Source: Deltaproteobacteria bacterium | GTDB taxonomy: Bacteria; Bdellovibrionota; UBA2394 | Assembly: GCA_017302715.1 (NCBI GenBank) | Contig: JAFLCD010000004.1 | Span: 62,001 to 126,000 of the forward strand | Direction: 5' to 3' | Length of the DNA stretch: 64,000 nucleotides | Shown here: piece by piece, positions 1 to 64,000 of the stretch | Layout of the letters: every line of letters begins with the position of its first letter | How positions within the stretch are numbered: the first letter of the stretch is position 1 | The notes under the pieces: generated by a model | Database searches by the model: none | The model's input: the letters and a program-made list of their open reading frames with translations, nothing else | What the model was told of the DNA's origin: nothing | Made by a program: the position numbers and the translations under genes

Positions 1-2
1 CC

Positions 3-1058
3 CCATTTTCTTTTGTGCACCCATCGATGTACGATCCCCAATCCAAAGCTTGGAATGACCCTTCTAAATTTATCGTCAACGGTGCTTACAAAATGACGGA
101 GTGGAAAGTGAACCAAGCCGTGAAGCTCGAAAAAAATCCGCAATTTCGTGAAGCCAATTCCGTAGCCATTCCAAAAATCACGGCGATGGCGATGAATGAT
201 GAAGGCGCGACTTTAAATTTATTTCGAACTAACAAAATCGATTGGACGGGAGAGAGCACACTCTCTTCGACGAGAGTACCTTCGTTGCGTGGCGATCCCG
301 CTTTTCGTATCACTCCTTATTTTGCGACAGCGACTTATTTATTTAATATGACGAGAGCACCCTTTACAGATGTTCGCGTACGTAGAGCTCTCTCGCTTGC
401 GATTCATCGCGCCGAACTTGCAGACAAAGTCATGAAAGGCGGACAAATTCCGACGACGAGATTTATTCCTCCCGGGGTAAAAAATTACGAATATCCTGTG
501 GTGCCACCAAAACCTTTTGATCGATCCATTGAAGAGGCAAAAAAACTTTTAGCTGCAGCAGGATTTCCTGAGGGCAAAAATTTTCCAAAAGCGGTGATTT
601 TGTACAACACTCAAGAACAAAATCATCGCGTGGCTCAGGCCATTCAGCAGATGTGGAAAAAATATTTGAATATCAATCTCGAGCTTCAAAATATGGAGTG
701 GAAGGTTTTTATTCAGGAACAACGGGCTCGTCATTTTGATGTCTCTCGACAGTCTTGGATTGCGGACTATCCGGATCCAGCGCAATTGCTCGATATTTAT
801 ATGAGCGATAGTGGTAACAACCATACCGGTTGGGCAAATGCCAAGTTCGATAAGCTTTTAAGAGATTCGGCTTCAGAAATGAACGTTAAGAAACGTATGG
901 CTATGCTTGGTCAGGCAGAGAAGATTCTGATGGAAGAAGTGCCTGTGGTTCCGCTCTATCATTCGGTTTATTTTTCTTTGATGTCGCCTCGGATGGAGGG
1001 TTTTCAGACCAATATGTTTGGGATGTATCAGTTTAGATATCTCTCAAAGAAGAAATAG
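3..1058 (+). CDS. Peptide-type ABC transporter substrate-binding protein, 5' end outside window
   Basis: This is the C-terminal part of a family 5 extracellular solute-binding protein (OppA/DppA type), the periplasmic receptor of a peptide or nickel/oligopeptide ABC importer. The reading frame is open to the window edge, so the signal peptide and N-terminal lobe are missing; about 350 residues are visible against roughly 500-550 for the family. Family-typical segments are visible: a YLFNMTRAPFTDVRVRRALS stretch (the usual 'N....PF.D.rVRrAl..AI.r' signature), a two-lobe spacing, and a C-terminal segment with 'EEVPVVPLYHS'. No permease or ATPase of this system lies downstream; the next gene is a tRNA, so any partners are upstream of the window. 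Substrate cannot be told from sequence. Confidence 0.9.
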   Translation, partial: PFSFVHPSMYDPQSKAWNDPSKFIVNGAYKMTEWKVNQAVKLEKNPQFREANSVAIPKITAMAMNDEGATLNLFRTNKIDWTGESTLSSTRVPSLRGDPAFRITPYFATATYLFNMTRAPFTDVRVRRALSLAIHRAELADKVMKGGQIPTTRFIPPGVKNYEYPVVPPKPFDRSIEEAKKLLAAAGFPEGKNFPKAVILYNTQEQNHRVAQAIQQMWKKYLNINLELQNMEWKVFIQEQRARHFDVSRQSWIADYPDPAQLLDIYMSDSGNNHTGWANAKFDKLLRDSASEMNVKKRMAMLGQAEKILMEEVPVVPLYHSVYFSLMSPRMEGFQTNMFGMYQFRYLSKKK

Positions 1059-1153
1059 ACGTTCTTGAAAATATGCACTTTTAGGGTGTTTATTTTTCGG
1101 AATTCTTTCGATAGTGTTTTTTGATTCCGCTAGTCGAATAGATTAGCTGACGC

Positions 1154-1231
1154 GTCCCCGTCGTCTAGCCCGGTCCAGGACACCTCCCTTTCACGGAGGT
1201 AACCAGGGTTCGAATCCCTGCGGGGACGCCA
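1154..1231 (+). tRNA. tRNA-Glu (anticodon TTC)
   Basis: A complete cloverleaf can be drawn. The acceptor stem pairs GTCCCCG (1154-1160) with CGGGGAC (1221-1227). The anticodon stem CCTCC/GGAGG closes the loop CTTTCAC, giving anticodon TTC at 1190-1192. The T arm is CAGGG-TTCGAAT-CCCTG (1204-1220). The discriminator is G1228 and CCA is encoded (1229-1231). The region just upstream ends in a GC-rich 'gctgacgc' stretch, as often seen before stable-RNA genes, but I cannot assign a promoter with confidence. The 3' end of this gene is repeated in fragments downstream on both strands. Confidence 0.97.
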
Positions 1232-1358
1232 TTTCCTGATCACTTTTTCCCGCCAACTTCTTCAGACTGCGATACTCGGGTTTCGCGGCCTCAATAGGCC
1301 AGCTCAACCACTGCGTTTCTCGTCTTCATCGTTGGCGGAAAAAATTGATTCAGGAAAT
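1231..1358. repeat. Long imperfect inverted repeat abutting the tRNA-Glu 3' end
   Basis: The left arm (1231-1257, beginning atttcctga and ending ccgccaac) is the near-perfect reverse complement of the right arm (1331-1358, gttggcgg ... caggaaat); about 24 of 28 positions pair. The arms enclose a 73-nt loop that itself contains ggcct-CAAT-aggcc. The left arm starts at the last base of the tRNA's CCA. It has no T-tract after it, so a simple intrinsic terminator is unlikely; a REP-like element, a processed 3' structure or inverted ends of a lost element are possible. Confidence 0.7.
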
Positions 1359-1366
1359 TGGAGATC

Positions 1367-1391
1367 GTCCCGCAGGTTGATTCGAACCCTG
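1367..1391 (-). repeat. Antisense fragment of tRNA-Glu T arm and acceptor
   Basis: Read on the minus strand this segment is cagggttcgaatc followed by aa and cctgcgggac. It matches tRNA-Glu positions 1204-1227 with a 2-nt insertion and one missing G. The core 13-mer cagggttcgaatc is identical. It is followed on the plus strand by a weaker sense copy of the same arm (1406-1425, gggtttgaatccct), so that 1379-1416 can also fold as a hairpin. Confidence 0.6.
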
Positions 1392-1427
1392 TCAGTGAAA
1401 CGGTTGGGTTTGAATCCCTCGACGGTA

Positions 1428-1454
1428 CTTGAAATCTCCGGGGGAGATTTCAAG
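1428..1454. repeat. Perfect 12-bp inverted repeat with 3-nt loop
   Basis: The arms cttgaaatctcc and ggagatttcaag are perfect complements separated by ggg. The hairpin is strong but is followed by acaggagag rather than a T-run, so it does not look like a factor-independent terminator. It lies among the tRNA fragments; it may stabilise a transcript or be a leftover recombination site. Confidence 0.7.
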
Positions 1455-1523
1455 ACAGGAGAGAAACGTGAGAGATTTTGTTTTGGAATATTTGTAGTGA
1501 AGCAAATTAAAAGACGGTTTTGT

Positions 1524-1536
1524 TGCGGGGACGCCA
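1524..1536 (+). repeat. tRNA-Glu 3'-terminal fragment (13/13 match)
   Basis: The 13-mer tgcggggacgcca is identical to the last 13 bases of the tRNA-Glu gene (1219-1231), including CCA. The sequence upstream of it cannot form the rest of a tRNA. Copies of this kind are left when an element integrates at, or excises from, a tRNA 3' end. Confidence 0.6.
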
Positions 1537-1620
1537 ATTTCTTACCAGAGATACCTTGTAAAATTTCATTCAAATTTAAACTCAATTGAAAAATGAAAAT
1601 TACTGAGGCATAGTCCTCGC

Positions 1621-2610
1621 TTGATTATCACCCCCTTTCTTATCGGACATGGGCGAGCAGGTGCTGCACTTCAGAAATCACTGGCATTAATTGGGACGCA
1701 ATATCCGCAATATAAAATTGCCGATTGTAGAATTCTCGCCCGTGGTGCGCGTCTTGAGGGAATGGCAAAGGACACAGACAATCCTATTCTTTTAATCGCA
1801 AATCCGCCTGGCTTACACTCTATATATATTGAAGAAGCTGCGCGGAGTGGTTTCAAAGCGGTGGTTGTTGAAAAACCTTCTTGCGTGCGGCATGAAGAAA
1901 TTTCTGTTTTGGAGAAAGTAAAAATTCCCGTCGCCGTCTGTCATATCTATCGGCAGATGTGGGGACCTCAAACTTTAAAAGCCATGATCGATTCTGGAGA
2001 AATGGGAGAAATCATTTCTATCGAAGGACGGTATTGGCAATCATCGACAGCACAACGAGCTTTGACGGGAGAAAAAACAAAAAGTTGGAAGAATGATCCG
2101 CAACTAAGTGGCGAGTACGACGCCTTGCTCGATGTAGGAACGCATTGGGTGGATGTCGCTACTTTTCTCATCGGCGAGATGCCAAGAAATGGATCAGTTT
2201 GGTTATCCTACGCAAATGCTGAAGCCGCTCATCGAGACAGCCATGTGCATTTAAATTTAGAGTTTTCTAAAGGTCGAAGGGTAATGAGTTCTATTTCAAA
2301 AACATTTCACGGGGCGACAAATCATTTTGAGATCAATGTTATTGGAACTCTTAAATCGGCTACCTGGACGTTCTTAGATCCCGATGAAATTTGGATCGGG
2401 CAAGGAAATCAAAAATCCACCCTAACTAGGAAGTCGACCATCTTAGGTTCGTGCCAGCCAGTATTTCATGGAATGGGCTGGTTAGAGGGGTATATCGAAA
2501 TTTTTTATCAGTTATTCAAGGAGCTGTCGGATGAGCCATTTACAGCATATCCAAACCTTCGAGATAACCTTGCTATGTTGAAATCCTTAATGGCTCTCAA
2601 GAGAAATTAA
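1621..2610 (+). CDS. Gfo/Idh/MocA-family oxidoreductase
   Basis: Probable NAD(P)-dependent sugar or sugar-alcohol dehydrogenase of the Gfo/Idh/MocA family, cytoplasmic, substrate unknown. The 329-residue product begins with a Rossmann glycine-rich turn (FLIGHGRAG, residues 7-15), has the family EKP motif (VVVEKPSC, near residue 83) and a DVGTHWVD segment near residue 170 that corresponds to the conserved G-x-H-x-x-D region with the catalytic His. The start is TTG; a tgagg stretch about 12 nt upstream is the only candidate ribosome site. The gene stands alone between tRNA-Glu fragments (13-mers at 1524 and 2633), so it may be cargo of a past insertion. Family assignment is firm; the reaction is not. 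Confidence 0.85.
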   Translation: MIITPFLIGHGRAGAALQKSLALIGTQYPQYKIADCRILARGARLEGMAKDTDNPILLIANPPGLHSIYIEEAARSGFKAVVVEKPSCVRHEEISVLEKVKIPVAVCHIYRQMWGPQTLKAMIDSGEMGEIISIEGRYWQSSTAQRALTGEKTKSWKNDPQLSGEYDALLDVGTHWVDVATFLIGEMPRNGSVWLSYANAEAAHRDSHVHLNLEFSKGRRVMSSISKTFHGATNHFEINVIGTLKSATWTFLDPDEIWIGQGNQKSTLTRKSTILGSCQPVFHGMGWLEGYIEIFYQLFKELSDEPFTAYPNLRDNLAMLKSLMALKRN

Positions 2611-2741
2611 ACGTATCTACCGTAAGGTGTAAGGGGACGCCATTTTTCGCACGGTCTGCGCGCCATACTTCCTCAGACTCAATTCTCACTCAGTTACGTA
2701 CAGCGCTGTACTCGTTTTCTCGAATACACCGCCTTCGTCGT
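2611..2741. repeat. Second tRNA-Glu-related scar (downstream junction)
   Basis: At 2633-2645 the 13-mer ggggacgccattt repeats bases 1222-1234, that is the tRNA 3' end plus three flanking bases. At 2661-2679 the sequence cgccatacttcctcagact resembles 1251-1269 (17 of 19 aligned positions), so the repeat includes DNA downstream of the tRNA. At 2736-2745 cgtcgtctag equals the 5' part of tRNA-Glu (1159-1168). A 14-bp palindrome gtacagcgctgtac lies at 2698-2711. Together these form a direct repeat around the oxidoreductase gene, as expected of an insertion or duplication at the tRNA. Confidence 0.55.
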
Positions 2742-3155
2742 CTAGGGCTGCAGCAGGTTTAATTGATTAGCAAACTCAGTAATTTTTTTCTTAATGCCGT
2801 CGCGGACTTCTCGGAAGGAGTTTAATTTAGCTTCGCTATTTTCGTTAACATCGGCCGGATCAGGAAATGGCCAATGGATTTTTTTGGCGGCCCCCAAAAA
2901 TACAGGGCAAACTTCCTCGGCACATAATGTAATGACGTAATCTATTTTTCCTTTGATTGTTTCGACTGATTTAGATTTTTGATTAGAAATATCAATACCA
3001 ATTTCTTGAAGGGCCATAATAGCTAGCGGATTGACTGTCGAAGGTTTTGAGCCCGCACTTTGTACATTTACTTTATTTTTAAAGATGGATCGGGCGATTC
3101 CTTCGGCCATCTGACTTCTTGCTGAGTTGGCAACACACAAAAATAAAATTTCCAT
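2742..3155 (-). CDS. arsC: Arsenate reductase, thioredoxin-type (LMW phosphatase fold)
   Basis: Reduces arsenate to arsenite in the cytoplasm. The protein (137 residues from the chosen start) has the phosphatase-like P-loop CVANSAR (Cys7, Arg13) and two further cysteines, Cys78 and Cys83, in LCAEEVCPVF, followed by HWPFPDPA, the pattern of thioredoxin-linked ArsC. The Cys-Cys spacing is CX4C, shorter than in the plasmid pI258 enzyme but common in proteobacterial ArsC. I chose the ATG at 3155 because it overlaps the aquaporin stop as TGATG, a coupling arrangement; an ATG three codons upstream (3164) is also possible. It is the second gene of a two-gene operon with an aquaporin. No arsR or acr3 lies next to it. 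Confidence 0.92.
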   Translation of the reverse strand: MEILFLCVANSARSQMAEGIARSIFKNKVNVQSAGSKPSTVNPLAIMALQEIGIDISNQKSKSVETIKGKIDYVITLCAEEVCPVFLGAAKKIHWPFPDPADVNENSEAKLNSFREVRDGIKKKITEFANQLNLLQP

Positions 3156-3859
3156 CAGCAACATCCCCCAGGTTTCTTATCGGGAGTGTCCGCTGGAGTC
3201 GGTAACTTACAGCGGATTTTTTCATAGGTGAGTGCGCCAAGAGCGCATCCAAGAAAGGGTCCAGCAAAATAAATCCAGATGCTGCCAAGACTTCCCTGAA
3301 AGAGAGCCGGAGCTAATGCACGCGCAGGATTGATCGCCGCTCCTGTGACTGGTCCTCCTATGTATGCTGCCAGCGTGACGATGGCTCCGATGGCTGCACC
3401 GGCCATGATTCCAACCGCTCGTGTGTCGGTTGCTACGGCTGAGATCACAAACATCAGAAAAAAACTTAAGATGCATTCCCAAGCTAAAGCAGCGAGCGAA
3501 TTCGTATTCGGTATTGTAGCTCCGTATAGAATTCCAGAAGGTAGCAAATAATAGAGAAGCGCCAGCGCCAAAATTGCTCCCAAGAATTGCGCTATCCAAT
3601 ACGATGGAAGTTCTTTCAATCTAAAATGACGACTGAGTGCAAAACCTAATGTCACCGCGGGATTAAAGTGAGCTCCGGAAATATGTCCCAAAGAATAAAT
3701 CATGGTCGCGACGGCCAATCCAAAAATAATTGGAATAAGTGGTGGGCTTAATGCGCCTGGAAATCTTTCAAGCACCATCAGGGCTCCGCAACCAAAAAAT
3801 ATAATTCCGAAAGTCCCGATCAACTCGGCTGTAAATTTACTCTTACTCCAGATCAACAT
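3155..3859 (-). CDS. MIP-family aquaporin, likely arsenite channel (AqpS-like)
   Basis: Six-helix MIP channel of the inner membrane, 234 residues. Both pore motifs are intact: HFNPAVT (NPA at 66-68) and INPARAL (NPA at 177-179). In known arsenic operons such as aqpS-arsC of rhizobia, a MIP channel lets arsenite made by ArsC leave down its gradient instead of an active pump; the immediate coupling to arsC here (TGATG overlap) supports that role. The C-terminus ends in GGCC, two vicinal cysteines that could bind As(III), which I have not seen as a family feature. Upstream (3860-3899) there is too little DNA for a regulator gene. An ordinary water or glycerol channel cannot be excluded by sequence alone. 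Confidence 0.88.
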   Translation of the reverse strand: MLIWSKSKFTAELIGTFGIIFFGCGALMVLERFPGALSPPLIPIIFGLAVATMIYSLGHISGAHFNPAVTLGFALSRHFRLKELPSYWIAQFLGAILALALLYYLLPSGILYGATIPNTNSLAALAWECILSFFLMFVISAVATDTRAVGIMAGAAIGAIVTLAAYIGGPVTGAAINPARALAPALFQGSLGSIWIYFAGPFLGCALGALTYEKIRCKLPTPADTPDKKPGGCC

Positions 3860-3899
3860 TTGCTTCGATTAGATAGAAAAACTCAGTTCCGGTCGAGTT

Positions 3900-4517
3900 T
3901 TGATCAGAAATGTGGGTGCGAGCAGTGTTTCTGCAGGAACCTTGACCGTGAATGGTTCGATTCAGAATTCTCCGCTTAATATCAGCGGAGGAATTGTAAA
4001 CGGCACCGGCACTTTAGGATCTGTCGAGGTTGCAAGTGGAGGCACTCTCACTCCCGGAAACTCTGGCGTCGGAACCTTAGTGGCAGGGGATGTCACTTTT
4101 GATTCAGGTTCTACTTTTTCTTTTCAAGTCGCCCCTTCAAGTACTCCTCTTCTGTCTGTCACAAACGCAGCTACTTTGGGTGGAACTTTATCAATAACGC
4201 AAAACTCCGGATCCTATACTTCTCCAAGTCAGTATACTTTTTTAACAGCGGGCAGTATCAGCGGCACCTTTGGCACGATCACCGTGAATGCTTTGCCGAA
4301 TTTTAATTATCGTTTCGAAAACAGCGCAACGACTCTTTCGATTATCTTTGAAGAAAAAAGTCCCGCATCCGATAACACCTCAAGCCCCTCACCGGGAGGA
4401 TGGGGGTGTGCACTCCAGGCATCTCAAGAAAATTTCAATTTCGTTTTTTTGATTTATAGTTCGGTTTTATTTTTCTTTTTACTATTCTTAATGAGAAGAA
4501 CATTTAAAAAAGACTAA
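3900..4517 (+). pseudogene. Truncated autotransporter-type passenger with Cys-type C-terminal sorting signal
   Basis: The frame begins inside a beta-helix repeat with no signal peptide; an in-frame stop at 3870-3872 precedes a doubtful TTG start. Residues 10-60 (SAGTLTVNGS... GGTLTPGNSGVGTL) are typical of autotransporter-associated beta-strand repeats, which normally sit just before an autotransporter beta-barrel. No barrel follows. Instead the chain ends with a Ser/Pro linker, a GGWGC motif, a hydrophobic helix and RRTFKK. That tripartite Gly-Cys / helix / basic layout matches the class of C-terminal sorting signals processed by intramembrane peptidases (MYXO-CTERM or JDVT-CTERM type). Most likely the 3' remnant of a larger surface protein that lost its 5' end next to the ars genes. 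Confidence 0.55.
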
Positions 4518-4573
4518 GATGCTAACAAGAAACTAATATCGCGAAGGGTGAGTAGCGATTATTTAAAACCTTA

Positions 4574-6304
4574 TCAATAAGCGATGCTTGGTTTGCCAAC
4601 GCGACTGAGAATAAACGAACAAGAAGATCCTTGAATTAAATTTTTACCTTCCTTGTCGATAAGGTCGCCTTTCGAATTAAATGCGAAAACTGCCGAGGGA
4701 GTTTTTGTAAGCCAGCTTTCTTCCACTGTCGCTCGTGACTCTTCAAGTGATTGTGGGTGTGGTCTGGCTTTTAGAACCACTGCATTCTTTCCGAATTGAT
4801 CCGTGATAATTTGTCCTTCAAGGCGGATGCTCATTTTATTATGGACGTCGAGATGGTCTTCCACTTCGGTGACGTACTTACGTAAAAAGAAATCGGCATC
4901 TCGTACGATTTTTTGAACTGTCTCTTCATCCATGACATCTCTCAGTTTTTCAAGGAGTGTGCTTGGAGTAGATAATTGCGAAGAAGAATCCCAATATTTA
5001 TCTATTATAAAAGTTCGACCTTTCTTAACATTTTTTATTCGGAACTTCTCAATTGTTTTAGCCGTCCCAAGTGAAGGTAGAGTGACGAGATCGGCTGCAT
5101 GCATACCAAAAATTGAGTCGAAATCTGAGGCCTTCTCGTCAATAACGAAATATTGATCCTCTGTCGAAGCCTCATGAAAGGCGATAGTCGATTGAGGACT
5201 GACAGTAAGGACTCCTCCGTCCGCCCATACTCTTCTCAGAGTCGAATCGGTTGCATCTTCTCCGTTTTTTATCAATGTAGCAGGTCCCTTAAGCTTAAGA
5301 GTGACAACATCTATCTTAGATTTCGCCGCATTAAAGATTGAACTTTGATAGTGTAGTTCTGCTCTGAATAAATGACTTAAATAAGTTTCAGAATCCGTAG
5401 GCTCAGTTTTGTCGGATTCATAAGCAAAATAAATAGGAGTTCGTTGGATTCTTTCTTCATTTTTTGTGACTTCCACTACTATCACCTGACTAGCCTCATC
5501 CGGGTTCGACAAAAAATAATCTTCTCGAGCACTCGCGGGTATTTTCATCGAGTAAGGAATCCAAATTTCAACTGAATCTAATGGATTGAAACGATCCTCC
5601 TTATCCATTTTCGCCGCATACAGTAGTCTGTGAGTTTCCTTTAAAGTGCCAACTCGAATCTTTGCTTGAGCAGAAGGACTTTTATTTCCTTTCCATGGAT
5701 GTTCCCCCCTATTTTCTAAAACTCGAATCGGTCTCGATTGATCGATACTGAGTTTTGCTATCGTTTCTTTTGGAACTCCAAAGAGTTGAAGGTCCCTGAT
5801 CAATTTATCAAGATTTATACTAGGATGGTCGACTTCAATAACGCCCTGATAATTTGCCTCATCTCTTAGGATGTTAGTGGGATACATATCACGTCGATCT
5901 CGGTATTCCAGATGCACAGACGCAGATAAAAAATATTGGTTGTTATTGACATACAGAGTGGATGGGTCGATTTCCAGTCCTACAACATAAAACCTATCTG
6001 GATTTCCTTGTTGGTAAGCTTCACCCTGCATCCGTAAATATTTTCCATCGAATGAAGACGTTTGAGCTGCAACGCGAGCGTTGCGAAAGGGGTTAAAGGA
6101 TGTCGCCTCCAGATAACTCCAGGTTTGGAGAGCTGCTTGCTTCTTACCGACAACATCCAATCTAATATTGTTGCCAAAATGACTAGGATCCTCTGAAAAA
6201 AGAGGAGTGATATCCCATAAGGCAGCAAAAGTATTCTGAGCAGCGACGACTGCGATAAGTCCAAAAAAAATACAGAAAAGTGTAAGTTGGCGTAAATGTG
6301 CCAT
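4574..6304 (-). CDS. Exported protein of unknown family, 576 residues
   Basis: I do not recognise this protein. It has a clear signal peptide (hydrophobic core LFCIFFGLIAVVAA, cleavage probably after the A-x-A-like NTFA near residue 28) and no later membrane segment, so it should be periplasmic or secreted. The mature part is rich in short beta-type segments and charged residues, with only one Cys (in SSCSFILS near the C-terminus) and no repeat or catalytic motif that I can name. It is a single-gene unit: the next genes on both sides point away or are on the other strand. The downstream 56 bp carries a weak 5-bp hairpin only. Confidence 0.75.
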   Translation of the reverse strand: MAHLRQLTLFCIFFGLIAVVAAQNTFAALWDITPLFSEDPSHFGNNIRLDVVGKKQAALQTWSYLEATSFNPFRNARVAAQTSSFDGKYLRMQGEAYQQGNPDRFYVVGLEIDPSTLYVNNNQYFLSASVHLEYRDRRDMYPTNILRDEANYQGVIEVDHPSINLDKLIRDLQLFGVPKETIAKLSIDQSRPIRVLENRGEHPWKGNKSPSAQAKIRVGTLKETHRLLYAAKMDKEDRFNPLDSVEIWIPYSMKIPASAREDYFLSNPDEASQVIVVEVTKNEERIQRTPIYFAYESDKTEPTDSETYLSHLFRAELHYQSSIFNAAKSKIDVVTLKLKGPATLIKNGEDATDSTLRRVWADGGVLTVSPQSTIAFHEASTEDQYFVIDEKASDFDSIFGMHAADLVTLPSLGTAKTIEKFRIKNVKKGRTFIIDKYWDSSSQLSTPSTLLEKLRDVMDEETVQKIVRDADFFLRKYVTEVEDHLDVHNKMSIRLEGQIITDQFGKNAVVLKARPHPQSLEESRATVEESWLTKTPSAVFAFNSKGDLIDKEGKNLIQGSSCSFILSRVGKPSIAY

Positions 6305-6425
6305 TCTCTAGAATCTTTGCAACTTTCATGCCAATTTTGTGCACTTTTGATTATGATTCAGTTTATGAGAAAAAACTGTGTCCAAAAAATTTTTGATTGG
6401 AACGTTTTTTGGAACAGAGAAAACT

Positions 6426-6845
6426 ATGTCTAAAGCTGTCGACAATTTATTAGAGGCGCAAAAATTCGCGATGAGTATTCGACCTAAAGTAGGAGGCTTT
6501 CCTTATTTAGCAGAGGCGCTTCGAGCTGCTGGAGTGAGCAAAAATTTTTGGTCATTGCCTTCTTGCCAAAGTATTTATCACACCAAGTTTGGAGTAGCGG
6601 TTCAGCAGGGTACGCCACTTATTTCTGGCGCCGCAGAAATTGCAAAATTTAATCAGGAGGCTTTGATTCGCGCACTCAGAACCGATCAAGCGGGTGAGGG
6701 CACATTTCCGGAGTTTTTAAAAAGCAGTTGGGAAGCCGGCGTGATCAGCTACGAAGTTGATTTTGAAAAACGCCAAGTCACTTATTTTGGTGCGCTCGGC
6801 GAATCTTATCTTGAAAAATATCCTGCTGTAGAAATAAAAAATTAA
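6426..6845 (+). CDS. DUF1398 family protein
   Basis: Small cytoplasmic protein of the DUF1398 (YbcV-like) family, role unknown. Features typical of the family are visible: [27 protein letters not shown], and a C-terminal [26 protein letters not shown]. From the ATG at 6426 the product has 139 residues, the usual family length. A GTG at 6378 in the same frame would add 16 residues that do not match the family, so I prefer 6426, which also has ggaacagag upstream. The gene converges with ohr and the two coding ends overlap by 4 bp. Confidence 0.85.
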
Positions 6846-7267
6846 ACGACTTTCAGCGTCACTTCGATATTTCCTCGCGTTGCGTTTGAGTAGGGGCAAA
6901 CGTGGTGAGCTTTTTCTACTAAACCTTCCGCTACGCTGCGTTCAATTCCAGGAAGTGAAACTTGCAATTCTGCTTCGATTCCAAAACCTGCAGGTATGGG
7001 ACCAATTCCAACGATGGCGGTGATACTTGCATCCTCAGGTAATTGAACTTTTTGTTTCATCGCGACGAATTTAAGTGCGCCGATAAAGCAAGCCGAATAT
7101 CCCGCTGCGAAAAGTTGTTCGGGGTTTGTGCCGCTTCCGCCAGCGCCTCCAAGTTCTTTAGGAGTAGAAAGTTTTAATTTTAGAGCTCCGTCTGAAGACT
7201 CCGATACGCCATCTCTTCCGCCGGTAGATTTTGCAGTTGCACGATAAGCGACTTTTTCAAGCTTCAT
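6842..7267 (-). CDS. ohr: Organic hydroperoxide resistance protein Ohr
   Basis: Thiol peroxidase of the OsmC/Ohr family that reduces organic hydroperoxides in the cytoplasm, 141 residues. The two reactive cysteines are present: Cys60 in GYSACF and Cys124 in [12 protein letters not shown]; the C-terminal signature '[10 protein letters not shown]' and the VxLPGI-type segment favour Ohr over general OsmC. A good ribosome site (aaggagag) precedes the ATG. An OhrR regulator is not adjacent. A second OsmC-family gene lies at 42985. Confidence 0.93.
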
Positions 7268-7407
7268 GATTTCTCTCCTTCATAAAATTTATTTTGCGCA
7301 GTCTTTAATATACGCAGACGTAACATGCTGGATTTAGAGGGGTAAAGCAGATTTGAACCAAGGTTGAGAAATCTTCATCATTTACGCCACTCGATGGTTC
7401 GAGAGAA

Positions 7408-7436
7408 TTGACAATCCAGTTTCATATTCCTACAAC
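7408..7436 (+). promoter_or_regulatory. Sigma70-type promoter for the 7458 gene
   Basis: A consensus -35 box TTGACA (7408-7413) is followed by a 17-bp spacer and TACAAC (7431-7436, four of six consensus bases). Transcription would start near 7443, and the ribosome site GGAGG (7446-7450) precedes the ATG at 7458, giving a very short leader. Confidence 0.6.
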
Positions 7437-7457
7437 GAGGACTTTGGAGGTCTAATA

Positions 7458-7991
7458 ATGAACTTAAAAATTCTTAGTCTATTTTTGTTAGTATTCGTGG
7501 GAGTTTTCTCAATTGTTGGTTTGAAAAATATTCACGCGCAAGAAAAAGAAAATTCAAAACGTTGTATCGGACCTGCAAGAAAGCTTGTCTCGTCAAAGCC
7601 AAATAAAAGATCGGCTTCCAAGCCAGCGCCCAAAAAAGCGCCACAAACTCCTAAGGTTTCGCCGGCAGATTCAAAAGAAGTCGTAGAGTCTTTACTCGAT
7701 GAATATCAATCTTGGAGCGATTTACCTCAGCTTTCAAGAGGCGAGGTGAGAAAGATTTCCGCAGCTGCAAGAGAAGATCTCAAGTTGATGAGAAATTTTT
7801 CCAAAGGATTTAATCTCACCATTCATTGGTTTGAATTTAAGGATCAAAAATATATTTTCGTAAATTGTGGAAATGATGGTGGTGCAGGTGCATCTCTCTA
7901 TTCACCCGATGGAAAAAAAGTCATAGCATCTCAGACTATTAGTGAGTCTGGAGCGTTTACCACTGAAGAAATGCTCCAAGGCGGTAGTTAA
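7458..7991 (+). CDS. Small exported Lys/Pro-rich protein of unknown function
   Basis: The 177-residue product has an N-terminal signal peptide (LSLFLLVFVGVFSIVGL, likely cleaved after IHAQ near residue 28), then a Lys/Ser/Pro-rich linker (residues 45-70, SKPNKRSASKPAPKKAP) and a compact C-terminal domain with KYIFVNCGNDGGAGASLYSP. I know no family for this domain. The start is fixed by GGAGG 8 nt upstream and a good promoter. The next gene, a damaged cupin, begins just after the stop and was probably co-transcribed. Confidence 0.75.
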   Translation: MNLKILSLFLLVFVGVFSIVGLKNIHAQEKENSKRCIGPARKLVSSKPNKRSASKPAPKKAPQTPKVSPADSKEVVESLLDEYQSWSDLPQLSRGEVRKISAAAREDLKLMRNFSKGFNLTIHWFEFKDQKYIFVNCGNDGGAGASLYSPDGKKVIASQTISESGAFTTEEMLQGGS

Positions 7992-7993
7992 TT

Positions 7994-8502
7994 CTGACGA
8001 CTACTGCTGACGAATTAATTAGTCGTTTTAATCTTAAGGCCCATCCTGAGGGCGGATTTTTTGCTGAGACCTATCGAGCAAAAGATAAAATTTCTTCGCG
8101 AGCTCTTGCAGGTAAATATTCTGGCGAGCGAAGCTATTCAACAGGCATTTATTTTTTACTTACAAAAGGTACAAAATCACATCTCCATCGATTGGCCTCT
8201 GACGAGATGTGGCATTTTTATTTGGGCGGACCTCTGACACTCGTTCAAATTTCACCTCAAGGCGAAATGAAGAAAATAATTTTAGGATCTAATGTAAAAA
8301 ATGATCAATGCCTCCAATATGTGGTTCCTGCAGGACATTGGTTTGGAGCTTATCCAAATACTGAAACAGAATATTCTTTTGTAGGATGCACAGTGCACCA
8401 GGTTTTGATTTTACTGATTTTGAAATGGGAAAAAGAAACGAGCTTTTAACGAAATTTCCCGAAGCATCCGCAGAGATTCAATTCTTAACAATAAAAGATT
8501 AG
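7994..8502 (+). pseudogene. DUF985 cupin-family protein, frameshifted and without a standard start
   Basis: The frame from 7994 reads TADELISRFNLKAHPEGGFF..., the typical N-terminus of the DUF985 sugar-binding-like cupins, but the codons at the expected start are ATT or CTG. The cupin core follows (HLHRLASDEMWHFYLGGPL, VVPAGHWFGAY, SFVGCTV). After the GTG for Val at 8393-8395 the frame goes wrong: reading from 8395 in the next frame gives APGFDFTDFEMGKRNELL, the proper family continuation, to a stop at 8500-8502. One missing G (gtg-gca reduced to gtgca) explains this. Either the gene is decaying or the assembly has an error here. An ATG at 8192 would give only the second half. Confidence 0.75.
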
Positions 8503-8522
8503 TTTTTTGGAGGAATGTAATT

Positions 8523-9074
8523 ATGAATAAAATTTTTATCGCGATTATTTTTTCTGTAATCCCACTTTTGTTGTCAGCTGAAGAATGCCGTCTTACATCG
8601 CAACAGATTCAAGATAATCTGAAATTAGATTGGAAGGAATTTGATCAGACTCAAAATATGGGGCACCGATTGTTAGCGGCAAAAGGCTGTTATCTTGAAG
8701 CGGCGCTCTTGACAGATAGTTATAATTTACAGAATCGAGATTTAATAGATCCATCAAAGCTTAGGATTTTATATTTTCACGCCGGTCAAATGTACGCTTA
8801 CGCAGAACTCAATGAGGTCGCGGTCTCGCGAATGATGAATTCGCTGAATCCAAAAGAAGATATGAATCCTGAACTCAATTGGAATGATTATGTTCAGGCA
8901 TCTGTGGCCTTTTTAAGAAATGATCGAGAGTCGCTTGAAATATTTCAAAAAAAATTAGCTGCAGGAAAAGCAAGTGAGGGTAACGATTTGAATCTGAGCG
9001 TTGTAAATAATTTTCTTAAATGTTTAGGAAAGCCTTATTCCTGGCCATACGGTCGATCAGGCGATTGTAAATAA
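8523..9074 (+). CDS. Small exported protein of unknown function
   Basis: The 183-residue product carries a signal peptide (FIAIIFSVIPLLLSA, cleavage near AEEC at about 19-20; the Cys is too late for a clean lipobox). The mature part is mainly alpha-helical with a tetratricopeptide-like look (RLLAAKGCYLEAALLTDSY, LRILYFHAGQMYAYAELNEV) but no full TPR consensus. Start ATG follows TTTGGAGG with 11 nt spacing. It lies 20 bp after the damaged cupin and 153 bp before the HEAT operon. Function unknown. Confidence 0.75.
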   Translation: MNKIFIAIIFSVIPLLLSAEECRLTSQQIQDNLKLDWKEFDQTQNMGHRLLAAKGCYLEAALLTDSYNLQNRDLIDPSKLRILYFHAGQMYAYAELNEVAVSRMMNSLNPKEDMNPELNWNDYVQASVAFLRNDRESLEIFQKKLAAGKASEGNDLNLSVVNNFLKCLGKPYSWPYGRSGDCK

Positions 9075-9227
9075 AAATAAGCCTATTTAGTTTAATTATC
9101 TCAGTCCTTTCTTAATTCCTCTTCGTATAATTGGCCCATGATCGGCTCTTTATTTTAGCAATAGATCTCGTTAGACGGCATAAGACTCCTATGCTAATTC
9201 CGCTCCAAAATTACCTGGAGACGTCTC

Positions 9228-10508
9228 ATGAATTTAGTCTGTAAATCACTTCTCAGTTTTTTATTCATCGCTATTTTTAGCGACCAATTGGAAGCGCAAA
9301 GTCGACCTTCAGCGGGAAAATTAATCACGGCTTTAGATGAGCAAGATCCCGCCGTTCAGCTTTATATTTCGCGCTCACTTTCGAGATTGGGCGATAAAGC
9401 TCTTCCTGCACTAGTCGCAGGATTAGATAATCCAGATCAGGCCACTCAGTGGGCCATTGCTGTTGCGATCTCCGACTACGAAGAGAAAGCCTTCAGTTCG
9501 CTCACTCCACTTTTAGATAGTTCAAATCCTTTTTTAAAAAGAGGAGCCATCATGTGTTTTGGTGCGATTGGCAAAAAAGCAGATTCTTTTGTTCCTAAGA
9601 TTTTGCCCAATCTTCAAAATCCAAATTTGACGATTAAAGCTGCGTCTATTTTTGCGCTGGGGCAGATGGGAGAAAAATCTGCGCCTGCAATTCCTACGTT
9701 AATTGAAGAAATAAAAAATCCGATTCGAGGAATGCAATCTCCTGACGATGTTCCTCTTGCTGGAGTTGCCGTTGCCGCATTGGGTGCGATAGGTGAGCCC
9801 GCGATCATTCCTCTCTGTATCGCTCTCAATGATAAAAGTAATGATGCGCTTAGAGAAAATGCTCTCGGCGCTTTTTCTGAAATGGGAGAAAAAGCCCTGC
9901 CTGCTTTGCCGAATATTATTGAAGCGATGAATGATAAAGTTTTTGTAGTTCGCATGCGGGCGATTTTTACGTTGGGAGATATTGGCGAAAAAGCTGCTGA
10001 AACTATTCCTCAAATTCGAAAAATTTTAATGGAAGCGATTGGAAGCAATAAATCTGCTCGTGATGATATTGAAGAAGCCGCCACTTATGCATTAAGTCAA
10101 ATGGGAGAATCTGGAGTCGCACCGCTTCGCGAAGCGCTTAAGATCGCTAAGGATTTAGAAAAAATATATTTGCTCCGTGCGCTTGGAGAAATAGGTCCAA
10201 AGGCCGCAGTCTCCGTTCCAGATCTTATTCAAGAACTGAATAATCCAGACTTTCGAATTTTTTATGCGGCTACTTTTGCTCTAGGAGAAATCGGCGAGGC
10301 TGCTTCACCTGCAGTTCCAAAATTGATTGAGATGATGAAGGATAATCAAAGAACTTGGGGTGCGGTTGAAGCGCTCGGAAACATAGGGCCGAAAGCTTCG
10401 GCAGTATTACCACGTCTTAAATTTTTGCTTTCAATAGGTGAAGATGGACAGATGAAAAAACATATTTTAGAGGCGATTAAAAAAATCTCTGCAGGAGACG
10501 TGAAATGA
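9228..10508 (+). CDS. Exported HEAT-repeat protein, first gene of a three-gene operon
   Basis: Periplasmic protein built almost wholly of HEAT / PBS-lyase-type repeats, 426 residues. A signal peptide (LLSFLFIAIFSDQLEA) is followed by about nine repeats of roughly 38 residues with the 'A..AL..IG..A...IP.L...L..' pattern, for example IFALGQMGEKSAPAIPTLIE, TLGDIGEKAAETIPQI and ALGEIGPKAAVSVPDLIQEL. Such solenoids bind other proteins, so it is likely a scaffold. GGAG precedes the ATG. Its stop overlaps the start of the next gene as ATGA (10505-10508), which implies translational coupling with two coiled-coil partners. Repeats are very regular, unlike PBS lyases with catalytic residues. The partner and role are unknown. 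Confidence 0.88.
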   Translation: MNLVCKSLLSFLFIAIFSDQLEAQSRPSAGKLITALDEQDPAVQLYISRSLSRLGDKALPALVAGLDNPDQATQWAIAVAISDYEEKAFSSLTPLLDSSNPFLKRGAIMCFGAIGKKADSFVPKILPNLQNPNLTIKAASIFALGQMGEKSAPAIPTLIEEIKNPIRGMQSPDDVPLAGVAVAALGAIGEPAIIPLCIALNDKSNDALRENALGAFSEMGEKALPALPNIIEAMNDKVFVVRMRAIFTLGDIGEKAAETIPQIRKILMEAIGSNKSARDDIEEAATYALSQMGESGVAPLREALKIAKDLEKIYLLRALGEIGPKAAVSVPDLIQELNNPDFRIFYAATFALGEIGEAASPAVPKLIEMMKDNQRTWGAVEALGNIGPKASAVLPRLKFLLSIGEDGQMKKHILEAIKKISAGDVK

Positions 10509-11620
10509 AAAAATTTATTTTGTTTATTCTCGCAGCAGTATTTTATTTCTCAGATAGTTCTTACGCAGGAGTCAAAAGAGAAGATCTTTATAATGTTCAA
10601 CAGTCCGTGAAAGCCCGCGAAGAATCCTGGATCGCAAAGTGGGATCATCTCGATCACGGCACGCTCAAGAAAGACAGAAAAACTCAGCTGGGCGATGAGA
10701 TCACGGATTACAAAACAGAAATTAAAAATCTAACGACTTTGTTGATCCAATTGCAGGCTCAGCAGCCAGCGCTCTTTGCTGCGCAAAAGGAAGCCAATTT
10801 TCGTCTGTCGGAATTTTTGTCGAAAGAGAGGGCAGATACCGCTGAAAAAAGCGCGATGAGAGAAGAATTAAAGTATGTCGCTGTCATGGGAATACAGGTG
10901 GGCACAGTTGTTATCCTTCTTGAGTCCATCACAGAACTTTCGGAGGCCGCGATTCCTCGTTTACTCGAAGAGCTCAGATGTTTTCTTTATTTTCAACAAG
11001 ATGCCGTTCGCTCAGAAATTCTTTCGCTTCAATTAGAACTTGAAAAAGCGAAACAGGCGAATCAGAAGAATGAAATCAATCGAATTGAATCTCGAATCGA
11101 AGATTTAAAAGACATTTTTATAAGCGATGAAATTATTGATGGAATTAAAGATAATTCTTTAAAAGAAAAATTGCGTGGAGTTTTGAAAGCAAAGCCACAG
11201 GGTAAAACAAAAGAAGAGTTGCGAATCATCGAAGTTTATTCCCACGAAAAGCCTAGTCTTGAACAATTGCAAAGTATGAATCCTGTGGTGCGCTCTTTTA
11301 TTAAAGCGATTCAAGAGACAAATACTGCAAACACTGAAGCCGTAAAAGATCTCAAAACGATTAAAGAAATTTTGAATGATCTTCAGGATCAACTTTTGCA
11401 TCGGTTTATTGAACTGAAAGAGAAACTTGGACCTTATCGTATGAACGGAGATTTCTCTCCAAATGGAGAAGGAGCTAAACTGCAAAAAGCAAAAGCAGAT
11501 GCGGAACGAGCTTACTTAAATTGCACGGAGGAAATTTATTGGGCGAATTATCGATTAAGAGAGCTACCTAACTTAATCAGTTATGAAGGCCAATGGTGGG
11601 AGTATTGGAATAAAAAATGA
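10505..11620 (+). CDS. Exported coiled-coil protein, second gene of the operon
   Basis: The 371-residue product begins with a signal peptide (FILFILAAVFYFSDSSYA) and is then mostly long amphipathic helices. Coiled-coil-like segments are seen at about residues 65-110, 175-215 (LQLELEKAKQANQKNEINRI) and 260-305. A hydrophobic stretch near residue 125-140 (YVAVMGIQVGTVVILLESI) could be a membrane segment or a buried helix. I know no family. It starts inside the stop of the HEAT gene and ends inside the start of the third gene (ATGA overlaps on both sides), so the three proteins are made together and probably act together in the periplasm. Confidence 0.8.
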   Translation: MKKFILFILAAVFYFSDSSYAGVKREDLYNVQQSVKAREESWIAKWDHLDHGTLKKDRKTQLGDEITDYKTEIKNLTTLLIQLQAQQPALFAAQKEANFRLSEFLSKERADTAEKSAMREELKYVAVMGIQVGTVVILLESITELSEAAIPRLLEELRCFLYFQQDAVRSEILSLQLELEKAKQANQKNEINRIESRIEDLKDIFISDEIIDGIKDNSLKEKLRGVLKAKPQGKTKEELRIIEVYSHEKPSLEQLQSMNPVVRSFIKAIQETNTANTEAVKDLKTIKEILNDLQDQLLHRFIELKEKLGPYRMNGDFSPNGEGAKLQKAKADAERAYLNCTEEIYWANYRLRELPNLISYEGQWWEYWNKK

Positions 11621-13650
11621 AGACGCTATTTTTAACACTTTTTACAAATTTTATTTTTATTTCTAGTTTGAGTGCGGGAGGCGGAGACGCCGACTATACT
11701 GCTGAAATCAACGGCCTTAGAGATCGAAGCCGAATTTATATTGAAGAAAGTTCAAAGCTTCTTCGTGATATGTATTTTGCTGAGCAAGGTCTCGATAATC
11801 TTCGCTACGAAGGTGAACTTTTAAAACAAAGTTTAAGCAATCATCCTTCTGTCATCGGAATTTCAAATGATAAAGATGTGCAAGATCTTCAGAAAATCAT
11901 TCACGAATCTGTGTATGTAAATCGCAACTTAAATATTGTGCGAGACGCTTTAGCGCGAATCAATAAGTCTCAAGTTCAATTGGCATCAACGAATCAAGTT
12001 GAACTGCAGGCCACTATGAATTCTACACTTTCGAATTGGGAAAATAATTTGCGTAAATTAGATAGGGATTTATCAGAGCAAGCTCGTTTGTTCGAGGAAG
12101 CTTCGCAAGCTTGGCTTTTATTGCGCCACGATAAGCATGATGCAGAAAATTTTCAGCAAATTCGATCGCGTCTTATTCAAGTAGAAGGCGAAAGTTCTTT
12201 GCGTTTTTGGAGAATTCAGCTTGCGCATTTAAAATTCGAAGCCATTCGCGCGGCGCGAGATCTAGACGATATGAAGACGGCGTGGCAGTTGGCGAAGTCT
12301 TATCAAATTTTTATGTCGCTGGCACCATTAGGCGCAATGGACGCATTGTCGCTGAAGTCTCATCAAGAGGCGGTGAATGAATTTACAAAAGAGCATCAGG
12401 TAGAATTTGATAAATTAATCGAGCAGCTTCGAAAATTCAGTAAATCTGCAATGAGAGATGAGTTAGAAAATTTTCCAAAAATTCAAATCGCTTTATCTTT
12501 AAGTTATTTGAATGCAGATGCGCCTGTAGAGAAAAAAGAGGAAGCTAAACCAGATCCCGTTAAGCCAGAGCCAGTTAAACCCGAGCCAGTTCCTCCGAAT
12601 GAGCCAAACGCTAATCCTCCAGCCACTGAGCGTAGTTTTGAAGGTGGCACAGCAAACGTTTCAGCCGGAGATAAAGTAGTTGAAGTGAAGCATGACGTAG
12701 CTGGGCCAGAAGATGCTGTAGGCGACGGGAAGCACTGGGATTTTTATTTTGATTCGAATGGCGATGGAAATTTTGCTGACGGAGTCAGTGCTCCTGGTGG
12801 AGAAAAATTTAAGGAGCAAGTAGAGGGTGGTTTAAAAGATTCTGTTCACTCTACTTTGGGTGGAGGAGGCGGCAATGGAGGAAATGGCAGAGACGGAAAA
12901 GTAGATACCGGAGCTCAAGGCCAAGCTGAAAAACTTCGCGACGCGATGGATAGAACGAGGCCGAATGTGAAAGGCGCTCAGCAATCGAAAGAATTTAATC
13001 GCTTGCAGGATGAAGTCGATCGCTTTGCACGTATCGTAGGGTCGATGGACGCGCAGAACGGTGAAAAATTAAAATCTGTAAAATCGCTTATTGGCGAATG
13101 CAAAGATTTGCAACAAAAAATATTTGATACAAGTTATCAGCTGCCCTCACTCATCGAGCTATCAGAAGAATTAATAACTCGCTCAAAAGCTTTCCAAGAT
13201 CCGAGTTCTCCTGAGTCCAAACAAAAAGCAAAAGATCTTGAGCAGTTTAAAAAAGATATCGAAAAAATTGATGAGTATATCAATTTGGGCCCGACCCTCG
13301 TTGGTGAGGTGGGAACTTTTGTCATTGAAACGCCTGCTATTTTGATTCCGAAAGTGGGTCATTTAATTGAAATAGCTATTCAGCAAGTTGATAAAGTTTT
13401 GAAGGCCAATGAAGGTAACGAAATTCTTAAAGAATTTACGGGCGTCTCACCTACGGAGGCCATGCGAAAGGGTTTAGAATATTTTCGTGGGCAATTAAAA
13501 AAGACGAAAGGCGAAAAAGAAAAGGAAGAAATCGAAAAGGAGATGGAATATCTTCATAGGTCTTTAGAAAATATCAAAAAGATTTCAGATATTTTAAAAA
13601 TCAAAACCCCCGAACTCGACGAGCTTTTGAAGAATTGGAAGAAGCCTTAA
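11617..13650 (+). CDS. Exported multidomain coiled-coil protein with Pro-rich linker, third gene of the operon
   Basis: 677 residues with a signal peptide (LFLTLFTNFIFISSLSA). Layout: helical/coiled-coil part to about residue 300; a repeat linker PVKPEPVKPEPVPP near 315-330; a small domain with FDSNGDGNFADG (about 380-390), which looks like a Ca-binding D-x-N-x-D-G loop; a Gly/Asn-rich linker (GGGGGNGGNGRDG); and a long charged helical C-terminal half (about 450-677) with KGEKEKEEIEKEMEYLHRS. No enzymatic motif is visible. ATGA overlap with the preceding gene ties it to the HEAT protein. It has the look of a periplasm-spanning or extracellular structural protein, but this is inference. Confidence 0.8.
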   Translation: MKTLFLTLFTNFIFISSLSAGGGDADYTAEINGLRDRSRIYIEESSKLLRDMYFAEQGLDNLRYEGELLKQSLSNHPSVIGISNDKDVQDLQKIIHESVYVNRNLNIVRDALARINKSQVQLASTNQVELQATMNSTLSNWENNLRKLDRDLSEQARLFEEASQAWLLLRHDKHDAENFQQIRSRLIQVEGESSLRFWRIQLAHLKFEAIRAARDLDDMKTAWQLAKSYQIFMSLAPLGAMDALSLKSHQEAVNEFTKEHQVEFDKLIEQLRKFSKSAMRDELENFPKIQIALSLSYLNADAPVEKKEEAKPDPVKPEPVKPEPVPPNEPNANPPATERSFEGGTANVSAGDKVVEVKHDVAGPEDAVGDGKHWDFYFDSNGDGNFADGVSAPGGEKFKEQVEGGLKDSVHSTLGGGGGNGGNGRDGKVDTGAQGQAEKLRDAMDRTRPNVKGAQQSKEFNRLQDEVDRFARIVGSMDAQNGEKLKSVKSLIGECKDLQQKIFDTSYQLPSLIELSEELITRSKAFQDPSSPESKQKAKDLEQFKKDIEKIDEYINLGPTLVGEVGTFVIETPAILIPKVGHLIEIAIQQVDKVLKANEGNEILKEFTGVSPTEAMRKGLEYFRGQLKKTKGEKEKEEIEKEMEYLHRSLENIKKISDILKIKTPELDELLKNWKKP

Positions 13651-13663
13651 AAGCTAGCCCCCA

Positions 13664-13713
13664 TTGACCTCATTTTAATTCTGTTTTATATTTAACTTAT
13701 TGGTTAATTAACC
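13664..13713 (+). promoter_or_regulatory. Promoter and palindromic operator of the ArsR-type gene
   Basis: TTGACC (13664-13669), a 17-bp spacer and TATATT (13687-13692) form a good sigma70-type promoter with a start near 13699. Directly at the predicted start lies a perfect 12-bp palindrome ggttaattaacc (13702-13713), 14 bp upstream of the ArsR start codon. ArsR-family dimers usually repress their own promoter by binding such a symmetrical site; that it is the operator is inferred from position. Confidence 0.55.
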
Positions 13714-13727
13714 TTTAGGTATAATAT

Positions 13728-14102
13728 ATGCATGATCATTTAAGCCAAACCTTTGCTGCTCTAGCCGATCCCACACGAAGGGCGATGCTCGCTCAGCTTT
13801 CTAAAGGCGAGGCGAATGTTTCGCAGATTGCAAAACCCTTTCTCAAAAGCATGAGCCTGCCAGCCATTACGAAACATCTTAAAGTTTTAGAGAAGGCGAG
13901 TCTCATCACCAAAACAAAAGAGGCGCAGTGGAGGCCCTGTAAAATAAACGCCGAACCGCTTAAAGATATGGCTCAGTGGATGGAGCAATATCGAATGTTT
14001 TGGGAAGAAAGTTTTGATCGACTGGGTGAATATTTAAAAACTGTTGTTCCGAAAAAAAATAAAAAAAGAAAGTTAGCGAAAGCTTCACGCAGCAAGGAAT
14101 AA
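13728..14102 (+). CDS. ArsR-family winged-helix transcriptional regulator
   Basis: 124-residue DNA-binding repressor of the ArsR/SmtB fold. The N-terminal 'FAALADPTRRAMLAQLSKGEANVSQIA' region and SLPAITKHLKVLEKASLI recognition helix are typical of the subgroup that regulates SRPBCC-domain partners; no metal-binding Cys pair (CxC) is present, so it is probably not a metal sensor. The C-terminal tail is Lys-rich. It is followed after 4 bp by the SRPBCC gene, the usual ArsR-AHSA1 pairing, so both form one operon behind the promoter and palindrome just upstream. Confidence 0.92.
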   Translation: MHDHLSQTFAALADPTRRAMLAQLSKGEANVSQIAKPFLKSMSLPAITKHLKVLEKASLITKTKEAQWRPCKINAEPLKDMAQWMEQYRMFWEESFDRLGEYLKTVVPKKNKKRKLAKASRSKE

Positions 14103-14106
14103 ATTT

Positions 14107-15063
14107 ATGGCGCCAAAAAATAATTCCAACGAAATACTTATCACTCGAATTTATGATGCTCCTGTCAAAGCTGTTTGGGATGCGTGGACAGATACAGAGC
14201 AAGCGGCAAAGTGGTGGGGCCCGCGAGGTTTTACAATCACTTCTCATTCCAAAGATTTTAGACCTGGCGGAATTTGGCACTACACCATGCATGGACCTGA
14301 CGGAGTGGATTATCCCAACAAAACAAAATATCTCGAGATCGAAAATGAATCTCGAATGGTTTACGACCATGGTGGGTACGATGATCGTCCTCCATTGTTT
14401 CGCGTAACAGTTTTGTTTGCAGATCTTAAAGGCAAAACAAAAATGACGATGTCGATGACGTTTGCAAGTCCTGAAGTTGCGACAGAAATGCATAAGTTTA
14501 TTAAAGATGCTGGGGGTTATGGAACTTGGGATAGACTCGCCGAATATTTAACCAAAGAATCTTCAGGCAAAGAGCAATTTGTGATCAATCGTTCATTCGA
14601 TGCTCCCATTGATGTCATGTTTAAAATGTGGACGGATCCAAAACATTTTTCGCAGTGGTTAGCGCCTACGGGTTTTACGATGAATTTTATTCGCGCCGAT
14701 ATCAAACCAGGTGGGAGTACTTTTTATTATATGAGCGGCGAAGTGGGAATGAAGATGTATGGGCGAGCGGAGTATCTAGAAATTTCTAAGCCACATCGTA
14801 TTTCTTACACTCAGCAATTTTGTGATGAGAGCGAAAAAATTTCTCGGCATCCACTATTGCCACTTTGGCCGGCAACCATGCTGACGACCGTGACATTAAC
14901 CGAAGAAGCAAAAGATAGAACGCTCGTCACCGTCACTTGGCAGCCCTACGGTGCAAATACTCCGGATGAAGTTAAGAATTTCGTTAAGCACAAAAAGAGT
15001 ATGGAAATGGGATGGACCGGATCTTTTGATAAATTAGAGGCCTATTTGACCAATCCTGTGTGA
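14107..15063 (+). CDS. Tandem SRPBCC (AHSA1-like) domain protein
   Basis: 318 residues made of two AHSA1/START-like SRPBCC domains in one chain. The first (about 8-148) begins ITRIYDAPVKAVWDAWTD and has WWGPRGFT; the second (about 155-315) begins VINRSFDAPIDVMFKMWTD with QWLAPTGFT. The repeat of the same entry motif at both sites shows an internal duplication or fusion. The domains form hydrophobic ligand-binding cavities; the ligand is unknown. It directly follows an ArsR-type regulator, an arrangement widely seen, where the pair is often taken to be a sense-and-respond unit. Most such proteins have one domain; the double form is less common. Confidence 0.9.
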   Translation: MAPKNNSNEILITRIYDAPVKAVWDAWTDTEQAAKWWGPRGFTITSHSKDFRPGGIWHYTMHGPDGVDYPNKTKYLEIENESRMVYDHGGYDDRPPLFRVTVLFADLKGKTKMTMSMTFASPEVATEMHKFIKDAGGYGTWDRLAEYLTKESSGKEQFVINRSFDAPIDVMFKMWTDPKHFSQWLAPTGFTMNFIRADIKPGGSTFYYMSGEVGMKMYGRAEYLEISKPHRISYTQQFCDESEKISRHPLLPLWPATMLTTVTLTEEAKDRTLVTVTWQPYGANTPDEVKNFVKHKKSMEMGWTGSFDKLEAYLTNPV

Positions 15064-15084
15064 GAATGTAAGTAGATCCACTCT

Positions 15085-15726
15085 ATGGCACTGATTGCAC
15101 TTCAAACGATAGCTTATGTTTTTACGGCACTGTTTCCGGTCGTGAATCCCGTGGGAACGGCGCTGGTGATTTTTGGGGTGACGGGATCTCTTCGACCCGA
15201 TGAAGGAAAAACATTAGCGCGTAAAATTTCTATCTATTCATTTATTCTTTTGCTGTTTTTCTTTTTCTTTGGGCAATTTATTTTAGATTTTTTTGGAATT
15301 TCAATTCCGGTAGTTCAAACGGCGGGAGGAAGTGTGCTTGCGTTGATGGGATGGAAACTATTGAACGCACCCACTCCAGAGGAAAAAACAGAATCTGATC
15401 CTGCTGAATTTAAAACAAACTCGATGAGAAATTCTTTTTATCCTTTTACATTTCCACTCACCGTGGGTCCGGGTTGTTTAGCTGTTTGTTTAACTTTAGG
15501 GGTTCATATCGGACATGATTCTAGACTGCCATCTTCGCTTGAACTGCTATGCGTGATCACAGGTATTTCGTTAATTTGCATCGTCACTTATCTCTGTTAT
15601 TCGCGGCTTGGATTTTTTACCAAACGTATGAGCTCTAGCGGAATGATGGCTCTTTCAAAGCTCTTAGCTTTTGTTGTTATCTGTATCGGCGTTGAAATTG
15701 CTTCTACGGGCATCAAGCATCTTTGA
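15085..15726 (+). CDS. MarC-family integral membrane protein
   Basis: 213-residue inner-membrane protein with six hydrophobic helices. The N-terminal 'FTALFPVVNPVGTALVIFGVT' and central 'FYPFTFPLTVGPGCLAV' segments are the conserved repeats of the MarC/UPF0056 family. The family was once linked to multiple antibiotic resistance, but its transported substrate is not established. It starts 21 bp after the SRPBCC gene and may be read from the same transcript. A paralogue lies at 53473. Confidence 0.9.
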   Translation: MALIALQTIAYVFTALFPVVNPVGTALVIFGVTGSLRPDEGKTLARKISIYSFILLLFFFFFGQFILDFFGISIPVVQTAGGSVLALMGWKLLNAPTPEEKTESDPAEFKTNSMRNSFYPFTFPLTVGPGCLAVCLTLGVHIGHDSRLPSSLELLCVITGISLICIVTYLCYSRLGFFTKRMSSSGMMALSKLLAFVVICIGVEIASTGIKHL

Positions 15727-15756
15727 TTTGGATAATTTTTATGATACGAAGTTAGC

Positions 15757-16671
15757 TTGAATTTCAGGGCTTTATTTTATTTTATTTTAATCTCTTTTTT
15801 GACGCCGATTTACTCTCAGGCGCAAGAAGAGAATCTCAGTGCTGAATACCGAGAAGGTTTTTCTGCGTATGCGCGAAATGTTTTACGGCTCAAGCATTTT
15901 GATATCATTTTAGTTCCCGGATTTCTTTCGGATACGGTGATTGCTACCGGCCGACACCCTTTACTTAATCGCTTAGGGCTTGGGCATTACTTCGATGATC
16001 AGCTGAGATGGTTTCATGAAAATAAAGTGCATGCGATTCGCACAAAAATCGAATCTGAAGAAATTCCGGATGTGAATGCACAATTTATTCGTGGACAAAT
16101 TGAAAAGGCTAAGCGGCCCGTCATTTTAATTACTCACAGCAAGGGAAGTGTCGATGCCTTGCATTCACTGATTCAATATCCTGAGCTTCAGAAAAAAGTG
16201 AAAGGATGGATTTCACTTCAAGGTGGTTTTGGTGGAAGTCCCGTTGCGGATTGGATTGACGATAGTGCATGCCTTGGCAAATGTGCGGGCTGGCTTTTAA
16301 AAAGAATGGGTGGAACTCGTGAAAGTTTAAAAAGCCTAAGAGAGTCGGATAGTAAAGTTTATTTGCAGGCAAATGCCGATGAAATTGCTTCGTTTCAAAA
16401 GAGAATTCCCGTTATTTCGTTTGGTTCCTGGATTGATCGACAACCTTGGCGACTGAACACTCTTCTTTTTTTAACTCGCAATGCGATGCTTGAAGATGGA
16501 ATTAAAAATGATGGGCTTGTGCCCGTAAGTAATACCGTTTTGCCGGGCTCAAAAATTGTGCAAATTCCTGACGTTGATCACGCAGATCCTGTGATGAAAT
16601 CCTGGGTCAGGCATTTTGACCGCGTAAAAATGACCCAAGCCCTTTGTTCAATGCTCCTTAAAAGAATTTAA
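15757..16671 (+). CDS. Exported alpha/beta-hydrolase, lipase-like
   Basis: 304-residue protein with a signal peptide (ALFYFILISFLTPIYSQA). It has an alpha/beta-hydrolase core: oxyanion region LVPGFLS near residue 52, nucleophile elbow ITHSKGSVDAL (Ser near residue 128), and a late DVDHADPV segment that would supply the catalytic His. The elbow reads T-H-S-K-G where G-x-S-x-G is usual, so the first Gly is replaced by Thr. The start is TTG with a weak ribosome site; an ATG at 15741 is out of frame and stops at once. Substrate unknown; a periplasmic esterase or lipase is most likely. Confidence 0.75.
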   Translation: MNFRALFYFILISFLTPIYSQAQEENLSAEYREGFSAYARNVLRLKHFDIILVPGFLSDTVIATGRHPLLNRLGLGHYFDDQLRWFHENKVHAIRTKIESEEIPDVNAQFIRGQIEKAKRPVILITHSKGSVDALHSLIQYPELQKKVKGWISLQGGFGGSPVADWIDDSACLGKCAGWLLKRMGGTRESLKSLRESDSKVYLQANADEIASFQKRIPVISFGSWIDRQPWRLNTLLFLTRNAMLEDGIKNDGLVPVSNTVLPGSKIVQIPDVDHADPVMKSWVRHFDRVKMTQALCSMLLKRI

Positions 16672-16704
16672 ATTTTTGAGTCTTTCGCTATAGTGTGCCC
16701 TCTT

Positions 16705-17793
16705 ATGATTGAATGGGACTTTTGGCATTGGCAGCTTTTTCAAAATACTCTTTCGCGTTGGGCACTGGCTTTTGCAATAGCACTTTGCATTTGCGTCTCT
16801 CTTTTTGTGATCAAGAGCGTGTTGACGCGTCGTTTGAAGATAGCGGCTCAGCGCACGATCACCGAGCTTGATGATTTTGCCGTCGAACTCATCGAATATA
16901 CGCGCAAATTTTTTATCATCGCGGTCTCGATTTATATTGGCAGTCTTTATCTTGAACTTTCTCCAAATGTCGAAAAACTTTTGCGCAATGCTTTGATTTT
17001 GCTCGGCTTGGTTCAGACTGCACTTTGGGGAAATCAAATCATTGATTTTCTAATTAAGCAAAAATTTAAGAAGGCGAGAGCATTTGGAAAATATGATCCG
17101 ACATGGATGAGTGTGGCGCCCACTTTAAAATTTATTGGGCGATTGGTTCTTTATTCGGTTTTAATTCTTCTGGCTCTCGAAAATCTTGGCGTCGATGTTA
17201 CGACGTTAGTTGCTGGATTAGGAGTCGGCGGTTTGGCCGTTGCTTTGGCCGTGCAAAATATTTTGGGAGATTTATTTTCGTCACTCTCTATTGTTTTAGA
17301 TAAACCCTTTGTAATTGGTGATGTCATCGCTGTTGATAATTTTGTAGGAACAGTCGAGCAGATTGGTCTTAAGACGACGCGACTGCGAAGTATTTCGGGA
17401 GAAGAGCTTATTATTTCAAATTCAAATCTGCTTGCGAGTAGAATTCAAAATTTTAAGCGCATGTCAGAGCGAAGGATCCAATTCACGATTGGCGTCGTCT
17501 ACAGTACGCCGTTTGAAAAACTGAATAGAATTTCTGAGATGATAAGAAGAGTCATCGAAAAACAAAAAGATGTTCGATTTGATCGAGCGCATTTTAAAAC
17601 TTACGGAGATTCAGCTCTGCAATTTGAGGTTTCTTATTTTGTCTTGAGTCCGGACTTGGTGACTTATTTGGATATTCATCAGGATATCAATTTGGATCTC
17701 TTTCAGGCGTTTGCTCGCGAAAAAATTGAATTCGCGTTCCCGACGCGAACTCTTTATGTACAAAATCTAGAGTCAGCAGAGCGCGCAGGATAG
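16705..17793 (+). CDS. MscS-family mechanosensitive ion channel
   Basis: Inner-membrane channel that opens under membrane tension to release solutes during osmotic downshock. Four or five hydrophobic helices lie in residues 15-185. The pore helix and the beta domain start are clear: GVGGLAVALAVQNILGDLF then IVLDKPFVIGDVIAVDN, the hallmark of MscS. The C-terminal part (about 240-360) is the cytoplasmic vestibule. I chose the ATG at 16705; a GTG at 16693 adds four residues, and neither has a strong ribosome site. It stands alone after the hydrolase gene. Confidence 0.93.
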   Translation: MIEWDFWHWQLFQNTLSRWALAFAIALCICVSLFVIKSVLTRRLKIAAQRTITELDDFAVELIEYTRKFFIIAVSIYIGSLYLELSPNVEKLLRNALILLGLVQTALWGNQIIDFLIKQKFKKARAFGKYDPTWMSVAPTLKFIGRLVLYSVLILLALENLGVDVTTLVAGLGVGGLAVALAVQNILGDLFSSLSIVLDKPFVIGDVIAVDNFVGTVEQIGLKTTRLRSISGEELIISNSNLLASRIQNFKRMSERRIQFTIGVVYSTPFEKLNRISEMIRRVIEKQKDVRFDRAHFKTYGDSALQFEVSYFVLSPDLVTYLDIHQDINLDLFQAFAREKIEFAFPTRTLYVQNLESAERAG

Positions 17794-17917
17794 TTTAAAG
17801 CAGTCGCCCACACAAAATGACGCGGACTGTTAATACTTCTTGGCTCCATGATTTTGAGCATGCTAATTCTAAAGGTGTTAGAGGGGTCTAATCAAAAAAA
17901 CTTAACGGAGGGGAAAA

Positions 17918-18349
17918 ATGAAAATTTTTGGCTGTATTGTATTATTCGTAGGCATGATGTCGTCTTTTGCGGTTCAAGCACAAGACTCGTATTATCGTAG
18001 AGATGATGCTCAAGTGAAAATTGAGATTCCACTTGAGTTCAAAATTGGTAATTCGAATATTCGCATTGGTGGAAAAAATTTCGATGGAAGAGATTATCGA
18101 GGATTGAATGAAAGAATTCGAAACCTTGAACAAGCCGTTCAATTTCTTTTAGAAAATCAAGGATATCGAGGAAGTGAGAGTCGGTGGGAGTGTGCGCTCT
18201 CGTCCCCCTTTTCCGGAATGTTTCTAGGGAAAGGTGAGTCGGAGCTATCAGCAATATCAGCTGCTATTGGCAAATGCCGTGAAGGGTCTCCAGATAGTTA
18301 TGATATGTATTGCACAGAATCACGGATGAGATGTTCTGAATTAAAATAA
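17918..18349 (+). CDS. Small exported protein of unknown function
   Basis: 143 residues with a signal peptide (IVLFVGMMSSFAVQAQ). The mature protein has a charged segment with a heptad-like helix (LNERIRNLEQAVQFLLENQ, about 87-105) and a C-terminal part with four cysteines (WECALSS, KCREG, MYCTES, RCSEL) that could form two disulfides in the periplasm. The ATG is set by a strong GGAGGGG ribosome site. The gene ends just before a clear terminator and is a single-gene unit. No family recognised. Confidence 0.75.
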   Translation: MKIFGCIVLFVGMMSSFAVQAQDSYYRRDDAQVKIEIPLEFKIGNSNIRIGGKNFDGRDYRGLNERIRNLEQAVQFLLENQGYRGSESRWECALSSPFSGMFLGKGESELSAISAAIGKCREGSPDSYDMYCTESRMRCSELK

Positions 18350-18369
18350 TCTTAACAAATAAAATAAAA

Positions 18370-18398
18370 AATGGGGCATTAATAGCCCCATTTTTTTT
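18370..18398. terminator. Bidirectional rho-independent terminator
   Basis: The stem aatggggc / gccccatt (18370-18377 and 18385-18392) with loop attaata is followed by a run of T on the plus strand and preceded by a run of A, so it works in both directions. It separates the plus-strand exported protein from the minus-strand response regulator. Confidence 0.85.
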
Positions 18399-18415
18399 AG
18401 ATTTCATGTGATGAA

Positions 18416-18802
18416 TTAAGCCACTGAAGAAATAGGGCAGTGATGATAAACCGCTTTCAAGATAGTTTCCATATCGAATGGTTTTTTAATAAGTGTTTCA
18501 ATTTCGAGTAATTTTTGAACTTCTTTGGTTTCACTCGTCGCTGTCATGATCACGACAGGAATGTGAGAGATTTTAGGATCGTCTCGCTGCTCGAGTCTAA
18601 ACGAAAATCCATCTTTGATTGGCATCATTAAATCTAAAAGAATCAAATCAGGAAGTTCGTTTTTATTTAAACTTTCAAGATAGGTGGTAGCTTCTTGTCC
18701 ATTAAAAGCAGAGATGCTGTCGAAGCCTTCCTCCGCTAACAAACTTCTTAAGCTTTCTTGGATGGCTCGATCGTCTTCTACGATAAGGATACGTTTTTTC
18801 AT
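18416..18802 (-). CDS. Stand-alone response-regulator receiver
   Basis: A single CheY-like receiver domain, 128 residues, with no output domain. The acidic pocket is VEDD (residues 8-11), the phosphoryl acceptor is Asp57 in LILLDLMMP, followed by the conserved Thr (MTAT) and Lys (IKKPFD). The ATG at 18802 is chosen because it follows ggggaggga at good distance; a longer frame adds six residues (MWGGSG) encoded by that ribosome site itself. It is transcribed away from the hybrid kinase at 19036, with a 35-bp palindrome between them, and is probably a phospho-target of one of the kinases of this cluster. Confidence 0.92.
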   Translation of the reverse strand: MKKRILIVEDDRAIQESLRSLLAEEGFDSISAFNGQEATTYLESLNKNELPDLILLDLMMPIKDGFSFRLEQRDDPKISHIPVVIMTATSETKEVQKLLEIETLIKKPFDMETILKAVYHHCPISSVA

Positions 18803-18827
18803 TCCACTCCCTCCCCACATTTTACCA

Positions 18828-18862
18828 GAAGATATATAAATAATAATTATTTATATATCTTC
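18828..18862. promoter_or_regulatory. 35-bp AT-rich perfect palindrome (site A)
   Basis: The 17-bp arm gaagatatataaataat is followed by a single a and then its exact reverse complement. The centre (18845) is 43 bp upstream of the response-regulator start codon at 18802 and 190 bp upstream of the hybrid kinase. Related 21-bp cores with 18 of 21 matches lie at 25038-25058 and 27718-27738. The likely meaning is a binding site for a dimeric regulator; a hairpin in a leader RNA is also possible. Confidence 0.65.
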
Positions 18863-19035
18863 CTGAGTGTGAAGCTATCAAGACACACTAGCAAAATTGT
18901 ATCTTTTTCTCCTCAGACTTTCGTTAGATGTAAAACATCAGCAAATGCTAGAAGCGATCTGGAAATCAGAGGATAATTATTACATACTGGCCCACTTGTA
19001 TTGAGCATCAAAAATAAAACGATGGAGCTTGATTA

Positions 19036-22000
19036 ATGAATTCCTCAGCTGCACTTAATCCAACCATTTTTAAAAAAGTTCTGCGAAAGAATTTAGTTTT
19101 TCCTATCGTCGTTATTTTTTTAATGACGACTACGCTTGTCGGTCTTCTTCAATATTTTACTTCTGTCATCGGTTGGGTAAATCATACGAATCAAGTTCTT
19201 CTTCAATCTTCTACTGCCGAAAGTCTTGTTTTCGATTCGGCTTGGGCGGAGCGAGGTTTCCTTCTGACAGGACGCGAAGAATATTTGGTGCCTTATCATC
19301 AGGGAATTGAAGGATGGTCGTCCGCTCTGGGAGATTTAAAAAATCTAGTTTCAGATAATCCGCCTCAGCTCGCTAAGGTAAGTAAAATTGGAGAGCTATT
19401 TGAATCGTGGAAGCAATTTTCTACTTCACTTATCGAGATAAAACAAAAAAATGGAGATTATCTTTCGCTTGTTAAGTTGGGTCGAGGGCGTGAGATCTTG
19501 GGTAAGGTTAAGGCTGCCTTTAAAGATTTTTCGGACTCCGAGAATCAACTTTGGCGTATTCGTAATGAAAGGGCACAAAGAACTGCGACATTTGTCATGA
19601 TGGCTATCGGTATTCTGGGATTTTTAGTGGGAGCAATTTTGATCGTAAGCGGTCGAAAGCAACTTACAAATCTATCTGGAGTTTATGGCGCAGCTTTAGA
19701 ACAACAGCGACTGCAGAATGAAGATCTTAAGATAAGAGAATGGATAAAATCTGGGGTAACTAATTTGCTCACTGAAATTCGAACTGAAAATAATTTGGAT
19801 CTTCTTTCATCTCGAGCACTTAATTTTATCTGTACTTATCTCAACTGCCATGTGGGCGCCTTTTTTGTAAGTGACGACGGACAAAACTATCAACTTACGA
19901 GTTCTTATGCTTCCGCTTCGAATTGGAATCCCTTGCACCAAAACTTTCGATTAGGAGAGGGCCTTTTAGGCCAAGCTGCCGCAGAAAATAAAATGCATTA
20001 TCTTAAGGAAGTTCCTGAGCGATATATGAATGTAGAATCCTCTTTGGGTAGCACAGCCCCTAAAGAAATTATCATCGCTCCATTGATTTCAAATGATGGA
20101 AAAGTCAAAGGCATTATCGAAGTTGGAAGTCTCTATGGTTTTTCTTCTTCTCAGTTTGAATTTTTGAAAATGATTACAGAATCTTTGGGTGTTTGTGTTC
20201 ATTCATCTCAAGATAGAAATCGAATTGAATCACTTTTGGGAAGAACGCAGAAGCAGGCAGAAGATTTGCAAACTCAGCAAGAAGAATTGCGTGCCTCTAA
20301 TGAAGAACTCGAGGAGCAAGCAAGAGCTCTTCAAGAATCTCAGGGGCGCCTGCAAAACCAGCAAGAGGAACTTTCACAGATCAACACTCAGCTTGAAGAG
20401 CAGACACAAGTGCTTGAAGATCAAAAAGAAAATTTAAATCTTCGAAACCAAGAATTGAATTCTCTTAAGTCAAATTTAGAGAATAAGGCGGAGCAGCTAG
20501 AGTCGGCCAATCGATATAAATCTGAATTTTTGGCTAATATGTCGCATGAGTTGCGTACACCTTTAAATTCTACGCTTATTTTGCTTAAAATTTTAATCGA
20601 GAATCAAAAGCAAAACTTAGATCCCGAACAAATTAATTATTTGCAGACGATCGACTCCTCAAGTCATGATTTGCTTAATCTTATCAACGATATTTTAGAT
20701 CTCTCTAAGGTAGAAGCTGGAATGCTTGATCTTGAGTCCGAAGAAATTAAACTTTCACAAATTATTGGAAATCTCAAAAATACATTTCAGCCCATTGCTA
20801 ATTCAAAAAGCTTAGAATTTATTATTGATGAAAAAGTAGAGAGCTCGGCTTCAATTGTTTCGGATCGGCTTAGGGTAGAGCAAATCCTCAGAAATTTACT
20901 TTCGAATGCTATTAAATTTACTGAGCGTGGAAAAATTACACTCAAGACATTTTCTGAAATTTCTCGAATGGGTGAAAGTCAGATAGGCTTTTCGGTAACC
21001 GACACGGGGATTGGAATTTCGGAAGATAAAATAGAAATGATTTTTGAACCGTTCAAACAGGCCGATGGAACAATCAATCGAAAATTCGGTGGCACAGGCT
21101 TAGGGCTTTCGATTTCACGTGACCTTGCAAAACTTTTAGGTGGAAGGCTTGAAGTGAAAAGTAAATTGGGAGAGGGTTCTACTTTTATTTTACATCTTCC
21201 CGCAGCAATTGAATTTGAAAAGAAAAAAGCAGATGCCCCAGTCGCTAGCTCATTGTCAGAAGTTGTAAAAAAGAAAGAGACTAAAAAAGTAGGTTTTAGT
21301 TTTTTTGATGATCGAGAGTTTTTAGATCCTAAGGCTCGGACCTTGTTGATTGTCGACGATGACCCTGCCTTTGTAAAAATTGTTTACGACTTGGCTCATA
21401 CATCTCAGTTTCAATGCATCGTTGCGGGTACAGCAGATGATGCTGTGGCACTAGCGAGACAGTATTCTCCTTCTGGAATTGTTTTGGATTTGGTTTTACC
21501 GGATCACAATGGCCTCAGTGTTTTAGATCTCTTAAAATCCGATCCGCGAACTCGTCATATTCCTGTTCATGTTATTTCAGCGTTGGATCGAAAAAAATCT
21601 GTACTCGAGATGGGCGCCATTAATTTTATTCAAAAGCCTATCGAGGCTGACAGGCTTCGCTTGCTTTTGAAGCAGCTTGAACCTCGAGCCGAAACAAAAG
21701 TTCTCATTGTAGAAGATGAGCCTATTCAAGGCGAACAAATCGCTAAGCTCATTCGAGCTGAGGATATTCAGGCGACCATTGTGCGCAGTGGAGAAGAGGC
21801 GCTTCAAGAACTTCAGAAGCAAACTTATAATTGCATGATCACTGATCTCAAGCTGCCAGGTATGAGTGGTGAAGATTTGCTTCAAAAATTAGCGAGAGAA
21901 AAATTAGCAACGTCTATAGCCATTATTGTTTATACGGCTCGCCAACTTTCGCGATCTGAGGAGGAAAAATTGCGAAAATTTTCTCGAGCGATTGTAGTGA

Positions 22001-22497
22001 AGGGTTCAAATTCGATGGAAAGACTTTTGAACGAAGTCACTCTTTTCATTCATAAAGTAGAGAAGGAATTGCCTCCAGATCGTCAGCAGATGCTTCAGAA
22101 TTTTAGAAATCGAGAAAAGGTTTTAGAGGGTAGAAAAATTTTATTGGCAGATGACGATGTTCGAAATTTATTTGCTCTTACGAGTGCACTCGAGCAAAAG
22201 GGCGCTCGAGTTATCACTGCGAAAACGGGAAAAGAAGCCGTGACGAAGCTTCAAGAAGAAGTCGATACAGATCTTGTTCTCATGGACATCATGATGCCCG
22301 AAATGGATGGTTATCAGGCGACTCGTGAAATTCGAAAATTTAAAAATTTTCAGGGGCTGCCCGTGATTGTAGTGACAGCTAAAGCGATGCAGGACGATCA
22401 TGATCGAGCTCTTGAGGCAGGAGCCAATGATTACTTAGCCAAGCCGATTGAACTTGAAAAACTTTTATCGTTGATTCGAGTGTGGATTTCTAAATGA
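19036..22497 (+). CDS. CHASE3-GAF hybrid sensor histidine kinase with three receivers
   Basis: 1153-residue inner-membrane sensor. Order: transmembrane helix (about 15-42); CHASE3-type extracytoplasmic sensor (45-180, with WAERGFLLTGREEYL); transmembrane helix (183-205); GAF domain (240-385); long Glu/Gln-rich coiled coil (390-500); HisKA with the phospho-His504 in NMSHELRTP; HATPase (about 615-730) with N, G1 (DTGIGI) and G2 (GTGLGLSIS) boxes; and three receivers (about 765-880, 887-1000, 1033-1150) with acceptor Asp in VLDLVLP, ITDLKLP and LMDIMMP. All catalytic motifs look intact. It starts the plus-strand kinase-cheR-kinase operon. With no His-phosphotransfer domain, how signals leave the three receivers is not evident. 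Confidence 0.95.
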   Translation: MNSSAALNPTIFKKVLRKNLVFPIVVIFLMTTTLVGLLQYFTSVIGWVNHTNQVLLQSSTAESLVFDSAWAERGFLLTGREEYLVPYHQGIEGWSSALGDLKNLVSDNPPQLAKVSKIGELFESWKQFSTSLIEIKQKNGDYLSLVKLGRGREILGKVKAAFKDFSDSENQLWRIRNERAQRTATFVMMAIGILGFLVGAILIVSGRKQLTNLSGVYGAALEQQRLQNEDLKIREWIKSGVTNLLTEIRTENNLDLLSSRALNFICTYLNCHVGAFFVSDDGQNYQLTSSYASASNWNPLHQNFRLGEGLLGQAAAENKMHYLKEVPERYMNVESSLGSTAPKEIIIAPLISNDGKVKGIIEVGSLYGFSSSQFEFLKMITESLGVCVHSSQDRNRIESLLGRTQKQAEDLQTQQEELRASNEELEEQARALQESQGRLQNQQEELSQINTQLEEQTQVLEDQKENLNLRNQELNSLKSNLENKAEQLESANRYKSEFLANMSHELRTPLNSTLILLKILIENQKQNLDPEQINYLQTIDSSSHDLLNLINDILDLSKVEAGMLDLESEEIKLSQIIGNLKNTFQPIANSKSLEFIIDEKVESSASIVSDRLRVEQILRNLLSNAIKFTERGKITLKTFSEISRMGESQIGFSVTDTGIGISEDKIEMIFEPFKQADGTINRKFGGTGLGLSISRDLAKLLGGRLEVKSKLGEGSTFILHLPAAIEFEKKKADAPVASSLSEVVKKKETKKVGFSFFDDREFLDPKARTLLIVDDDPAFVKIVYDLAHTSQFQCIVAGTADDAVALARQYSPSGIVLDLVLPDHNGLSVLDLLKSDPRTRHIPVHVISALDRKKSVLEMGAINFIQKPIEADRLRLLLKQLEPRAETKVLIVEDEPIQGEQIAKLIRAEDIQATIVRSGEEALQELQKQTYNCMITDLKLPGMSGEDLLQKLAREKLATSIAIIVYTARQLSRSEEEKLRKFSRAIVVKGSNSMERLLNEVTLFIHKVEKELPPDRQQMLQNFRNREKVLEGRKILLADDDVRNLFALTSALEQKGARVITAKTGKEAVTKLQEEVDTDLVLMDIMMPEMDGYQATREIRKFKNFQGLPVIVVTAKAMQDDHDRALEAGANDYLAKPIELEKLLSLIRVWISK

Positions 22498-22507
22498 GGG
22501 GGAGGTT

Positions 22508-23350
22508 ATGAATTTGGATAATATTGAATTGCCTTTACTTCTTGAGGCCATCTATCAACGCTACCGATACGACTTTCGCTCTTACTCGGATGCTTCTTTA
22601 AAGCGTCGTCTTCATTTAGCTTTGAATCAGCTTCAATGTGAATCTATATCGATTCTTCAGGATCGAGTTTTAAGAGACCCAGAATTTTTCCTGAAGCTTT
22701 TACAATATATGACGGTTTCCACCAGCGAGATGTTTAGGGATCCACTTTATTTCTCTGAGCTTCGGCAATCGGTCATTCCGACTTTGCGAACTTTCCCTTC
22801 GTTGAAAATTTGGATTGCCGGCTGTAGCACCGGAGAAGAAGTTTATTCACTTTCTATTTTATTAGCGGAAGAAGAACTTTTAGAGCGCTCTCTTATTTAT
22901 GCCACAGATATTAATCCTTCAAGCTTAGAGAAAGCAGAGAAGGGAATTTACAGCGCAGAGTTTATTCCTGAGATGACAAAGAATTATGGATTAGGAGGCG
23001 GAAAGCAAAAGCTTTCAGATTACTATGAAAAGAGAAACGATAAGATTATTTTTGATCCTGAACTTAGAAGTAATGTGCTTTTTGCTGATCATAGTTTGAC
23101 GACAGATTTTACTTTCTCAGAAGTGCATTTTGTTTCGTGCAGAAATGTCATGATCTATTTTGACAAGATTTTTCAAGACCGCACCATCGATTTATTTTTT
23201 GAGTCTTTAGTCTACCAGGGTTTTTTAGGGCTGGGAGCTAAGGAGAGTTTGCGATTTTCTAATCACGAATCTGATTTTCAAGTTGTATCGAGTGAAGCAA
23301 AAATATATCAAAAAAAATTTGAAGTTGCACAGCGGAGGAATGTCCTATGA
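22508..23350 (+). CDS. CheR-type methyltransferase
   Basis: S-adenosylmethionine-dependent methyltransferase of the CheR family, 280 residues, which in chemotaxis methylates glutamates of chemoreceptors. The N-terminal helical domain (RRLHLALNQL, TVSTSEMFRDP) and the SAM pocket (IWIAGCSTGEEVYSLSILL, then ATDINPSSLEKAEKGIY and FVSCRNVMIYFD) are all present. A strong GGGGGAGG lies 7 nt before the ATG, 10 bp after the hybrid-kinase stop, and its end overlaps the next kinase as ATGA. No CheB esterase or chemoreceptor is in the window, so the target may be one of the neighbouring kinases or a receptor elsewhere. Confidence 0.93.
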   Translation: MNLDNIELPLLLEAIYQRYRYDFRSYSDASLKRRLHLALNQLQCESISILQDRVLRDPEFFLKLLQYMTVSTSEMFRDPLYFSELRQSVIPTLRTFPSLKIWIAGCSTGEEVYSLSILLAEEELLERSLIYATDINPSSLEKAEKGIYSAEFIPEMTKNYGLGGGKQKLSDYYEKRNDKIIFDPELRSNVLFADHSLTTDFTFSEVHFVSCRNVMIYFDKIFQDRTIDLFFESLVYQGFLGLGAKESLRFSNHESDFQVVSSEAKIYQKKFEVAQRRNVL

Positions 23351-24570
23351 CAGCTCTTTCTCAGAACACTATTCCTAATGAACAGTCTCAGCTAGCCGCA
23401 GAAGAAAAAGTTAAAATACTTTTAGTCGATGATCGAGAAGAAAATTTGCTCGCCTTAGAGCATTTAGTTCGCGGAGAAAGAATTGAAATCATTAAAGCTC
23501 ACTCGGGCGACGCAGCTCTTCGAGTTTTGTTAGAAAACGAAGTTGGCTTAGCCTTAGTCGATGTGCAGATGCCGGAGATGAACGGCTTTGAGCTGGCTGA
23601 GCTCATGCGAGGAACTCAGCGAACCAAAAATATTCCCATTATTTTTGTGACGGCCGGAGTTCGAACAAAAGAAAATACCTTTAAGGGTTATGAGTCCGGA
23701 GCTGTAGATTTTCTTTATAAACCCTTAGATCCAGTTGTTGTCCGATCGAAAGTGGCCGTTTTTGCTGAACTTTATTTTCAAAGAAAGATTTGGGAAAAGC
23801 AGGCGCAAGAGCTGAAGCGAGCGTTTGAGGTTTTAAAAATGACAGAGGCTGAGCTTCAAAGAGCCGTGCGCTCGCGAGATGAATTTCTTGCGATTGCGAG
23901 TCACGAACTTAAGACTCCTTTGACACCACTTAAGTTAGAAGTTCAAATGTTGCAACAGTTGGCCAAGGGAAAATCTCAAGAGAACTTGTCTCGAGAAAAG
24001 GTGATCAGTGTTTCGAAGACCTGCGAGAATCAACTCAATCGAGTGATATCTTTGGTTGATATTTTGCTTGATGTGACTCGCGTTCAAAGAGGTAACTTAG
24101 TTCTTAATTTAGAGAAATTAGACTTTTCAAATTTGGTTCAAGAAACAGTCGATCGCTATAGTGATGAACTTAAGGCTGTTGGTTGCCGAATTGATCTTCA
24201 TATAAAGAGAGAAATTTTTTTAAATATAGATCGAATTCGTATGGAGCAGGTTGTAGGAAACTTACTTCAAAATATTGTGAAATATGCTCCGGGTGGAATT
24301 GTCGAGATTCATTTAAAGACGCTTCAAAAAGGAGTTGCGAGACTAGAGGTGCAGGATCAAGGCGCGGGAATTAAAAGAGAGGATCAGGATAGAATTTTTA
24401 TAAGATTTGAGCGCGCGATAGCGGATCGCAAAAATATTAGCGGCTTAGGGTTAGGCCTCTATATTGCGCGTCAGATTGTAGAGTCTCATAGCGGAAATAT
24501 TTTTGTAGAAAGTGAGCCAGGTAAGGGTAGTTGCTTTGTCTTAGAACTTCCTTTGATGAAGGATGATTAG
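23347..24570 (+). CDS. Receiver-histidine kinase
   Basis: 407-residue soluble protein: receiver (about 20-140, Asp72 in LALVDVQMPEMNG, Lys in YKPLDP), coiled linker (150-180), HisKA with phospho-His186 in IASHELKTP, and HATPase (about 285-405) with QGAGI and GLGLGLYIARQI. Kinases with an N-terminal receiver usually take a phosphoryl signal from another kinase, here most simply the hybrid kinase two genes upstream. Start overlaps the cheR stop as ATGA with GGAGGA upstream. Its 3' end overlaps the convergent receiver gene by 4 bp. Confidence 0.94.
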   Translation: MTALSQNTIPNEQSQLAAEEKVKILLVDDREENLLALEHLVRGERIEIIKAHSGDAALRVLLENEVGLALVDVQMPEMNGFELAELMRGTQRTKNIPIIFVTAGVRTKENTFKGYESGAVDFLYKPLDPVVVRSKVAVFAELYFQRKIWEKQAQELKRAFEVLKMTEAELQRAVRSRDEFLAIASHELKTPLTPLKLEVQMLQQLAKGKSQENLSREKVISVSKTCENQLNRVISLVDILLDVTRVQRGNLVLNLEKLDFSNLVQETVDRYSDELKAVGCRIDLHIKREIFLNIDRIRMEQVVGNLLQNIVKYAPGGIVEIHLKTLQKGVARLEVQDQGAGIKREDQDRIFIRFERAIADRKNISGLGLGLYIARQIVESHSGNIFVESEPGKGSCFVLELPLMKDD

Positions 24571-25013
24571 TGTTTAGTAGAAAGCTGAACTACTGATTCT
24601 AAAATTTGTTTCCATCCTTCAAGTTCAAAAGGCTTTTCAAGAATAAGATTAGCGCCGAGATCGATAGAGGTTTGACGTCTTTTCTGATCTACGCTTCCGG
24701 TGATCATGGCGATTTTAGGTTCTGTTTCGAAATCTCTCATTCTGCGAATTTCTTCTAAAGTTTCAAATCCTGACATTTTCGGCATATTTACATCGAGTAG
24801 GATCACTTGATCGTAGCTATGAGGTAAATTTTGAATTTGAAAAAAATAGCTAAGTAATTCTTCGCCTGATGTAAACGCTTTAAAGGCTAGATCCGACCAC
24901 ATTTCTTTGCAAAGACCTTGGATGAGATTGATCTGATCTGGATCATCATCAACGGTGATCAGCATGAGGGGCCTCTGCTGAGAAAATTTATCGTCCATCT
25001 CCTTTAAAAGCAT
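24567..25013 (-). CDS. Stand-alone response-regulator receiver
   Basis: 148-residue receiver protein without output domain. Acidic pocket VDDDPD (residues 21-26), acceptor Asp74 in VILLDVNMPKMSG, conserved Thr/Ser (MITGS) and Lys (LEKPFE) are in place. Two ATGs are possible (25013 and 24998); the second has ggag directly against it, which is too close for a ribosome site, so I keep the first. It converges with the receiver-kinase and diverges from the PAS kinase, with site B of the palindromic motif 35 bp upstream of its start. Confidence 0.9.
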   Translation of the reverse strand: MLLKEMDDKFSQQRPLMLITVDDDPDQINLIQGLCKEMWSDLAFKAFTSGEELLSYFFQIQNLPHSYDQVILLDVNMPKMSGFETLEEIRRMRDFETEPKIAMITGSVDQKRRQTSIDLGANLILEKPFELEGWKQILESVVQLSTKH

Positions 25014-25037
25014 GACGCTTCAAGACCTAAAACTCAA

Positions 25038-25058
25038 TATAAATAAAAATTATTTAGT
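25038..25058. promoter_or_regulatory. AT-rich inverted-repeat site B
   Basis: The 21-bp segment starting TATAAAT and ending ATTTAGT matches the core of site A (18835-18855) at 18 of 21 positions. Its centre is 35 bp upstream of the minus-strand receiver start (25013) and 62 bp upstream of the plus-strand kinase start (25110). One half of the symmetry is imperfect. Confidence 0.45.
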
Positions 25059-25109
25059 TATTTACTGGCCAGAGATTGCGTTCAGTCATTATTCACCGTA
25101 CAAGAAAGG

Positions 25110-26216
25110 ATGGGCAAGCAGATGTCGTTTTCTAGAGAGCTTGAGCATATTCGTCACGCTTTGGATAAATCGGCTATCGTCGCGGTTACAAACGTCGGTG
25201 GAGATATCATTCACGTGAATGATAAATTTTGTGAGATATCACAGTATTCCCGAGACGAATTGCTGGGAAAAAACCATCGCATTATCAATTCGGCTCACCA
25301 TCCAAAAAGTTTTTTTATAGGTCTATGGAAAACAATTTCTGCCGGGCAGATTTGGGTAGGTGAGATACAGAATAGAGCGAAAGATGGAAGCTGTTACTGG
25401 GTCCACACCACGATTGTTCCTTCGTTAAATCAGAGCGGAAAACCCGAAGAGTATGTCTCTATTCGCTTTGAAATTACTCAGCGTAAGCAAGTAGAAGCGC
25501 AATTAAAAGTTTATGCAGAGCGCCTAGAGAAAAGTAATAAAGAGCTCGAAGATTTTGCATCGATTGCGGCGCACGATTTACAAGAGCCTCTTCGAAAAAT
25601 ACAAACTTTTGCAGAGCGATTGGTTTCTAAATACAGAGTCGAGCTCTCTGAAGAGCCAAAAGATTATTTAGATCGGATGTTGAGTGCTTCAAAAAGAATG
25701 AGTCATCTCATTCAGGATCTTTTAATGTACTCTAAAGTCTCGACGCAAACCCAGCCATTCGTAATGACCGATCTTAAAAAAATAGCAGAAGAAGTTTTGT
25801 CTGATCTTGAAATTAGAATCGAGCAAACCAAAGCCCAAGTGATTTTAGAAAATCTTCCGATCATTCAAGCCGACCCCCTTCAAATGCGGCAGCTCTTTCA
25901 AAATTTTATTGGAAACTCTCTGAAGTTTTACAAGCAGAATACCACTCCTCTGATTAAAGTGAGTGCTCGTCTCGAGCAGGGCAGGTGTGAGTTAGAAATC
26001 TGTGATAACGGAATTGGATTTGATGAAAAATTTTCAGATAAAATTTTTGTTATCTTTCAAAGACTTCATTCTCGCGAAGCTTTTGAAGGTACAGGAGTTG
26101 GGCTCGCCATTTGTAGAAAAATTATTGAGCGACACAGCGGTCAGATCTCTGTTTCAAGTAAACCAAATGAAGGGGCACTATTTAAAATTTCGCTACCCAT
26201 TCAGCAACAGCTTTAA
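25110..26216 (+). CDS. PAS-domain histidine kinase
   Basis: 368-residue soluble kinase. An N-terminal PAS domain (about 10-125, with ITQRKQVEAQL as the usual PAC end) is followed by a short coiled coil, HisKA of the phytochrome type with phospho-His155 in IAAHDLQEPLRKI, and HATPase (about 250-365) with NGIGF and GTGVGLAICRKI. Input ligand unknown. The start is ATG at 25110 or at 25122 (fifth codon); agaaagg sits too near the first, so the second is quite possible. It converges with the receiver-kinase-receiver gene, with a 4-bp overlap of stops. Confidence 0.93.
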   Translation: MGKQMSFSRELEHIRHALDKSAIVAVTNVGGDIIHVNDKFCEISQYSRDELLGKNHRIINSAHHPKSFFIGLWKTISAGQIWVGEIQNRAKDGSCYWVHTTIVPSLNQSGKPEEYVSIRFEITQRKQVEAQLKVYAERLEKSNKELEDFASIAAHDLQEPLRKIQTFAERLVSKYRVELSEEPKDYLDRMLSASKRMSHLIQDLLMYSKVSTQTQPFVMTDLKKIAEEVLSDLEIRIEQTKAQVILENLPIIQADPLQMRQLFQNFIGNSLKFYKQNTTPLIKVSARLEQGRCELEICDNGIGFDEKFSDKIFVIFQRLHSREAFEGTGVGLAICRKIIERHSGQISVSSKPNEGALFKISLPIQQQL

Positions 26217-27676
26217 GACATTTTAAGAATATCTTCGACTAGGCGAGGAATCGGAAAGGGCTTCTCGTAGAATTTTTTGATGGGCAAAGATTTTAATCTC
26301 TCTGCAGCGTTTGGATAAAAACCTGAGATCACAAAAATAGGGGGAAGATTGGGAAGATTTTTTATTCTTTCGATTAAAGAAACTCCGTCCATCTCTGGCA
26401 TCCTCAGATCCGTCACAATCGCACGCAGAGGTTGGCGGTAGATATAGTCGATGGCTTCTTCACCGTTAAAAGCTGTTAGGGTTGAAATTTGTCGATCCGA
26501 AAAACCTCGAGCCACTAGTTCAGTAATATCTTTTTCGTCATCCACGATAAGAATAGGAAGAGTAGAGTTTGCTTTTACTTCTTCGAGAGGAAGTCGAATG
26601 ATAAAACGATTTATATTTTTATCTTCATCTAACAAAAGATTTCCTTGAAATGATTCGATGAGACGTCTGGCGACGCTTAATCCAAGGCCTGAACCTTGAG
26701 GTCCTTTCGTTGAAAAGAAAGGTAAAAATATTTTTTCTCGAATATCGGATGGAATTCCAATCCCACTATCGGTAACGGATATCTCTAAATTTAAATTTTG
26801 TATTTCAATTTCTATTTTTATCCAGCGTTCACCGGAGAACTGAGAGAGGGCGTCTTTGGCATTACTGACAAGAATGAAGAGAACTTGTTCGAGTTCAGGC
26901 GAGGAGTTAATAGATAATAATTCTTCATCAAGCTCGGGTAACTTCAAGGTAATGTCCAAATTTTTAAACTTTTTTGAGCACATTTCTTCGATATCATTTA
27001 AAATCTGTTTCAAAGGTATTTTTTCTGCCGAGTTGAATCCGGCGTTTGTAAAATTTCTGAGAGATTTAATAATTTTAAGAATTCGATAAGTTACGTTTTC
27101 TAAAGTTTCCATTGAGCTCATTAATATTTTTGAAGCAATCGGACCTTGCGCCAGGGATTCTTTTATTTCTCCGATTTTTCCTAAAAGAATAGTGATGGGA
27201 TTAAGAATTTCGTGAGCGATTCCCCCTGCTACTTCTCCTAAAGAGGCCATTCTTACGGTCGTAGCGAGTTGACGATACTGATCCGCAATAACGGCTTGGG
27301 TTTGACGACGATCAAGGGAGTAGCGAATGGACCGATCTAAATTGGAGCCTGCAAATTCACCTTTAATTAAAAGATCGTCGGCACCCAATTTGATGGCTTC
27401 GATGTCTAAAGTCTCATTTCGATATCCTGTAATTAAAAGAATGGCATTGCGGCAGCCTTTTCTTCTCGCTTCTTTTAAAAAATCGAGTCCGGATTGAGCA
27501 CCTAACTTATAATCCAGTAAGTAAACGTCATAAGAATTGGCGACCGATTTTTCGAAGGCAGAGTCGTAATTAGGTTCCCATTCAATTTGATAACGATCTA
27601 AAAGATGCGCCAAAGAATCTCGGATGATCATAAAATCTTCATTGTCGTCATCGATGAGAAGCACTCGAGTAGGCAT
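26213..27676 (-). CDS. Receiver-kinase-receiver hybrid
   Basis: 487-residue soluble protein: receiver (1-120, acceptor Asp55 in VYLLDYKLG), HisKA with phospho-His155 in AGGIAHEILNPITI (NtrB-like), HATPase (about 250-360, with DSGIGIP and GSGLGLSVARRL) and a second receiver (about 365-487, acceptor Asp in IVTDLRMPEMDG, Lys in EKPFP). The arrangement suggests a relay node. Ribosome site aagga precedes the ATG. Site C of the palindromic motif is 52 bp upstream. The gene is divergent from the RND efflux operon, so a role in its control is possible but has no direct support. Confidence 0.93.
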   Translation of the reverse strand: MPTRVLLIDDDNEDFMIIRDSLAHLLDRYQIEWEPNYDSAFEKSVANSYDVYLLDYKLGAQSGLDFLKEARRKGCRNAILLITGYRNETLDIEAIKLGADDLLIKGEFAGSNLDRSIRYSLDRRQTQAVIADQYRQLATTVRMASLGEVAGGIAHEILNPITILLGKIGEIKESLAQGPIASKILMSSMETLENVTYRILKIIKSLRNFTNAGFNSAEKIPLKQILNDIEEMCSKKFKNLDITLKLPELDEELLSINSSPELEQVLFILVSNAKDALSQFSGERWIKIEIEIQNLNLEISVTDSGIGIPSDIREKIFLPFFSTKGPQGSGLGLSVARRLIESFQGNLLLDEDKNINRFIIRLPLEEVKANSTLPILIVDDEKDITELVARGFSDRQISTLTAFNGEEAIDYIYRQPLRAIVTDLRMPEMDGVSLIERIKNLPNLPPIFVISGFYPNAAERLKSLPIKKFYEKPFPIPRLVEDILKMS

Positions 27677-27717
27677 TCCTTAAAATATAAAGAAGCCTCG
27701 AAGCATAAGCCAAGATT

Positions 27718-27738
27718 TATAAACAAAATTTATTTATA
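27718..27738. promoter_or_regulatory. AT-rich inverted-repeat site C
   Basis: TATAAAC-N7-ATTTATA, matching the site A core at 18 of 21 positions. The centre is 52 bp upstream of the hybrid gene start at 27676 and 88 bp upstream of the -35 box of the RND operon. The two 7-bp arms differ from perfect symmetry at one position. Confidence 0.45.
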
Positions 27739-27815
27739 CTCAGGTCTTCACATTTAGATTTTTAGAATGTCTAAGGAAGGCGTGAAATGCCGTTAAAATA
27801 TGGATTCAGGGCTTA

Positions 27816-27844
27816 TTGACAGCTTTTAAGACTGATCGTAAAAC
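27816..27844 (+). promoter_or_regulatory. Sigma70-type promoter of the RND efflux operon
   Basis: TTGACA (27816-27821), a 17-bp spacer and TAAAAC (27839-27844) place a transcription start near 27851, followed by acgaagg and the ATG at 27876. The TTG of the -35 box is in frame with the adaptor gene and could be mistaken for its start. Confidence 0.6.
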
Positions 27845-27875
27845 ATCTTTAAATTACGAAGGTTTATCCATAATT

Positions 27876-28817
27876 ATGCGCCCTTATTTTACTCTTTTTT
27901 TTAGCTCTTTTTTTTCGATTTTATTTTTAAATTCGATATCTCTTTTCGCCGTTCAAGATCCTAAATCTAAACCCATTGTGATGGCTCGTGCTGCAGAGAA
28001 GAAGAAAATGGTGGATCTACTCATTTATCCCGCTCGAGTTGAATCTCGAATTAACGCCAATTTGCTCGCTGAGTTTGATGGGGCTGTCGTGAGAGTGGCT
28101 GCTCCGCTTGGAAAAAAAGTTAAAAAAGGTGAACTCATTTTAGTTTTGAAGCATACAGATCCTATTTATTCTTATTCCAATATTTCACTTCGAGCTCCAG
28201 TTTCAGGAGTTGTGAGCGAACTTGCAGTAAATGAGGGCAGTATTATCAGTCGAGGACAAAAGCTTGCAACGGTAACGGATCCTTCGCAGTTGAAGGTAGC
28301 CATCGAAGTTCCACTTCACGATCTTTCGGCATTAAAAGTTGGAATGAGCGGAGAATTTAAATCGAACGCACGAGCGATCAGTAACGATGAAAATGAATTA
28401 AAATCTTTACCTGTAGAGATTGCTGGTATTAGTCCGTTAGCTGATCCCGTCACCGGAACGACGACAGCGATTCTGCATTTTTCAAAATCACTTTCTCATT
28501 TAGGAATTATTTCAGAAATTCTTCCAGGCAGTCTTGGTCGCGCTACTTTTGAAAATAAGCCTCGAATGGTTTTTTCAGTTCCGGAATCGGCTGTTATTTA
28601 CAGAGATGACAAAACTTTTTTACGTCTCGTGAAAGATGGAAAAATGTCTCAGCAAGAAGTGGTGCTTGGGCCTATGCAGTCTGGACAAGTTGAAGTTCAA
28701 AAAGGTTTAGAAACTGGTGCACTTGTCATTGAGCGTTCAAGCAAATTTATTGCGCCTGGAGATGAAGTGATTTTAGAAAAAGATTCGACTTCAGATAAAT
28801 CAAAAAAAGCGGAGTAG
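27876..28817 (+). CDS. RND efflux periplasmic adaptor (membrane fusion protein)
   Basis: 313-residue adaptor linking the inner-membrane pump to the outer-membrane channel. A signal peptide (FTLFFSSFFSILFLNSISLFAV) is followed by a barrel-sandwich/lipoyl half (FDGAVVRVAAPLGKKVKKGELILVL), the partner half (LRAPVSGVVSELAVNEGSIISRGQ), and a beta-barrel with VPESAVIYRDD. The usual long alpha-hairpin between the lipoyl halves is nearly absent, so this is a short adaptor. I place the start at 27876 because the promoter overlaps the upstream TTG and because the signal peptide begins there. First gene of the three-gene RND operon. Confidence 0.92.
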   Translation: MRPYFTLFFSSFFSILFLNSISLFAVQDPKSKPIVMARAAEKKKMVDLLIYPARVESRINANLLAEFDGAVVRVAAPLGKKVKKGELILVLKHTDPIYSYSNISLRAPVSGVVSELAVNEGSIISRGQKLATVTDPSQLKVAIEVPLHDLSALKVGMSGEFKSNARAISNDENELKSLPVEIAGISPLADPVTGTTTAILHFSKSLSHLGIISEILPGSLGRATFENKPRMVFSVPESAVIYRDDKTFLRLVKDGKMSQQEVVLGPMQSGQVEVQKGLETGALVIERSSKFIAPGDEVILEKDSTSDKSKKAE

Positions 28818-28820
28818 GTT

Positions 28821-31800
28821 TTGAAATCAATTTATACTTCGCCCTTACGTGTTTTTCTTTGTTTAGGTCTATTAGCTCTCGTCGGCATTTATCAGGGGTT
28901 TCATTTACCGATTTCGCTTTATCCAAAAGCCTCCAAACCACGCATTACAGTGTCGGTGTCTTATGGAGAAAATACACCAGAGCAATTCATGCGCTCTTAT
29001 GGAGAATCTTTAGAAGCGTCATTAAGTTCTTTAAATACATCCGGATTAAGTGTTCAAAAAATCAGAACAACTTATGGAACGAGTCGAGCCGAATTTACGA
29101 TCGATTTTGACTGGGGAGTTTCAGATACTCTTGCTTATAAAGAAGTTGAGCTTCGCACGAATTCATTTTTGTCTTCAATGCCAAAAGAAATTCGAGACAG
29201 TTTGTGGATATGGTCTAACTCGGGAAACTCTGGATTTTTAGCGATTAGTTTTTTTTCGGAGCAAAGAAGTTTATCCGATGTCTATGATTTGCTTGAGCCT
29301 CGCTTGATGCCGCAGCTGCGAAAAGTTTCCGATGTAGGTGAGGCTTATCTCTACAATCCCAATAAGCAGGATATTTTAATTGAACTCAAAGCGGACGCTA
29401 TGGCTTCACTGGGACTTTTTCCTCGTGATATCGAAGACGCGGTGAACGGAGCTTTGCGATCCGAAGGCGGTGGATCGCTGACGATTGGCACGAATCAGAT
29501 GCTCATTCAAATTCCGCGATCCGTAAAAACGGTAGAGGATTTAAAATCCATTTTAGTTCGTTCTCGCTCTGGTCGAAGCGTCATTTTGAACGATATTGCA
29601 AAAGTAGATATTCGCCCGTCTTTGGACGACGTAAGAATTTTTAAAACAAGTGGTACTCCTAGTATTATTCTTTGGGCAGATCCTAAAGCCGATGGAAATA
29701 TTAAAGCGATGTCAGAAGGAGCAATTGCAGCTGTCGAAAAAATCATGCCTTCGATGCCATCGGATATTCACTATCGAGTGCTTGTTGATCCTTCTGAATT
29801 TATTCGATCTGCCGTCAACAAAGTTATCTTTGAAGTTATTCTTGCAGCATTTTTAGCAGTCAGTATTTTATTTTTATTTATCGGAAGTTTAAAAAATACC
29901 ATCACAGCAGCGATTGAAATTCCTCTCAGCATCGTGATGGCTTTTATTTTGATGAGAATTTTTGGAATGAATTTAAATCTCATCTCGCTTGGGGGACTTG
30001 CATTATCTGCGGGGATGAATGTGGACGCCTCTGTGGTGGTGATGGAGAATATTTTTCGTCATTTTAAAGGCAAGACGGGGCCTCTTGATTTTGAAACTCG
30101 ATTGAAAATCGTGATGACCGCAGTGAAAGAAGTTCGAGTGCCTGTGATCGCTTCTACGATTGCTTCGCTTGTCGTTTTTATTCCGCTCGCTTTTACATCC
30201 AATTTAACCAGCTCTATTTTAGGAGACTTAGCAAAAGCTGTCGTTTTTTCCCATGGATGTTCGGCCATCATCGCTTTGATTTTGGTTCCAACGGTTAGGC
30301 TTTGGCTGATGAAAAATGAAACTCAGATGGATTTCAAATCTCCGATAGAAAATTTTTTGCTACGCTTAGAAAATTTTTACGCAAATAGTTTGAAGTGGCT
30401 ACTCAGTCATCGTTTGGCAAAAGCGAGTTTGTTTATCGGGCTCTCTGTTTCTTTGGCATTGCTTCTTATTTTTGTTTTGCCTCGTCTTCCTAAAGAAATC
30501 ATGGGTTTGCCGGATACAGATTTTATTAGTCTGTCTGTGCATTCGAGTGATCATAGCAAAATTCAACAGATGGAGGCTCAAGCTGAAATCATCGAATCTC
30601 GTTTGCTCAACGAATATGGCAAAAATATCATCTATACATTTACGCAGATAAATGGGCCCAATAACGCGCGTATCATGATGAAGCTTAAAGATAAGAGCCA
30701 GATGATGGATCTTTGGAAGAAGTTAGAGGCAAGTTTTGAAAATACTCCATTGCTTGATTTTGGAGTGAGGCCTTGGAATCCGTCCGAACTTCCATTGCCG
30801 GATGATCCTCATCTTATTGTAACAGCTCGAGCAGGTACGGCCGAAAGTCGAGTGAAGGCCATCGATTCTCTCATGAATGCTTTAAAGGAATCTCATACAA
30901 AGTTGAGACTTTGGGCAGAACCAGAAATCAATCAAGATAAAATGCTGATTGTTACTCCTCATTTGGATCAACAGGCTGCAGCTCGAGGCTCGATTTATTT
31001 AAGTGATATTGCAGACGTTGCAAGAGTAGCAACATCGGGCCGTCAAATCGCGAAACTGAATGTAAACGAAAAAAATATTTATATTTCTCTGCGCTACGAT
31101 AACGGCGAAATCAAATCGATTGAAGAGCTTTCTAGTTTTCCGGTCGGCGTAAATGGAAAAATTGTTCCGCTGCGCGCGTTTGGAAAGATTAAGACTCAAG
31201 ATGGTACCGCCACTATTTATCGAGAGGATATGAGAGAGCTTGCGAGTCTCGCCGCCAAAACGAAAAAAGGAGATGAAAGTGAGAAAGCTAAATTAGTAAC
31301 CGCCGCTACTCAAGTCGTTCAAGATTGGCAGAAAAATTATAAAGGTGCGGCGCAAGTAAGCATTGAAGAATCTGAAAAAGATTTAAAGGATGCCATTCAT
31401 CAGTTGATGTGGGCAGTAGCGCTTTCGATATTACTTATTTTTATAACCATGGTGATTCAGTTTGAAAGTTTTATCGCCGCACTTTTGGTTTTAGTGGCTA
31501 TTCCGGTTGGCTTGATTGGAGTGCTCTCATCTCTTTTTATTTTCAACAGTACCTTATCTTTAAATTCTGTTTTGGGCGTGATTTTGCTTAACGGTCTTGC
31601 GGTGGCGAATTCAATTATCTTGGTGGATTTTATTCGTCGCGCTGTTTTGGAAGGCTCAACACCCGAGGAAGCAGCACTTGCAGCTGCTCGAAAAAGATTA
31701 CGGCCTATTTTAATTACATCGCTGACGACGATTGCAGGGATGCTACCGATTGCGATCGGACATGGAGATGGTGGAAGAATTTTGCAGCCTCTGGGAATTG

Positions 31801-31952
31801 CAGTGACTGGAGGACTTTGGTTTTCAACGTTGATGACTTTGTATCTCGTTCCCACTCTTCAGACGATGTATTTAGAAGCGCGTGGAATTCAGAAAATGAA
31901 ATTAAAAAAAGTTTTTTCTCTGCGCTCACGTAAAGCGGGTTCTGCCTTATGA
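28821..31952 (+). CDS. RND-family efflux pump (AcrB/HAE-like)
   Basis: 1043-residue inner-membrane proton-driven exporter with twelve predicted helices and two large periplasmic loops. Helix 1 is FLCLGLLALVGIYQGF; the second helix group begins FEVILAAFLAVSILFLFIGSL. The TM4 proton-relay region reads SAGMNVDASVVVMEN: only one Asp is present where AcrB has two adjacent ones, as in some heavy-metal and short-branch RND pumps. C-terminal half has the matching NGLAVANSIILVDFIR and LRPILITSLTTIAGMLPIAI. Start is TTG after gcggagtag, 3 bp beyond the adaptor stop. Substrate cannot be predicted. Confidence 0.95.
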   Translation: MKSIYTSPLRVFLCLGLLALVGIYQGFHLPISLYPKASKPRITVSVSYGENTPEQFMRSYGESLEASLSSLNTSGLSVQKIRTTYGTSRAEFTIDFDWGVSDTLAYKEVELRTNSFLSSMPKEIRDSLWIWSNSGNSGFLAISFFSEQRSLSDVYDLLEPRLMPQLRKVSDVGEAYLYNPNKQDILIELKADAMASLGLFPRDIEDAVNGALRSEGGGSLTIGTNQMLIQIPRSVKTVEDLKSILVRSRSGRSVILNDIAKVDIRPSLDDVRIFKTSGTPSIILWADPKADGNIKAMSEGAIAAVEKIMPSMPSDIHYRVLVDPSEFIRSAVNKVIFEVILAAFLAVSILFLFIGSLKNTITAAIEIPLSIVMAFILMRIFGMNLNLISLGGLALSAGMNVDASVVVMENIFRHFKGKTGPLDFETRLKIVMTAVKEVRVPVIASTIASLVVFIPLAFTSNLTSSILGDLAKAVVFSHGCSAIIALILVPTVRLWLMKNETQMDFKSPIENFLLRLENFYANSLKWLLSHRLAKASLFIGLSVSLALLLIFVLPRLPKEIMGLPDTDFISLSVHSSDHSKIQQMEAQAEIIESRLLNEYGKNIIYTFTQINGPNNARIMMKLKDKSQMMDLWKKLEASFENTPLLDFGVRPWNPSELPLPDDPHLIVTARAGTAESRVKAIDSLMNALKESHTKLRLWAEPEINQDKMLIVTPHLDQQAAARGSIYLSDIADVARVATSGRQIAKLNVNEKNIYISLRYDNGEIKSIEELSSFPVGVNGKIVPLRAFGKIKTQDGTATIYREDMRELASLAAKTKKGDESEKAKLVTAATQVVQDWQKNYKGAAQVSIEESEKDLKDAIHQLMWAVALSILLIFITMVIQFESFIAALLVLVAIPVGLIGVLSSLFIFNSTLSLNSVLGVILLNGLAVANSIILVDFIRRAVLEGSTPEEAALAAARKRLRPILITSLTTIAGMLPIAIGHGDGGRILQPLGIAVTGGLWFSTLMTLYLVPTLQTMYLEARGIQKMKLKKVFSLRSRKAGSAL

Positions 31953-33181
31953 TTTACCCATTTATTTTTATAAGTTTAATTTCTGCGCTTACTCCGTTTG
32001 AGAAAAATATTCAGACGGGGCTTGAGAAGAATTCTGATATTGCGGCGGCGCGAGCACAAGTAAAAGCGGTTGAAGCTTCGCATTTACCTCAAAAATTTGA
32101 TTTTCTTCCTCAGATTGGTGGCGAAGTGACGCAAGCTTGGTCAAAGAATGATAACGATGATGAAAAAAATGCTCGGCATATCAGTGCAAGTGCTTCGATG
32201 AAACTTTTTGAATTTGGAGCGGGAATGGCCGGTCGAAAAGCCGCTCAAGCCGATGTGCGCAGAGCTCAGGCCGAGCTCGATTCAAAAATTTTAAGCGTTG
32301 AGGGCGAAATTATTTTGGCCATGGTGAATCAACTTCTTCAGGAAGAAGAGTTAGAGATTCAACGTCAGCTGGTGGCAACTCGCGAGCAATCACTATCGTT
32401 AGCCGAAGCTCGATATAAGCAGGGTATTTTACCTCGACAAGAAGCCGATACCTTTTTGGTCGATCTTGAAAACGCGCGATCAAAACTTCAAGATCTCGAA
32501 GTCGAAGAAAAAAAAGCAAAAGCCGAAGTCTTTAGGCTGCTTGAAAATTCTGGAGAAAGATTTGATTGGCCTTGGAAGAATTCCAAATCGCAGGCCGCTC
32601 TCATTTTAAAATCAGAATTAAATTTCGAATCCATTCCTTCATGGCATTTAGCCAAAGCAACTTTTGAAAATATGACAGAACTCAGTCGGCAAGGCTTTAG
32701 AGAGATCTTTCCTTCTCTCAATGGAAATTTTGAGTATGGCCTTCGTCGCGAAGATGAGGCCAACAAAAAATATTGGCTTGGAAGCTTTACGCTTGCGATC
32801 CCCATTTTCAATCGCTTTCAAGAGTATGGAAATTACAAAAGTTTAAATTACCAAGCTGAAGCGGCTCGCGCTCGGCTGGTGAGTCTAGAAAAAGAACTTA
32901 AGCGAAATTTTGATTCTGCTCATGCTGCTTTTGAGAGTTCAATGAACACGTCGGTAAAACGAGATGAAAATTTGCAGATATCTCATCGCTTGTATGAGGA
33001 TAATTTAAAAAGATTTCGAATAGGACGTGTCAGTGCAAATGATTTAGTGATTGATCAGAATCGTCTTCAAGATTCCAAGTTTTTAGCATCGTCGGGATGG
33101 GCGGCTTATCATTTAAATTTAATGAAGCTTTGCCATTCACTGGGCCGTTCGGTGAATCAGTGTCTCGGGCTTAGCCTTTAA
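31949..33181 (+). CDS. TolC-family outer-membrane efflux protein
   Basis: 410-residue outer-membrane channel of the tripartite pump. Two similar halves with long helices are visible (AARAQVKAVEASHLPQ, QADVRRAQAELDSKI ... AEAARARLVSLEKELKRNFDSA), and the typical 'RYKQGILPRQEADTFLVDLENARSKL' and 'RFRIGRVSANDLVIDQNRLQ' turn segments close each half. A signal peptide is short (IYPFIFISLISALTP). The ATG overlaps the pump stop as ATGA. Its 3' end overlaps the convergent mnmC by 45 bp. Confidence 0.92.
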   Translation: MIYPFIFISLISALTPFEKNIQTGLEKNSDIAAARAQVKAVEASHLPQKFDFLPQIGGEVTQAWSKNDNDDEKNARHISASASMKLFEFGAGMAGRKAAQADVRRAQAELDSKILSVEGEIILAMVNQLLQEEELEIQRQLVATREQSLSLAEARYKQGILPRQEADTFLVDLENARSKLQDLEVEEKKAKAEVFRLLENSGERFDWPWKNSKSQAALILKSELNFESIPSWHLAKATFENMTELSRQGFREIFPSLNGNFEYGLRREDEANKKYWLGSFTLAIPIFNRFQEYGNYKSLNYQAEAARARLVSLEKELKRNFDSAHAAFESSMNTSVKRDENLQISHRLYEDNLKRFRIGRVSANDLVIDQNRLQDSKFLASSGWAAYHLNLMKLCHSLGRSVNQCLGLSL

Positions 33182-35047
33182 AAATCTTTCAGGTGAAATT
33201 TTTTCGGCGAGATCTCTTTCAATGGGTGAAGGATCACCAGTGATTTGAGATGCAAGAGTTTCGGCGGCGATGGGAGCGTAGACCGAACCTCTCGAGCCAA
33301 GTGAAGTAAGCACATAAGCATTCTGAAGTGACTCAGCTTTTTGATTGCGGAGATCTCCGACTACGGGAGCCTGTCCCGGAACACTCGTTCTAAAGCTCAC
33401 TCGAGAATATTGAACTTTAAAATTTTCATTCTTAAAATCAGGCAAAGTGTTTTTTAAATTTTCGATCATCTCTAGATTTTCAGTTTCGCGAATGTCGATA
33501 GAAAGATCGTCGTTGTCGTAAGTCGCTCCTAAAACATGAGTGCCGTCCACAAGTTTGGGGCTGAGATAATTTTCAAAACAGAGAACAGATTTTAATTTTT
33601 CGAGAGAAGGCGAGCTCTCTAAATGAGCTACTTGCCCTCGAATTTTTCGAAGCGGCAGCCATGAAGTCTCTGAGAATTTTTGAATATCGTAGGCATTGGC
33701 AAAAACGACAGCATCCGATTCAGATAAAAGATTATTTTCAGAATCAAACACTTTCCACGAGCTCTCTGAATTTAAAAAACTAACGGCATTCGTTGAGGTC
33801 TTAAGTTTTATTTGCTGAGACTGGGTTTCTAAAATTTTATCGCAGAGCTTTTTTAAATTTAAAATAAAAGCGTCTTGAAAATAAATAGCATCACTTTTGA
33901 TGGTTGTCTGGGCAATGCTCGAGGCTTCTGAAGCATTTACCAATTTTACTAAAGATTCTGGTAAATCGATGAGGCCGCGCTTTCGCTTTTCAAATTTATC
34001 TGTAAACTTTTCTGTGAATTTATTTGGGTTTCCCGCCAGCTGAAGAATATTTTGTCTTTGAAAATTTTCATTTTCTAATCCCAGCTCTTGAATCCAATTT
34101 CGTAAAAATAAAAAGCCACCAAGTGACATTCGACTTAAGACGGTAGGTTCTGCCGTGAGAATTGGAAGTGTAAGTGCCGCGGGATTTCCTGAAGCTTCAC
34201 TAGCTATTCCAGAATTTCTTTCAATCACTTGAACATGAACGCCGCGCCTTGCTAGATGATGGGCGATACTAAAACCTGAAAGACCTCCGCCAATCACTGT
34301 CACGGATTTAACTTCTTTTTGCGGGCCTGAGAGAGCGAAATGCTTTGTAAAAAAACCTCGAACCATTTCTCTCTTTCGACCGAATCCTTCAAATTTTTCG
34401 GCGTGAAAGCCCAGCGAGCTTAAGGTTCTACGAATGTAGCCTGCGCAGGTGAACGTCGAAAAAGTAGTGCCAGCTCCAGAAAGTTTTGCAACTTCAGAAA
34501 ATATTTTTTCATCCCACATCTCAGGATTTTTTCGCGGAGCAAATCCGCAAAAAAACCAAACATCGACTTCTCGTCCACTCTGAAAACTTCGCAATGACTC
34601 TGCCGCATCTCCTATAAATAAGGTTAAAGAAATTCTATGTTCAGAAAATAAAATTCGATGAAATCCCTGGGGAAGATCTTGATAAGCCTTCAAAAATTTT
34701 TCAGTGAGTGGGGCGAGTTCGGTCCATCGACTTAATGCTTGTTTCATTTGATCGGGAGCGAGTGGATACTTTTCACAAGATAAAAAATGAACCCAAGGAG
34801 CTGTTGAAAGGGGAGACTCCCTTTTTACTTTTTCCCATAAATCCCAGACGGACAAAAAATTCAGCCCGGTTCCAAATCCAAGTTCTCCAATGACCAAAGC
34901 GCGTTTTGACGTACACATGCGTTCTGCGATTTTATTTTGCTTTAAAAAAAGATAGCGACCCTCATCAAGTCCGCTTTCATCCGCATAATAAATATCATCG
35001 AACTCTTTGGAGTACGGAAGGTTGGAGTCATTCCAAAGAAGTTCCAT
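33137..35047 (-). CDS. mnmC: Bifunctional tRNA mnm5s2U methyltransferase/oxidoreductase MnmC
   Basis: Completes 5-methylaminomethyl-2-thiouridine at tRNA wobble U34, including tRNA-Glu. The 636-residue protein has the N-terminal SAM methyltransferase (MnmC2; VIGELGFGTGLNF at about 52-64, FFCGFAPRKNPEMW near 180) and the C-terminal FAD-dependent oxidoreductase (MnmC1; VTVIGGGLSGFSIAHHL near 250, then NPAALTLPIL). The C-terminal VLTSLGSRGSVYAPIAAE segment is typical. Both activities look intact. Some bacteria have the two parts as separate genes; this is the fused form. Confidence 0.95.
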   Translation of the reverse strand: MELLWNDSNLPYSKEFDDIYYADESGLDEGRYLFLKQNKIAERMCTSKRALVIGELGFGTGLNFLSVWDLWEKVKRESPLSTAPWVHFLSCEKYPLAPDQMKQALSRWTELAPLTEKFLKAYQDLPQGFHRILFSEHRISLTLFIGDAAESLRSFQSGREVDVWFFCGFAPRKNPEMWDEKIFSEVAKLSGAGTTFSTFTCAGYIRRTLSSLGFHAEKFEGFGRKREMVRGFFTKHFALSGPQKEVKSVTVIGGGLSGFSIAHHLARRGVHVQVIERNSGIASEASGNPAALTLPILTAEPTVLSRMSLGGFLFLRNWIQELGLENENFQRQNILQLAGNPNKFTEKFTDKFEKRKRGLIDLPESLVKLVNASEASSIAQTTIKSDAIYFQDAFILNLKKLCDKILETQSQQIKLKTSTNAVSFLNSESSWKVFDSENNLLSESDAVVFANAYDIQKFSETSWLPLRKIRGQVAHLESSPSLEKLKSVLCFENYLSPKLVDGTHVLGATYDNDDLSIDIRETENLEMIENLKNTLPDFKNENFKVQYSRVSFRTSVPGQAPVVGDLRNQKAESLQNAYVLTSLGSRGSVYAPIAAETLASQITGDPSPIERDLAEKISPERFLKAKPETLIHRTAQ

Positions 35048-35104
35048 AAGATATCAGTCAAAGCATCTTCGCTTCAGGCTGCCAAGTTTTGAATGAAAAT
35101 CACG

Positions 35105-35656
35105 CTATTGAACAAGAAAATTGAGAAAATAGACTTTATTGGCCTTGCCCTTTTTGAGTACATGATTAACGCGGCTGAGAAGATCATCCTGCAGCTTTTT
35201 TCTATTCTCGATTTTTCTCAGTTCTTTTTCTGACTTTGAACTTAAAAGCATCGTCCATTCATCTTGAATTTGATCGAGTTTAGATTGTAACTCTCGGCTC
35301 GTTTTAGAATTTTGAGTTTCGATCGCAAGCTGAACCTCGAGATGCATCAGGCGATCACCTTCACTGGCGAGGTTAATAAGCATGGGTTCCATCGTAAAAA
35401 CCGAAACCTTTGCATCATCTTCATTTTCTTTTTCAGCTTGTTTTTTTTTCTCTTCGGCTTCAACTCGTGCCACTTCATTTTGATGAAGAATGGATTTAAT
35501 CGCTAAAAATCCACCTCCCCAAGACAGCAAAATTACGGGCACCACAATAAATACCCAAAGCGGAATGCTCTTTTTTACTTGAACGACAGCGACTTCGTCG
35601 CCACCTTTAGCTTCGGTAGCGGACTTCTGAACGATATTTACTTTAGGGCCTGGCAT
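35105..35656 (-). CDS. fliL: Flagellar basal-body protein FliL
   Basis: 183-residue single-pass inner-membrane protein that surrounds the flagellar stator and supports motor torque. One transmembrane helix (PLWVFIVVPVILLSWGGGFLAI, about 32-53) is followed by a charged linker (EAEEKKKQAEKENEDD) and the periplasmic FliL domain: FTMEPMLINLAS, HLEVQLAIET, and the C-terminal KVYFLNFLVQ (usual ending '..vyft.fv.Q'). No other flagellar gene is nearby; it follows the ABC transporter genes after 70 bp on the same strand. It shows that the organism is flagellated, or was. Confidence 0.9.
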   Translation of the reverse strand: MPGPKVNIVQKSATEAKGGDEVAVVQVKKSIPLWVFIVVPVILLSWGGGFLAIKSILHQNEVARVEAEEKKKQAEKENEDDAKVSVFTMEPMLINLASEGDRLMHLEVQLAIETQNSKTSRELQSKLDQIQDEWTMLLSSKSEKELRKIENRKKLQDDLLSRVNHVLKKGKANKVYFLNFLVQ

Positions 35657-35726
35657 GTCATTACTAACGTCGGCAGTTTTTTAGAAAAACTTTAGTAAAA
35701 ACAAACTTAAACTATGGGGTGGAGCG

Positions 35727-37034
35727 TTAGGTTTCTTCGTTTTTCTTCTCTTCTTCGACGAGATAGAGCTGTTTATCGTCGTCGCTGTAACCAATGAGTT
35801 CAGCATAGCGACCCCACTCGATGATGGTATCTAAAATCTGCTTAGGATTTTCATTGGGAATGAGCTCATGCAAAATCTCTACCGCTTGATCTGCGGTGAG
35901 GCGTTTGTTTTCTGAGGTTTGAAGTTTTTCTTCGAGAAGTTGAATAATGCGAAGTTGTTTGAGCGCGCGGTGAATAATTTGCTTTCGCATATTCACGTCA
36001 GCTGCGACGAATCTTCTTCCAAGATCAGTCAGCACGATCATATTTTTGGGAGTGTCAACGAGATCCAAAAGTTCTGCTGCTTTCGCCGAAAACAAAACAT
36101 AACCAAAGTCTCTTCCTAGGCTTTGAGCGAGTGCAAATGAATCGGCGCGGCCACCGTGATTTGAAAGAAACTCCAGAAGTCCCGTCATCTCGTTGAACTG
36201 AACAGCAGGAATCGTTTCAACCGCAGTATTGGCCACCGAGAGCGGAACCCATTCAGGTTCTTCGGGAATGATGGCTTCGGTAATCACGTCGTGAATATTT
36301 GCGACGAGAGAATTAAAGTAAGCGCTTTTTTCGTCTCGAGGATAAGGGAGTTCATTTTTTATCGAGACGCGAATCAATCCGGGATTTGTTCCCATCACCA
36401 AAATTCTTCGGCCAAGAGCCGCGGCTTCAATAATATTATGAGTGACAATCACTAAACTTTGAGTTGACGTTCGCTTTGAAAGCCAAAGATCCAAAACTTC
36501 TTTTCGTAAAGTTTCTGCCGTCAAAACATCGAGTGCGCTAAAAGGTTCATCCAAAAAGAGAACAGGTCGCTCCATCACGAGAGCTCTCGCAATTCCCACT
36601 CTCTGTTTCATTCCCCCAGAAAGCTCGCGAGGATAAGCTTCTTCGAAGCCTTCGAGGCCGACTAAATCTAAAACTTTTCTCACATGAGCATCTACTTCTT
36701 CTTGCGGAAGCTGTTCGGGCTCAAGGCCGAGCGCGACGTTTTGAAAAACGGTAAGCCAGGGAAGAAGCGCAAAAGATTGAAACACCATCGAGACTAAAGG
36801 ATTCGGGCCACGCATTCCCTTGCCTTGAACGAGAACTCTTCCGCTTGTTGGCTTGATCAAGCCCGCCATAATTCTTAAGCAAGTCGATTTTCCAGAACCC
36901 GAAGGGCCGAGAATAGAAATAATTTCGCCAGGATTAATCGACAAATTAATATCACGAAGAACTTTCAGACGCTGACCGGAGGACAGTGAAAACGTATGAT
37001 TAATATTTTTTAATTCAATGAGAGGTTCTTCCAT
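35727..37034 (-). CDS. ABC transporter ATPase with C-terminal AAA-associated domain
   Basis: 435-residue ATPase of the nitrate/sulfonate/taurine (NitT/TauT) type. The nucleotide-binding domain has Walker A GPSGSGKST (43-51), signature LSGGMKQR (138-145) and Walker B VLFLDEP (158-164). From about residue 280 there is a second domain (EMTGLLEFLSNHGGRADSFALAQSLG ... ADQAVEILHELIP) of the AAA-associated family PF09821 that is often fused to such ATPases and may be regulatory. It follows the permease gene by 12 bp in one operon. No substrate-binding protein lies beside it, so the substrate is open. Confidence 0.92.
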   Translation of the reverse strand: MEEPLIELKNINHTFSLSSGQRLKVLRDINLSINPGEIISILGPSGSGKSTCLRIMAGLIKPTSGRVLVQGKGMRGPNPLVSMVFQSFALLPWLTVFQNVALGLEPEQLPQEEVDAHVRKVLDLVGLEGFEEAYPRELSGGMKQRVGIARALVMERPVLFLDEPFSALDVLTAETLRKEVLDLWLSKRTSTQSLVIVTHNIIEAAALGRRILVMGTNPGLIRVSIKNELPYPRDEKSAYFNSLVANIHDVITEAIIPEEPEWVPLSVANTAVETIPAVQFNEMTGLLEFLSNHGGRADSFALAQSLGRDFGYVLFSAKAAELLDLVDTPKNMIVLTDLGRRFVAADVNMRKQIIHRALKQLRIIQLLEEKLQTSENKRLTADQAVEILHELIPNENPKQILDTIIEWGRYAELIGYSDDDKQLYLVEEEKKNEET

Positions 37035-37046
37035 AAAATTCTCTAT

Positions 37047-38801
37047 TTATCTTTCAAATCTATACTTCGTTTGCGCAATCTGAAAAAGCGCTTTCCAAAG
37101 ACTTCGGTTGAGTCCGACCACCACGGTCACCATCATCAACAAACATCCTGCGAGAAAATGATAATTTCCCGTGGCGGTTGCTTCGCTGATCAATGCTCCA
37201 AGTCCATTCGTTCTTAAAAGATCTCCTTTATATTGGATATATTCCGCAATGATGCTCGCGTTCCATGCGCCACCAGCAGCAGTGACCCAGCCGGTGACAA
37301 GGGCCGGAAATACGGACGGCAAATAAAGATGTTTCCATCGAGCAATCCGACTGACGCCGACTAATTTTAAGTGATCGCGAAGTTCGCGTGAAATTCCGAT
37401 CGAGCCCGCAAGAACGTTAAACAAAATATACCACTGCACTCCAAGCAACATGAGGATCACGCTTCCAAATCCAAGATTCATTCCAAAATATTGAGTGGCC
37501 GCAATCACGAGTGGATAAATCATCGGAGCAGGAAACGAAGCCGCCACTTGAATGATGGGTTGTAAAAATCTTGTCATTCGCGGCGACAGCCCGATCAAAA
37601 TACCGGCGGGCACAGCCCAGATCGATGCAATCACGATCGCTGCAAAAACTCTCAAGGTCGTATAAAAAGTTCCCTGAAAAATAATTTCGTAATCGGCAAA
37701 AGTGAGTGGTCGAATAAGTTCCCAAACTCTTGTCAAAACCCAGAGTAAAAATAAAACGACGAGTAAATTAAGTAGTTTTGTATTGAGCGTGCGTCTTTGG
37801 TTTGGTGTGAGAATTGCAAAAATATTAAAGGGTAAAAGAGCTTCTTCAATTTTATTTTTTTTACGCTTCTTCGCTTTGGCGGCGATTTCCGGAGCTCTTC
37901 TAAAATGAATAGTCTTTAAAAAATTGAGAATTCGTTGAACGACTGTCGACTCACGAAGCAAAAGTGTGACGAAGGGAATTTCTTGAGTGACATCGCCTTG
38001 ATCATCCATCTGAAATTTTCTTGTCCATGCGATGATGGGCCTCCATAAAAAGAAATCTACGACGACGATGACGATCACCATGGCGACGATACCGCTGATG
38101 ATTGCAGGCGTATGACCTCGCTCGATGGCGAGAGACATATACGAACCCAGGCCAGGCAAACGAAAATCATTTTTTCCTAAGCTAAAACTTTCACAGACGG
38201 TGAGAAAAAACCAACCACCTGCCATCGAGACCAATGAATTCCAAGCGAGCCCTGTGGCAGAAGCGGGAAGTTCAATTCGCAATAATCTTTTCCATCTTGA
38301 GAGGCCAACGATCTGACTAACTTCTAAAAAGTTAACTGGAATAGATTTGAGAGAAGAATAAAAACTAAACGTCATATTCCAAACTTGGCCGGTGAAAATC
38401 AAAAGCACACACGCAAGTTCGAGTCCAAAATTGGAATTTGGAAAAATTCCCACGAGCCCCAGCACAAGGCCTGGCATAAATCCCAACACAGGAATGGATT
38501 GGCCAATGTCGAGAAGGGGCAAAATAAATCTTTCGCCAATTTCTGTTTTTGCAGCGGCGTAACCTACGACGATAGAAAATATAAATGAAATTCCGTAGGC
38601 GGCGAGCGCGCGAAAAAGAGAATATAAAGAATAAAGCGGGAGATTGTGGATGCCGAGATCGATGGGAGCCGTGGATCGAAGTTCTCCACTCCATTGCCTG
38701 GCCACAAACATCATTGCGTAAATGGTGATCGCTAAAGTTGCAAGAGCGAGTGCGTCTCCCCAGACCGAACGCTTTTTCAGAAGTGGAATAGGGGAGTACA
38801 T
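37047..38801 (-). CDS. Two-domain ABC transporter permease
   Basis: 584-residue inner-membrane protein with two BPD_transp_1 permease domains fused in one chain: the first at about 60-265 and the second at about 370-575, separated by a basic linker (AAKAKKRKKNKIEE near 312-325). The EAA-like coupling loop is seen in the first half (EVSQIVGLSRWKRLLRIELPAS) and again in the second (LRDHLKLVGVSRIARWKHLYLP). A single chain can therefore form the whole pore with two copies of the ATPase encoded 12 bp downstream. Families of this type import anions, sulfonates or similar small solutes. Confidence 0.9.
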   Translation of the reverse strand: MYSPIPLLKKRSVWGDALALATLAITIYAMMFVARQWSGELRSTAPIDLGIHNLPLYSLYSLFRALAAYGISFIFSIVVGYAAAKTEIGERFILPLLDIGQSIPVLGFMPGLVLGLVGIFPNSNFGLELACVLLIFTGQVWNMTFSFYSSLKSIPVNFLEVSQIVGLSRWKRLLRIELPASATGLAWNSLVSMAGGWFFLTVCESFSLGKNDFRLPGLGSYMSLAIERGHTPAIISGIVAMVIVIVVVDFFLWRPIIAWTRKFQMDDQGDVTQEIPFVTLLLRESTVVQRILNFLKTIHFRRAPEIAAKAKKRKKNKIEEALLPFNIFAILTPNQRRTLNTKLLNLLVVLFLLWVLTRVWELIRPLTFADYEIIFQGTFYTTLRVFAAIVIASIWAVPAGILIGLSPRMTRFLQPIIQVAASFPAPMIYPLVIAATQYFGMNLGFGSVILMLLGVQWYILFNVLAGSIGISRELRDHLKLVGVSRIARWKHLYLPSVFPALVTGWVTAAGGAWNASIIAEYIQYKGDLLRTNGLGALISEATATGNYHFLAGCLLMMVTVVVGLNRSLWKALFQIAQTKYRFER

Positions 38802-38838
38802 TCCTTCACTTTATTTCGTATACGAAATTTTTGAAAGT

Positions 38839-39240
38839 TTACAAACCTTGCAAAAGCACTTGCTTCAAAAGTTTTGGATCGGTCGCGCCGATCGCGCGAG
38901 ATTTTTCATCTTCGCCTTTGAAGACAACGACCGTTGCAGGTGCAGAAACTTGATAAGCTTTTTGAAGAGGACGCTCGGTTTCCCAAGTCACCCGATAAGC
39001 GCCCACTTTTTTAAACTCGGGATCTTGAATCACAGCTTCGAGAGCTTCCTTTTGTTTTTCACTCGTAGGATTGCCGGGTTGATGAAAGTGAATATAGATG
39101 GTCATCCCTCGATCGCGGGCTGCAGCCAGGGCGCTGAGGCGATAATGTTGCCAATGCCCCCCTTGGGGGCTGCAGTTTGTAAGGGCTAAAAAGATGAAAA
39201 TAAAGGGAATAAATAAGCGAAAAAATAATGAGCCCGACAT
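38839..39240 (-). CDS. Putative lipoprotein with thioredoxin-like fold
   Basis: 133-residue exported protein. The hydrophobic leader (LFFRLFIPFIFIFLAL) ends in LTNC (Cys23), a lipobox with Asn before Cys where Gly, Ala or Ser is usual, so lipidation is likely but not certain. The mature part has a thioredoxin-like strand pattern (MTIYIHFHQPG, then VGAYRVTWETERPLQKAYQVSAPATVVVFKGED with the cis-Pro position in SAPATVVV), but the redox CxxC is replaced by HQPG. It would therefore not be an active disulfide enzyme. It lies 37 bp before the ABC permease and may share its transcript. Confidence 0.65.
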   Translation of the reverse strand: MSGSLFFRLFIPFIFIFLALTNCSPQGGHWQHYRLSALAAARDRGMTIYIHFHQPGNPTSEKQKEALEAVIQDPEFKKVGAYRVTWETERPLQKAYQVSAPATVVVFKGEDEKSRAIGATDPKLLKQVLLQGL

Positions 39241-39381
39241 CTAGATAACTTTGTAATCGTTGACGCAGTGTGCTACAAGTTTTTCTAAATAGGGTTTTAA
39301 TCACAAAAAATGAAGTTTAGTAGGCCCCGGTTCTGAGGAGGGCTTCGAACTCTTATTTAGTTTTTGGGGGCGTTTAAAAAA

Positions 39382-42300
39382 ATGAAGACTCCTTTGGTTC
39401 GCGCCATTTGTTGGATCCAAGTTTATGTCATGGCGATCACTCCGGCACTCTATGCCACGACCGAGGAATCGCGATCTGCGCCACCTTCCTCTACCCAATC
39501 TTCCGACCAAGAATATCGAAATGCGCGTGAAGATTTAGCGAGAAAGATCGAAGAGCTTAGAGCGGCGGATAGGGCAAATCCAGCAACTGATTCTGCAATG
39601 AATTCGTTAGAACTCGCGATCAATGAATTAGAAAAATCGGAAGAAGGGCAACTTCCTTCTAGACCTTTCAAAGATAAACTTTATTTAACGGGACAAAGTC
39701 TCGCAGATTTAAAAACCGGAAAAACTTATAACTTAAGTGAAATTAATTTTCAGGCTCCCGTTTTTAAGGCGGCTAATTTTGATAAAGATGTTCAGCCTGC
39801 AATTGATCCAGTGACGGGAAGTTTATGTCTTGAGCTTTCGCGAAAAGGCGAAGTTATCGCGAGACACAGCATTCAGATTCCAAATTTTTCTCCCATTTCG
39901 TTTTACCGAGATCGAGAAGTTTTGATTGCTCTCGATAAGACTGGAAAGCGAGTGGCTCTTGATATGGCTTACGCTTTCTATCAGGGATTTCGATCTCCCT
40001 TGCCCATGATTGAAATGTCTAAAGTAGATTTGCAAGGAACTCAGAATGCCGAAATCAAACTTCTCAATCGGGGAATCAAACCCATTGAAGGGCAAGACAA
40101 CGAAAGAGTTTTTAAAGCTGGAGATGTTGTTGTTACAGACTCGGCTAATCGCTTGCTAAGTGAGCCAGAAAGTCTTTCTGATTTAAAAATGATGATCACT
40201 GAAATTGAAGGCGCTGTTGCCTTAGTAGCTTTCAATTTGAATCCAGGTCTTGTTCCAAAAAAGGTAGCAGAAAGCATTTCAAGTTTGATGGGTAATCCCA
40301 CTTTAGGAGCTCTTCAGACGGATGTTTTGCAACAGATGAGCGCTTTAGAGCGAGATGCGTTTTTAGCTATTCCGGGTACTGCTGTTCAGAAGTTAGTTTC
40401 ACGTTCAAAAATAAATGCAGTGGGTTCTGCCAGGACTCCCGACGAGTTTTCTTTAGAAGAATGGCGAGAGTCGTTTAATAAGTATCAAGCTCAAGCTCGC
40501 CATCAATTGGGAGATGCCAAAAGAAAATTAACAGATGAAAAGAGAGCTCTCTTATTTGAAGGATTAGAGGGAGAAGATTTTTCTAAAGTCTATCGAGATT
40601 TAGAAAATGATCGCATTGAAGATATCACTCCCAAGCAGGCAATCATCTATCGCATTTTAAATTCCAAAGCGATGCGCACTTTGGGTTATGTCACGGCGGT
40701 AGGAGCTACGGCTTGGGCTACGGATCATTTTGCTTTTGGTGGGCAGGCCGCCGCATGGTCGGTGCATATGCTTAACGAATTTTTGCATGCTCATTTTGAA
40801 GTTTTAACGGATGCCACTTATCGAGTAACTCTTTTTAAAAGTTCAGTCGCTCTGCTTTCGTTGATCGGTCTCTATTATGGAGTTGGAGCTTTAACCTCGA
40901 AATATCTCAATCAACCTTGGTCAGCCGTTAAAGGAGTTTGTGCTTTTAGTTTTAGAGTTTACGGCGCCTTAATGGTTCCATTTTTTCATATTTTAGCAAA
41001 AGCGGCGCGACAACCAAACTTAATGAAAACTTGGCAGCAAGGAGTGCCCTTAGGAACTCGCATCGATCCGAGCTCTGAAATAGGTCGAAAAGCTGAAATT
41101 ACCGAAACGGTAAGACTTGGGGTGAATAATCCTTTTTCCTTTGGAAAAAATCGCGAGCAAGCTTTGACCCAAAATTTAAAAGCTTTAGAGGCTGTGGCTA
41201 AAGAATCTACAAGTCTTCGCTCGGTTGCATGGACGATCTCTCTCATTGCTGCAAGTCAAGAAGCTGGAATTGATCCAGTGACTCTCGAAACTTTGCTAAG
41301 GGAAGGTGTAAGTGCAAAAAATCTTCCTGACTTGCAGGAAAGATTAAAAAATCCTGAATTTAGAAAGAATTGGTATCGAACGGCCAATGAACTTCAATTT
41401 CGTTTGAAAAAAATTCAAATGGATAGAGGTTTGGATTTTGAAAAATTAAAGCCCGTAGATATTGCGGGTTTTTATTCGGAAGCTTTTTTACTTGCACGTG
41501 AAATTCGAAATGACTCTCGCTTTGATAGTAATGTTCGCGATTTAAACATTTTATGGAAAAATTTTGGTGCATTGTCTCGCTCGGGGTTTGCGAATTTCGG
41601 AATCGAAGAATATAACTTTTTGCGATTCGCCGAGCCTGGTGACTTTGTTGTAGGCCAAGGTGCAAAGCAATTCATCACGGATTATTTTTTGGGCGTTTTG
41701 CAAATGGGATTGATTGGAGCGCGCGCTGACCTAAGGGATCCGTCAGCATTAGCAGCAAGAGAGGGTAGTTTTCTTTACACAAACCCTGGTCACTTTGCAG
41801 ATATGGGAGATCAGGTTCGAATTTACGCTCTGAATGCTCCCGCTCGAATGGGTTTGGTTTATCAAAATGAACTTCCTATTATTGAAAATCGATATGATCC
41901 AATTGAACAAATCGTTTTACAACCACAAAAAACCAGCGATGGAAAAATTAAATCAGAAAGTTTAGTTAAAGAAGAAAAGGAAGCTTTCACTCCTGCTGCC
42001 ATGACTTGGGGAAAAGGCGTTTCTAATTTTAAAGAAACTAATTTAGGTAATATTTGGATTAAATCATTACTTCGAACAGTCAAAACAGTTCAGGTTAGTT
42101 TTGTGATGATCATCGGAGCAAGAATGCTGATGGCTCATCAAGATTTTTCAGATGCAACGTTAGCATTTATCTACACAATGATTTGGGCAAATTGGCAGTT
42201 TGGTTGGTTGTGGGATCCAATCACTCGTGGAAATCAAATTTACGGTGAAAAATTTGAAGAACCTGCAGCAAAATTTGCAGAAGCTAAAATAAATTTAGGT

Positions 42301-42975
42301 CGGGCTTTGAGAGCATCGGATCGCGAAGCAACTTTAGAAGCTTATAGAAATTTGCGTGAACTATATCGATCAGTGGATGTGAGTGCTCCGGCCTCGATTG
42401 ATAATCTTTTGAGTGATGATAACTTTAAAAAATTAGAAGCTGCATTAACTCAGATAGATGCAAACTCTGTAAATCAAAGTATTAAGGCGAGCTCTGAACT
42501 TCGCTGGGCGATTTTATCGGGTGATCCTGCAAAAATTGAACAAGCTCGAGAAAAACTTTTGGAAGTTTATAAACAATCTAATGCTGCTGAGGATCTACTT
42601 CGCTTAGATGCGACTACGCTCTTAGCGCATTCTTTAAAGAAACCTCCTTTTGCAACGGTTGGTAATTCTTTGATTGAATGGATGACCACGATGTTTGGAG
42701 CCGTCTTAACGACTTATTGGGCGACATCGTTGTCGGTTCTTACTTTTAGTGAGAACGTGCCTTGGGGTGAGAAAATTTTAGAAGCCACAGCTGTTTCTGC
42801 ATTTTTATATGGTGGATTCTATGGTTTGCAAAAATTTATTAATTCAAGAGTTTGGACAAAGGAAGGTCGAGAGAAAGAGTTGAACGAAACAAATTTTCAG
42901 CAGATTAAAATTTCTGCAGATGGAAAATGGACCTGCGCCAAAGTTGCTAGAGCCGTGACAGCCTTCGCTCATTAA
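39382..42975 (+). CDS. Very large orphan membrane protein (1197 residues)
   Basis: I do not recognise this protein. From the ATG at 39382, with tgggggcg about 12 nt upstream, it starts with a hydrophobic signal or anchor (VRAICWIQVYVMAITPALYA). Residues 25-430 are soluble, helical and charged. A central hydrophobic block (about 440-560, FKSSVALLSLIGLYYGVGAL and AFSFRVYGALMVPFFHIL) and a C-terminal block (about 900-950 and 1115-1165) should cross the membrane. A TTG at 39364 would add six residues encoded by the ribosome site. No catalytic motif or repeat is obvious. It is a single-gene unit followed by an OsmC gene. Perhaps a lineage-specific envelope protein. Confidence 0.75.
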   Translation: MKTPLVRAICWIQVYVMAITPALYATTEESRSAPPSSTQSSDQEYRNAREDLARKIEELRAADRANPATDSAMNSLELAINELEKSEEGQLPSRPFKDKLYLTGQSLADLKTGKTYNLSEINFQAPVFKAANFDKDVQPAIDPVTGSLCLELSRKGEVIARHSIQIPNFSPISFYRDREVLIALDKTGKRVALDMAYAFYQGFRSPLPMIEMSKVDLQGTQNAEIKLLNRGIKPIEGQDNERVFKAGDVVVTDSANRLLSEPESLSDLKMMITEIEGAVALVAFNLNPGLVPKKVAESISSLMGNPTLGALQTDVLQQMSALERDAFLAIPGTAVQKLVSRSKINAVGSARTPDEFSLEEWRESFNKYQAQARHQLGDAKRKLTDEKRALLFEGLEGEDFSKVYRDLENDRIEDITPKQAIIYRILNSKAMRTLGYVTAVGATAWATDHFAFGGQAAAWSVHMLNEFLHAHFEVLTDATYRVTLFKSSVALLSLIGLYYGVGALTSKYLNQPWSAVKGVCAFSFRVYGALMVPFFHILAKAARQPNLMKTWQQGVPLGTRIDPSSEIGRKAEITETVRLGVNNPFSFGKNREQALTQNLKALEAVAKESTSLRSVAWTISLIAASQEAGIDPVTLETLLREGVSAKNLPDLQERLKNPEFRKNWYRTANELQFRLKKIQMDRGLDFEKLKPVDIAGFYSEAFLLAREIRNDSRFDSNVRDLNILWKNFGALSRSGFANFGIEEYNFLRFAEPGDFVVGQGAKQFITDYFLGVLQMGLIGARADLRDPSALAAREGSFLYTNPGHFADMGDQVRIYALNAPARMGLVYQNELPIIENRYDPIEQIVLQPQKTSDGKIKSESLVKEEKEAFTPAAMTWGKGVSNFKETNLGNIWIKSLLRTVKTVQVSFVMIIGARMLMAHQDFSDATLAFIYTMIWANWQFGWLWDPITRGNQIYGEKFEEPAAKFAEAKINLGRALRASDREATLEAYRNLRELYRSVDVSAPASIDNLLSDDNFKKLEAALTQIDANSVNQSIKASSELRWAILSGDPAKIEQAREKLLEVYKQSNAAEDLLRLDATTLLAHSLKKPPFATVGNSLIEWMTTMFGAVLTTYWATSLSVLTFSENVPWGEKILEATAVSAFLYGGFYGLQKFINSRVWTKEGREKELNETNFQQIKISADGKWTCAKVARAVTAFAH

Positions 42976-42984
42976 AAATTTCGC

Positions 42985-43392
42985 ATGGTAAAAATTTCAG
43001 TTACGGCAACGGGAGATAAACACTGCGAATTGGTGCACGGACCTTCGGGTACCAAAATCGAAACCGATGCTCCGCTCGACAATAAAGGCAAAGGCGAAAA
43101 ATTTTCTCCGACTGATCTTGTAGCGGCAGCCCTTGGAAGTTGCATTCTCACTACGATGGAAATTTTTTCGGAGAGAGAAAATCTTTCGATGAAGGGAGCG
43201 ACTTGCGAAGTCACGAAAGAGATGACTCCACCTCCGCGTCGCATTGGCAAACTCAGGGTTGATATTCAAATGCCGGCAGGAATTCCCAAAAATTTTCGTG
43301 AGCGCTTAGAAGCCGCGGCTCATTATTGTCCCGTGCACAAGAGTTTGCACGCCGACGTCGAAGCTCCGCTGAGTTTTAGCTATCCAGATTGA
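42985..43392 (+). CDS. OsmC-family peroxiredoxin-like protein
   Basis: 135-residue cytoplasmic protein of the OsmC superfamily, YhfA-like branch. The peroxidatic Cys53 (LGSCILTTMEI) and the second Cys115 (HYCPVHKSLH) are both present, so thiol-dependent peroxide reduction is expected. It differs from the Ohr at 6842 in the second motif (CPVHKSL versus [10 protein letters not shown]). It begins 10 bp after the large membrane protein and its stop touches the stop of the convergent glycosyltransferase. No strong ribosome site is seen. Confidence 0.9.
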   Translation: MVKISVTATGDKHCELVHGPSGTKIETDAPLDNKGKGEKFSPTDLVAAALGSCILTTMEIFSERENLSMKGATCEVTKEMTPPPRRIGKLRVDIQMPAGIPKNFRERLEAAAHYCPVHKSLHADVEAPLSFSYPD

Positions 43393-44604
43393 TCAAAATC
43401 TCTTTATCAAAAGGCTGGCTCTAGCATTGTGGGGATCTTCGTCTAAAATTTCTTCGAGCATTTGTTTAGCTTCGTCTGCTTTTTGCAAATTAATCAGAAC
43501 AATCGCGAGATCTACTTTGGCTTCTAAAAAGTGCGGCATAATTTTAAGGGCCGCTCGAAAGCAATCGTGAGACGAGTCTAAATCTCCGGTTTGCGCGAGA
43601 GCTTGGCCTTTGGCGCGAAGGGCCGTGAAAGAATGCGGAGCAATTTTTAAAGCTTCGTCAAAATAATAAATGGCCTGCTGAAATTCATTGGTTTCAAAAT
43701 AGCAGAGTCCAAGATTCAAAGCGGCATCATGATAAAACGGATCGATCGCTAGGCATTCGCGTAGCACCGCTTCAGCTTCTTTTCGCTCTCCGATATTTAA
43801 AAGTGAAAGTCCTAAATTCGAAAGCACTTGAGGTTTTTTGGGAAGAGCTCTGTCGGCTTTGCAAAAACTATCGATGGCCGCCCTAAAATCTCCGCGGCGA
43901 AATTGATCGATTCCCATTTCAAAAAGCACATACCAATTATTTGGATTTTGCTTGAGCTCCTCTTGAATGAGAGAATTATAAAGAGGAGATTTTTTCTCAG
44001 ATGCGGCATCGGTGTGGCCGTAGTGGTGAAAATAAATGTCGAGTGGAGCTGGCACGGGCGAAGTAATTCTGCCATCTGCATTTATTTTGTAGCCCGGCAG
44101 AGTCGACTCGACGCTTTCATGAATTTTTCCGCGGTAACGAATTTCAGGAGAGTTTTTAAACAACCGAATATTGGGGTAAGTAAGAAAACCTCGGTAACCT
44201 TTTTCGCGTTCGGCGTATTCTCCAATGCAAGCTTGATAAGAAGTGAGAGTCATTCGAGATGGATCGTTCGTATAGGCGCGAGTCCAAAATTGATAAGCGG
44301 GAACATCGGTTTGAGTAAGCGCCATCAAGCGACTGAAATCTCTGGAATCCAATCTTTCATCGGGATCGATTTTTAGGATCCAGGGTTGGGTCGCGTACTG
44401 AAGACTGATATTTCGTGCGGCAGAAAAATCATGGGGCCACTCTATTTGATATACCTGAGCTCCCTTTGATCTAGCGATAGCGATAGTGTCATCGGTAGAA
44501 CCTGTATCTACCAAAATGAATTCAGAGATAATGGGTTTAAGATGCTCAATGCATTCTCCAATCCATTTCGATTCATCTTTGGTGATAAAACAAACCGAGA
44601 TCAT
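43393..44604 (-). CDS. Family 2 glycosyltransferase with TPR repeats
   Basis: 403-residue cytoplasmic protein. The N-terminal GT-A domain (1-220) begins ISVCFITKDESKWIGECIEHL and has FILVDTGSTDDT (nucleotide site) and LKIDPDERL, where the DxD-type metal site is expected. The C-terminal half (about 225-400) is made of four or five tetratricopeptide repeats, for example ALPKKPQVLSNLGLSLLNIG and YHDAALNLGLCYFETNEFQQ. Such GT2-TPR proteins are common in Gram-positive and deltaproteobacterial genomes and add sugars to surface glycans or proteins. It is divergent from a second glycosyltransferase, with 64 bp between the start codons. Confidence 0.92.
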   Translation of the reverse strand: MISVCFITKDESKWIGECIEHLKPIISEFILVDTGSTDDTIAIARSKGAQVYQIEWPHDFSAARNISLQYATQPWILKIDPDERLDSRDFSRLMALTQTDVPAYQFWTRAYTNDPSRMTLTSYQACIGEYAEREKGYRGFLTYPNIRLFKNSPEIRYRGKIHESVESTLPGYKINADGRITSPVPAPLDIYFHHYGHTDAASEKKSPLYNSLIQEELKQNPNNWYVLFEMGIDQFRRGDFRAAIDSFCKADRALPKKPQVLSNLGLSLLNIGERKEAEAVLRECLAIDPFYHDAALNLGLCYFETNEFQQAIYYFDEALKIAPHSFTALRAKGQALAQTGDLDSSHDCFRAALKIMPHFLEAKVDLAIVLINLQKADEAKQMLEEILDEDPHNARASLLIKRF

Positions 44605-44668
44605 ATTTCATTGTCTCGCCGGAATCTTCGTCGTGCAATCAGTTCTTGATTTGGTTAAAATATGACGC

Positions 44669-45715
44669 ATGAGAATTGCCTTTTTTGCGAGCTCCGTTGT
44701 GCCTTTTCACGCGAAAACTTTAGAGGAGCGTCCGCTTGGCGGAACAGAAACCGGAGTGATTCGCCTTTCAGAGGCACTGGCGGAGCTTGGTCATGACGTG
44801 ACCGTGTTTACTCCGATGGAAGAAATTCCTTCAGCGTTTTCTGCATCGAATCCAAAATATTTACCTCAGAATCAAATCGAGAAATCCGGCCCCTTTGATA
44901 TTTTTGTCGCGGTTCGAGATTGGATTCCTACTTTATATAATGTTCCTGCTCGCAAGCGAATGATGTGGACTGGAGATTCTTACGATCAGTTTTCGAATTT
45001 TGGTTTAGGCGATAAACGGGTAGCCGAGAGAATTGACACTCTTTTAACCGTTGGCACTTGGCAGGCGGATGAAATGTGCAGGCGATCAGGTTTTCCTCGA
45101 GAGAAAGCTTGGGTGTTAGGAAATGGGATTCATCCTGCATTTTTTGAAGGAAGCGAGACTCGTCAGCGAAAGAGAATGATTTATTCTTCAACTCCACATC
45201 GTGGTTTGAGTTTTGTTCCCGATTTTTTTTCGGAAGTAAAAAAGAAGCATCCCGATGCCGAGATTCATATTTTTTCTTCTTATCAAGTTTATGATCAACA
45301 AAGAAACAGGGACTTTGAATTATTAGAAGAGAGTCTCAAAAAAACTTCAGGTGTGGTGATGCGAGGAAGCGTAAAGCAATCGGAGCTTGCTCGAGAATTT
45401 ATGAAATCTTCTGTGCTGTTTTATCCCTGCGATTTTGAAGAGACCTCTTGCATCACGGCGATGGAGGCTCAGGCTGCGGGATGTGTCGTTTTGAGTTCTG
45501 CCTTGGCGGCCTTGCCTGAGACGGTGGGCGATGCGGGAATTCTTATTGAAGGTCGACCTCGATCGCCTCATTATAAACAGCAGTATGTCGATGCCTGCGA
45601 TCGGCTCTTAAGTGATGATACGTTATTTGAAAAATTATCTACGCGCGGAAAAGAACGAGCCAAAGATTTTTCTTGGGCAAAGACAGCAAAAAGATTTATG
45701 GATACTCATCAGTGA
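44669..45715 (+). CDS. Family 4 (GT-B) glycosyltransferase
   Basis: 348-residue GT-B fold glycosyltransferase. The N-terminal domain starts RIAFFASSVVPFH with the glycine loop PLGGTETGVIRLSEAL; the C-terminal nucleotide-sugar domain has the E-x7-E element in FEETSCITAMEAQAAGC (Glu residues near 251 and 259) and VVLSSALAALPETVGDAGILI. Acceptor and donor are unknown. It faces away from the GT2-TPR gene, and the pair may serve the same glycan. The persulfide dioxygenase gene begins just after its stop. Confidence 0.9.
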   Translation: MRIAFFASSVVPFHAKTLEERPLGGTETGVIRLSEALAELGHDVTVFTPMEEIPSAFSASNPKYLPQNQIEKSGPFDIFVAVRDWIPTLYNVPARKRMMWTGDSYDQFSNFGLGDKRVAERIDTLLTVGTWQADEMCRRSGFPREKAWVLGNGIHPAFFEGSETRQRKRMIYSSTPHRGLSFVPDFFSEVKKKHPDAEIHIFSSYQVYDQQRNRDFELLEESLKKTSGVVMRGSVKQSELAREFMKSSVLFYPCDFEETSCITAMEAQAAGCVVLSSALAALPETVGDAGILIEGRPRSPHYKQQYVDACDRLLSDDTLFEKLSTRGKERAKDFSWAKTAKRFMDTHQ

Positions 45716-45717
45716 CG

Positions 45718-46416
45718 ATGATTTTTCGACAACTTTTTGATTCTGCTTCGAGCACGTTTACTTATTTATTAGCGGATCCAAAAACCAAAGAAACACTTTT
45801 GATCGATCCGGTTTTAGAAAATGTGGATCGAGATCTAAAAGTTATTAATGAACTAAATTTAAAACTCATTTGCTCACTAGATACTCATATTCATGCCGAT
45901 CATATTACCGGTGCAGCAAAACTTCGCGAGCTTACGCAATGCAAAACCGGTATTGGGGCCGGAGCTCATTTAAAATGCGCCGATTTTTCTCTGAAAGATG
46001 GGGAAATTTTTAAACTCGGTAGTTTAGAAATAAAAGCGATTGCGACTCCAGGACATACGAATTCATGTACATCATATTTTTGCAGCGATCGAGTCTTCAC
46101 CGGAGATGCGCTTTTGATCAGAGGTTGCGGACGAACAGATTTTCAAGAAGGTTCGGCTGAAACTTTATATGCATCCGTTACTCAGAAATTATTTAAATTA
46201 CCTGGGACTACTTTGGTTTTTCCTGCACACGATTATAAGGGAATGATGAATTCATCCATCGCAGAAGAAATGGAATTTAATCCGAGACTTGGCGGCGGAA
46301 AAACAAAAGAAGAGTTCGTTTCGATTATGTCGCAATTAAAATTGGATCCGCCTAAGAAGATTTCTGAAGCGGTACCGGCGAATCGGGGCTGTGGAAGGCT
46401 GACTTCCCCGCTTTAA
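45718..46416 (+). CDS. MBL-fold persulfide dioxygenase-like protein
   Basis: 232-residue metallo-beta-lactamase-fold enzyme of the ETHE1/glyoxalase II-like group, expected to oxidise glutathione persulfide to sulfite. The metal motif DTHIHADHITGA (H-x-H-x-D-H), later TPGHTNSC, the GCGRTDFQEGSAETLY segment and FPAHDYKG are the usual markers; the GCGRTDFQ motif distinguishes ETHE1-type enzymes from glyoxalase II. I take the ATG at 45718 rather than upstream codons that overlap the glycosyltransferase end; a GTG at 45712 would overlap its stop as GTGA. The 3' end overlaps the convergent MFS gene by 65 bp, unusually long. Confidence 0.88.
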   Translation: MIFRQLFDSASSTFTYLLADPKTKETLLIDPVLENVDRDLKVINELNLKLICSLDTHIHADHITGAAKLRELTQCKTGIGAGAHLKCADFSLKDGEIFKLGSLEIKAIATPGHTNSCTSYFCSDRVFTGDALLIRGCGRTDFQEGSAETLYASVTQKLFKLPGTTLVFPAHDYKGMMNSSIAEEMEFNPRLGGGKTKEEFVSIMSQLKLDPPKKISEAVPANRGCGRLTSPL

Positions 46417-47602
46417 TTTCTTGAATTTTAAAAACAACGATTAAACTTAAAACAGTTAAGATGGCGGCGACGTATCCGAGTCTGTCGAAATATAAAATTT
46501 CGCCCGCCGTCGATTTCTCAATAATTAATCCACCTGTGTAGGCCGCAACTCCAGCCGCTAAATTTTGGACAGTGGTTGTTAAACTTAAAAATCCACCTCT
46601 GCGGTAGGGTTCAATGCTTGCAGTAAGAATGGCCATTGCGGGAACAAATCTTCCCGAAGTCAGCATCATAAAAAGAGTGGTCACTAAAATTGCAAGCGCC
46701 AGTGGAACAGCTGGTAAATTTGTTAAAAGAATAATGGGAATTAACGAAGCCGATGCCACAGAAATAAAAACTTTCTTTTTTCCGTATCGATCTGCGAGCC
46801 GACCAAAGTAGGGAGATGAAAAGAAAGTAATACTTCCACCGATTAGATAAATGAGAGGTAAATCACCTTCATTAAGTTTTACATTCGAGACCATAAAGGC
46901 AGCGATGAAGGGAATAATCGAAAAAGCTGCGAAAAAAAGCATCATGATAAATAAAAAACTCCAGTAGTGACGCTTTTGCATCAGAATTTCTTTGATCTGA
47001 TGAACTGAGTTGTGCGCTTTGCCTGATTTTAAATGTCCACTTACCGACGGGAGCATGATCGAGCAAAGAACTAAAACAAAACAGCTGATCACGGCGATGC
47101 TGGCGAAAGGCAAATGCCAACCGAAATGATTGGCGAGATAAAGTCCCAAGGGAACTCCTAAAATAGAAGCCACCGAAAACGAAGCCATGACAATTCCCAT
47201 GGCCGTGCCACGACGTTCGTCGGGAATAAGATCACCAACGATAGCAAAAACCGTGGCCCCCATCATTCCGCCAAAAGCTCCCGCAAGAGTGCGTGCGAAA
47301 AGTAAAAAGTTAGCGGTGGGTGCAATCGCGCAAAGAGCAGTGCCAACAATAAAGCCACAGTAAAGTGTAAGCAAAGCGCGCTTTCGATCGAATCTATCTA
47401 TAAAAAAAGCGCCAAAAAAACCAAAGAGACTCGCGCTCCAAGTATAGGCCGAAACATTTAATCCAAATTGACTGGGCGTCATCGAAAAAGCGCGCATGAG
47501 CTGAGGTGCAAGCGGCATCATAATTACAAAGTCAAGAACATGCGTGAACTGCAAAAAAGCAAGAATAAATAAAAGACGTCTTTCTGAAGGAAGCAGTTTC
47601 AA
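46352..47602 (-). CDS. MFS transporter
   Basis: Twelve-helix major facilitator, about 416 residues from the start chosen. The first helix is FILAFLQFTHVLDFVIMMPLAP, the loop 2-3 motif reads FGFFGAFFIDRFDRKRALL (G-x3-D-R-x-G-R-like), and the second half has PYFGRLADRYGKKKVF. It resembles the arabinose/chloramphenicol exporter group. I chose the TTG at 47602, which gives the family-like MKLLPSERRLL; an ATG at 47644 would add 14 residues and overlap the divergent gene's start (47615) by 30 bp. With either start no room is left for two ordinary promoters between the two genes. Confidence 0.85.
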   Translation of the reverse strand: MKLLPSERRLLFILAFLQFTHVLDFVIMMPLAPQLMRAFSMTPSQFGLNVSAYTWSASLFGFFGAFFIDRFDRKRALLTLYCGFIVGTALCAIAPTANFLLFARTLAGAFGGMMGATVFAIVGDLIPDERRGTAMGIVMASFSVASILGVPLGLYLANHFGWHLPFASIAVISCFVLVLCSIMLPSVSGHLKSGKAHNSVHQIKEILMQKRHYWSFLFIMMLFFAAFSIIPFIAAFMVSNVKLNEGDLPLIYLIGGSITFFSSPYFGRLADRYGKKKVFISVASASLIPIILLTNLPAVPLALAILVTTLFMMLTSGRFVPAMAILTASIEPYRRGGFLSLTTTVQNLAAGVAAYTGGLIIEKSTAGEILYFDRLGYVAAILTVLSLIVVFKIQEIKAGKSAFHSPDSPVPLQKSS

Positions 47603-47614
47603 GTAAAAAAAATT

Positions 47615-48553
47615 ATGACAGAAATTCTCTTGAAAACAAATCATCGAACTCTAAAAATTTTTTTTCTAGCGCTGGCATTGAGCTTTTCAATTTTTAATTC
47701 TTTAGAACTACGCGCCGCTTCCGGAATTTTAGTTCTCGAAACAGACTTTGGAGTTAAAGATGCCGCCGTCTCAGCAATGAAGGGCGTTATTTATTCGGTA
47801 GATAAAGATTTAGTGGTTTCGGATCTAACGCATGAAATTCCTGCCTACAATATTTGGGACGCCGCTTATCGTTTACAACAAGCGGCGTCTTATTGGCCTG
47901 AAGGGACTGTTTTTGTCAGCGTCATTGATCCTGGAGTAGGGACTTTGCGCAAATCTATCGTCGCTAAATCAAAAAATGGTCAGTTTTTTGTAAGTCCAGA
48001 TAACGGAACTCTCACTTTGGTGGAGGAGTCGCTTGGTTTTTCAGAAGTGCGTGAGATCGATGAGAGTAAACACCGTCTGAAGGGTTCAAATAATTCTTAT
48101 ACTTTTTATGGTCGAGATCTTTATTCGCATACAGGAGCTAAGTTAGCGGCGAAGAAAATTTCTTTTGATCAAGTGGGACCAAAACTGGAGCAGCCGATCG
48201 TGAAGCTTTCTTATTCGAAGGCCAAAATTGATTTAGGAATTTTAAAAGGCAATATCGCTTCGCTGGATCCTCAGTACGGAAATGTATGGACGAATATTTC
48301 TTCAAAGCTGGCAGAAAATTATGGAATGTTTGCAGGCAATAAATACAAAGTAAAAATTTTTTACAAAGGTGAAAAAAAATATGAGGCAATGTTGCCGTTC
48401 AAAAAAACTTTTGGAGAAGTTCCAGAGGGTTCCGATCTTTTTTACACGAATTCTCTGATGAATATCTCCATCGCCACCAATATGGGAAATTTCGCTCAAT
48501 CCAAGAAGATCGAATCCGGCTCTGACTGGACAATAGAGATTGATAAGAATTAG
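47615..48553 (+). CDS. Exported SAM hydroxide adenosyltransferase / SAM hydrolase-family protein
   Basis: 312-residue protein of the DUF62 (SAM hydroxide adenosyltransferase, fluorinase-like) family, which cleaves S-adenosylmethionine to adenosine and methionine. Family motifs are visible: LETDFGVKDAAVSAMKGVI, VIDPGVGTLRKSI, FVSPDNGTLTLV and TFYGRDLYSHTGAKLA. Unlike typical cytoplasmic members it carries an N-terminal leader (LKIFFLALALSFSIFNSLELRAA) of signal-peptide form before the domain, so the enzyme appears to be exported. No ribosome site is evident before the ATG. It is divergent from the MFS transporter, the two starts only 12 bp apart. Confidence 0.85.
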   Translation: MTEILLKTNHRTLKIFFLALALSFSIFNSLELRAASGILVLETDFGVKDAAVSAMKGVIYSVDKDLVVSDLTHEIPAYNIWDAAYRLQQAASYWPEGTVFVSVIDPGVGTLRKSIVAKSKNGQFFVSPDNGTLTLVEESLGFSEVREIDESKHRLKGSNNSYTFYGRDLYSHTGAKLAAKKISFDQVGPKLEQPIVKLSYSKAKIDLGILKGNIASLDPQYGNVWTNISSKLAENYGMFAGNKYKVKIFYKGEKKYEAMLPFKKTFGEVPEGSDLFYTNSLMNISIATNMGNFAQSKKIESGSDWTIEIDKN

Positions 48554-48603
48554 TGGGTCGGCACGAAAGTTGCATCCATAAGCTTAAGGACTTGATTTGA
48601 AAT

Positions 48604-50340
48604 ATGATTTTTTCTGTAGCCATTTTTATCATTAGCTCTTTTAACCCGGCTATTTGCATTGCTCCTCAAGTGACTTGGGTTTCAATGGTGTATTCAGGAG
48701 TAGATGCGGCTCAAGTAGCCGCTGACAAAGAAGACCAAGAGGAATTTTTAAAACTTAAAAATAATCTAAAAAATCCTTTCGATGAAATTGAATTAGCCTC
48801 GATTAGTGCTTTAGGGGATTTAGGAGAAAGAGCGAGTATTGAATTAAAAAATTCGATAATCCAAACATTGAAAGAAGTGGTTAATGGTAATGCAACTTTA
48901 GAGATGAGAGGACGAGCCATTCGGTCACTTGAGTCCATTGGCGAGAAGGCAAGTCCAGAGCAGCGGGCTGACATCATTATGTTTTTCTTCGATCTCATAA
49001 AAAATGCGTCTGAGTTTCAGATAAAAAAAACAGCTATCGATGGCCTTGGATTTGTAAGAGTAAATGCAAATCATGAAGAAGCGAATTCAATCGTTCGAAA
49101 TTTATTGGATACTTTTAAAAATGAAGAATCCGCTGAAACGAAAAATTCAATACTCTGGACGCTGAGAGAAGTGAGTATTCACGTAAGTCCAAATCTCAGA
49201 GATGAAGTTATTCAAATTTTATTCGGCATTATCAAAAACAATCTTCCAGCTCAATTCACCAGCACGGCAGCGACTTGCCTTGGAGTTTTAGGCGCTAAAT
49301 CGAAGCCCGAATTAAAGGACGAAGTTTTTGAAGTTTTAGAAAATATAATTCAGGGTAAATCTTCTTCTTTTGTGCGTCAGGATTCAGCACTAAGAAGTCT
49401 GAGAGATCTCGAAGTGAATGCGAATTTACAACTTAGAAATAAAATTGTTCAGGTTTTACTTAATGCCTCAGCTAGCCATTCCGCCGTGGGCATTTATCAG
49501 GATCTCGCGATCCAACTCATTATAGAAATTTTAGAAAGGCAGCCCACCCTTTTTGATATCTTGCGAGACCCCGAAGTTCAGAGAAAGCTAGTAAAAATGC
49601 TAGAGACGAAAGGTAATTTAAAAATGTTTTCAATTGTTAAAGTAATTGAAGACGATAGAAGGATTCACGAAGATTTTATTTTAAATCCCCCAACGTCGGA
49701 GTCCAAGGCAAAGGTTTATGAGTCTTTAGCCACATACGCTTTTTCATTAGATAAAAATGAACAGATTTTTTTAGTAGAAAATTTTCTTTCTAAAAATAAA
49801 TTTCCACATTTGCAGGCTTATGAAAGATGGGGCGAATCAAGCTATGATTTGTTGTCTCAATATGTTGAGAAGAGTGAGAATAAGGAATTTTTATTTGCAA
49901 ATAAACAGGTTGCCTCAGATATTTTTACTTTTGCTAATAATCGAAATGAATTGGAAAGCCTGGAAAATGCGGTGGGCGAAAGAGGTTTTTGGCAAATCCT
50001 AGGGCAGCTAGATTCTTTTTCCGCTGAAAACTTTGATTTTATTTTTGAAAAGACAAAATTTATTTTTGAAGATTCCACAAATGCAAAAAATAAAAAAATC
50101 TCAGCCAATGCTTTAAATGCTCTTCTTAAAATTTCTTTGAATAATCTTGAGCAAGAGAAAGTAAAAGAACTCAAAGAATTCGTTGTGGCTCTTTATAAAA
50201 ATGAAAAACAATCCACTGGTTTAGAAGAAAAACTGGCTCAATTTTTTTCGAGCTTGATGAATTATAATTCTGAGTGGAAAGAAGAATTAAGCCCTCTTTG
50301 GCAAGAAGCCGTGGATACGGTAAAGGCTAAACATCCTTAA
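48604..50340 (+). CDS. Exported helical-repeat (HEAT-like) protein
   Basis: 578 residues. The N-terminus is a signal peptide or anchor (IFSVAIFIISSFNPAICIA). Residues 40-310 hold about six degenerate repeats of roughly 48-50 residues of HEAT/armadillo type, for example LASISALGDLGERASIELKNSI, AIRSLESIGEKASPEQRADII and LGVLGAKSKPELKDEVFEVL. The C-terminal part (about 330-575) is helical with no clear repeat. Likely a periplasmic protein-binding scaffold. It differs from the 38-residue repeats of the HEAT protein at 9228, so the two are not close paralogues. An aagga lies 13 nt before the ATG. It is a single-gene unit of unknown role. Confidence 0.75.
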   Translation: MIFSVAIFIISSFNPAICIAPQVTWVSMVYSGVDAAQVAADKEDQEEFLKLKNNLKNPFDEIELASISALGDLGERASIELKNSIIQTLKEVVNGNATLEMRGRAIRSLESIGEKASPEQRADIIMFFFDLIKNASEFQIKKTAIDGLGFVRVNANHEEANSIVRNLLDTFKNEESAETKNSILWTLREVSIHVSPNLRDEVIQILFGIIKNNLPAQFTSTAATCLGVLGAKSKPELKDEVFEVLENIIQGKSSSFVRQDSALRSLRDLEVNANLQLRNKIVQVLLNASASHSAVGIYQDLAIQLIIEILERQPTLFDILRDPEVQRKLVKMLETKGNLKMFSIVKVIEDDRRIHEDFILNPPTSESKAKVYESLATYAFSLDKNEQIFLVENFLSKNKFPHLQAYERWGESSYDLLSQYVEKSENKEFLFANKQVASDIFTFANNRNELESLENAVGERGFWQILGQLDSFSAENFDFIFEKTKFIFEDSTNAKNKKISANALNALLKISLNNLEQEKVKELKEFVVALYKNEKQSTGLEEKLAQFFSSLMNYNSEWKEELSPLWQEAVDTVKAKHP

Positions 50341-50431
50341 AACTGCGACATCCTCGCCTCATAAAAATCCGCAGTCATCAAAAAAACTCAATCATTTCAA
50401 GGCCTTTGCCCCTAGATTTTAAGCATGAAGT

Positions 50432-52087
50432 TTGCATCTATTAAGTTTCGTGGTCTGGCGTGCATTCATTTTTAGTTTTCTCTTCTTTTCTCAAAGCTTA
50501 TGGGCTTTTGATTCTCAAACGTCAGATACCTTAAATTTAGAAAATTCTCTCATTCAATCCATGCATTCTTCGGAACTTGAGCTTTCTAAAACGGATATTT
50601 CTTATATTCGACATCTCGTAAGATTTTTTCAAATTGTAGGATGGCCAAATGCTGACAGCCCTGTGTGGGCAGTTCACGCCGACTCCCATGGCTACAACGA
50701 TACTTATCGCGAAGCTCTTCGTCAGGGAGCGCTCATGCAAAAATTAATTGGCCATTATCATGAGCGCGAGATCGTGATGAAGACTCTGCATATCGGAGAT
50801 GTTTCGGACGGTGTGAATATCAATCAAGTGGCGGAGACTTTGCGAATTCCTGAAGAGTTTGGAGTTGAATACAGAAATCGATATGTTGTCGGCGGAAATA
50901 ATGAATGGGGTGGGTTCACATCTCATGATTTTTTTACTCAAAATCAATGGAGGCAATCTGCGCTTCACCAAATGCGAGAGAATGCGGTCGTCGTGAAAAG
51001 CCCTCGCGCTAAGTATGGCGAATTTAAGCCTCTTGCTGATAATGAAGTGGGTTATTTAGAAATGTGGCCAGGATTTACTCTTGCTGTCGCTCATAAACCT
51101 CCCACCGAACTTGCTCAAAATGGTTTTCTTCGCACCAAAGATGAATCTACCGCCGCACTTCATCCATTTTGGGGAGGAGTTAATTTACGAAATTGGGTGG
51201 GAGCTCCAGTTACTTTTATGTTTGCTTATTTACCCGGAGTTTTTTTGCTTAATGTCATTCCTGTAAAAGTAAATTCTGTATTTTTAGGTTCGGACATTTG
51301 GCGTCCGGTCTGGAGTACAGCTCAGACTGCATTAGATATCACAAAATTTAAAATATTTTCTCCAGAATATCGCGAGCATCTCGAAAATTTAATGATGCAA
51401 ATGCACGATATGGCTATTGGTAGAGCCTTTTATATGCCGCCCGCACTCATGAATTTGATTTTCCAGAAAAAGTTAACTGGAATTTTTAATCAAGATTATC
51501 GAATCCCCACTTTTTTTAAAAAATCTGGAACGTACTTTGTTCGCGATGACGCAAGTCTTTCGGAGCGGGTGCATCGTCGAATCATTGGAAATTTTCCGCG
51601 CTGGGATTCCGAAACTCTTGCAACCACTCGTTACATCACCCCGATCCCATCGGATGTGACCGCTCTTCATCATGGTCATACGCATCGCACGTACCATGCG
51701 ATTTCTGGAATTCCAGATAAAAAAATGGAAAATCAGTTTCGACTCGTTACCGGATCTCCTCCGACCTATGAGGATGCAAATGTTCCTCAGCCAGCTTTTG
51801 GATGGGTAAGTTATATTGATATCAATGGAATTCCCTGGTCTTCGATTCACGATGGTTCAAAGGGTGGAAAAATTGTTTCCTCTTTGCCTGCGGCGGATTT
51901 AAAAAATAGTCCGATCGTAAGAGAGTTTTACGAAAAAAATGGAGTAGATATAAATTCTGGCATTGTTCCTCGCGGACCTATTTTTTGTCAGAGGATACTT
52001 GGAAAATTAAGTGGTCTTAAAGGCGGGATGAGCGAAAAATTTAAGGAGTTTAGTAGAAGTCTCGGCGTATCAGGTCAGTCGAAATAA
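50432..52087 (+). CDS. Exported calcineurin-like metallophosphoesterase
   Basis: 551-residue protein with a signal peptide (AFIFSFLFFSQSLWA). Metal-site motifs of the calcineurin fold follow in order: VHADSHGYND (D-x-H, near residue 75), HIGDVSDGVN (G-D-x-x-D, near 118), VVGGNNEW (G-N-N/H/D, near 150) and HHGHTHRTYH (G-H-x-H, near 415), so a two-metal phosphoesterase site is expected in the periplasm. The GNN variant replaces the more common GNH. The start is uncertain: TTG at 50432 or an in-frame GTG near 50450; the ATG at 50425 lies in another frame and stops after 16 codons. Natural substrate unknown. Confidence 0.82.
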   Translation: MHLLSFVVWRAFIFSFLFFSQSLWAFDSQTSDTLNLENSLIQSMHSSELELSKTDISYIRHLVRFFQIVGWPNADSPVWAVHADSHGYNDTYREALRQGALMQKLIGHYHEREIVMKTLHIGDVSDGVNINQVAETLRIPEEFGVEYRNRYVVGGNNEWGGFTSHDFFTQNQWRQSALHQMRENAVVVKSPRAKYGEFKPLADNEVGYLEMWPGFTLAVAHKPPTELAQNGFLRTKDESTAALHPFWGGVNLRNWVGAPVTFMFAYLPGVFLLNVIPVKVNSVFLGSDIWRPVWSTAQTALDITKFKIFSPEYREHLENLMMQMHDMAIGRAFYMPPALMNLIFQKKLTGIFNQDYRIPTFFKKSGTYFVRDDASLSERVHRRIIGNFPRWDSETLATTRYITPIPSDVTALHHGHTHRTYHAISGIPDKKMENQFRLVTGSPPTYEDANVPQPAFGWVSYIDINGIPWSSIHDGSKGGKIVSSLPAADLKNSPIVREFYEKNGVDINSGIVPRGPIFCQRILGKLSGLKGGMSEKFKEFSRSLGVSGQSK

Positions 52088-52089
52088 AT

Positions 52090-52590
52090 CTATTTTCTCT
52101 CATAAGTCACAAAAGAAAATTCGCAGGGCTCGGGTAAAACTTGTGAGCTATCTCGTTCGCTAATGATTTTAAAATCTTTTTTAAAATCGACTTCAGGAAA
52201 ATACGCATCGCCTTCAAATTTCTGATGAATAAAAGTCATATAAAATCTTTGAATATGGGGAAGAGCCCATTTGTAAATTTCAGCTCCACCCACAATAAAA
52301 ACTTCATCCTCTGGAGTAGATTCTCTTTCGATGGTGGAGATCGCTTTTTCTAGCGTTGGAAAAATTTCAATTCCTTTGGCGCTAAAAGAAGGTTGGCGAG
52401 TGATCACAATATTTCTTCGCTTCGGAAGCGGCCGCCCAATCGATTCAAAAGTTTTGCGTCCCATGATGATCGTTTTTTCGAGTGTTGTTTTTTTAAAGTG
52501 TTCGAGATCTTCGGGAATATGCCACGGCAATTTATTGTGAACGCCAATCACTCGATCATCGGTCATGGCAGCTATGGCACACAAAATCAT
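52090..52590 (-). CDS. folA: Dihydrofolate reductase
   Basis: Reduces dihydrofolate to tetrahydrofolate with NADPH; the product of thymidylate synthase is thus recycled. The 166-residue protein has the start [31 protein letters not shown], split here as: Met20-loop analogue [14 protein letters not shown] with the catalytic acidic residue (PEDL), [21 protein letters not shown] (cofactor binding) and [14 protein letters not shown]. The ATG overlaps the thyA stop as ATGA, so the pair is translationally coupled. Confidence 0.96.
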
Positions 52591-53396
52591 ACGGCAATCG
52601 GCGCCTTGATCGCCGGATGAGGATCGTAATTTTCTAAAGTAAAATCTTCGAATTTAAATTCAAAAATATTTTTCACGGCAGGATTAATTTTCATAAGTGG
52701 AAATTTTCTGATGTCTCGCGAGAGCTGCTCTTTCGCTTGATCCATATGATTAAGATATAAATGAGCATCGCCTAAAGTATGCACGAAAGTCCCGGGTTTC
52801 AGATCGCAAACTTGAGCCACCATCATGGTAAGCAATGCGTAGCTTGCAATATTAAATGGAACTCCTAAAAAAATATCAGCACTTCGCTGATAAAGCTGGC
52901 ATGAAAGTCGCTTATCTCCATGCACATAAAACTGAAACATGGTGTGACAAGGTGGAAGCGCCATTTGATCGACGTCACTTACATTCCAAGCGCTGACGAT
53001 ATGTCGCCTCGACTGAGGATTTTTTTTGAGCTGTTCGATGAGTTTTGAAATTTGATCGATGCCGCCAGCCGTCTCACCAAATTTTTTTCCCCAATGCCTC
53101 CACTGATAGCCATAGACGGGACCTAAATCTCCATTGGCATCCGCCCATTCATCCCAAATCGTGACTTTATTTTCATGCAGATATTTTAAATTGGTTTCGC
53201 CTTTTAAAAACCAAAGAAGTTCATGGATGATCGAGCGCAGATGAAGCTTTTTTGTCGTGAGCAGCGGAAAACTTTCGCTCAAATCGTATCGGCATTGATA
53301 GCCGAATAGACTTAAAGTTCCCGTGCCCGTTCGATCGGCGCGCTTTTCGCCTTTTTCGAGAACATTCTTTAATAAATTTAAATAATCTGATTCCAT
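52587..53396 (-). CDS. thyA: Thymidylate synthase
   Basis: Methylates dUMP to dTMP using methylenetetrahydrofolate. The 269-residue chain is full length for the short bacterial form. Catalytic Cys150 lies in [22 protein letters not shown] supplies the phosphate-binding arginines; [19 protein letters not shown] is the dUMP site; and the chain ends KAPIAV as in many ThyA. First gene of the thyA-folA operon; the promoter should lie within 53397-53472, where the MarC gene diverges. Confidence 0.97.
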
Positions 53397-53472
53397 CGGC
53401 CACTTTGTTTTACCGAAGACTTTGTCCTTTTGTCATTTCTTTGCGAAAAAAAAGCAGTCATAATTTAAAACT

Positions 53473-54075
53473 ATGTCTTCTCATCTTTTAAGTGACTTTA
53501 CGCTTTCGTTTTTACCTCTGTTTGTAGCCATCGATGTGATCGGCATTTTGCCGGTGTTTCTGGGATATACGCAGGAATTAAATCCCCAAGAAAAGAAAAC
53601 CCTGATCACGCATGCCACCTGGACAGCTTTGGCCATTTCACTCGTTTTTTTATTCGCCGGGAAAATTATTTTTTCGATTTTAGGAATCGATGAAAATGAT
53701 TTTCGAATCGCAGGGGGTTTGATTCTTTTGATTACGGCGATTCATGATATGTCGGCCTCGAGTCAGCAACCTCGAAAGCCTTCCACTTTTGTCGGAGTGG
53801 TGCCGATTGGAATTCCACTCATTATGGGACCTGCTGCGCTGACGACGATTTTGATTTCGGTAGATAGTTATGGTTTGCCCATTACGGTTTGCACTTTGCT
53901 TGCGAATCTTTTGATTGTCTGGATTCTTTTTCAAAAATCGACTTGGATTACTAAAATTGTAGGCGAAGCGGGTGCTCGAGCTTTTGGTAAAGTCATGGCA
54001 CTCTTTTTGGCGGCCATCGCGATTATGATGATTCGAGTTGGTGTCACCGGAACTATTCAGCAGTTTGTAAAATGA
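53473..54075 (+). CDS. MarC-family integral membrane protein
   Basis: 200-residue, six-helix inner-membrane protein with both conserved MarC repeats (FLPLFVAIDVIGILPVFLGYT near the start and VVPIGIPLIMGPAALTTIL in the middle). Same family as the gene at 15085 but not a close copy. Substrate unsettled. Its stop overlaps the next start as ATGA (54072-54075), so it is coupled to an MFS transporter gene. Confidence 0.9.
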   Translation: MSSHLLSDFTLSFLPLFVAIDVIGILPVFLGYTQELNPQEKKTLITHATWTALAISLVFLFAGKIIFSILGIDENDFRIAGGLILLITAIHDMSASSQQPRKPSTFVGVVPIGIPLIMGPAALTTILISVDSYGLPITVCTLLANLLIVWILFQKSTWITKIVGEAGARAFGKVMALFLAAIAIMMIRVGVTGTIQQFVK

Positions 54076-55280
54076 GAAAAGTTTTAAATACCACCGTCAT
54101 CGTTTCAGCGCTCGGATACTTCGTTGATATTTACGATCTACTTTTGTTTAGCATCGTTCGTGTCGCGAGTTTGAAGGATCTCGGAATTGCAGATGAACAT
54201 ATTTTAGAGAACGGTGTTTTTCTTTTAAACTGCCAAATGACAGGAATGCTTGTCGGCGGAATTTTTTGGGGAATTCTCGGAGATAAAAAAGGAAGACTTT
54301 CGGTTTTGTTTGGTTCGATCTTTCTTTATTCAATCGCGAATATTTTGAATGGATTTGTTCACACGGTTGAAATGTACGCAGTCTTAAGATTTTTTGCGGG
54401 ACTTGGACTTGCCGGAGAACTAGGTGCCGCCATCACTCTCGTGGCTGAAATTCTTCCCAAAGAAAATCGCGGATATGGGACTGCTATTGTGGCCGGAGTG
54501 GGAATCATGGGTGCTGTAGTTGCCGGACTTGTAGGAGATATTTTTCACTGGCGAACGGCTTACTTTATCGGCGGCGGATTGGGTTTGCTTTTACTCGTGA
54601 TGCGAATCTCGATGTTTGAATCGGGAATGTATAAGTCACTTCAAACTCAGAATGTAAAAAAAGGCGATCTGTGGATGCTGATCGGAGATCGAAAGCGTTT
54701 GCTTAAATATATTGCCTGTATTTTAGTCGGCGTTCCTCTTTGGTTTGTCGTAGGAATTTTGATCACACTTTCACCTGAACTAGGTGAAGCCCTTCAAGTG
54801 CAAGGTCCCGTTTCGGCGCTGAAAGCGGTGATGTATTCTTATTTTGCACTTTCGCTCGGAGATATCTTGAGCGGCTTTTTAAGTCAGTATTTTAAAACGA
54901 GAAAAAAAGTTCTCTTTGTATTTTTGGGACTCACTTATTTTTTTGTTCTCGCTTACGTTTTTTCTTCGGGCCTCAGCGTGCAGTCCTTTTACTGGCTATG
55001 TTTTGCGCTCGGCTTTGGCGCGGGATATTGGGCTGTCTTTATGACGGTCGCCGCCGAGCAATTTGGTACAAATTTGCGAGCCACCGTTGCCACGACTGCT
55101 CCCAATTTCGTGCGAGGAGCAGTTGTTCCGATGACTCTTGGATTTCAAATTCTCAGTCATTATATAAGTTTACCCATGGCTGCTTTAGCGGTGGGCACGA
55201 TCGTGATTGCACTTGCAGTAATTTCTACTGCCTATCTTTCTGAAACTCATGCTAAAGATCTCGATTACTTAGAACATTAA
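54072..55280 (+). CDS. MFS transporter, sugar/metabolite-proton symporter type
   Basis: 402-residue twelve-helix transporter. The first helix region VIVSALGYFVDIYDLLLFSIVRV and the loop GGIFWGILGDKKGRLSVLFGSI are typical of the SP/MHS branch of metabolite-proton symporters (aromatic acids, citrate, proline and others). FFAGLGLAGELGAAITLVAEILPKENRG is the characteristic helix 4 motif. ATGA overlap with the marC gene shows translational coupling. Substrate unknown. Confidence 0.9.
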   Translation: MRKVLNTTVIVSALGYFVDIYDLLLFSIVRVASLKDLGIADEHILENGVFLLNCQMTGMLVGGIFWGILGDKKGRLSVLFGSIFLYSIANILNGFVHTVEMYAVLRFFAGLGLAGELGAAITLVAEILPKENRGYGTAIVAGVGIMGAVVAGLVGDIFHWRTAYFIGGGLGLLLLVMRISMFESGMYKSLQTQNVKKGDLWMLIGDRKRLLKYIACILVGVPLWFVVGILITLSPELGEALQVQGPVSALKAVMYSYFALSLGDILSGFLSQYFKTRKKVLFVFLGLTYFFVLAYVFSSGLSVQSFYWLCFALGFGAGYWAVFMTVAAEQFGTNLRATVATTAPNFVRGAVVPMTLGFQILSHYISLPMAALAVGTIVIALAVISTAYLSETHAKDLDYLEH

Positions 55281-55307
55281 TCTGAATTTTTAAAAAAGAG
55301 GTGTTTC

Positions 55308-56270
55308 TTGAGACGCATGGGTTTCTTTTTCATTTGTAGTTTTTTATTTCTTAGTAACATGGGCGCTTTCGCGCAATCCGCTCTGTCTTTAGAAAACGTT
55401 GGTCTTGAATATGATCGAACAGATACTCGAGCTCATCGTGGCGTTTATTATTATATCAAGGATGGGAGCGACATTCGTTCTTATTTCATATCGAATCTAT
55501 TTTTAGAAGATCCATCAGGATTTATAGCTGGAGATATCTTCGTCAGAGGAAATGATCTTCTTTTTTTTAGCGACGTTGATAAGGAGTCTATTCGCTTAGG
55601 TACTTTAAATTCAGAAATTAAATATACAGGTGTTGCGAACTCTAGATTTGCAAAAAGATTGATTACGTTTGTGCCGCAAGTGTCGGTTTTGCGAGGTTCA
55701 AATACTGAGCTCGGAATTCATTTTAAAATTAACGAACTTTTTGTCTCGATGGCAACAAAGCAAGGTCCAAGTATTTTAACACGAGAGTGGAATGTAAAAA
55801 GATATCAGAACGAAGTTAAAATATTTGATGAAGCCTTGGATCGATCGCTAACTGGGCAATTCGATCTGGTTTCAGAAAGTGTTCAAAGAAGTTTTTGGGC
55901 GAAAAGATTCGACACGATGTTTCCTGCAATGAAGTTTTTTTTAGATCGTCGCTCCACTTTTCCTGCTTTAGCTACTTTAGGTGAATTGTCGCTTTTAAGT
56001 TTAAAATTTCCGCGAAGTTCAAATGGAATTTACGAAGAAGGAATGAACGCTCAAATTGAAATGACAGAGCCGAATGGAAAAATGCTCATTACTGCAGGTA
56101 AGCGAACTCCTTTTGGTGGAAAATTAAATATCGAAATAACACCCATTGGAGACGTGGGAGACAATTGGAACGGTTATATGTCAGTTAAATTAACACGCGG
56201 TGGATTTTTAAGACTTCCGCGCACGATTGAAGCTGTCTTTTGCGCATCAACCATTCGTAAATTAAATTAA
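55308..56270 (+). CDS. Exported protein of unknown function
   Basis: 320-residue protein with a signal peptide (FFFICSFLFLSNMGAFA, then QSALS). The mature part is rich in short strands and has no motif I can name; it ends with a possible Ig-like or beta-sandwich region (GKLNIEITPIGDVGDNWNGY). GAGGTG lies 6 nt before the TTG at 55308 and 15 nt before an ATG at 55317, so I accept TTG as start. It follows the MFS gene by 27 bp on the same strand and may share its transcript. Its stop is 1 bp from that of the convergent gene. Confidence 0.75.
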   Translation: MRRMGFFFICSFLFLSNMGAFAQSALSLENVGLEYDRTDTRAHRGVYYYIKDGSDIRSYFISNLFLEDPSGFIAGDIFVRGNDLLFFSDVDKESIRLGTLNSEIKYTGVANSRFAKRLITFVPQVSVLRGSNTELGIHFKINELFVSMATKQGPSILTREWNVKRYQNEVKIFDEALDRSLTGQFDLVSESVQRSFWAKRFDTMFPAMKFFLDRRSTFPALATLGELSLLSLKFPRSSNGIYEEGMNAQIEMTEPNGKMLITAGKRTPFGGKLNIEITPIGDVGDNWNGYMSVKLTRGGFLRLPRTIEAVFCASTIRKLN

Positions 56271-56271
56271 T

Positions 56272-57249
56272 TTACCAACCTAAGACGTACGCAAACACAA
56301 GCGGAGCGACGATCGAAGCGTCGGATTCGATAATGAACTTTGGAGTTTCGACTCCCAGTTTGCCCCAAGTAATTTTTTCGTTTGGAACTGCGCCAGAATA
56401 TGAACCATAGCTCGTCGTTGAATCAGAGATTTGGCAAAAGTAGGCCCAAAGTGGAACGTCGGTTCGTTTTAAATCTTGATGAAGAAGCGGAACTACACAA
56501 ATAGGAAAATCGCCTGCGATTCCGCCACCAATTTGAAAAAATCCAATTTGAGATTTTGGTGCGACTTCTCCATACCATTTGCAAAGCTCTGTCATATATT
56601 CAATGCCGCTACGAACGGTGTGTACATTTTTGATCTCACCTGAAATGCAATAGCTCGCAAAAATATTTCCTAAAGTAGAATCTTCCCAACCTGGAACAAA
56701 AATCGGCAGATTTTTTTCGGCTGCGGCAAGAAGCCATGAATTTTTAGGATCAATCTGATAGGATGGAACCAATTTTCCTTCTCTTAAAATTTTGTAAAAA
56801 AATTCGTGTGGAAAAAGTGGCTTATTATTTTTATCGGCATCCTTCCAGGCCTCGAACATAAATTTTTCGATGCGTCGAATGGCCTCTTCTTCGGGAATGC
56901 AAGTGTCGGTCACTCGATTGAGATGGCGATTTAAAAGCTTGAGTTCATCTTGGGCGGTGAGATCTCGGTAATTCGGAACTCGAACATAATGCTCATGAGC
57001 GACCAAATTAAAAACATCTTCTTCAAGATTGGCGCCGGTGCAACAAATGCCATGAACTTTTCCCTGACGAATCATTTCGGCGAGCGAGAGGCCAAGTTCG
57101 GCCGAGCTCATCGCTCCCGCCAAAGTTACAAACATTTTTCCGTTCTTCTGAAGAAGATCGTTGTAACTTTCGGCTGCATCGACCAAAGTAGCAGAGTTGA
57201 AATGGCGAAAATGATGTTTTATAAATTGACTGATAGGGCCTTTGCTCAT
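56272..57249 (-). CDS. Deoxyhypusine synthase-family protein
   Basis: 325-residue enzyme of the deoxyhypusine synthase fold, which uses NAD and spermidine. The catalytic lysine is kept (Lys297 in ITWGKLGVE), as are the NAD-site motifs TLAGAMSSAELGLSLAEMI, GICCTGANLEEDVF and GFFQIGGGIAGDFP. Bacteria lack the eIF5A substrate of the eukaryotic enzyme; related bacterial proteins make homospermidine or have unknown polyamine roles, and that is the likelier function here. The ATG at 57249 is chosen over an upstream extension with no family match. A pair of convergent stops with the exported-protein gene lies downstream. Confidence 0.88.
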   Translation of the reverse strand: MSKGPISQFIKHHFRHFNSATLVDAAESYNDLLQKNGKMFVTLAGAMSSAELGLSLAEMIRQGKVHGICCTGANLEEDVFNLVAHEHYVRVPNYRDLTAQDELKLLNRHLNRVTDTCIPEEEAIRRIEKFMFEAWKDADKNNKPLFPHEFFYKILREGKLVPSYQIDPKNSWLLAAAEKNLPIFVPGWEDSTLGNIFASYCISGEIKNVHTVRSGIEYMTELCKWYGEVAPKSQIGFFQIGGGIAGDFPICVVPLLHQDLKRTDVPLWAYFCQISDSTTSYGSYSGAVPNEKITWGKLGVETPKFIIESDASIVAPLVFAYVLGW

Positions 57250-57302
57250 ACCCAAATTTATAGAAATAGCAGGGCCGACTAACAAGATTTATTTGGTGAA
57301 TA

Positions 57303-58568
57303 ATGTCTCCAACGATGATTCAAATCTTAAGTACCGTCTTTTTTGCCTGCGCGATCGTGCATACATTCACGGCTCAGAAAATTTTACAATTTTCTCATCA
57401 TTTTAAGACAGGCTCTGTTCGCTATCAGTTTTTTCACATTTTGGGCGAGGTTGAAGTCAGCTTTGCAGTTTGGGCGGGCGTTTTTATTTTTTCTTCGAGT
57501 TTGGTGAGTTCTCCGTTTCAGGTCGTGGGTTCGCTTGAAAAATTAAATTTTACGGAGCCCCTTTTCGTTTTTGTAATGATGAGCATTGCTGCGACTCGTC
57601 CTGTACTGGAATTTGCACAATCTGTGATAGAATTTTTTTCAAAAATGATTCCGCTTTCTCGGCCGATATCTTTTTATCTTTCACTCATGATTTTTGGCCC
57701 TCTCTTAGGAAGCTTGATCACTGAACCCGCCGCCATGGCCGTGACGGCGCTTTTGTTAAAGCGAGATTTTTTTGATCGAGAAGTTTCGACTCGATTTAAA
57801 TATATTTCAATCGCCGTCCTATTTGTAAATATTTCGGTCGGCGGAGTTTTAACTTCATTTGCCGCTCCTCCAGTATTAATGGTGGCCAAGCATTGGAATT
57901 GGGATTCACTTTTTATGCTCAATCATTTTGGATGGAAAGCTACGCTGATTGTTGGCATCAATGCAATTTTTGCGAGCTTAATTTTACGAGATGAAATTTC
58001 AAAGATCCGTCCCACTCAAAAATTTTCAAAAGAGAAAACATCTTTGATTTTACAATTTATCTATTTGTTTTTTATTTTTTCTGTCGTGGTGATGGCGCAT
58101 CACGCCGTTGCTTTTGTTGGAGTCTTTATTCTTTTCTTAGGTGCACATTTTATTACTGCAAAATATCAGGAGTCGCTGCGACTCAAAGAAAGTTTTTTGG
58201 TCGCCCTTTTTTTGGCGGGCTTAGTTGTTTTAGGAAGCGATCAAGCGTGGTGGCTTCAGCCAGTTCTCAGTAAGTTGAACGCATTCTCTCTTTTTATAGG
58301 AGCAAGCGCGTTGACCGCGATCACAGACAATGCGGCTTTGACGTATTTAGGTGCGAGAGTTGAAAATGTTTCTGAGCTTTTTAAATACGCTTTGGTCGCA
58401 GGAGCTGTTGCTGGTGGAGGGCTGACGGTGATTGCGAACGCTCCAAATCCTGCAGGTTATTCTATTTTGAAATCGTCGTTTGGAGACGAAGGTGTAAGTG
58501 CCGGAAAACTTTTTTGCTATGCCCTCGCACCTACTTTTGTTGCCATTTTTTGTTTCTGGTTTCTCTAA
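57303..58568 (+). CDS. Putative Na+/H+ antiporter family membrane protein
   Basis: 421-residue inner-membrane protein with ten or more hydrophobic helices. The HHFKTGSVRYQFFHILGEVEVSF segment, the LLGSLITEPAAMAVTALLL segment and the C-terminal SALTAITDNAALTYLGA and GLTVIANAPNPAGYSIL motifs match the putative Na+/H+ antiporter family (PF07399-like). The pairs TEPAA and TDNAA, each followed by small residues, look like the repeated ion-binding sites of an inverted repeat. Ion specificity is unproven. It diverges from the deoxyhypusine-synthase-like gene with 53 bp between starts. Confidence 0.85.
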   Translation: MSPTMIQILSTVFFACAIVHTFTAQKILQFSHHFKTGSVRYQFFHILGEVEVSFAVWAGVFIFSSSLVSSPFQVVGSLEKLNFTEPLFVFVMMSIAATRPVLEFAQSVIEFFSKMIPLSRPISFYLSLMIFGPLLGSLITEPAAMAVTALLLKRDFFDREVSTRFKYISIAVLFVNISVGGVLTSFAAPPVLMVAKHWNWDSLFMLNHFGWKATLIVGINAIFASLILRDEISKIRPTQKFSKEKTSLILQFIYLFFIFSVVVMAHHAVAFVGVFILFLGAHFITAKYQESLRLKESFLVALFLAGLVVLGSDQAWWLQPVLSKLNAFSLFIGASALTAITDNAALTYLGARVENVSELFKYALVAGAVAGGGLTVIANAPNPAGYSILKSSFGDEGVSAGKLFCYALAPTFVAIFCFWFL

Positions 58569-58617
58569 AAAAAATTTCTAACGTCTTCGGTTGGGGCCGC
58601 GCGTCACAGCTATTTCA

Positions 58618-58646
58618 TTGACCTGGAGCGATGGGTCATATGAAAA
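58618..58646 (+). promoter_or_regulatory. Possible promoter of the metalloprotease gene
   Basis: TTGACC (58618-58623) with a 17-bp spacer and TGAAAA (58641-58646). The -10 box is weak (a shift by one gives GAAAAT), so the assignment is tentative. It would place the start about 45 bp before the ATG at 58695. Confidence 0.35.
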
Positions 58647-58694
58647 TAAATAAGTAAAACTTAAGTGGTTTCAAAAAATTCTCGGGGGGGATTC

Positions 58695-61295
58695 ATGAAA
58701 AGAAATTTAATGTGGGTGGTGGCATCCATTGGTCTTTTTGCAGCAGCATGTTCATCAGAAAAAAATGAGCCGATTCAAAATTCATTCGGCGTACATACGC
58801 CAACAACGTCTGGCGATGAAGCAGCCATTGCTCCAGAGGCAACTGACTTCGACAAATCACGAATTTCAATTTCTAAATCGGCTTTAAATAAAAATTTTCT
58901 TCTTCAAGCTAATTTAATTACACAAATGTTACTGCCACAATTTACGGGACTTAAATCTCGAGTGGTCACTTTTAAGCTTCGTGGTGATCAATTAGCGATG
59001 CTTCAATCTCCAGAAGGTGGAACACTCACCAATGAACTTCCACAGAATATGATTCTGGCAGTTTTTCCTGTTAACAAAATGGATGGCGACCGAATTTATT
59101 TCGACTTCAACAAAGGTATGTCTAATATTTTCGCAATTGCCGATTGGTATGCCTCAGATTTTCAAGGTGCTCAGTGGGCTCCTGATCTTTTTTCATTACC
59201 TGCAGCTCAATCCTATATCGAGAGCGCAGAATTTTCTGGCGATAACAAATTGATGATTCGCCAAGTCGCTACTTTTGATGCTGGCTCGCAAGGAATTATT
59301 CCACTTGAAGTGAAATATTATCTTCAACCTTATCAACCGAACCCAAACTTCAAGCCAACAAAATCTAAAGGCTTCGATCAAATGGGATTCTTTGAAGTAG
59401 CTCCGATCATCAATACCAAGGGAGTCTCGACGACCTACGCAACCAAATGGGATATTTCAAAGCCTGTTGTGTATTCGATTTCAAGCAACACTCCTGCGGA
59501 TTATCGCCAGGCGATTGTAGACGGAGTTCTCTATTGGAATAAAATTTTTGGAAAAGAAGTTGTTCAAGTAGTGGATGCACCAGCGGGTGTTTCAGCTCCA
59601 GACATGAACCACAATGTGATTCAGTGGGTAAATTGGGATGATGCAGGTTTTGCTTATGCCGATGCTCAGATGGATCCCCTTACTGGCGAAATCACACACG
59701 CTCAAATTTTTCTCACCTCTGCTTTTGCAGCGATTGGAAAACAGCGAGCCAGTGATTTACTTGCAAAAAACACAGTGGAAGCTTTGAAGAAAGGGCTCAA
59801 GCCCGTTCAAACTTTCGATGCAAAGAAAATGTTTGATCCTAAAGCTGCGAATCCAAAGTCAGAAACTGCAAAAAAGTTTATCACTTTGCGAGGCTTTGCT
59901 CAGCAGCCGATGTGTTCTTTAGATGTGAAGAAAACTTTGACCGAAGGTGTTCAACGACTTCGCAGCCAAAACATGGATGAAGCAACCATTCTTAAATTTG
60001 CTCAAGACTATATGAGAGAAGTTGTGGCTCATGAAGTAGGTCATACTTTAGGACTTCGGCATAATTTTGCTGGATCGACCGCGCAAAATTTCTCGATGAT
60101 AGAAAAAGATCAGCTTGTTGCTCAATACATCAAAGACGGAATGGTCAAAGATGGAATTGTAACTTCAAGTACGGTAATGGATTATCAAACTTTTGAAGAA
60201 TCTGTATTTACCGGAAATATCGTAGGAAATTCTTCTTACCCACTCGAATACGATGTCAAAGCGATCGAATTTTTGTATTCAGGAAAAAAATTCAAGAATA
60301 TGGATGTTCCTCTTTTCTGTACGGACTCGTATTTGCAGGCAAGATTTGCAGATTGTACCTACTTTGATGCAGGCGCCAACGTATTCGAGCAAACTCCCTA
60401 TGGGTATAACGACAGGTTGAAAGCTTTTCCTGTAACTCTTGAAAATCTTTTTAAATCTCTACGTCAACCTATGGATGAAGATGAAAGACCATTTAGTTTT
60501 GATAATATTCCGCTCACTGGAGCCGACGTGTCAGCCTATATGATCGAGCCTCTGATTCCTGCAGCGATTGGTCTCATCAGAAGCTATCACTTTATGAAAA
60601 TGTTTCAGGCATTTGATTTTCAAGTTTCTGATCTGCCTGCATTTTTTGCTGCCGAAGATGCTTATGTATCTGCTGATGTTTCAAAGCTCGGTGGACTCTC
60701 AAGCCTTTTCACTTCGATGCCTTCGACTTATGCAAAAGCTGGATTTAAATCTTTTCAAGAACTCGTCGTTGCAAATCAAGGCAAAGTTTATTCTGACGAA
60801 GACGTGACTAAGCTGCTCGTTTTTGGAAAAAAATTCTTTAGAGAAGTTCAGGATGAAACCGCGCTCATGGATATAAATTTCATTTCGCAATTTGTTCATT
60901 ATTCAACGCAAGTTCGAGCTGATTTTAAGCCTCTCTTTATTGCAAAAATAATGAATTATCTTTTGGCGACAGAAGGTAGCGATATTTTGTATCCAAAAAC
61001 GACTCTCAAGCGAAAATCTGTTTGGGGTAAAGAGATTGTAGTGGATGTAAAATTACCTCAGTTAGCATTTGGAGCGAATGCGAGAACGAATATCATCTCT
61101 CAAAATCTTACCTACTTAACGGCGGCTGAAATTCAAACCGCAAAAGCTCAGACCACGGCTATGATTGAGTCTGCGTTTGGTGGCATAAGTCTCGATTCAA
61201 TCGACCAAGGTGGATTGAATGCCGAGCTTAATCAGTGGCTCAATGATCAGATGAAGGTTCTTAAAGCCTTCGATGCTGTAGTTTTGCCAAAATAA
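58695..61295 (+). CDS. Zinc-dependent metzincin lipoprotein
   Basis: 866-residue exported protease-like lipoprotein. A lipobox (AAAC, Cys19) follows a signal peptide (MWVVASIGLFAA). The zinc motif HEVGHTLGLRH (His446, Glu447, His450, His456) and a Met-turn (SSTVMDY, Met495) place it in the metzincin group, close to the DUF4953/DUF5117-type zinc-dependent metalloproteases. Upstream, residues 230-330 contain YSISSNTPADYRQAIVDGVLYWNK, the usual pre-catalytic segment. The protein should sit on the periplasmic or outer face of a membrane. The ATG at 58695 follows a run of seven G; an in-frame ATG or GTG upstream would add ten residues. No inhibitor or secretion gene is adjacent. Confidence 0.88.
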   Translation: MKRNLMWVVASIGLFAAACSSEKNEPIQNSFGVHTPTTSGDEAAIAPEATDFDKSRISISKSALNKNFLLQANLITQMLLPQFTGLKSRVVTFKLRGDQLAMLQSPEGGTLTNELPQNMILAVFPVNKMDGDRIYFDFNKGMSNIFAIADWYASDFQGAQWAPDLFSLPAAQSYIESAEFSGDNKLMIRQVATFDAGSQGIIPLEVKYYLQPYQPNPNFKPTKSKGFDQMGFFEVAPIINTKGVSTTYATKWDISKPVVYSISSNTPADYRQAIVDGVLYWNKIFGKEVVQVVDAPAGVSAPDMNHNVIQWVNWDDAGFAYADAQMDPLTGEITHAQIFLTSAFAAIGKQRASDLLAKNTVEALKKGLKPVQTFDAKKMFDPKAANPKSETAKKFITLRGFAQQPMCSLDVKKTLTEGVQRLRSQNMDEATILKFAQDYMREVVAHEVGHTLGLRHNFAGSTAQNFSMIEKDQLVAQYIKDGMVKDGIVTSSTVMDYQTFEESVFTGNIVGNSSYPLEYDVKAIEFLYSGKKFKNMDVPLFCTDSYLQARFADCTYFDAGANVFEQTPYGYNDRLKAFPVTLENLFKSLRQPMDEDERPFSFDNIPLTGADVSAYMIEPLIPAAIGLIRSYHFMKMFQAFDFQVSDLPAFFAAEDAYVSADVSKLGGLSSLFTSMPSTYAKAGFKSFQELVVANQGKVYSDEDVTKLLVFGKKFFREVQDETALMDINFISQFVHYSTQVRADFKPLFIAKIMNYLLATEGSDILYPKTTLKRKSVWGKEIVVDVKLPQLAFGANARTNIISQNLTYLTAAEIQTAKAQTTAMIESAFGGISLDSIDQGGLNAELNQWLNDQMKVLKAFDAVVLPK

Positions 61296-61305
61296 GTTCA
61301 CGAAC

Positions 61306-62025
61306 TTAGGAAACTTTAAACTTTTTGATGATCCTGACGACCTCGTCAGGATCATCTGTGATTTGGATCAGCTCTAAATCTTTTGAGTTGATGGATTTTT
61401 CTTTAACGAGTGTGGTTTCAATCCACGCCATTAGGCCCGACCAATATTTACGCCCCATCAAAATAATCGGAACTCTTTGCACTTTGTGAGTTTGAATCAG
61501 TGTAAGTGCTTCGAAAAGTTCGTCGAGAGTTCCAAAGCCGCCAGGCAAGATCACGAATGCTCGAGCATATTTAGCGAACATCACTTTTCGGACGAAAAAA
61601 TATTTAAAATTTACTTCGAGATCGAGAAATTTGTTGGGCTCGCTTTCATGAGGCAACTGAATGCTAAGGCCCACCGAAAGTGGAAAATCTTTTTTAGGCA
61701 TTTTCTTTTTAAATTGTAAAATGCCGCGTCGCGCCCCGCGGTTAGAAGCTTCCATCAGTCCGGGTCCACCTCCAGAAATAAGACTTAAACCTGCGGCGGT
61801 GATGGCATAAGAAACTTTCTCGGCCATTTTCCAGTAAGGAGACTTCGGAGTGAATCGAGCACTTCCAAAAATTGAAACGGCATTGGCGGCAGGTTTTAAA
61901 AGTTCAAATCCGTCTACAAATTCTGACATAATCTTAAAAATCAGCCAGGTGTCGCGAGTCGTTCGCTCGTAAGGACTTTGAAATAATAATTGAGATTTGG
62001 ACTTATTAACTTTTGACTTAGCCAT
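61306..62025 (-). CDS. LOG-family Rossmann-fold protein (TIGR00730 type)
   Basis: 239-residue cytoplasmic protein of the LOG/YgdH family, members of which hydrolyse the N-glycosidic bond of nucleoside monophosphates. The signatures GGGPGLMEA (85-93) and PGGFGTLDE (161-169) are intact. The N-terminus (MAKSKVNKSKSQ) is basic and longer than in the shortest homologues. The reaction in bacteria without cytokinins is usually nucleotide salvage or cleavage. It converges with the metalloprotease gene and is divergent from aconitase. Its last codons contain a perfect 14-bp inverted repeat. Confidence 0.92.
   Translation of the reverse strand: MAKSKVNKSKSQLLFQSPYERTTRDTWLIFKIMSEFVDGFELLKPAANAVSIFGSARFTPKSPYWKMAEKVSYAITAAGLSLISGGGPGLMEASNRGARRGILQFKKKMPKKDFPLSVGLSIQLPHESEPNKFLDLEVNFKYFFVRKVMFAKYARAFVILPGGFGTLDELFEALTLIQTHKVQRVPIILMGRKYWSGLMAWIETTLVKEKSINSKDLELIQITDDPDEVVRIIKKFKVS
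61327..61356. repeat. Perfect 14-bp inverted repeat inside the LOG gene's 3' end
   Basis: Arms gatgatcctgacga and tcgtcaggatcatc with a 2-nt cc loop, within the codons for DDPDEVVRII. On the minus strand it is followed by AAAAA, on the plus strand it is preceded by TTTTT, so it has no terminator T-run in either direction. It lies 31 bp after the metalloprotease stop and could stabilise that transcript's 3' end. Confidence 0.7.
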
Positions 62026-62098
62026 TTGCGTCTCCCGATTGCATTCTAGACTTCGTTTTCTTGGCGCTCAAATCTTTTGTCTGTTAGATTAAAGATCT

Positions 62099-64000
62099 AT
62101 GGCAGCAGTAGAAACAACACCTGAACTTGTAGAAAAAGCTCTTCAAAAAATTGAAAAATCTTATCCGATTTTAAAAAAACGTTTGGGGCGCGAACTTACC
62201 TTATCCGAAAAATTAGTGCTCGGGCATCTTGACGATCCCGAAACTCAGACGCTCGCAAGAGGTGAGGCCACACTTCGCATCCGGCCCGACCGAGTGGGAA
62301 TGCAAGATGCGACTGCGCAAATGGCGATATTACAATTTATGCAAGCGGGCATCGATCGCGTTCGAGTTCCTTCGACGGTTCATTGCGATCATTTGATTCA
62401 AGCGCATACAGGTTCGGCGGCGGATACTCAAACGGCGGCGACTGTGAATAAAGAAGTTTATGACTTCTTAGAATCGGCTTCGAAAAAATATGGAATTGGA
62501 TTTTGGGGACCAGGTGCAGGAATTATTCACCAAGTTTTGCTCGAAAAATATGCATTTCCTGGCGGTTTAATGATCGGAACCGATTCGCATACTCCAAATG
62601 GTGGGGGAATCGGAATGATTGCGATCGGAGTGGGCGGCGCGGATGCAGCTGAAGCGATGGCGGGTTTGGTTTGGGAAGTTTTGCATCCAAAAGTTATCGG
62701 AGTAAAACTCACCGGAAAATTAAATGGATGGGCGGCTCCTAAAGATGTGATTTTAAAAGTCTGCGAAATTTTAACAGTTAAAGGCGGAACAAACGCTATC
62801 GTTGAATATTTTGGAGAAGGCGCTTCGACGATTTCATGCACGGGAAAAGGCACGATTTGCAATATGGGTGCCGAGCATGGTGCAACGACTTCCGTTTTTC
62901 CATTTGATGAATCGATGGTGAAATATTTAAAGGCGACCGAACGCGAAAAAATCGCCGAGATCTGCAAAAAATATTCTCATTTGCTTCAGAATGATCCCGA
63001 TGTGAATGTTCATCCCGAAAAATATTATGATCGAGTGATTGAAATTAATTTAAGCACGCTCGAGCCGCATATCTGCGGACCACATACCCCTGATTTGGCG
63101 CGACCCATTTCAAAAATGAAATCGGATGTGAAGGCAAATCAATATCCAGACAACCTTACAGCCGCTTTGATCGGAAGTTGCACGAATTCTTCGTACGAAG
63201 ATATTGAGCGCACTGTCGATGTCGCGAAGCAAGCGCTGGCCGCGGGAATTAAAGCTCCGATCAAACTCATGGTGACTCCAGGATCTGAGCAAGTTTTTGA
63301 AACCATCAAGCGAGATGGTTATATGGAGATTTTAGAAAAAGCGGGGGCCACCGTTTTGGCCAATGCCTGCGGACCTTGCATCGGTCAGTGGAAGCGAGAC
63401 GATATCAAGAAAGGCGAAAAGAATTCGATTTTAAATTCTTACAATCGAAATTTCCCCGGAAGAAATGACGGCAATGCTGAAACACTTTCTTTTATTGCGA
63501 GCCCTGAGATTGTGATGGCGCTTGGACTCACCGGAAAACTTTCGTTCGATCCTTTAAACGACGAGATCGAGCAAAATGGAAAAAAATTAAAACTTAAAGC
63601 GCCTAAGCCGGCGGCAGATGTTCCACCTAAGGGTTTTGCGATTTCATGGGCGGGTTATGTTGCACCTGAATCGGATGCTTCAAAGATCGATGTAAAAATT
63701 TCTCCAACCAGCGAAAGACTTGCGTTTTTACCTCCTTTCGCTGCTTGGGACAAAAACGATTTCATCGATCTGCCGATTTTGCTCAAGGCCTCTGGAAAAT
63801 GTACGACGGATCATATTTCTCCAGCGGGGCCCTGGCTTAAATTCCGCGGTCACTTGGATAAGATCAGCGACAATATGTTTTCGGGCGCGATCAATGCGTT
63901 CACCAAAGAAGCCGGCAAGGGCATGAATGTTTTGACGGGCGATAAATCTATTTCTTTTCAGTTGGTGGCGCGAGATTACAAAGCGAAAAATTCTCGCTGG
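62099..64000 (+). CDS. acn: Aconitate hydratase, mitochondrial type (3' end outside window)
   Basis: Citrate-cycle enzyme converting citrate to isocitrate with a [4Fe-4S] cluster. 634 codons are visible from ATG 62099 and the frame stays open to the window edge, where about 100-150 residues of the C-terminal swivel domain are missing. Cluster cysteines are Cys361 ([10 protein letters not shown]), Cys424 and Cys427 ([10 protein letters not shown]), with the same 63 and 3 spacing as in mitochondrial aconitase. [22 protein letters not shown] and [13 protein letters not shown] are also as expected. The mitochondrial type differs from AcnA/IRP1 and AcnB. It is divergent from the LOG gene with 73 bp between starts; no ribosome site stands out. 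Confidence 0.96.

Follow-up and report, generated by a model that had tools for sequence, protein, structure and literature searches.

A probable lineage-specific operon for exported proteins in Bdellovibrionota joins the gene of a HEAT-repeat solenoid to those of two orphan helical proteins and may encode a complex

The window analysed here, a 64,000 nucleotide stretch of a Bdellovibrionota genome, contains three consecutive genes on the forward strand. They encode a HEAT-repeat protein and two further products designated ORF2 and ORF3 (Table 1). The original prediction described them as genes for exported proteins that overlap twice as ATGA, and the coordinates, strand, product lengths and both overlaps were confirmed. 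The signal peptides that it assigned to all three products are likewise seen, in that each N-terminus passes a simple n/h/c-region rule, which is not equivalent to SignalP or another trained predictor. In the HEAT protein the LEA preceding QS leaves a non-ideal residue at position -3. The frames are long and intact, and Shine-Dalgarno-like sites are present. Because a promoter-like site lies between ORF3 and the downstream ArsR gene, the transcription unit is suggested to end at ORF3. There is good support for assigning the three genes to a single operon that encodes exported proteins.

Table 1. Features of the three-gene locus, in positions of the window.
Feature	Position	Strand	Basis
HEAT protein, exported, 426 aa, about 12 HEAT units, alphaRep-like	9228..10508	+	Profile and PDB sequence matches
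HEAT protein signal-peptide-like N-terminus, MNLVCKSLLSFLFIAIFSDQLEA	9228..9296	+	Sequence, simple rule
HEAT gene stop/ORF2 start overlap, ATGA	10505..10508	+	HEAT stop TGA inside
ORF2, exported helical protein, 371 aa, orphan	10505..11620	+	Sequence searches, model
ORF2 signal-peptide-like N-terminus, MKKFILFILAAVFYFSDSSYA	10505..10567	+	Sequence, simple rule
ORF2 hydrophobic stretch, residues 125-143, VAVMGIQVGTVVILLESIT	10877..10933	+	Kyte-Doolittle mean 1.88
ORF2 stop/ORF3 start overlap, ATGA	11617..11620	+	ORF2 stop inside
ORF3, exported two-part helical protein, 677 aa, orphan	11617..13650	+	Sequence searches, model
ORF3 signal-peptide-like N-terminus, MKTLFLTLFTNFIFISSLSA	11617..11676	+	Sequence, simple rule
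ORF3 Pro-rich linker joining two helical parts	12520..12631	+	Sequence
ORF3 Ca-loop-like DSNGDGNFADG, single, in linker, residues 379-389	12751..12783	+	Motif scan
ORF3 Gly-rich stretch, GGGGGNGGNGRDG	12858..12898	+	Sequence
Promoter-like site (10/12), downstream of ORF3 and upstream of ArsR gene	13664..13692	+	Consensus match only

The HEAT protein is matched in six stretches by HEAT_2 (PF13646) with an E-value of 6.5e-35 (119.7 bits vs a curated cut-off of 27.7). Manual division of the sequence from residue 27 to the C-terminus yields approximately 12 units of 30-38 aa each, so that the nine repeats counted previously are an undercount. The PDB sequence matches include designed alphaRep binders (up to 1.5e-24) and a synthetic alphaRep-like fusion (5e-32). 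The alphaRep fold is a general protein-binding surface. An identity as a phycobilin lyase or NblB was rejected, the scores against the NCBIfam equivalog models (69.1, 45.2 and 41.2 bits) lying far below the respective cut-offs of 300, 330 and 220. The protein resembles the HEAT_2, HEAT_PBS (PF03130) and alphaRep-type solenoids in the strong match across its whole mature length, and differs from them in being exported and in sharing an operon with two helical orphans. The window encodes one more exported HEAT protein (48604-50340, +; HEAT_2 1.2e-07); it has no coupled helical partners and only weak matches in members of the family.

ORF2 and ORF3 have no homology to each other, and neither is matched significantly by sequence in Pfam, NCBIfam, PHROG or PDB. 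The single-sequence model of mature ORF2 is helical, with long helices and no strands, but unreliable (pLDDT 54, pTM 0.40). A Foldseek search with this low-confidence model returned nothing at E <= 0.001; the best match (E 0.07) was to a generic coiled coil. The possible membrane segment claimed for ORF2 corresponds to its hydrophobic stretch, which is present. The N-terminal flank of the stretch is the more basic, and a cleaved signal peptide combined with a single transmembrane helix is therefore a poor fit. A packed or membrane-associating helix is, from these flank charges, at least as likely.

The Pro-rich and Gly-rich linkers described for the 677-residue ORF3 product are both present, as is the Ca-loop-like DSNGDGNFADG, which occurs once. 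This loop is the sole D-x-[DN]-x-[DN]-G among the 46 window proteins scanned, and a single copy in a disordered linker does not make a defined calcium domain. The best internal hydrophobic stretch of ORF3 (residues 560-578, mean 1.33) is weaker than that of ORF2. Mature ORF3 is also modelled as helical without strands, again unreliably (pLDDT 39, pTM 0.21). The Pro/Glu/Lys-rich linker recalls the periplasm-spanning proteins of the TolA/TonB type, and one weak match is itself TonB/TolA-like. Unlike those proteins, ORF3 carries a signal peptide that looks cleavable, and it lacks both a clear membrane anchor and a TonB/TolA domain match.

Among 97 relatives ORF2 matches only itself, and ORF3 matches itself with one additional weak match. 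Neither has a credible relative in the 368 further phylum genomes that were searched (369 counting their own), among them four genera from the same family, and the gene-order search proposed along with the original prediction never found the three genes together there. The larger phylum searches scored the best 3 to 7 candidates per genome, and a very divergent relative could escape them. The C-terminal part of ORF3 searched alone gave only chance coiled-coil or low-complexity matches. Pattern scans, which detect close relatives only, confirmed no match to ORF2 in GTDB genome contigs and none to ORF2 or ORF3 in viral contigs. Borderline matches had E-values of about 1e-4 to 0.1 per genome and were identified where possible, a few (L175-L178) being left out. 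Those identified were a coiled-coil protein with a membrane anchor, present in two genomes of one genus, as well as a histidine kinase, a TonB-like Pro-rich protein, a transposase-like protein and a Wzz-like protein that falls to E 0.058 when aligned alone. None of these is a real relative.

Of 58 other genomes, 15 contain partial matches to the HEAT protein, which are generic, as consensus HEAT repeats would lead one to expect. At the 13 HEAT loci inspected with their flanks, neither ORF2 nor ORF3 was found by sequence as a neighbour, and inspection by eye found no ORF2- or ORF3-like partners beside the other HEAT genes of the same genome. The synteny of the flanking genes, followed through the MscS gene, is not conserved in four family members (completeness 76-93%, none of the same genus). 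Strain-specific and genus-wide sets look the same when compared with family members of other genera only, and the set could be genus-wide.

Several features of the locus are ordinary for its surroundings. Overlaps of 4 bp occur in 5 of the 26 codirectional neighbour pairs of the window, three of them outside the three-gene set, and the signal-peptide rule is satisfied by 14 of the 46 window genes; neither overlap nor export is thus unusual here. The fixed stoichiometry previously read from the ATGA overlaps does not follow from so common an arrangement. Gene coupling supports co-expression and says little on stoichiometry. The three genes look coding, in that their codon adaptation, measured against the remainder of the window, is 0.75, 0.73 and 0.71 vs a mean of 0.717, an index that alone discriminates poorly since some alternative frames also reach 0.71. 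Their GC content is 0.39-0.43 vs 0.41. Native codon usage and GC content give no sign of recent foreign origin, and the codon usage does not show expression.

The signal-peptide-like genes cluster on the forward strand (7458, 8523, 9228, 10505 and 11617). The exported 183-aa protein encoded upstream at 8523 has no relative in the four family members. The same is true of an exported 576-aa protein (4574-6304, -), which also has no significant Pfam match. Since these nearby exported genes are orphans as well, orphan status is ordinary in the neighbourhood. Just upstream of gene 8523 is a cupin-like gene (7994-8520, +), presumably of the DUF985 type, that is apparently split by a frameshift near 8390, representing either a pseudogene or an assembly error. 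An open frame at 3900-4517 (+) has autotransporter-passenger-like repeat text and a C-terminal hydrophobic helix with a basic tail; it has no clear start and is possibly a fragment. Elsewhere in the window, a 1203-aa protein (39364-42975, +) has no significant Pfam match. A deoxyhypusine-synthase-like protein (56272-57285, -) shares 67-76% identity with its best 80 homologues, which come from Verrucomicrobia, Acidobacteria, Bacteroidota and others, a conservation unusual for a divergent genome.

That the locus is a lineage-specific operon of exported proteins is very probable. Beyond this, we propose that the three genes are transcribed together and that their products would cross the inner membrane by Sec. 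In the periplasm the concave face of the HEAT solenoid may bind one or both of the helical co-products, acting as a scaffold or a holding chaperone. ORF3 would be a flexible tether, its two helical parts joined by a disordered Pro/Gly-rich linker of about 110-130 residues. We place the probability of this explanation as a whole at roughly 0.4. The predicted direct binding of the HEAT protein to ORF2 or ORF3 is a tentative element of it, and a putative physical complex is plausible. We consider it unlikely that the three products build a periplasmic or surface complex that is confined to the genus and has no described precedent, with a HEAT scaffold and two long helical proteins, one of them Pro/Gly-tethered.

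About equally likely as the binding interpretation is that the three products, although exported and co-transcribed, work independently of one another and that their genes are adjacent only through shared regulation. The background of the window is in keeping with this, as signal-peptide-like genes are frequent and clustered on the forward strand, 4-bp overlaps are common and the exported products of 8523 and 4574 are similarly orphans. Set against it are the two successive overlaps that hold the three genes together, and the fact that a binding solenoid and two helical rods in a tightly overlapping unit are a natural set of partners.

A far less probable alternative is that the products make up a secreted pore-former or attack factor of several components, functioning in the manner of the ClyA-like alpha-pore-forming toxins and with the HEAT protein as its chaperone. 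In the ClyA-like systems helical proteins occur in sets of one, two or three components (PMC6162564). The present operon is similar to the two- and three-component toxins in encoding exported proteins that are mostly helical and bear hydrophobic patches, one stretch each in ORF2 and ORF3, and the low-confidence ORF2 model has long helices. It differs from them in that no sequence or fold match was obtained (the ORF2 fold being that of the low-confidence model) and in that a HEAT protein is included; we know of no ClyA-like system that has one. Neither ORF2 nor ORF3 matched an alpha-pore-forming Pfam family up to E = 10 or a PDB sequence, the best Foldseek match of ORF2 reflects a generic coiled coil only, and the hydrophobic patch of ORF3 is weak. 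The check for a five-helix bundle with a membrane-inserting element drew on the low-confidence models of the two proteins. Equally improbable is that the three genes are unconstrained or decaying orphan frames with little function; ORF2 and ORF3 have no relatives on which to test selection and a frameshifted gene lies just upstream, but the frames are long and unbroken, their codon usage is native, Shine-Dalgarno-like sites are present and the overlaps are tight, all of which argues otherwise.

The preferred reading, an exported operon with a HEAT solenoid that may bind its helical co-products, bears on the undescribed envelope complex of the original prediction. The operon of exported proteins is well supported and the envelope complex stays a candidate. 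A conserved machine is not supported by the comparisons, because no relatives of ORF2 and ORF3 could be detected across the phylum and there is consequently no conserved gene order in its favour. As judged from these searches, the three-gene set is lineage-specific and does not point to a general new envelope machine. The literature searched contains no description of a HEAT-based periplasmic machine with such a composition. No general question is opened, as nothing outside its own genome carries the set in the collections searched. If the proposed binding is correct, the locus would add one more lineage-specific exported complex, useful chiefly to illustrate the emergence of fast-evolving sets of exported genes in a phylum rich in predators.
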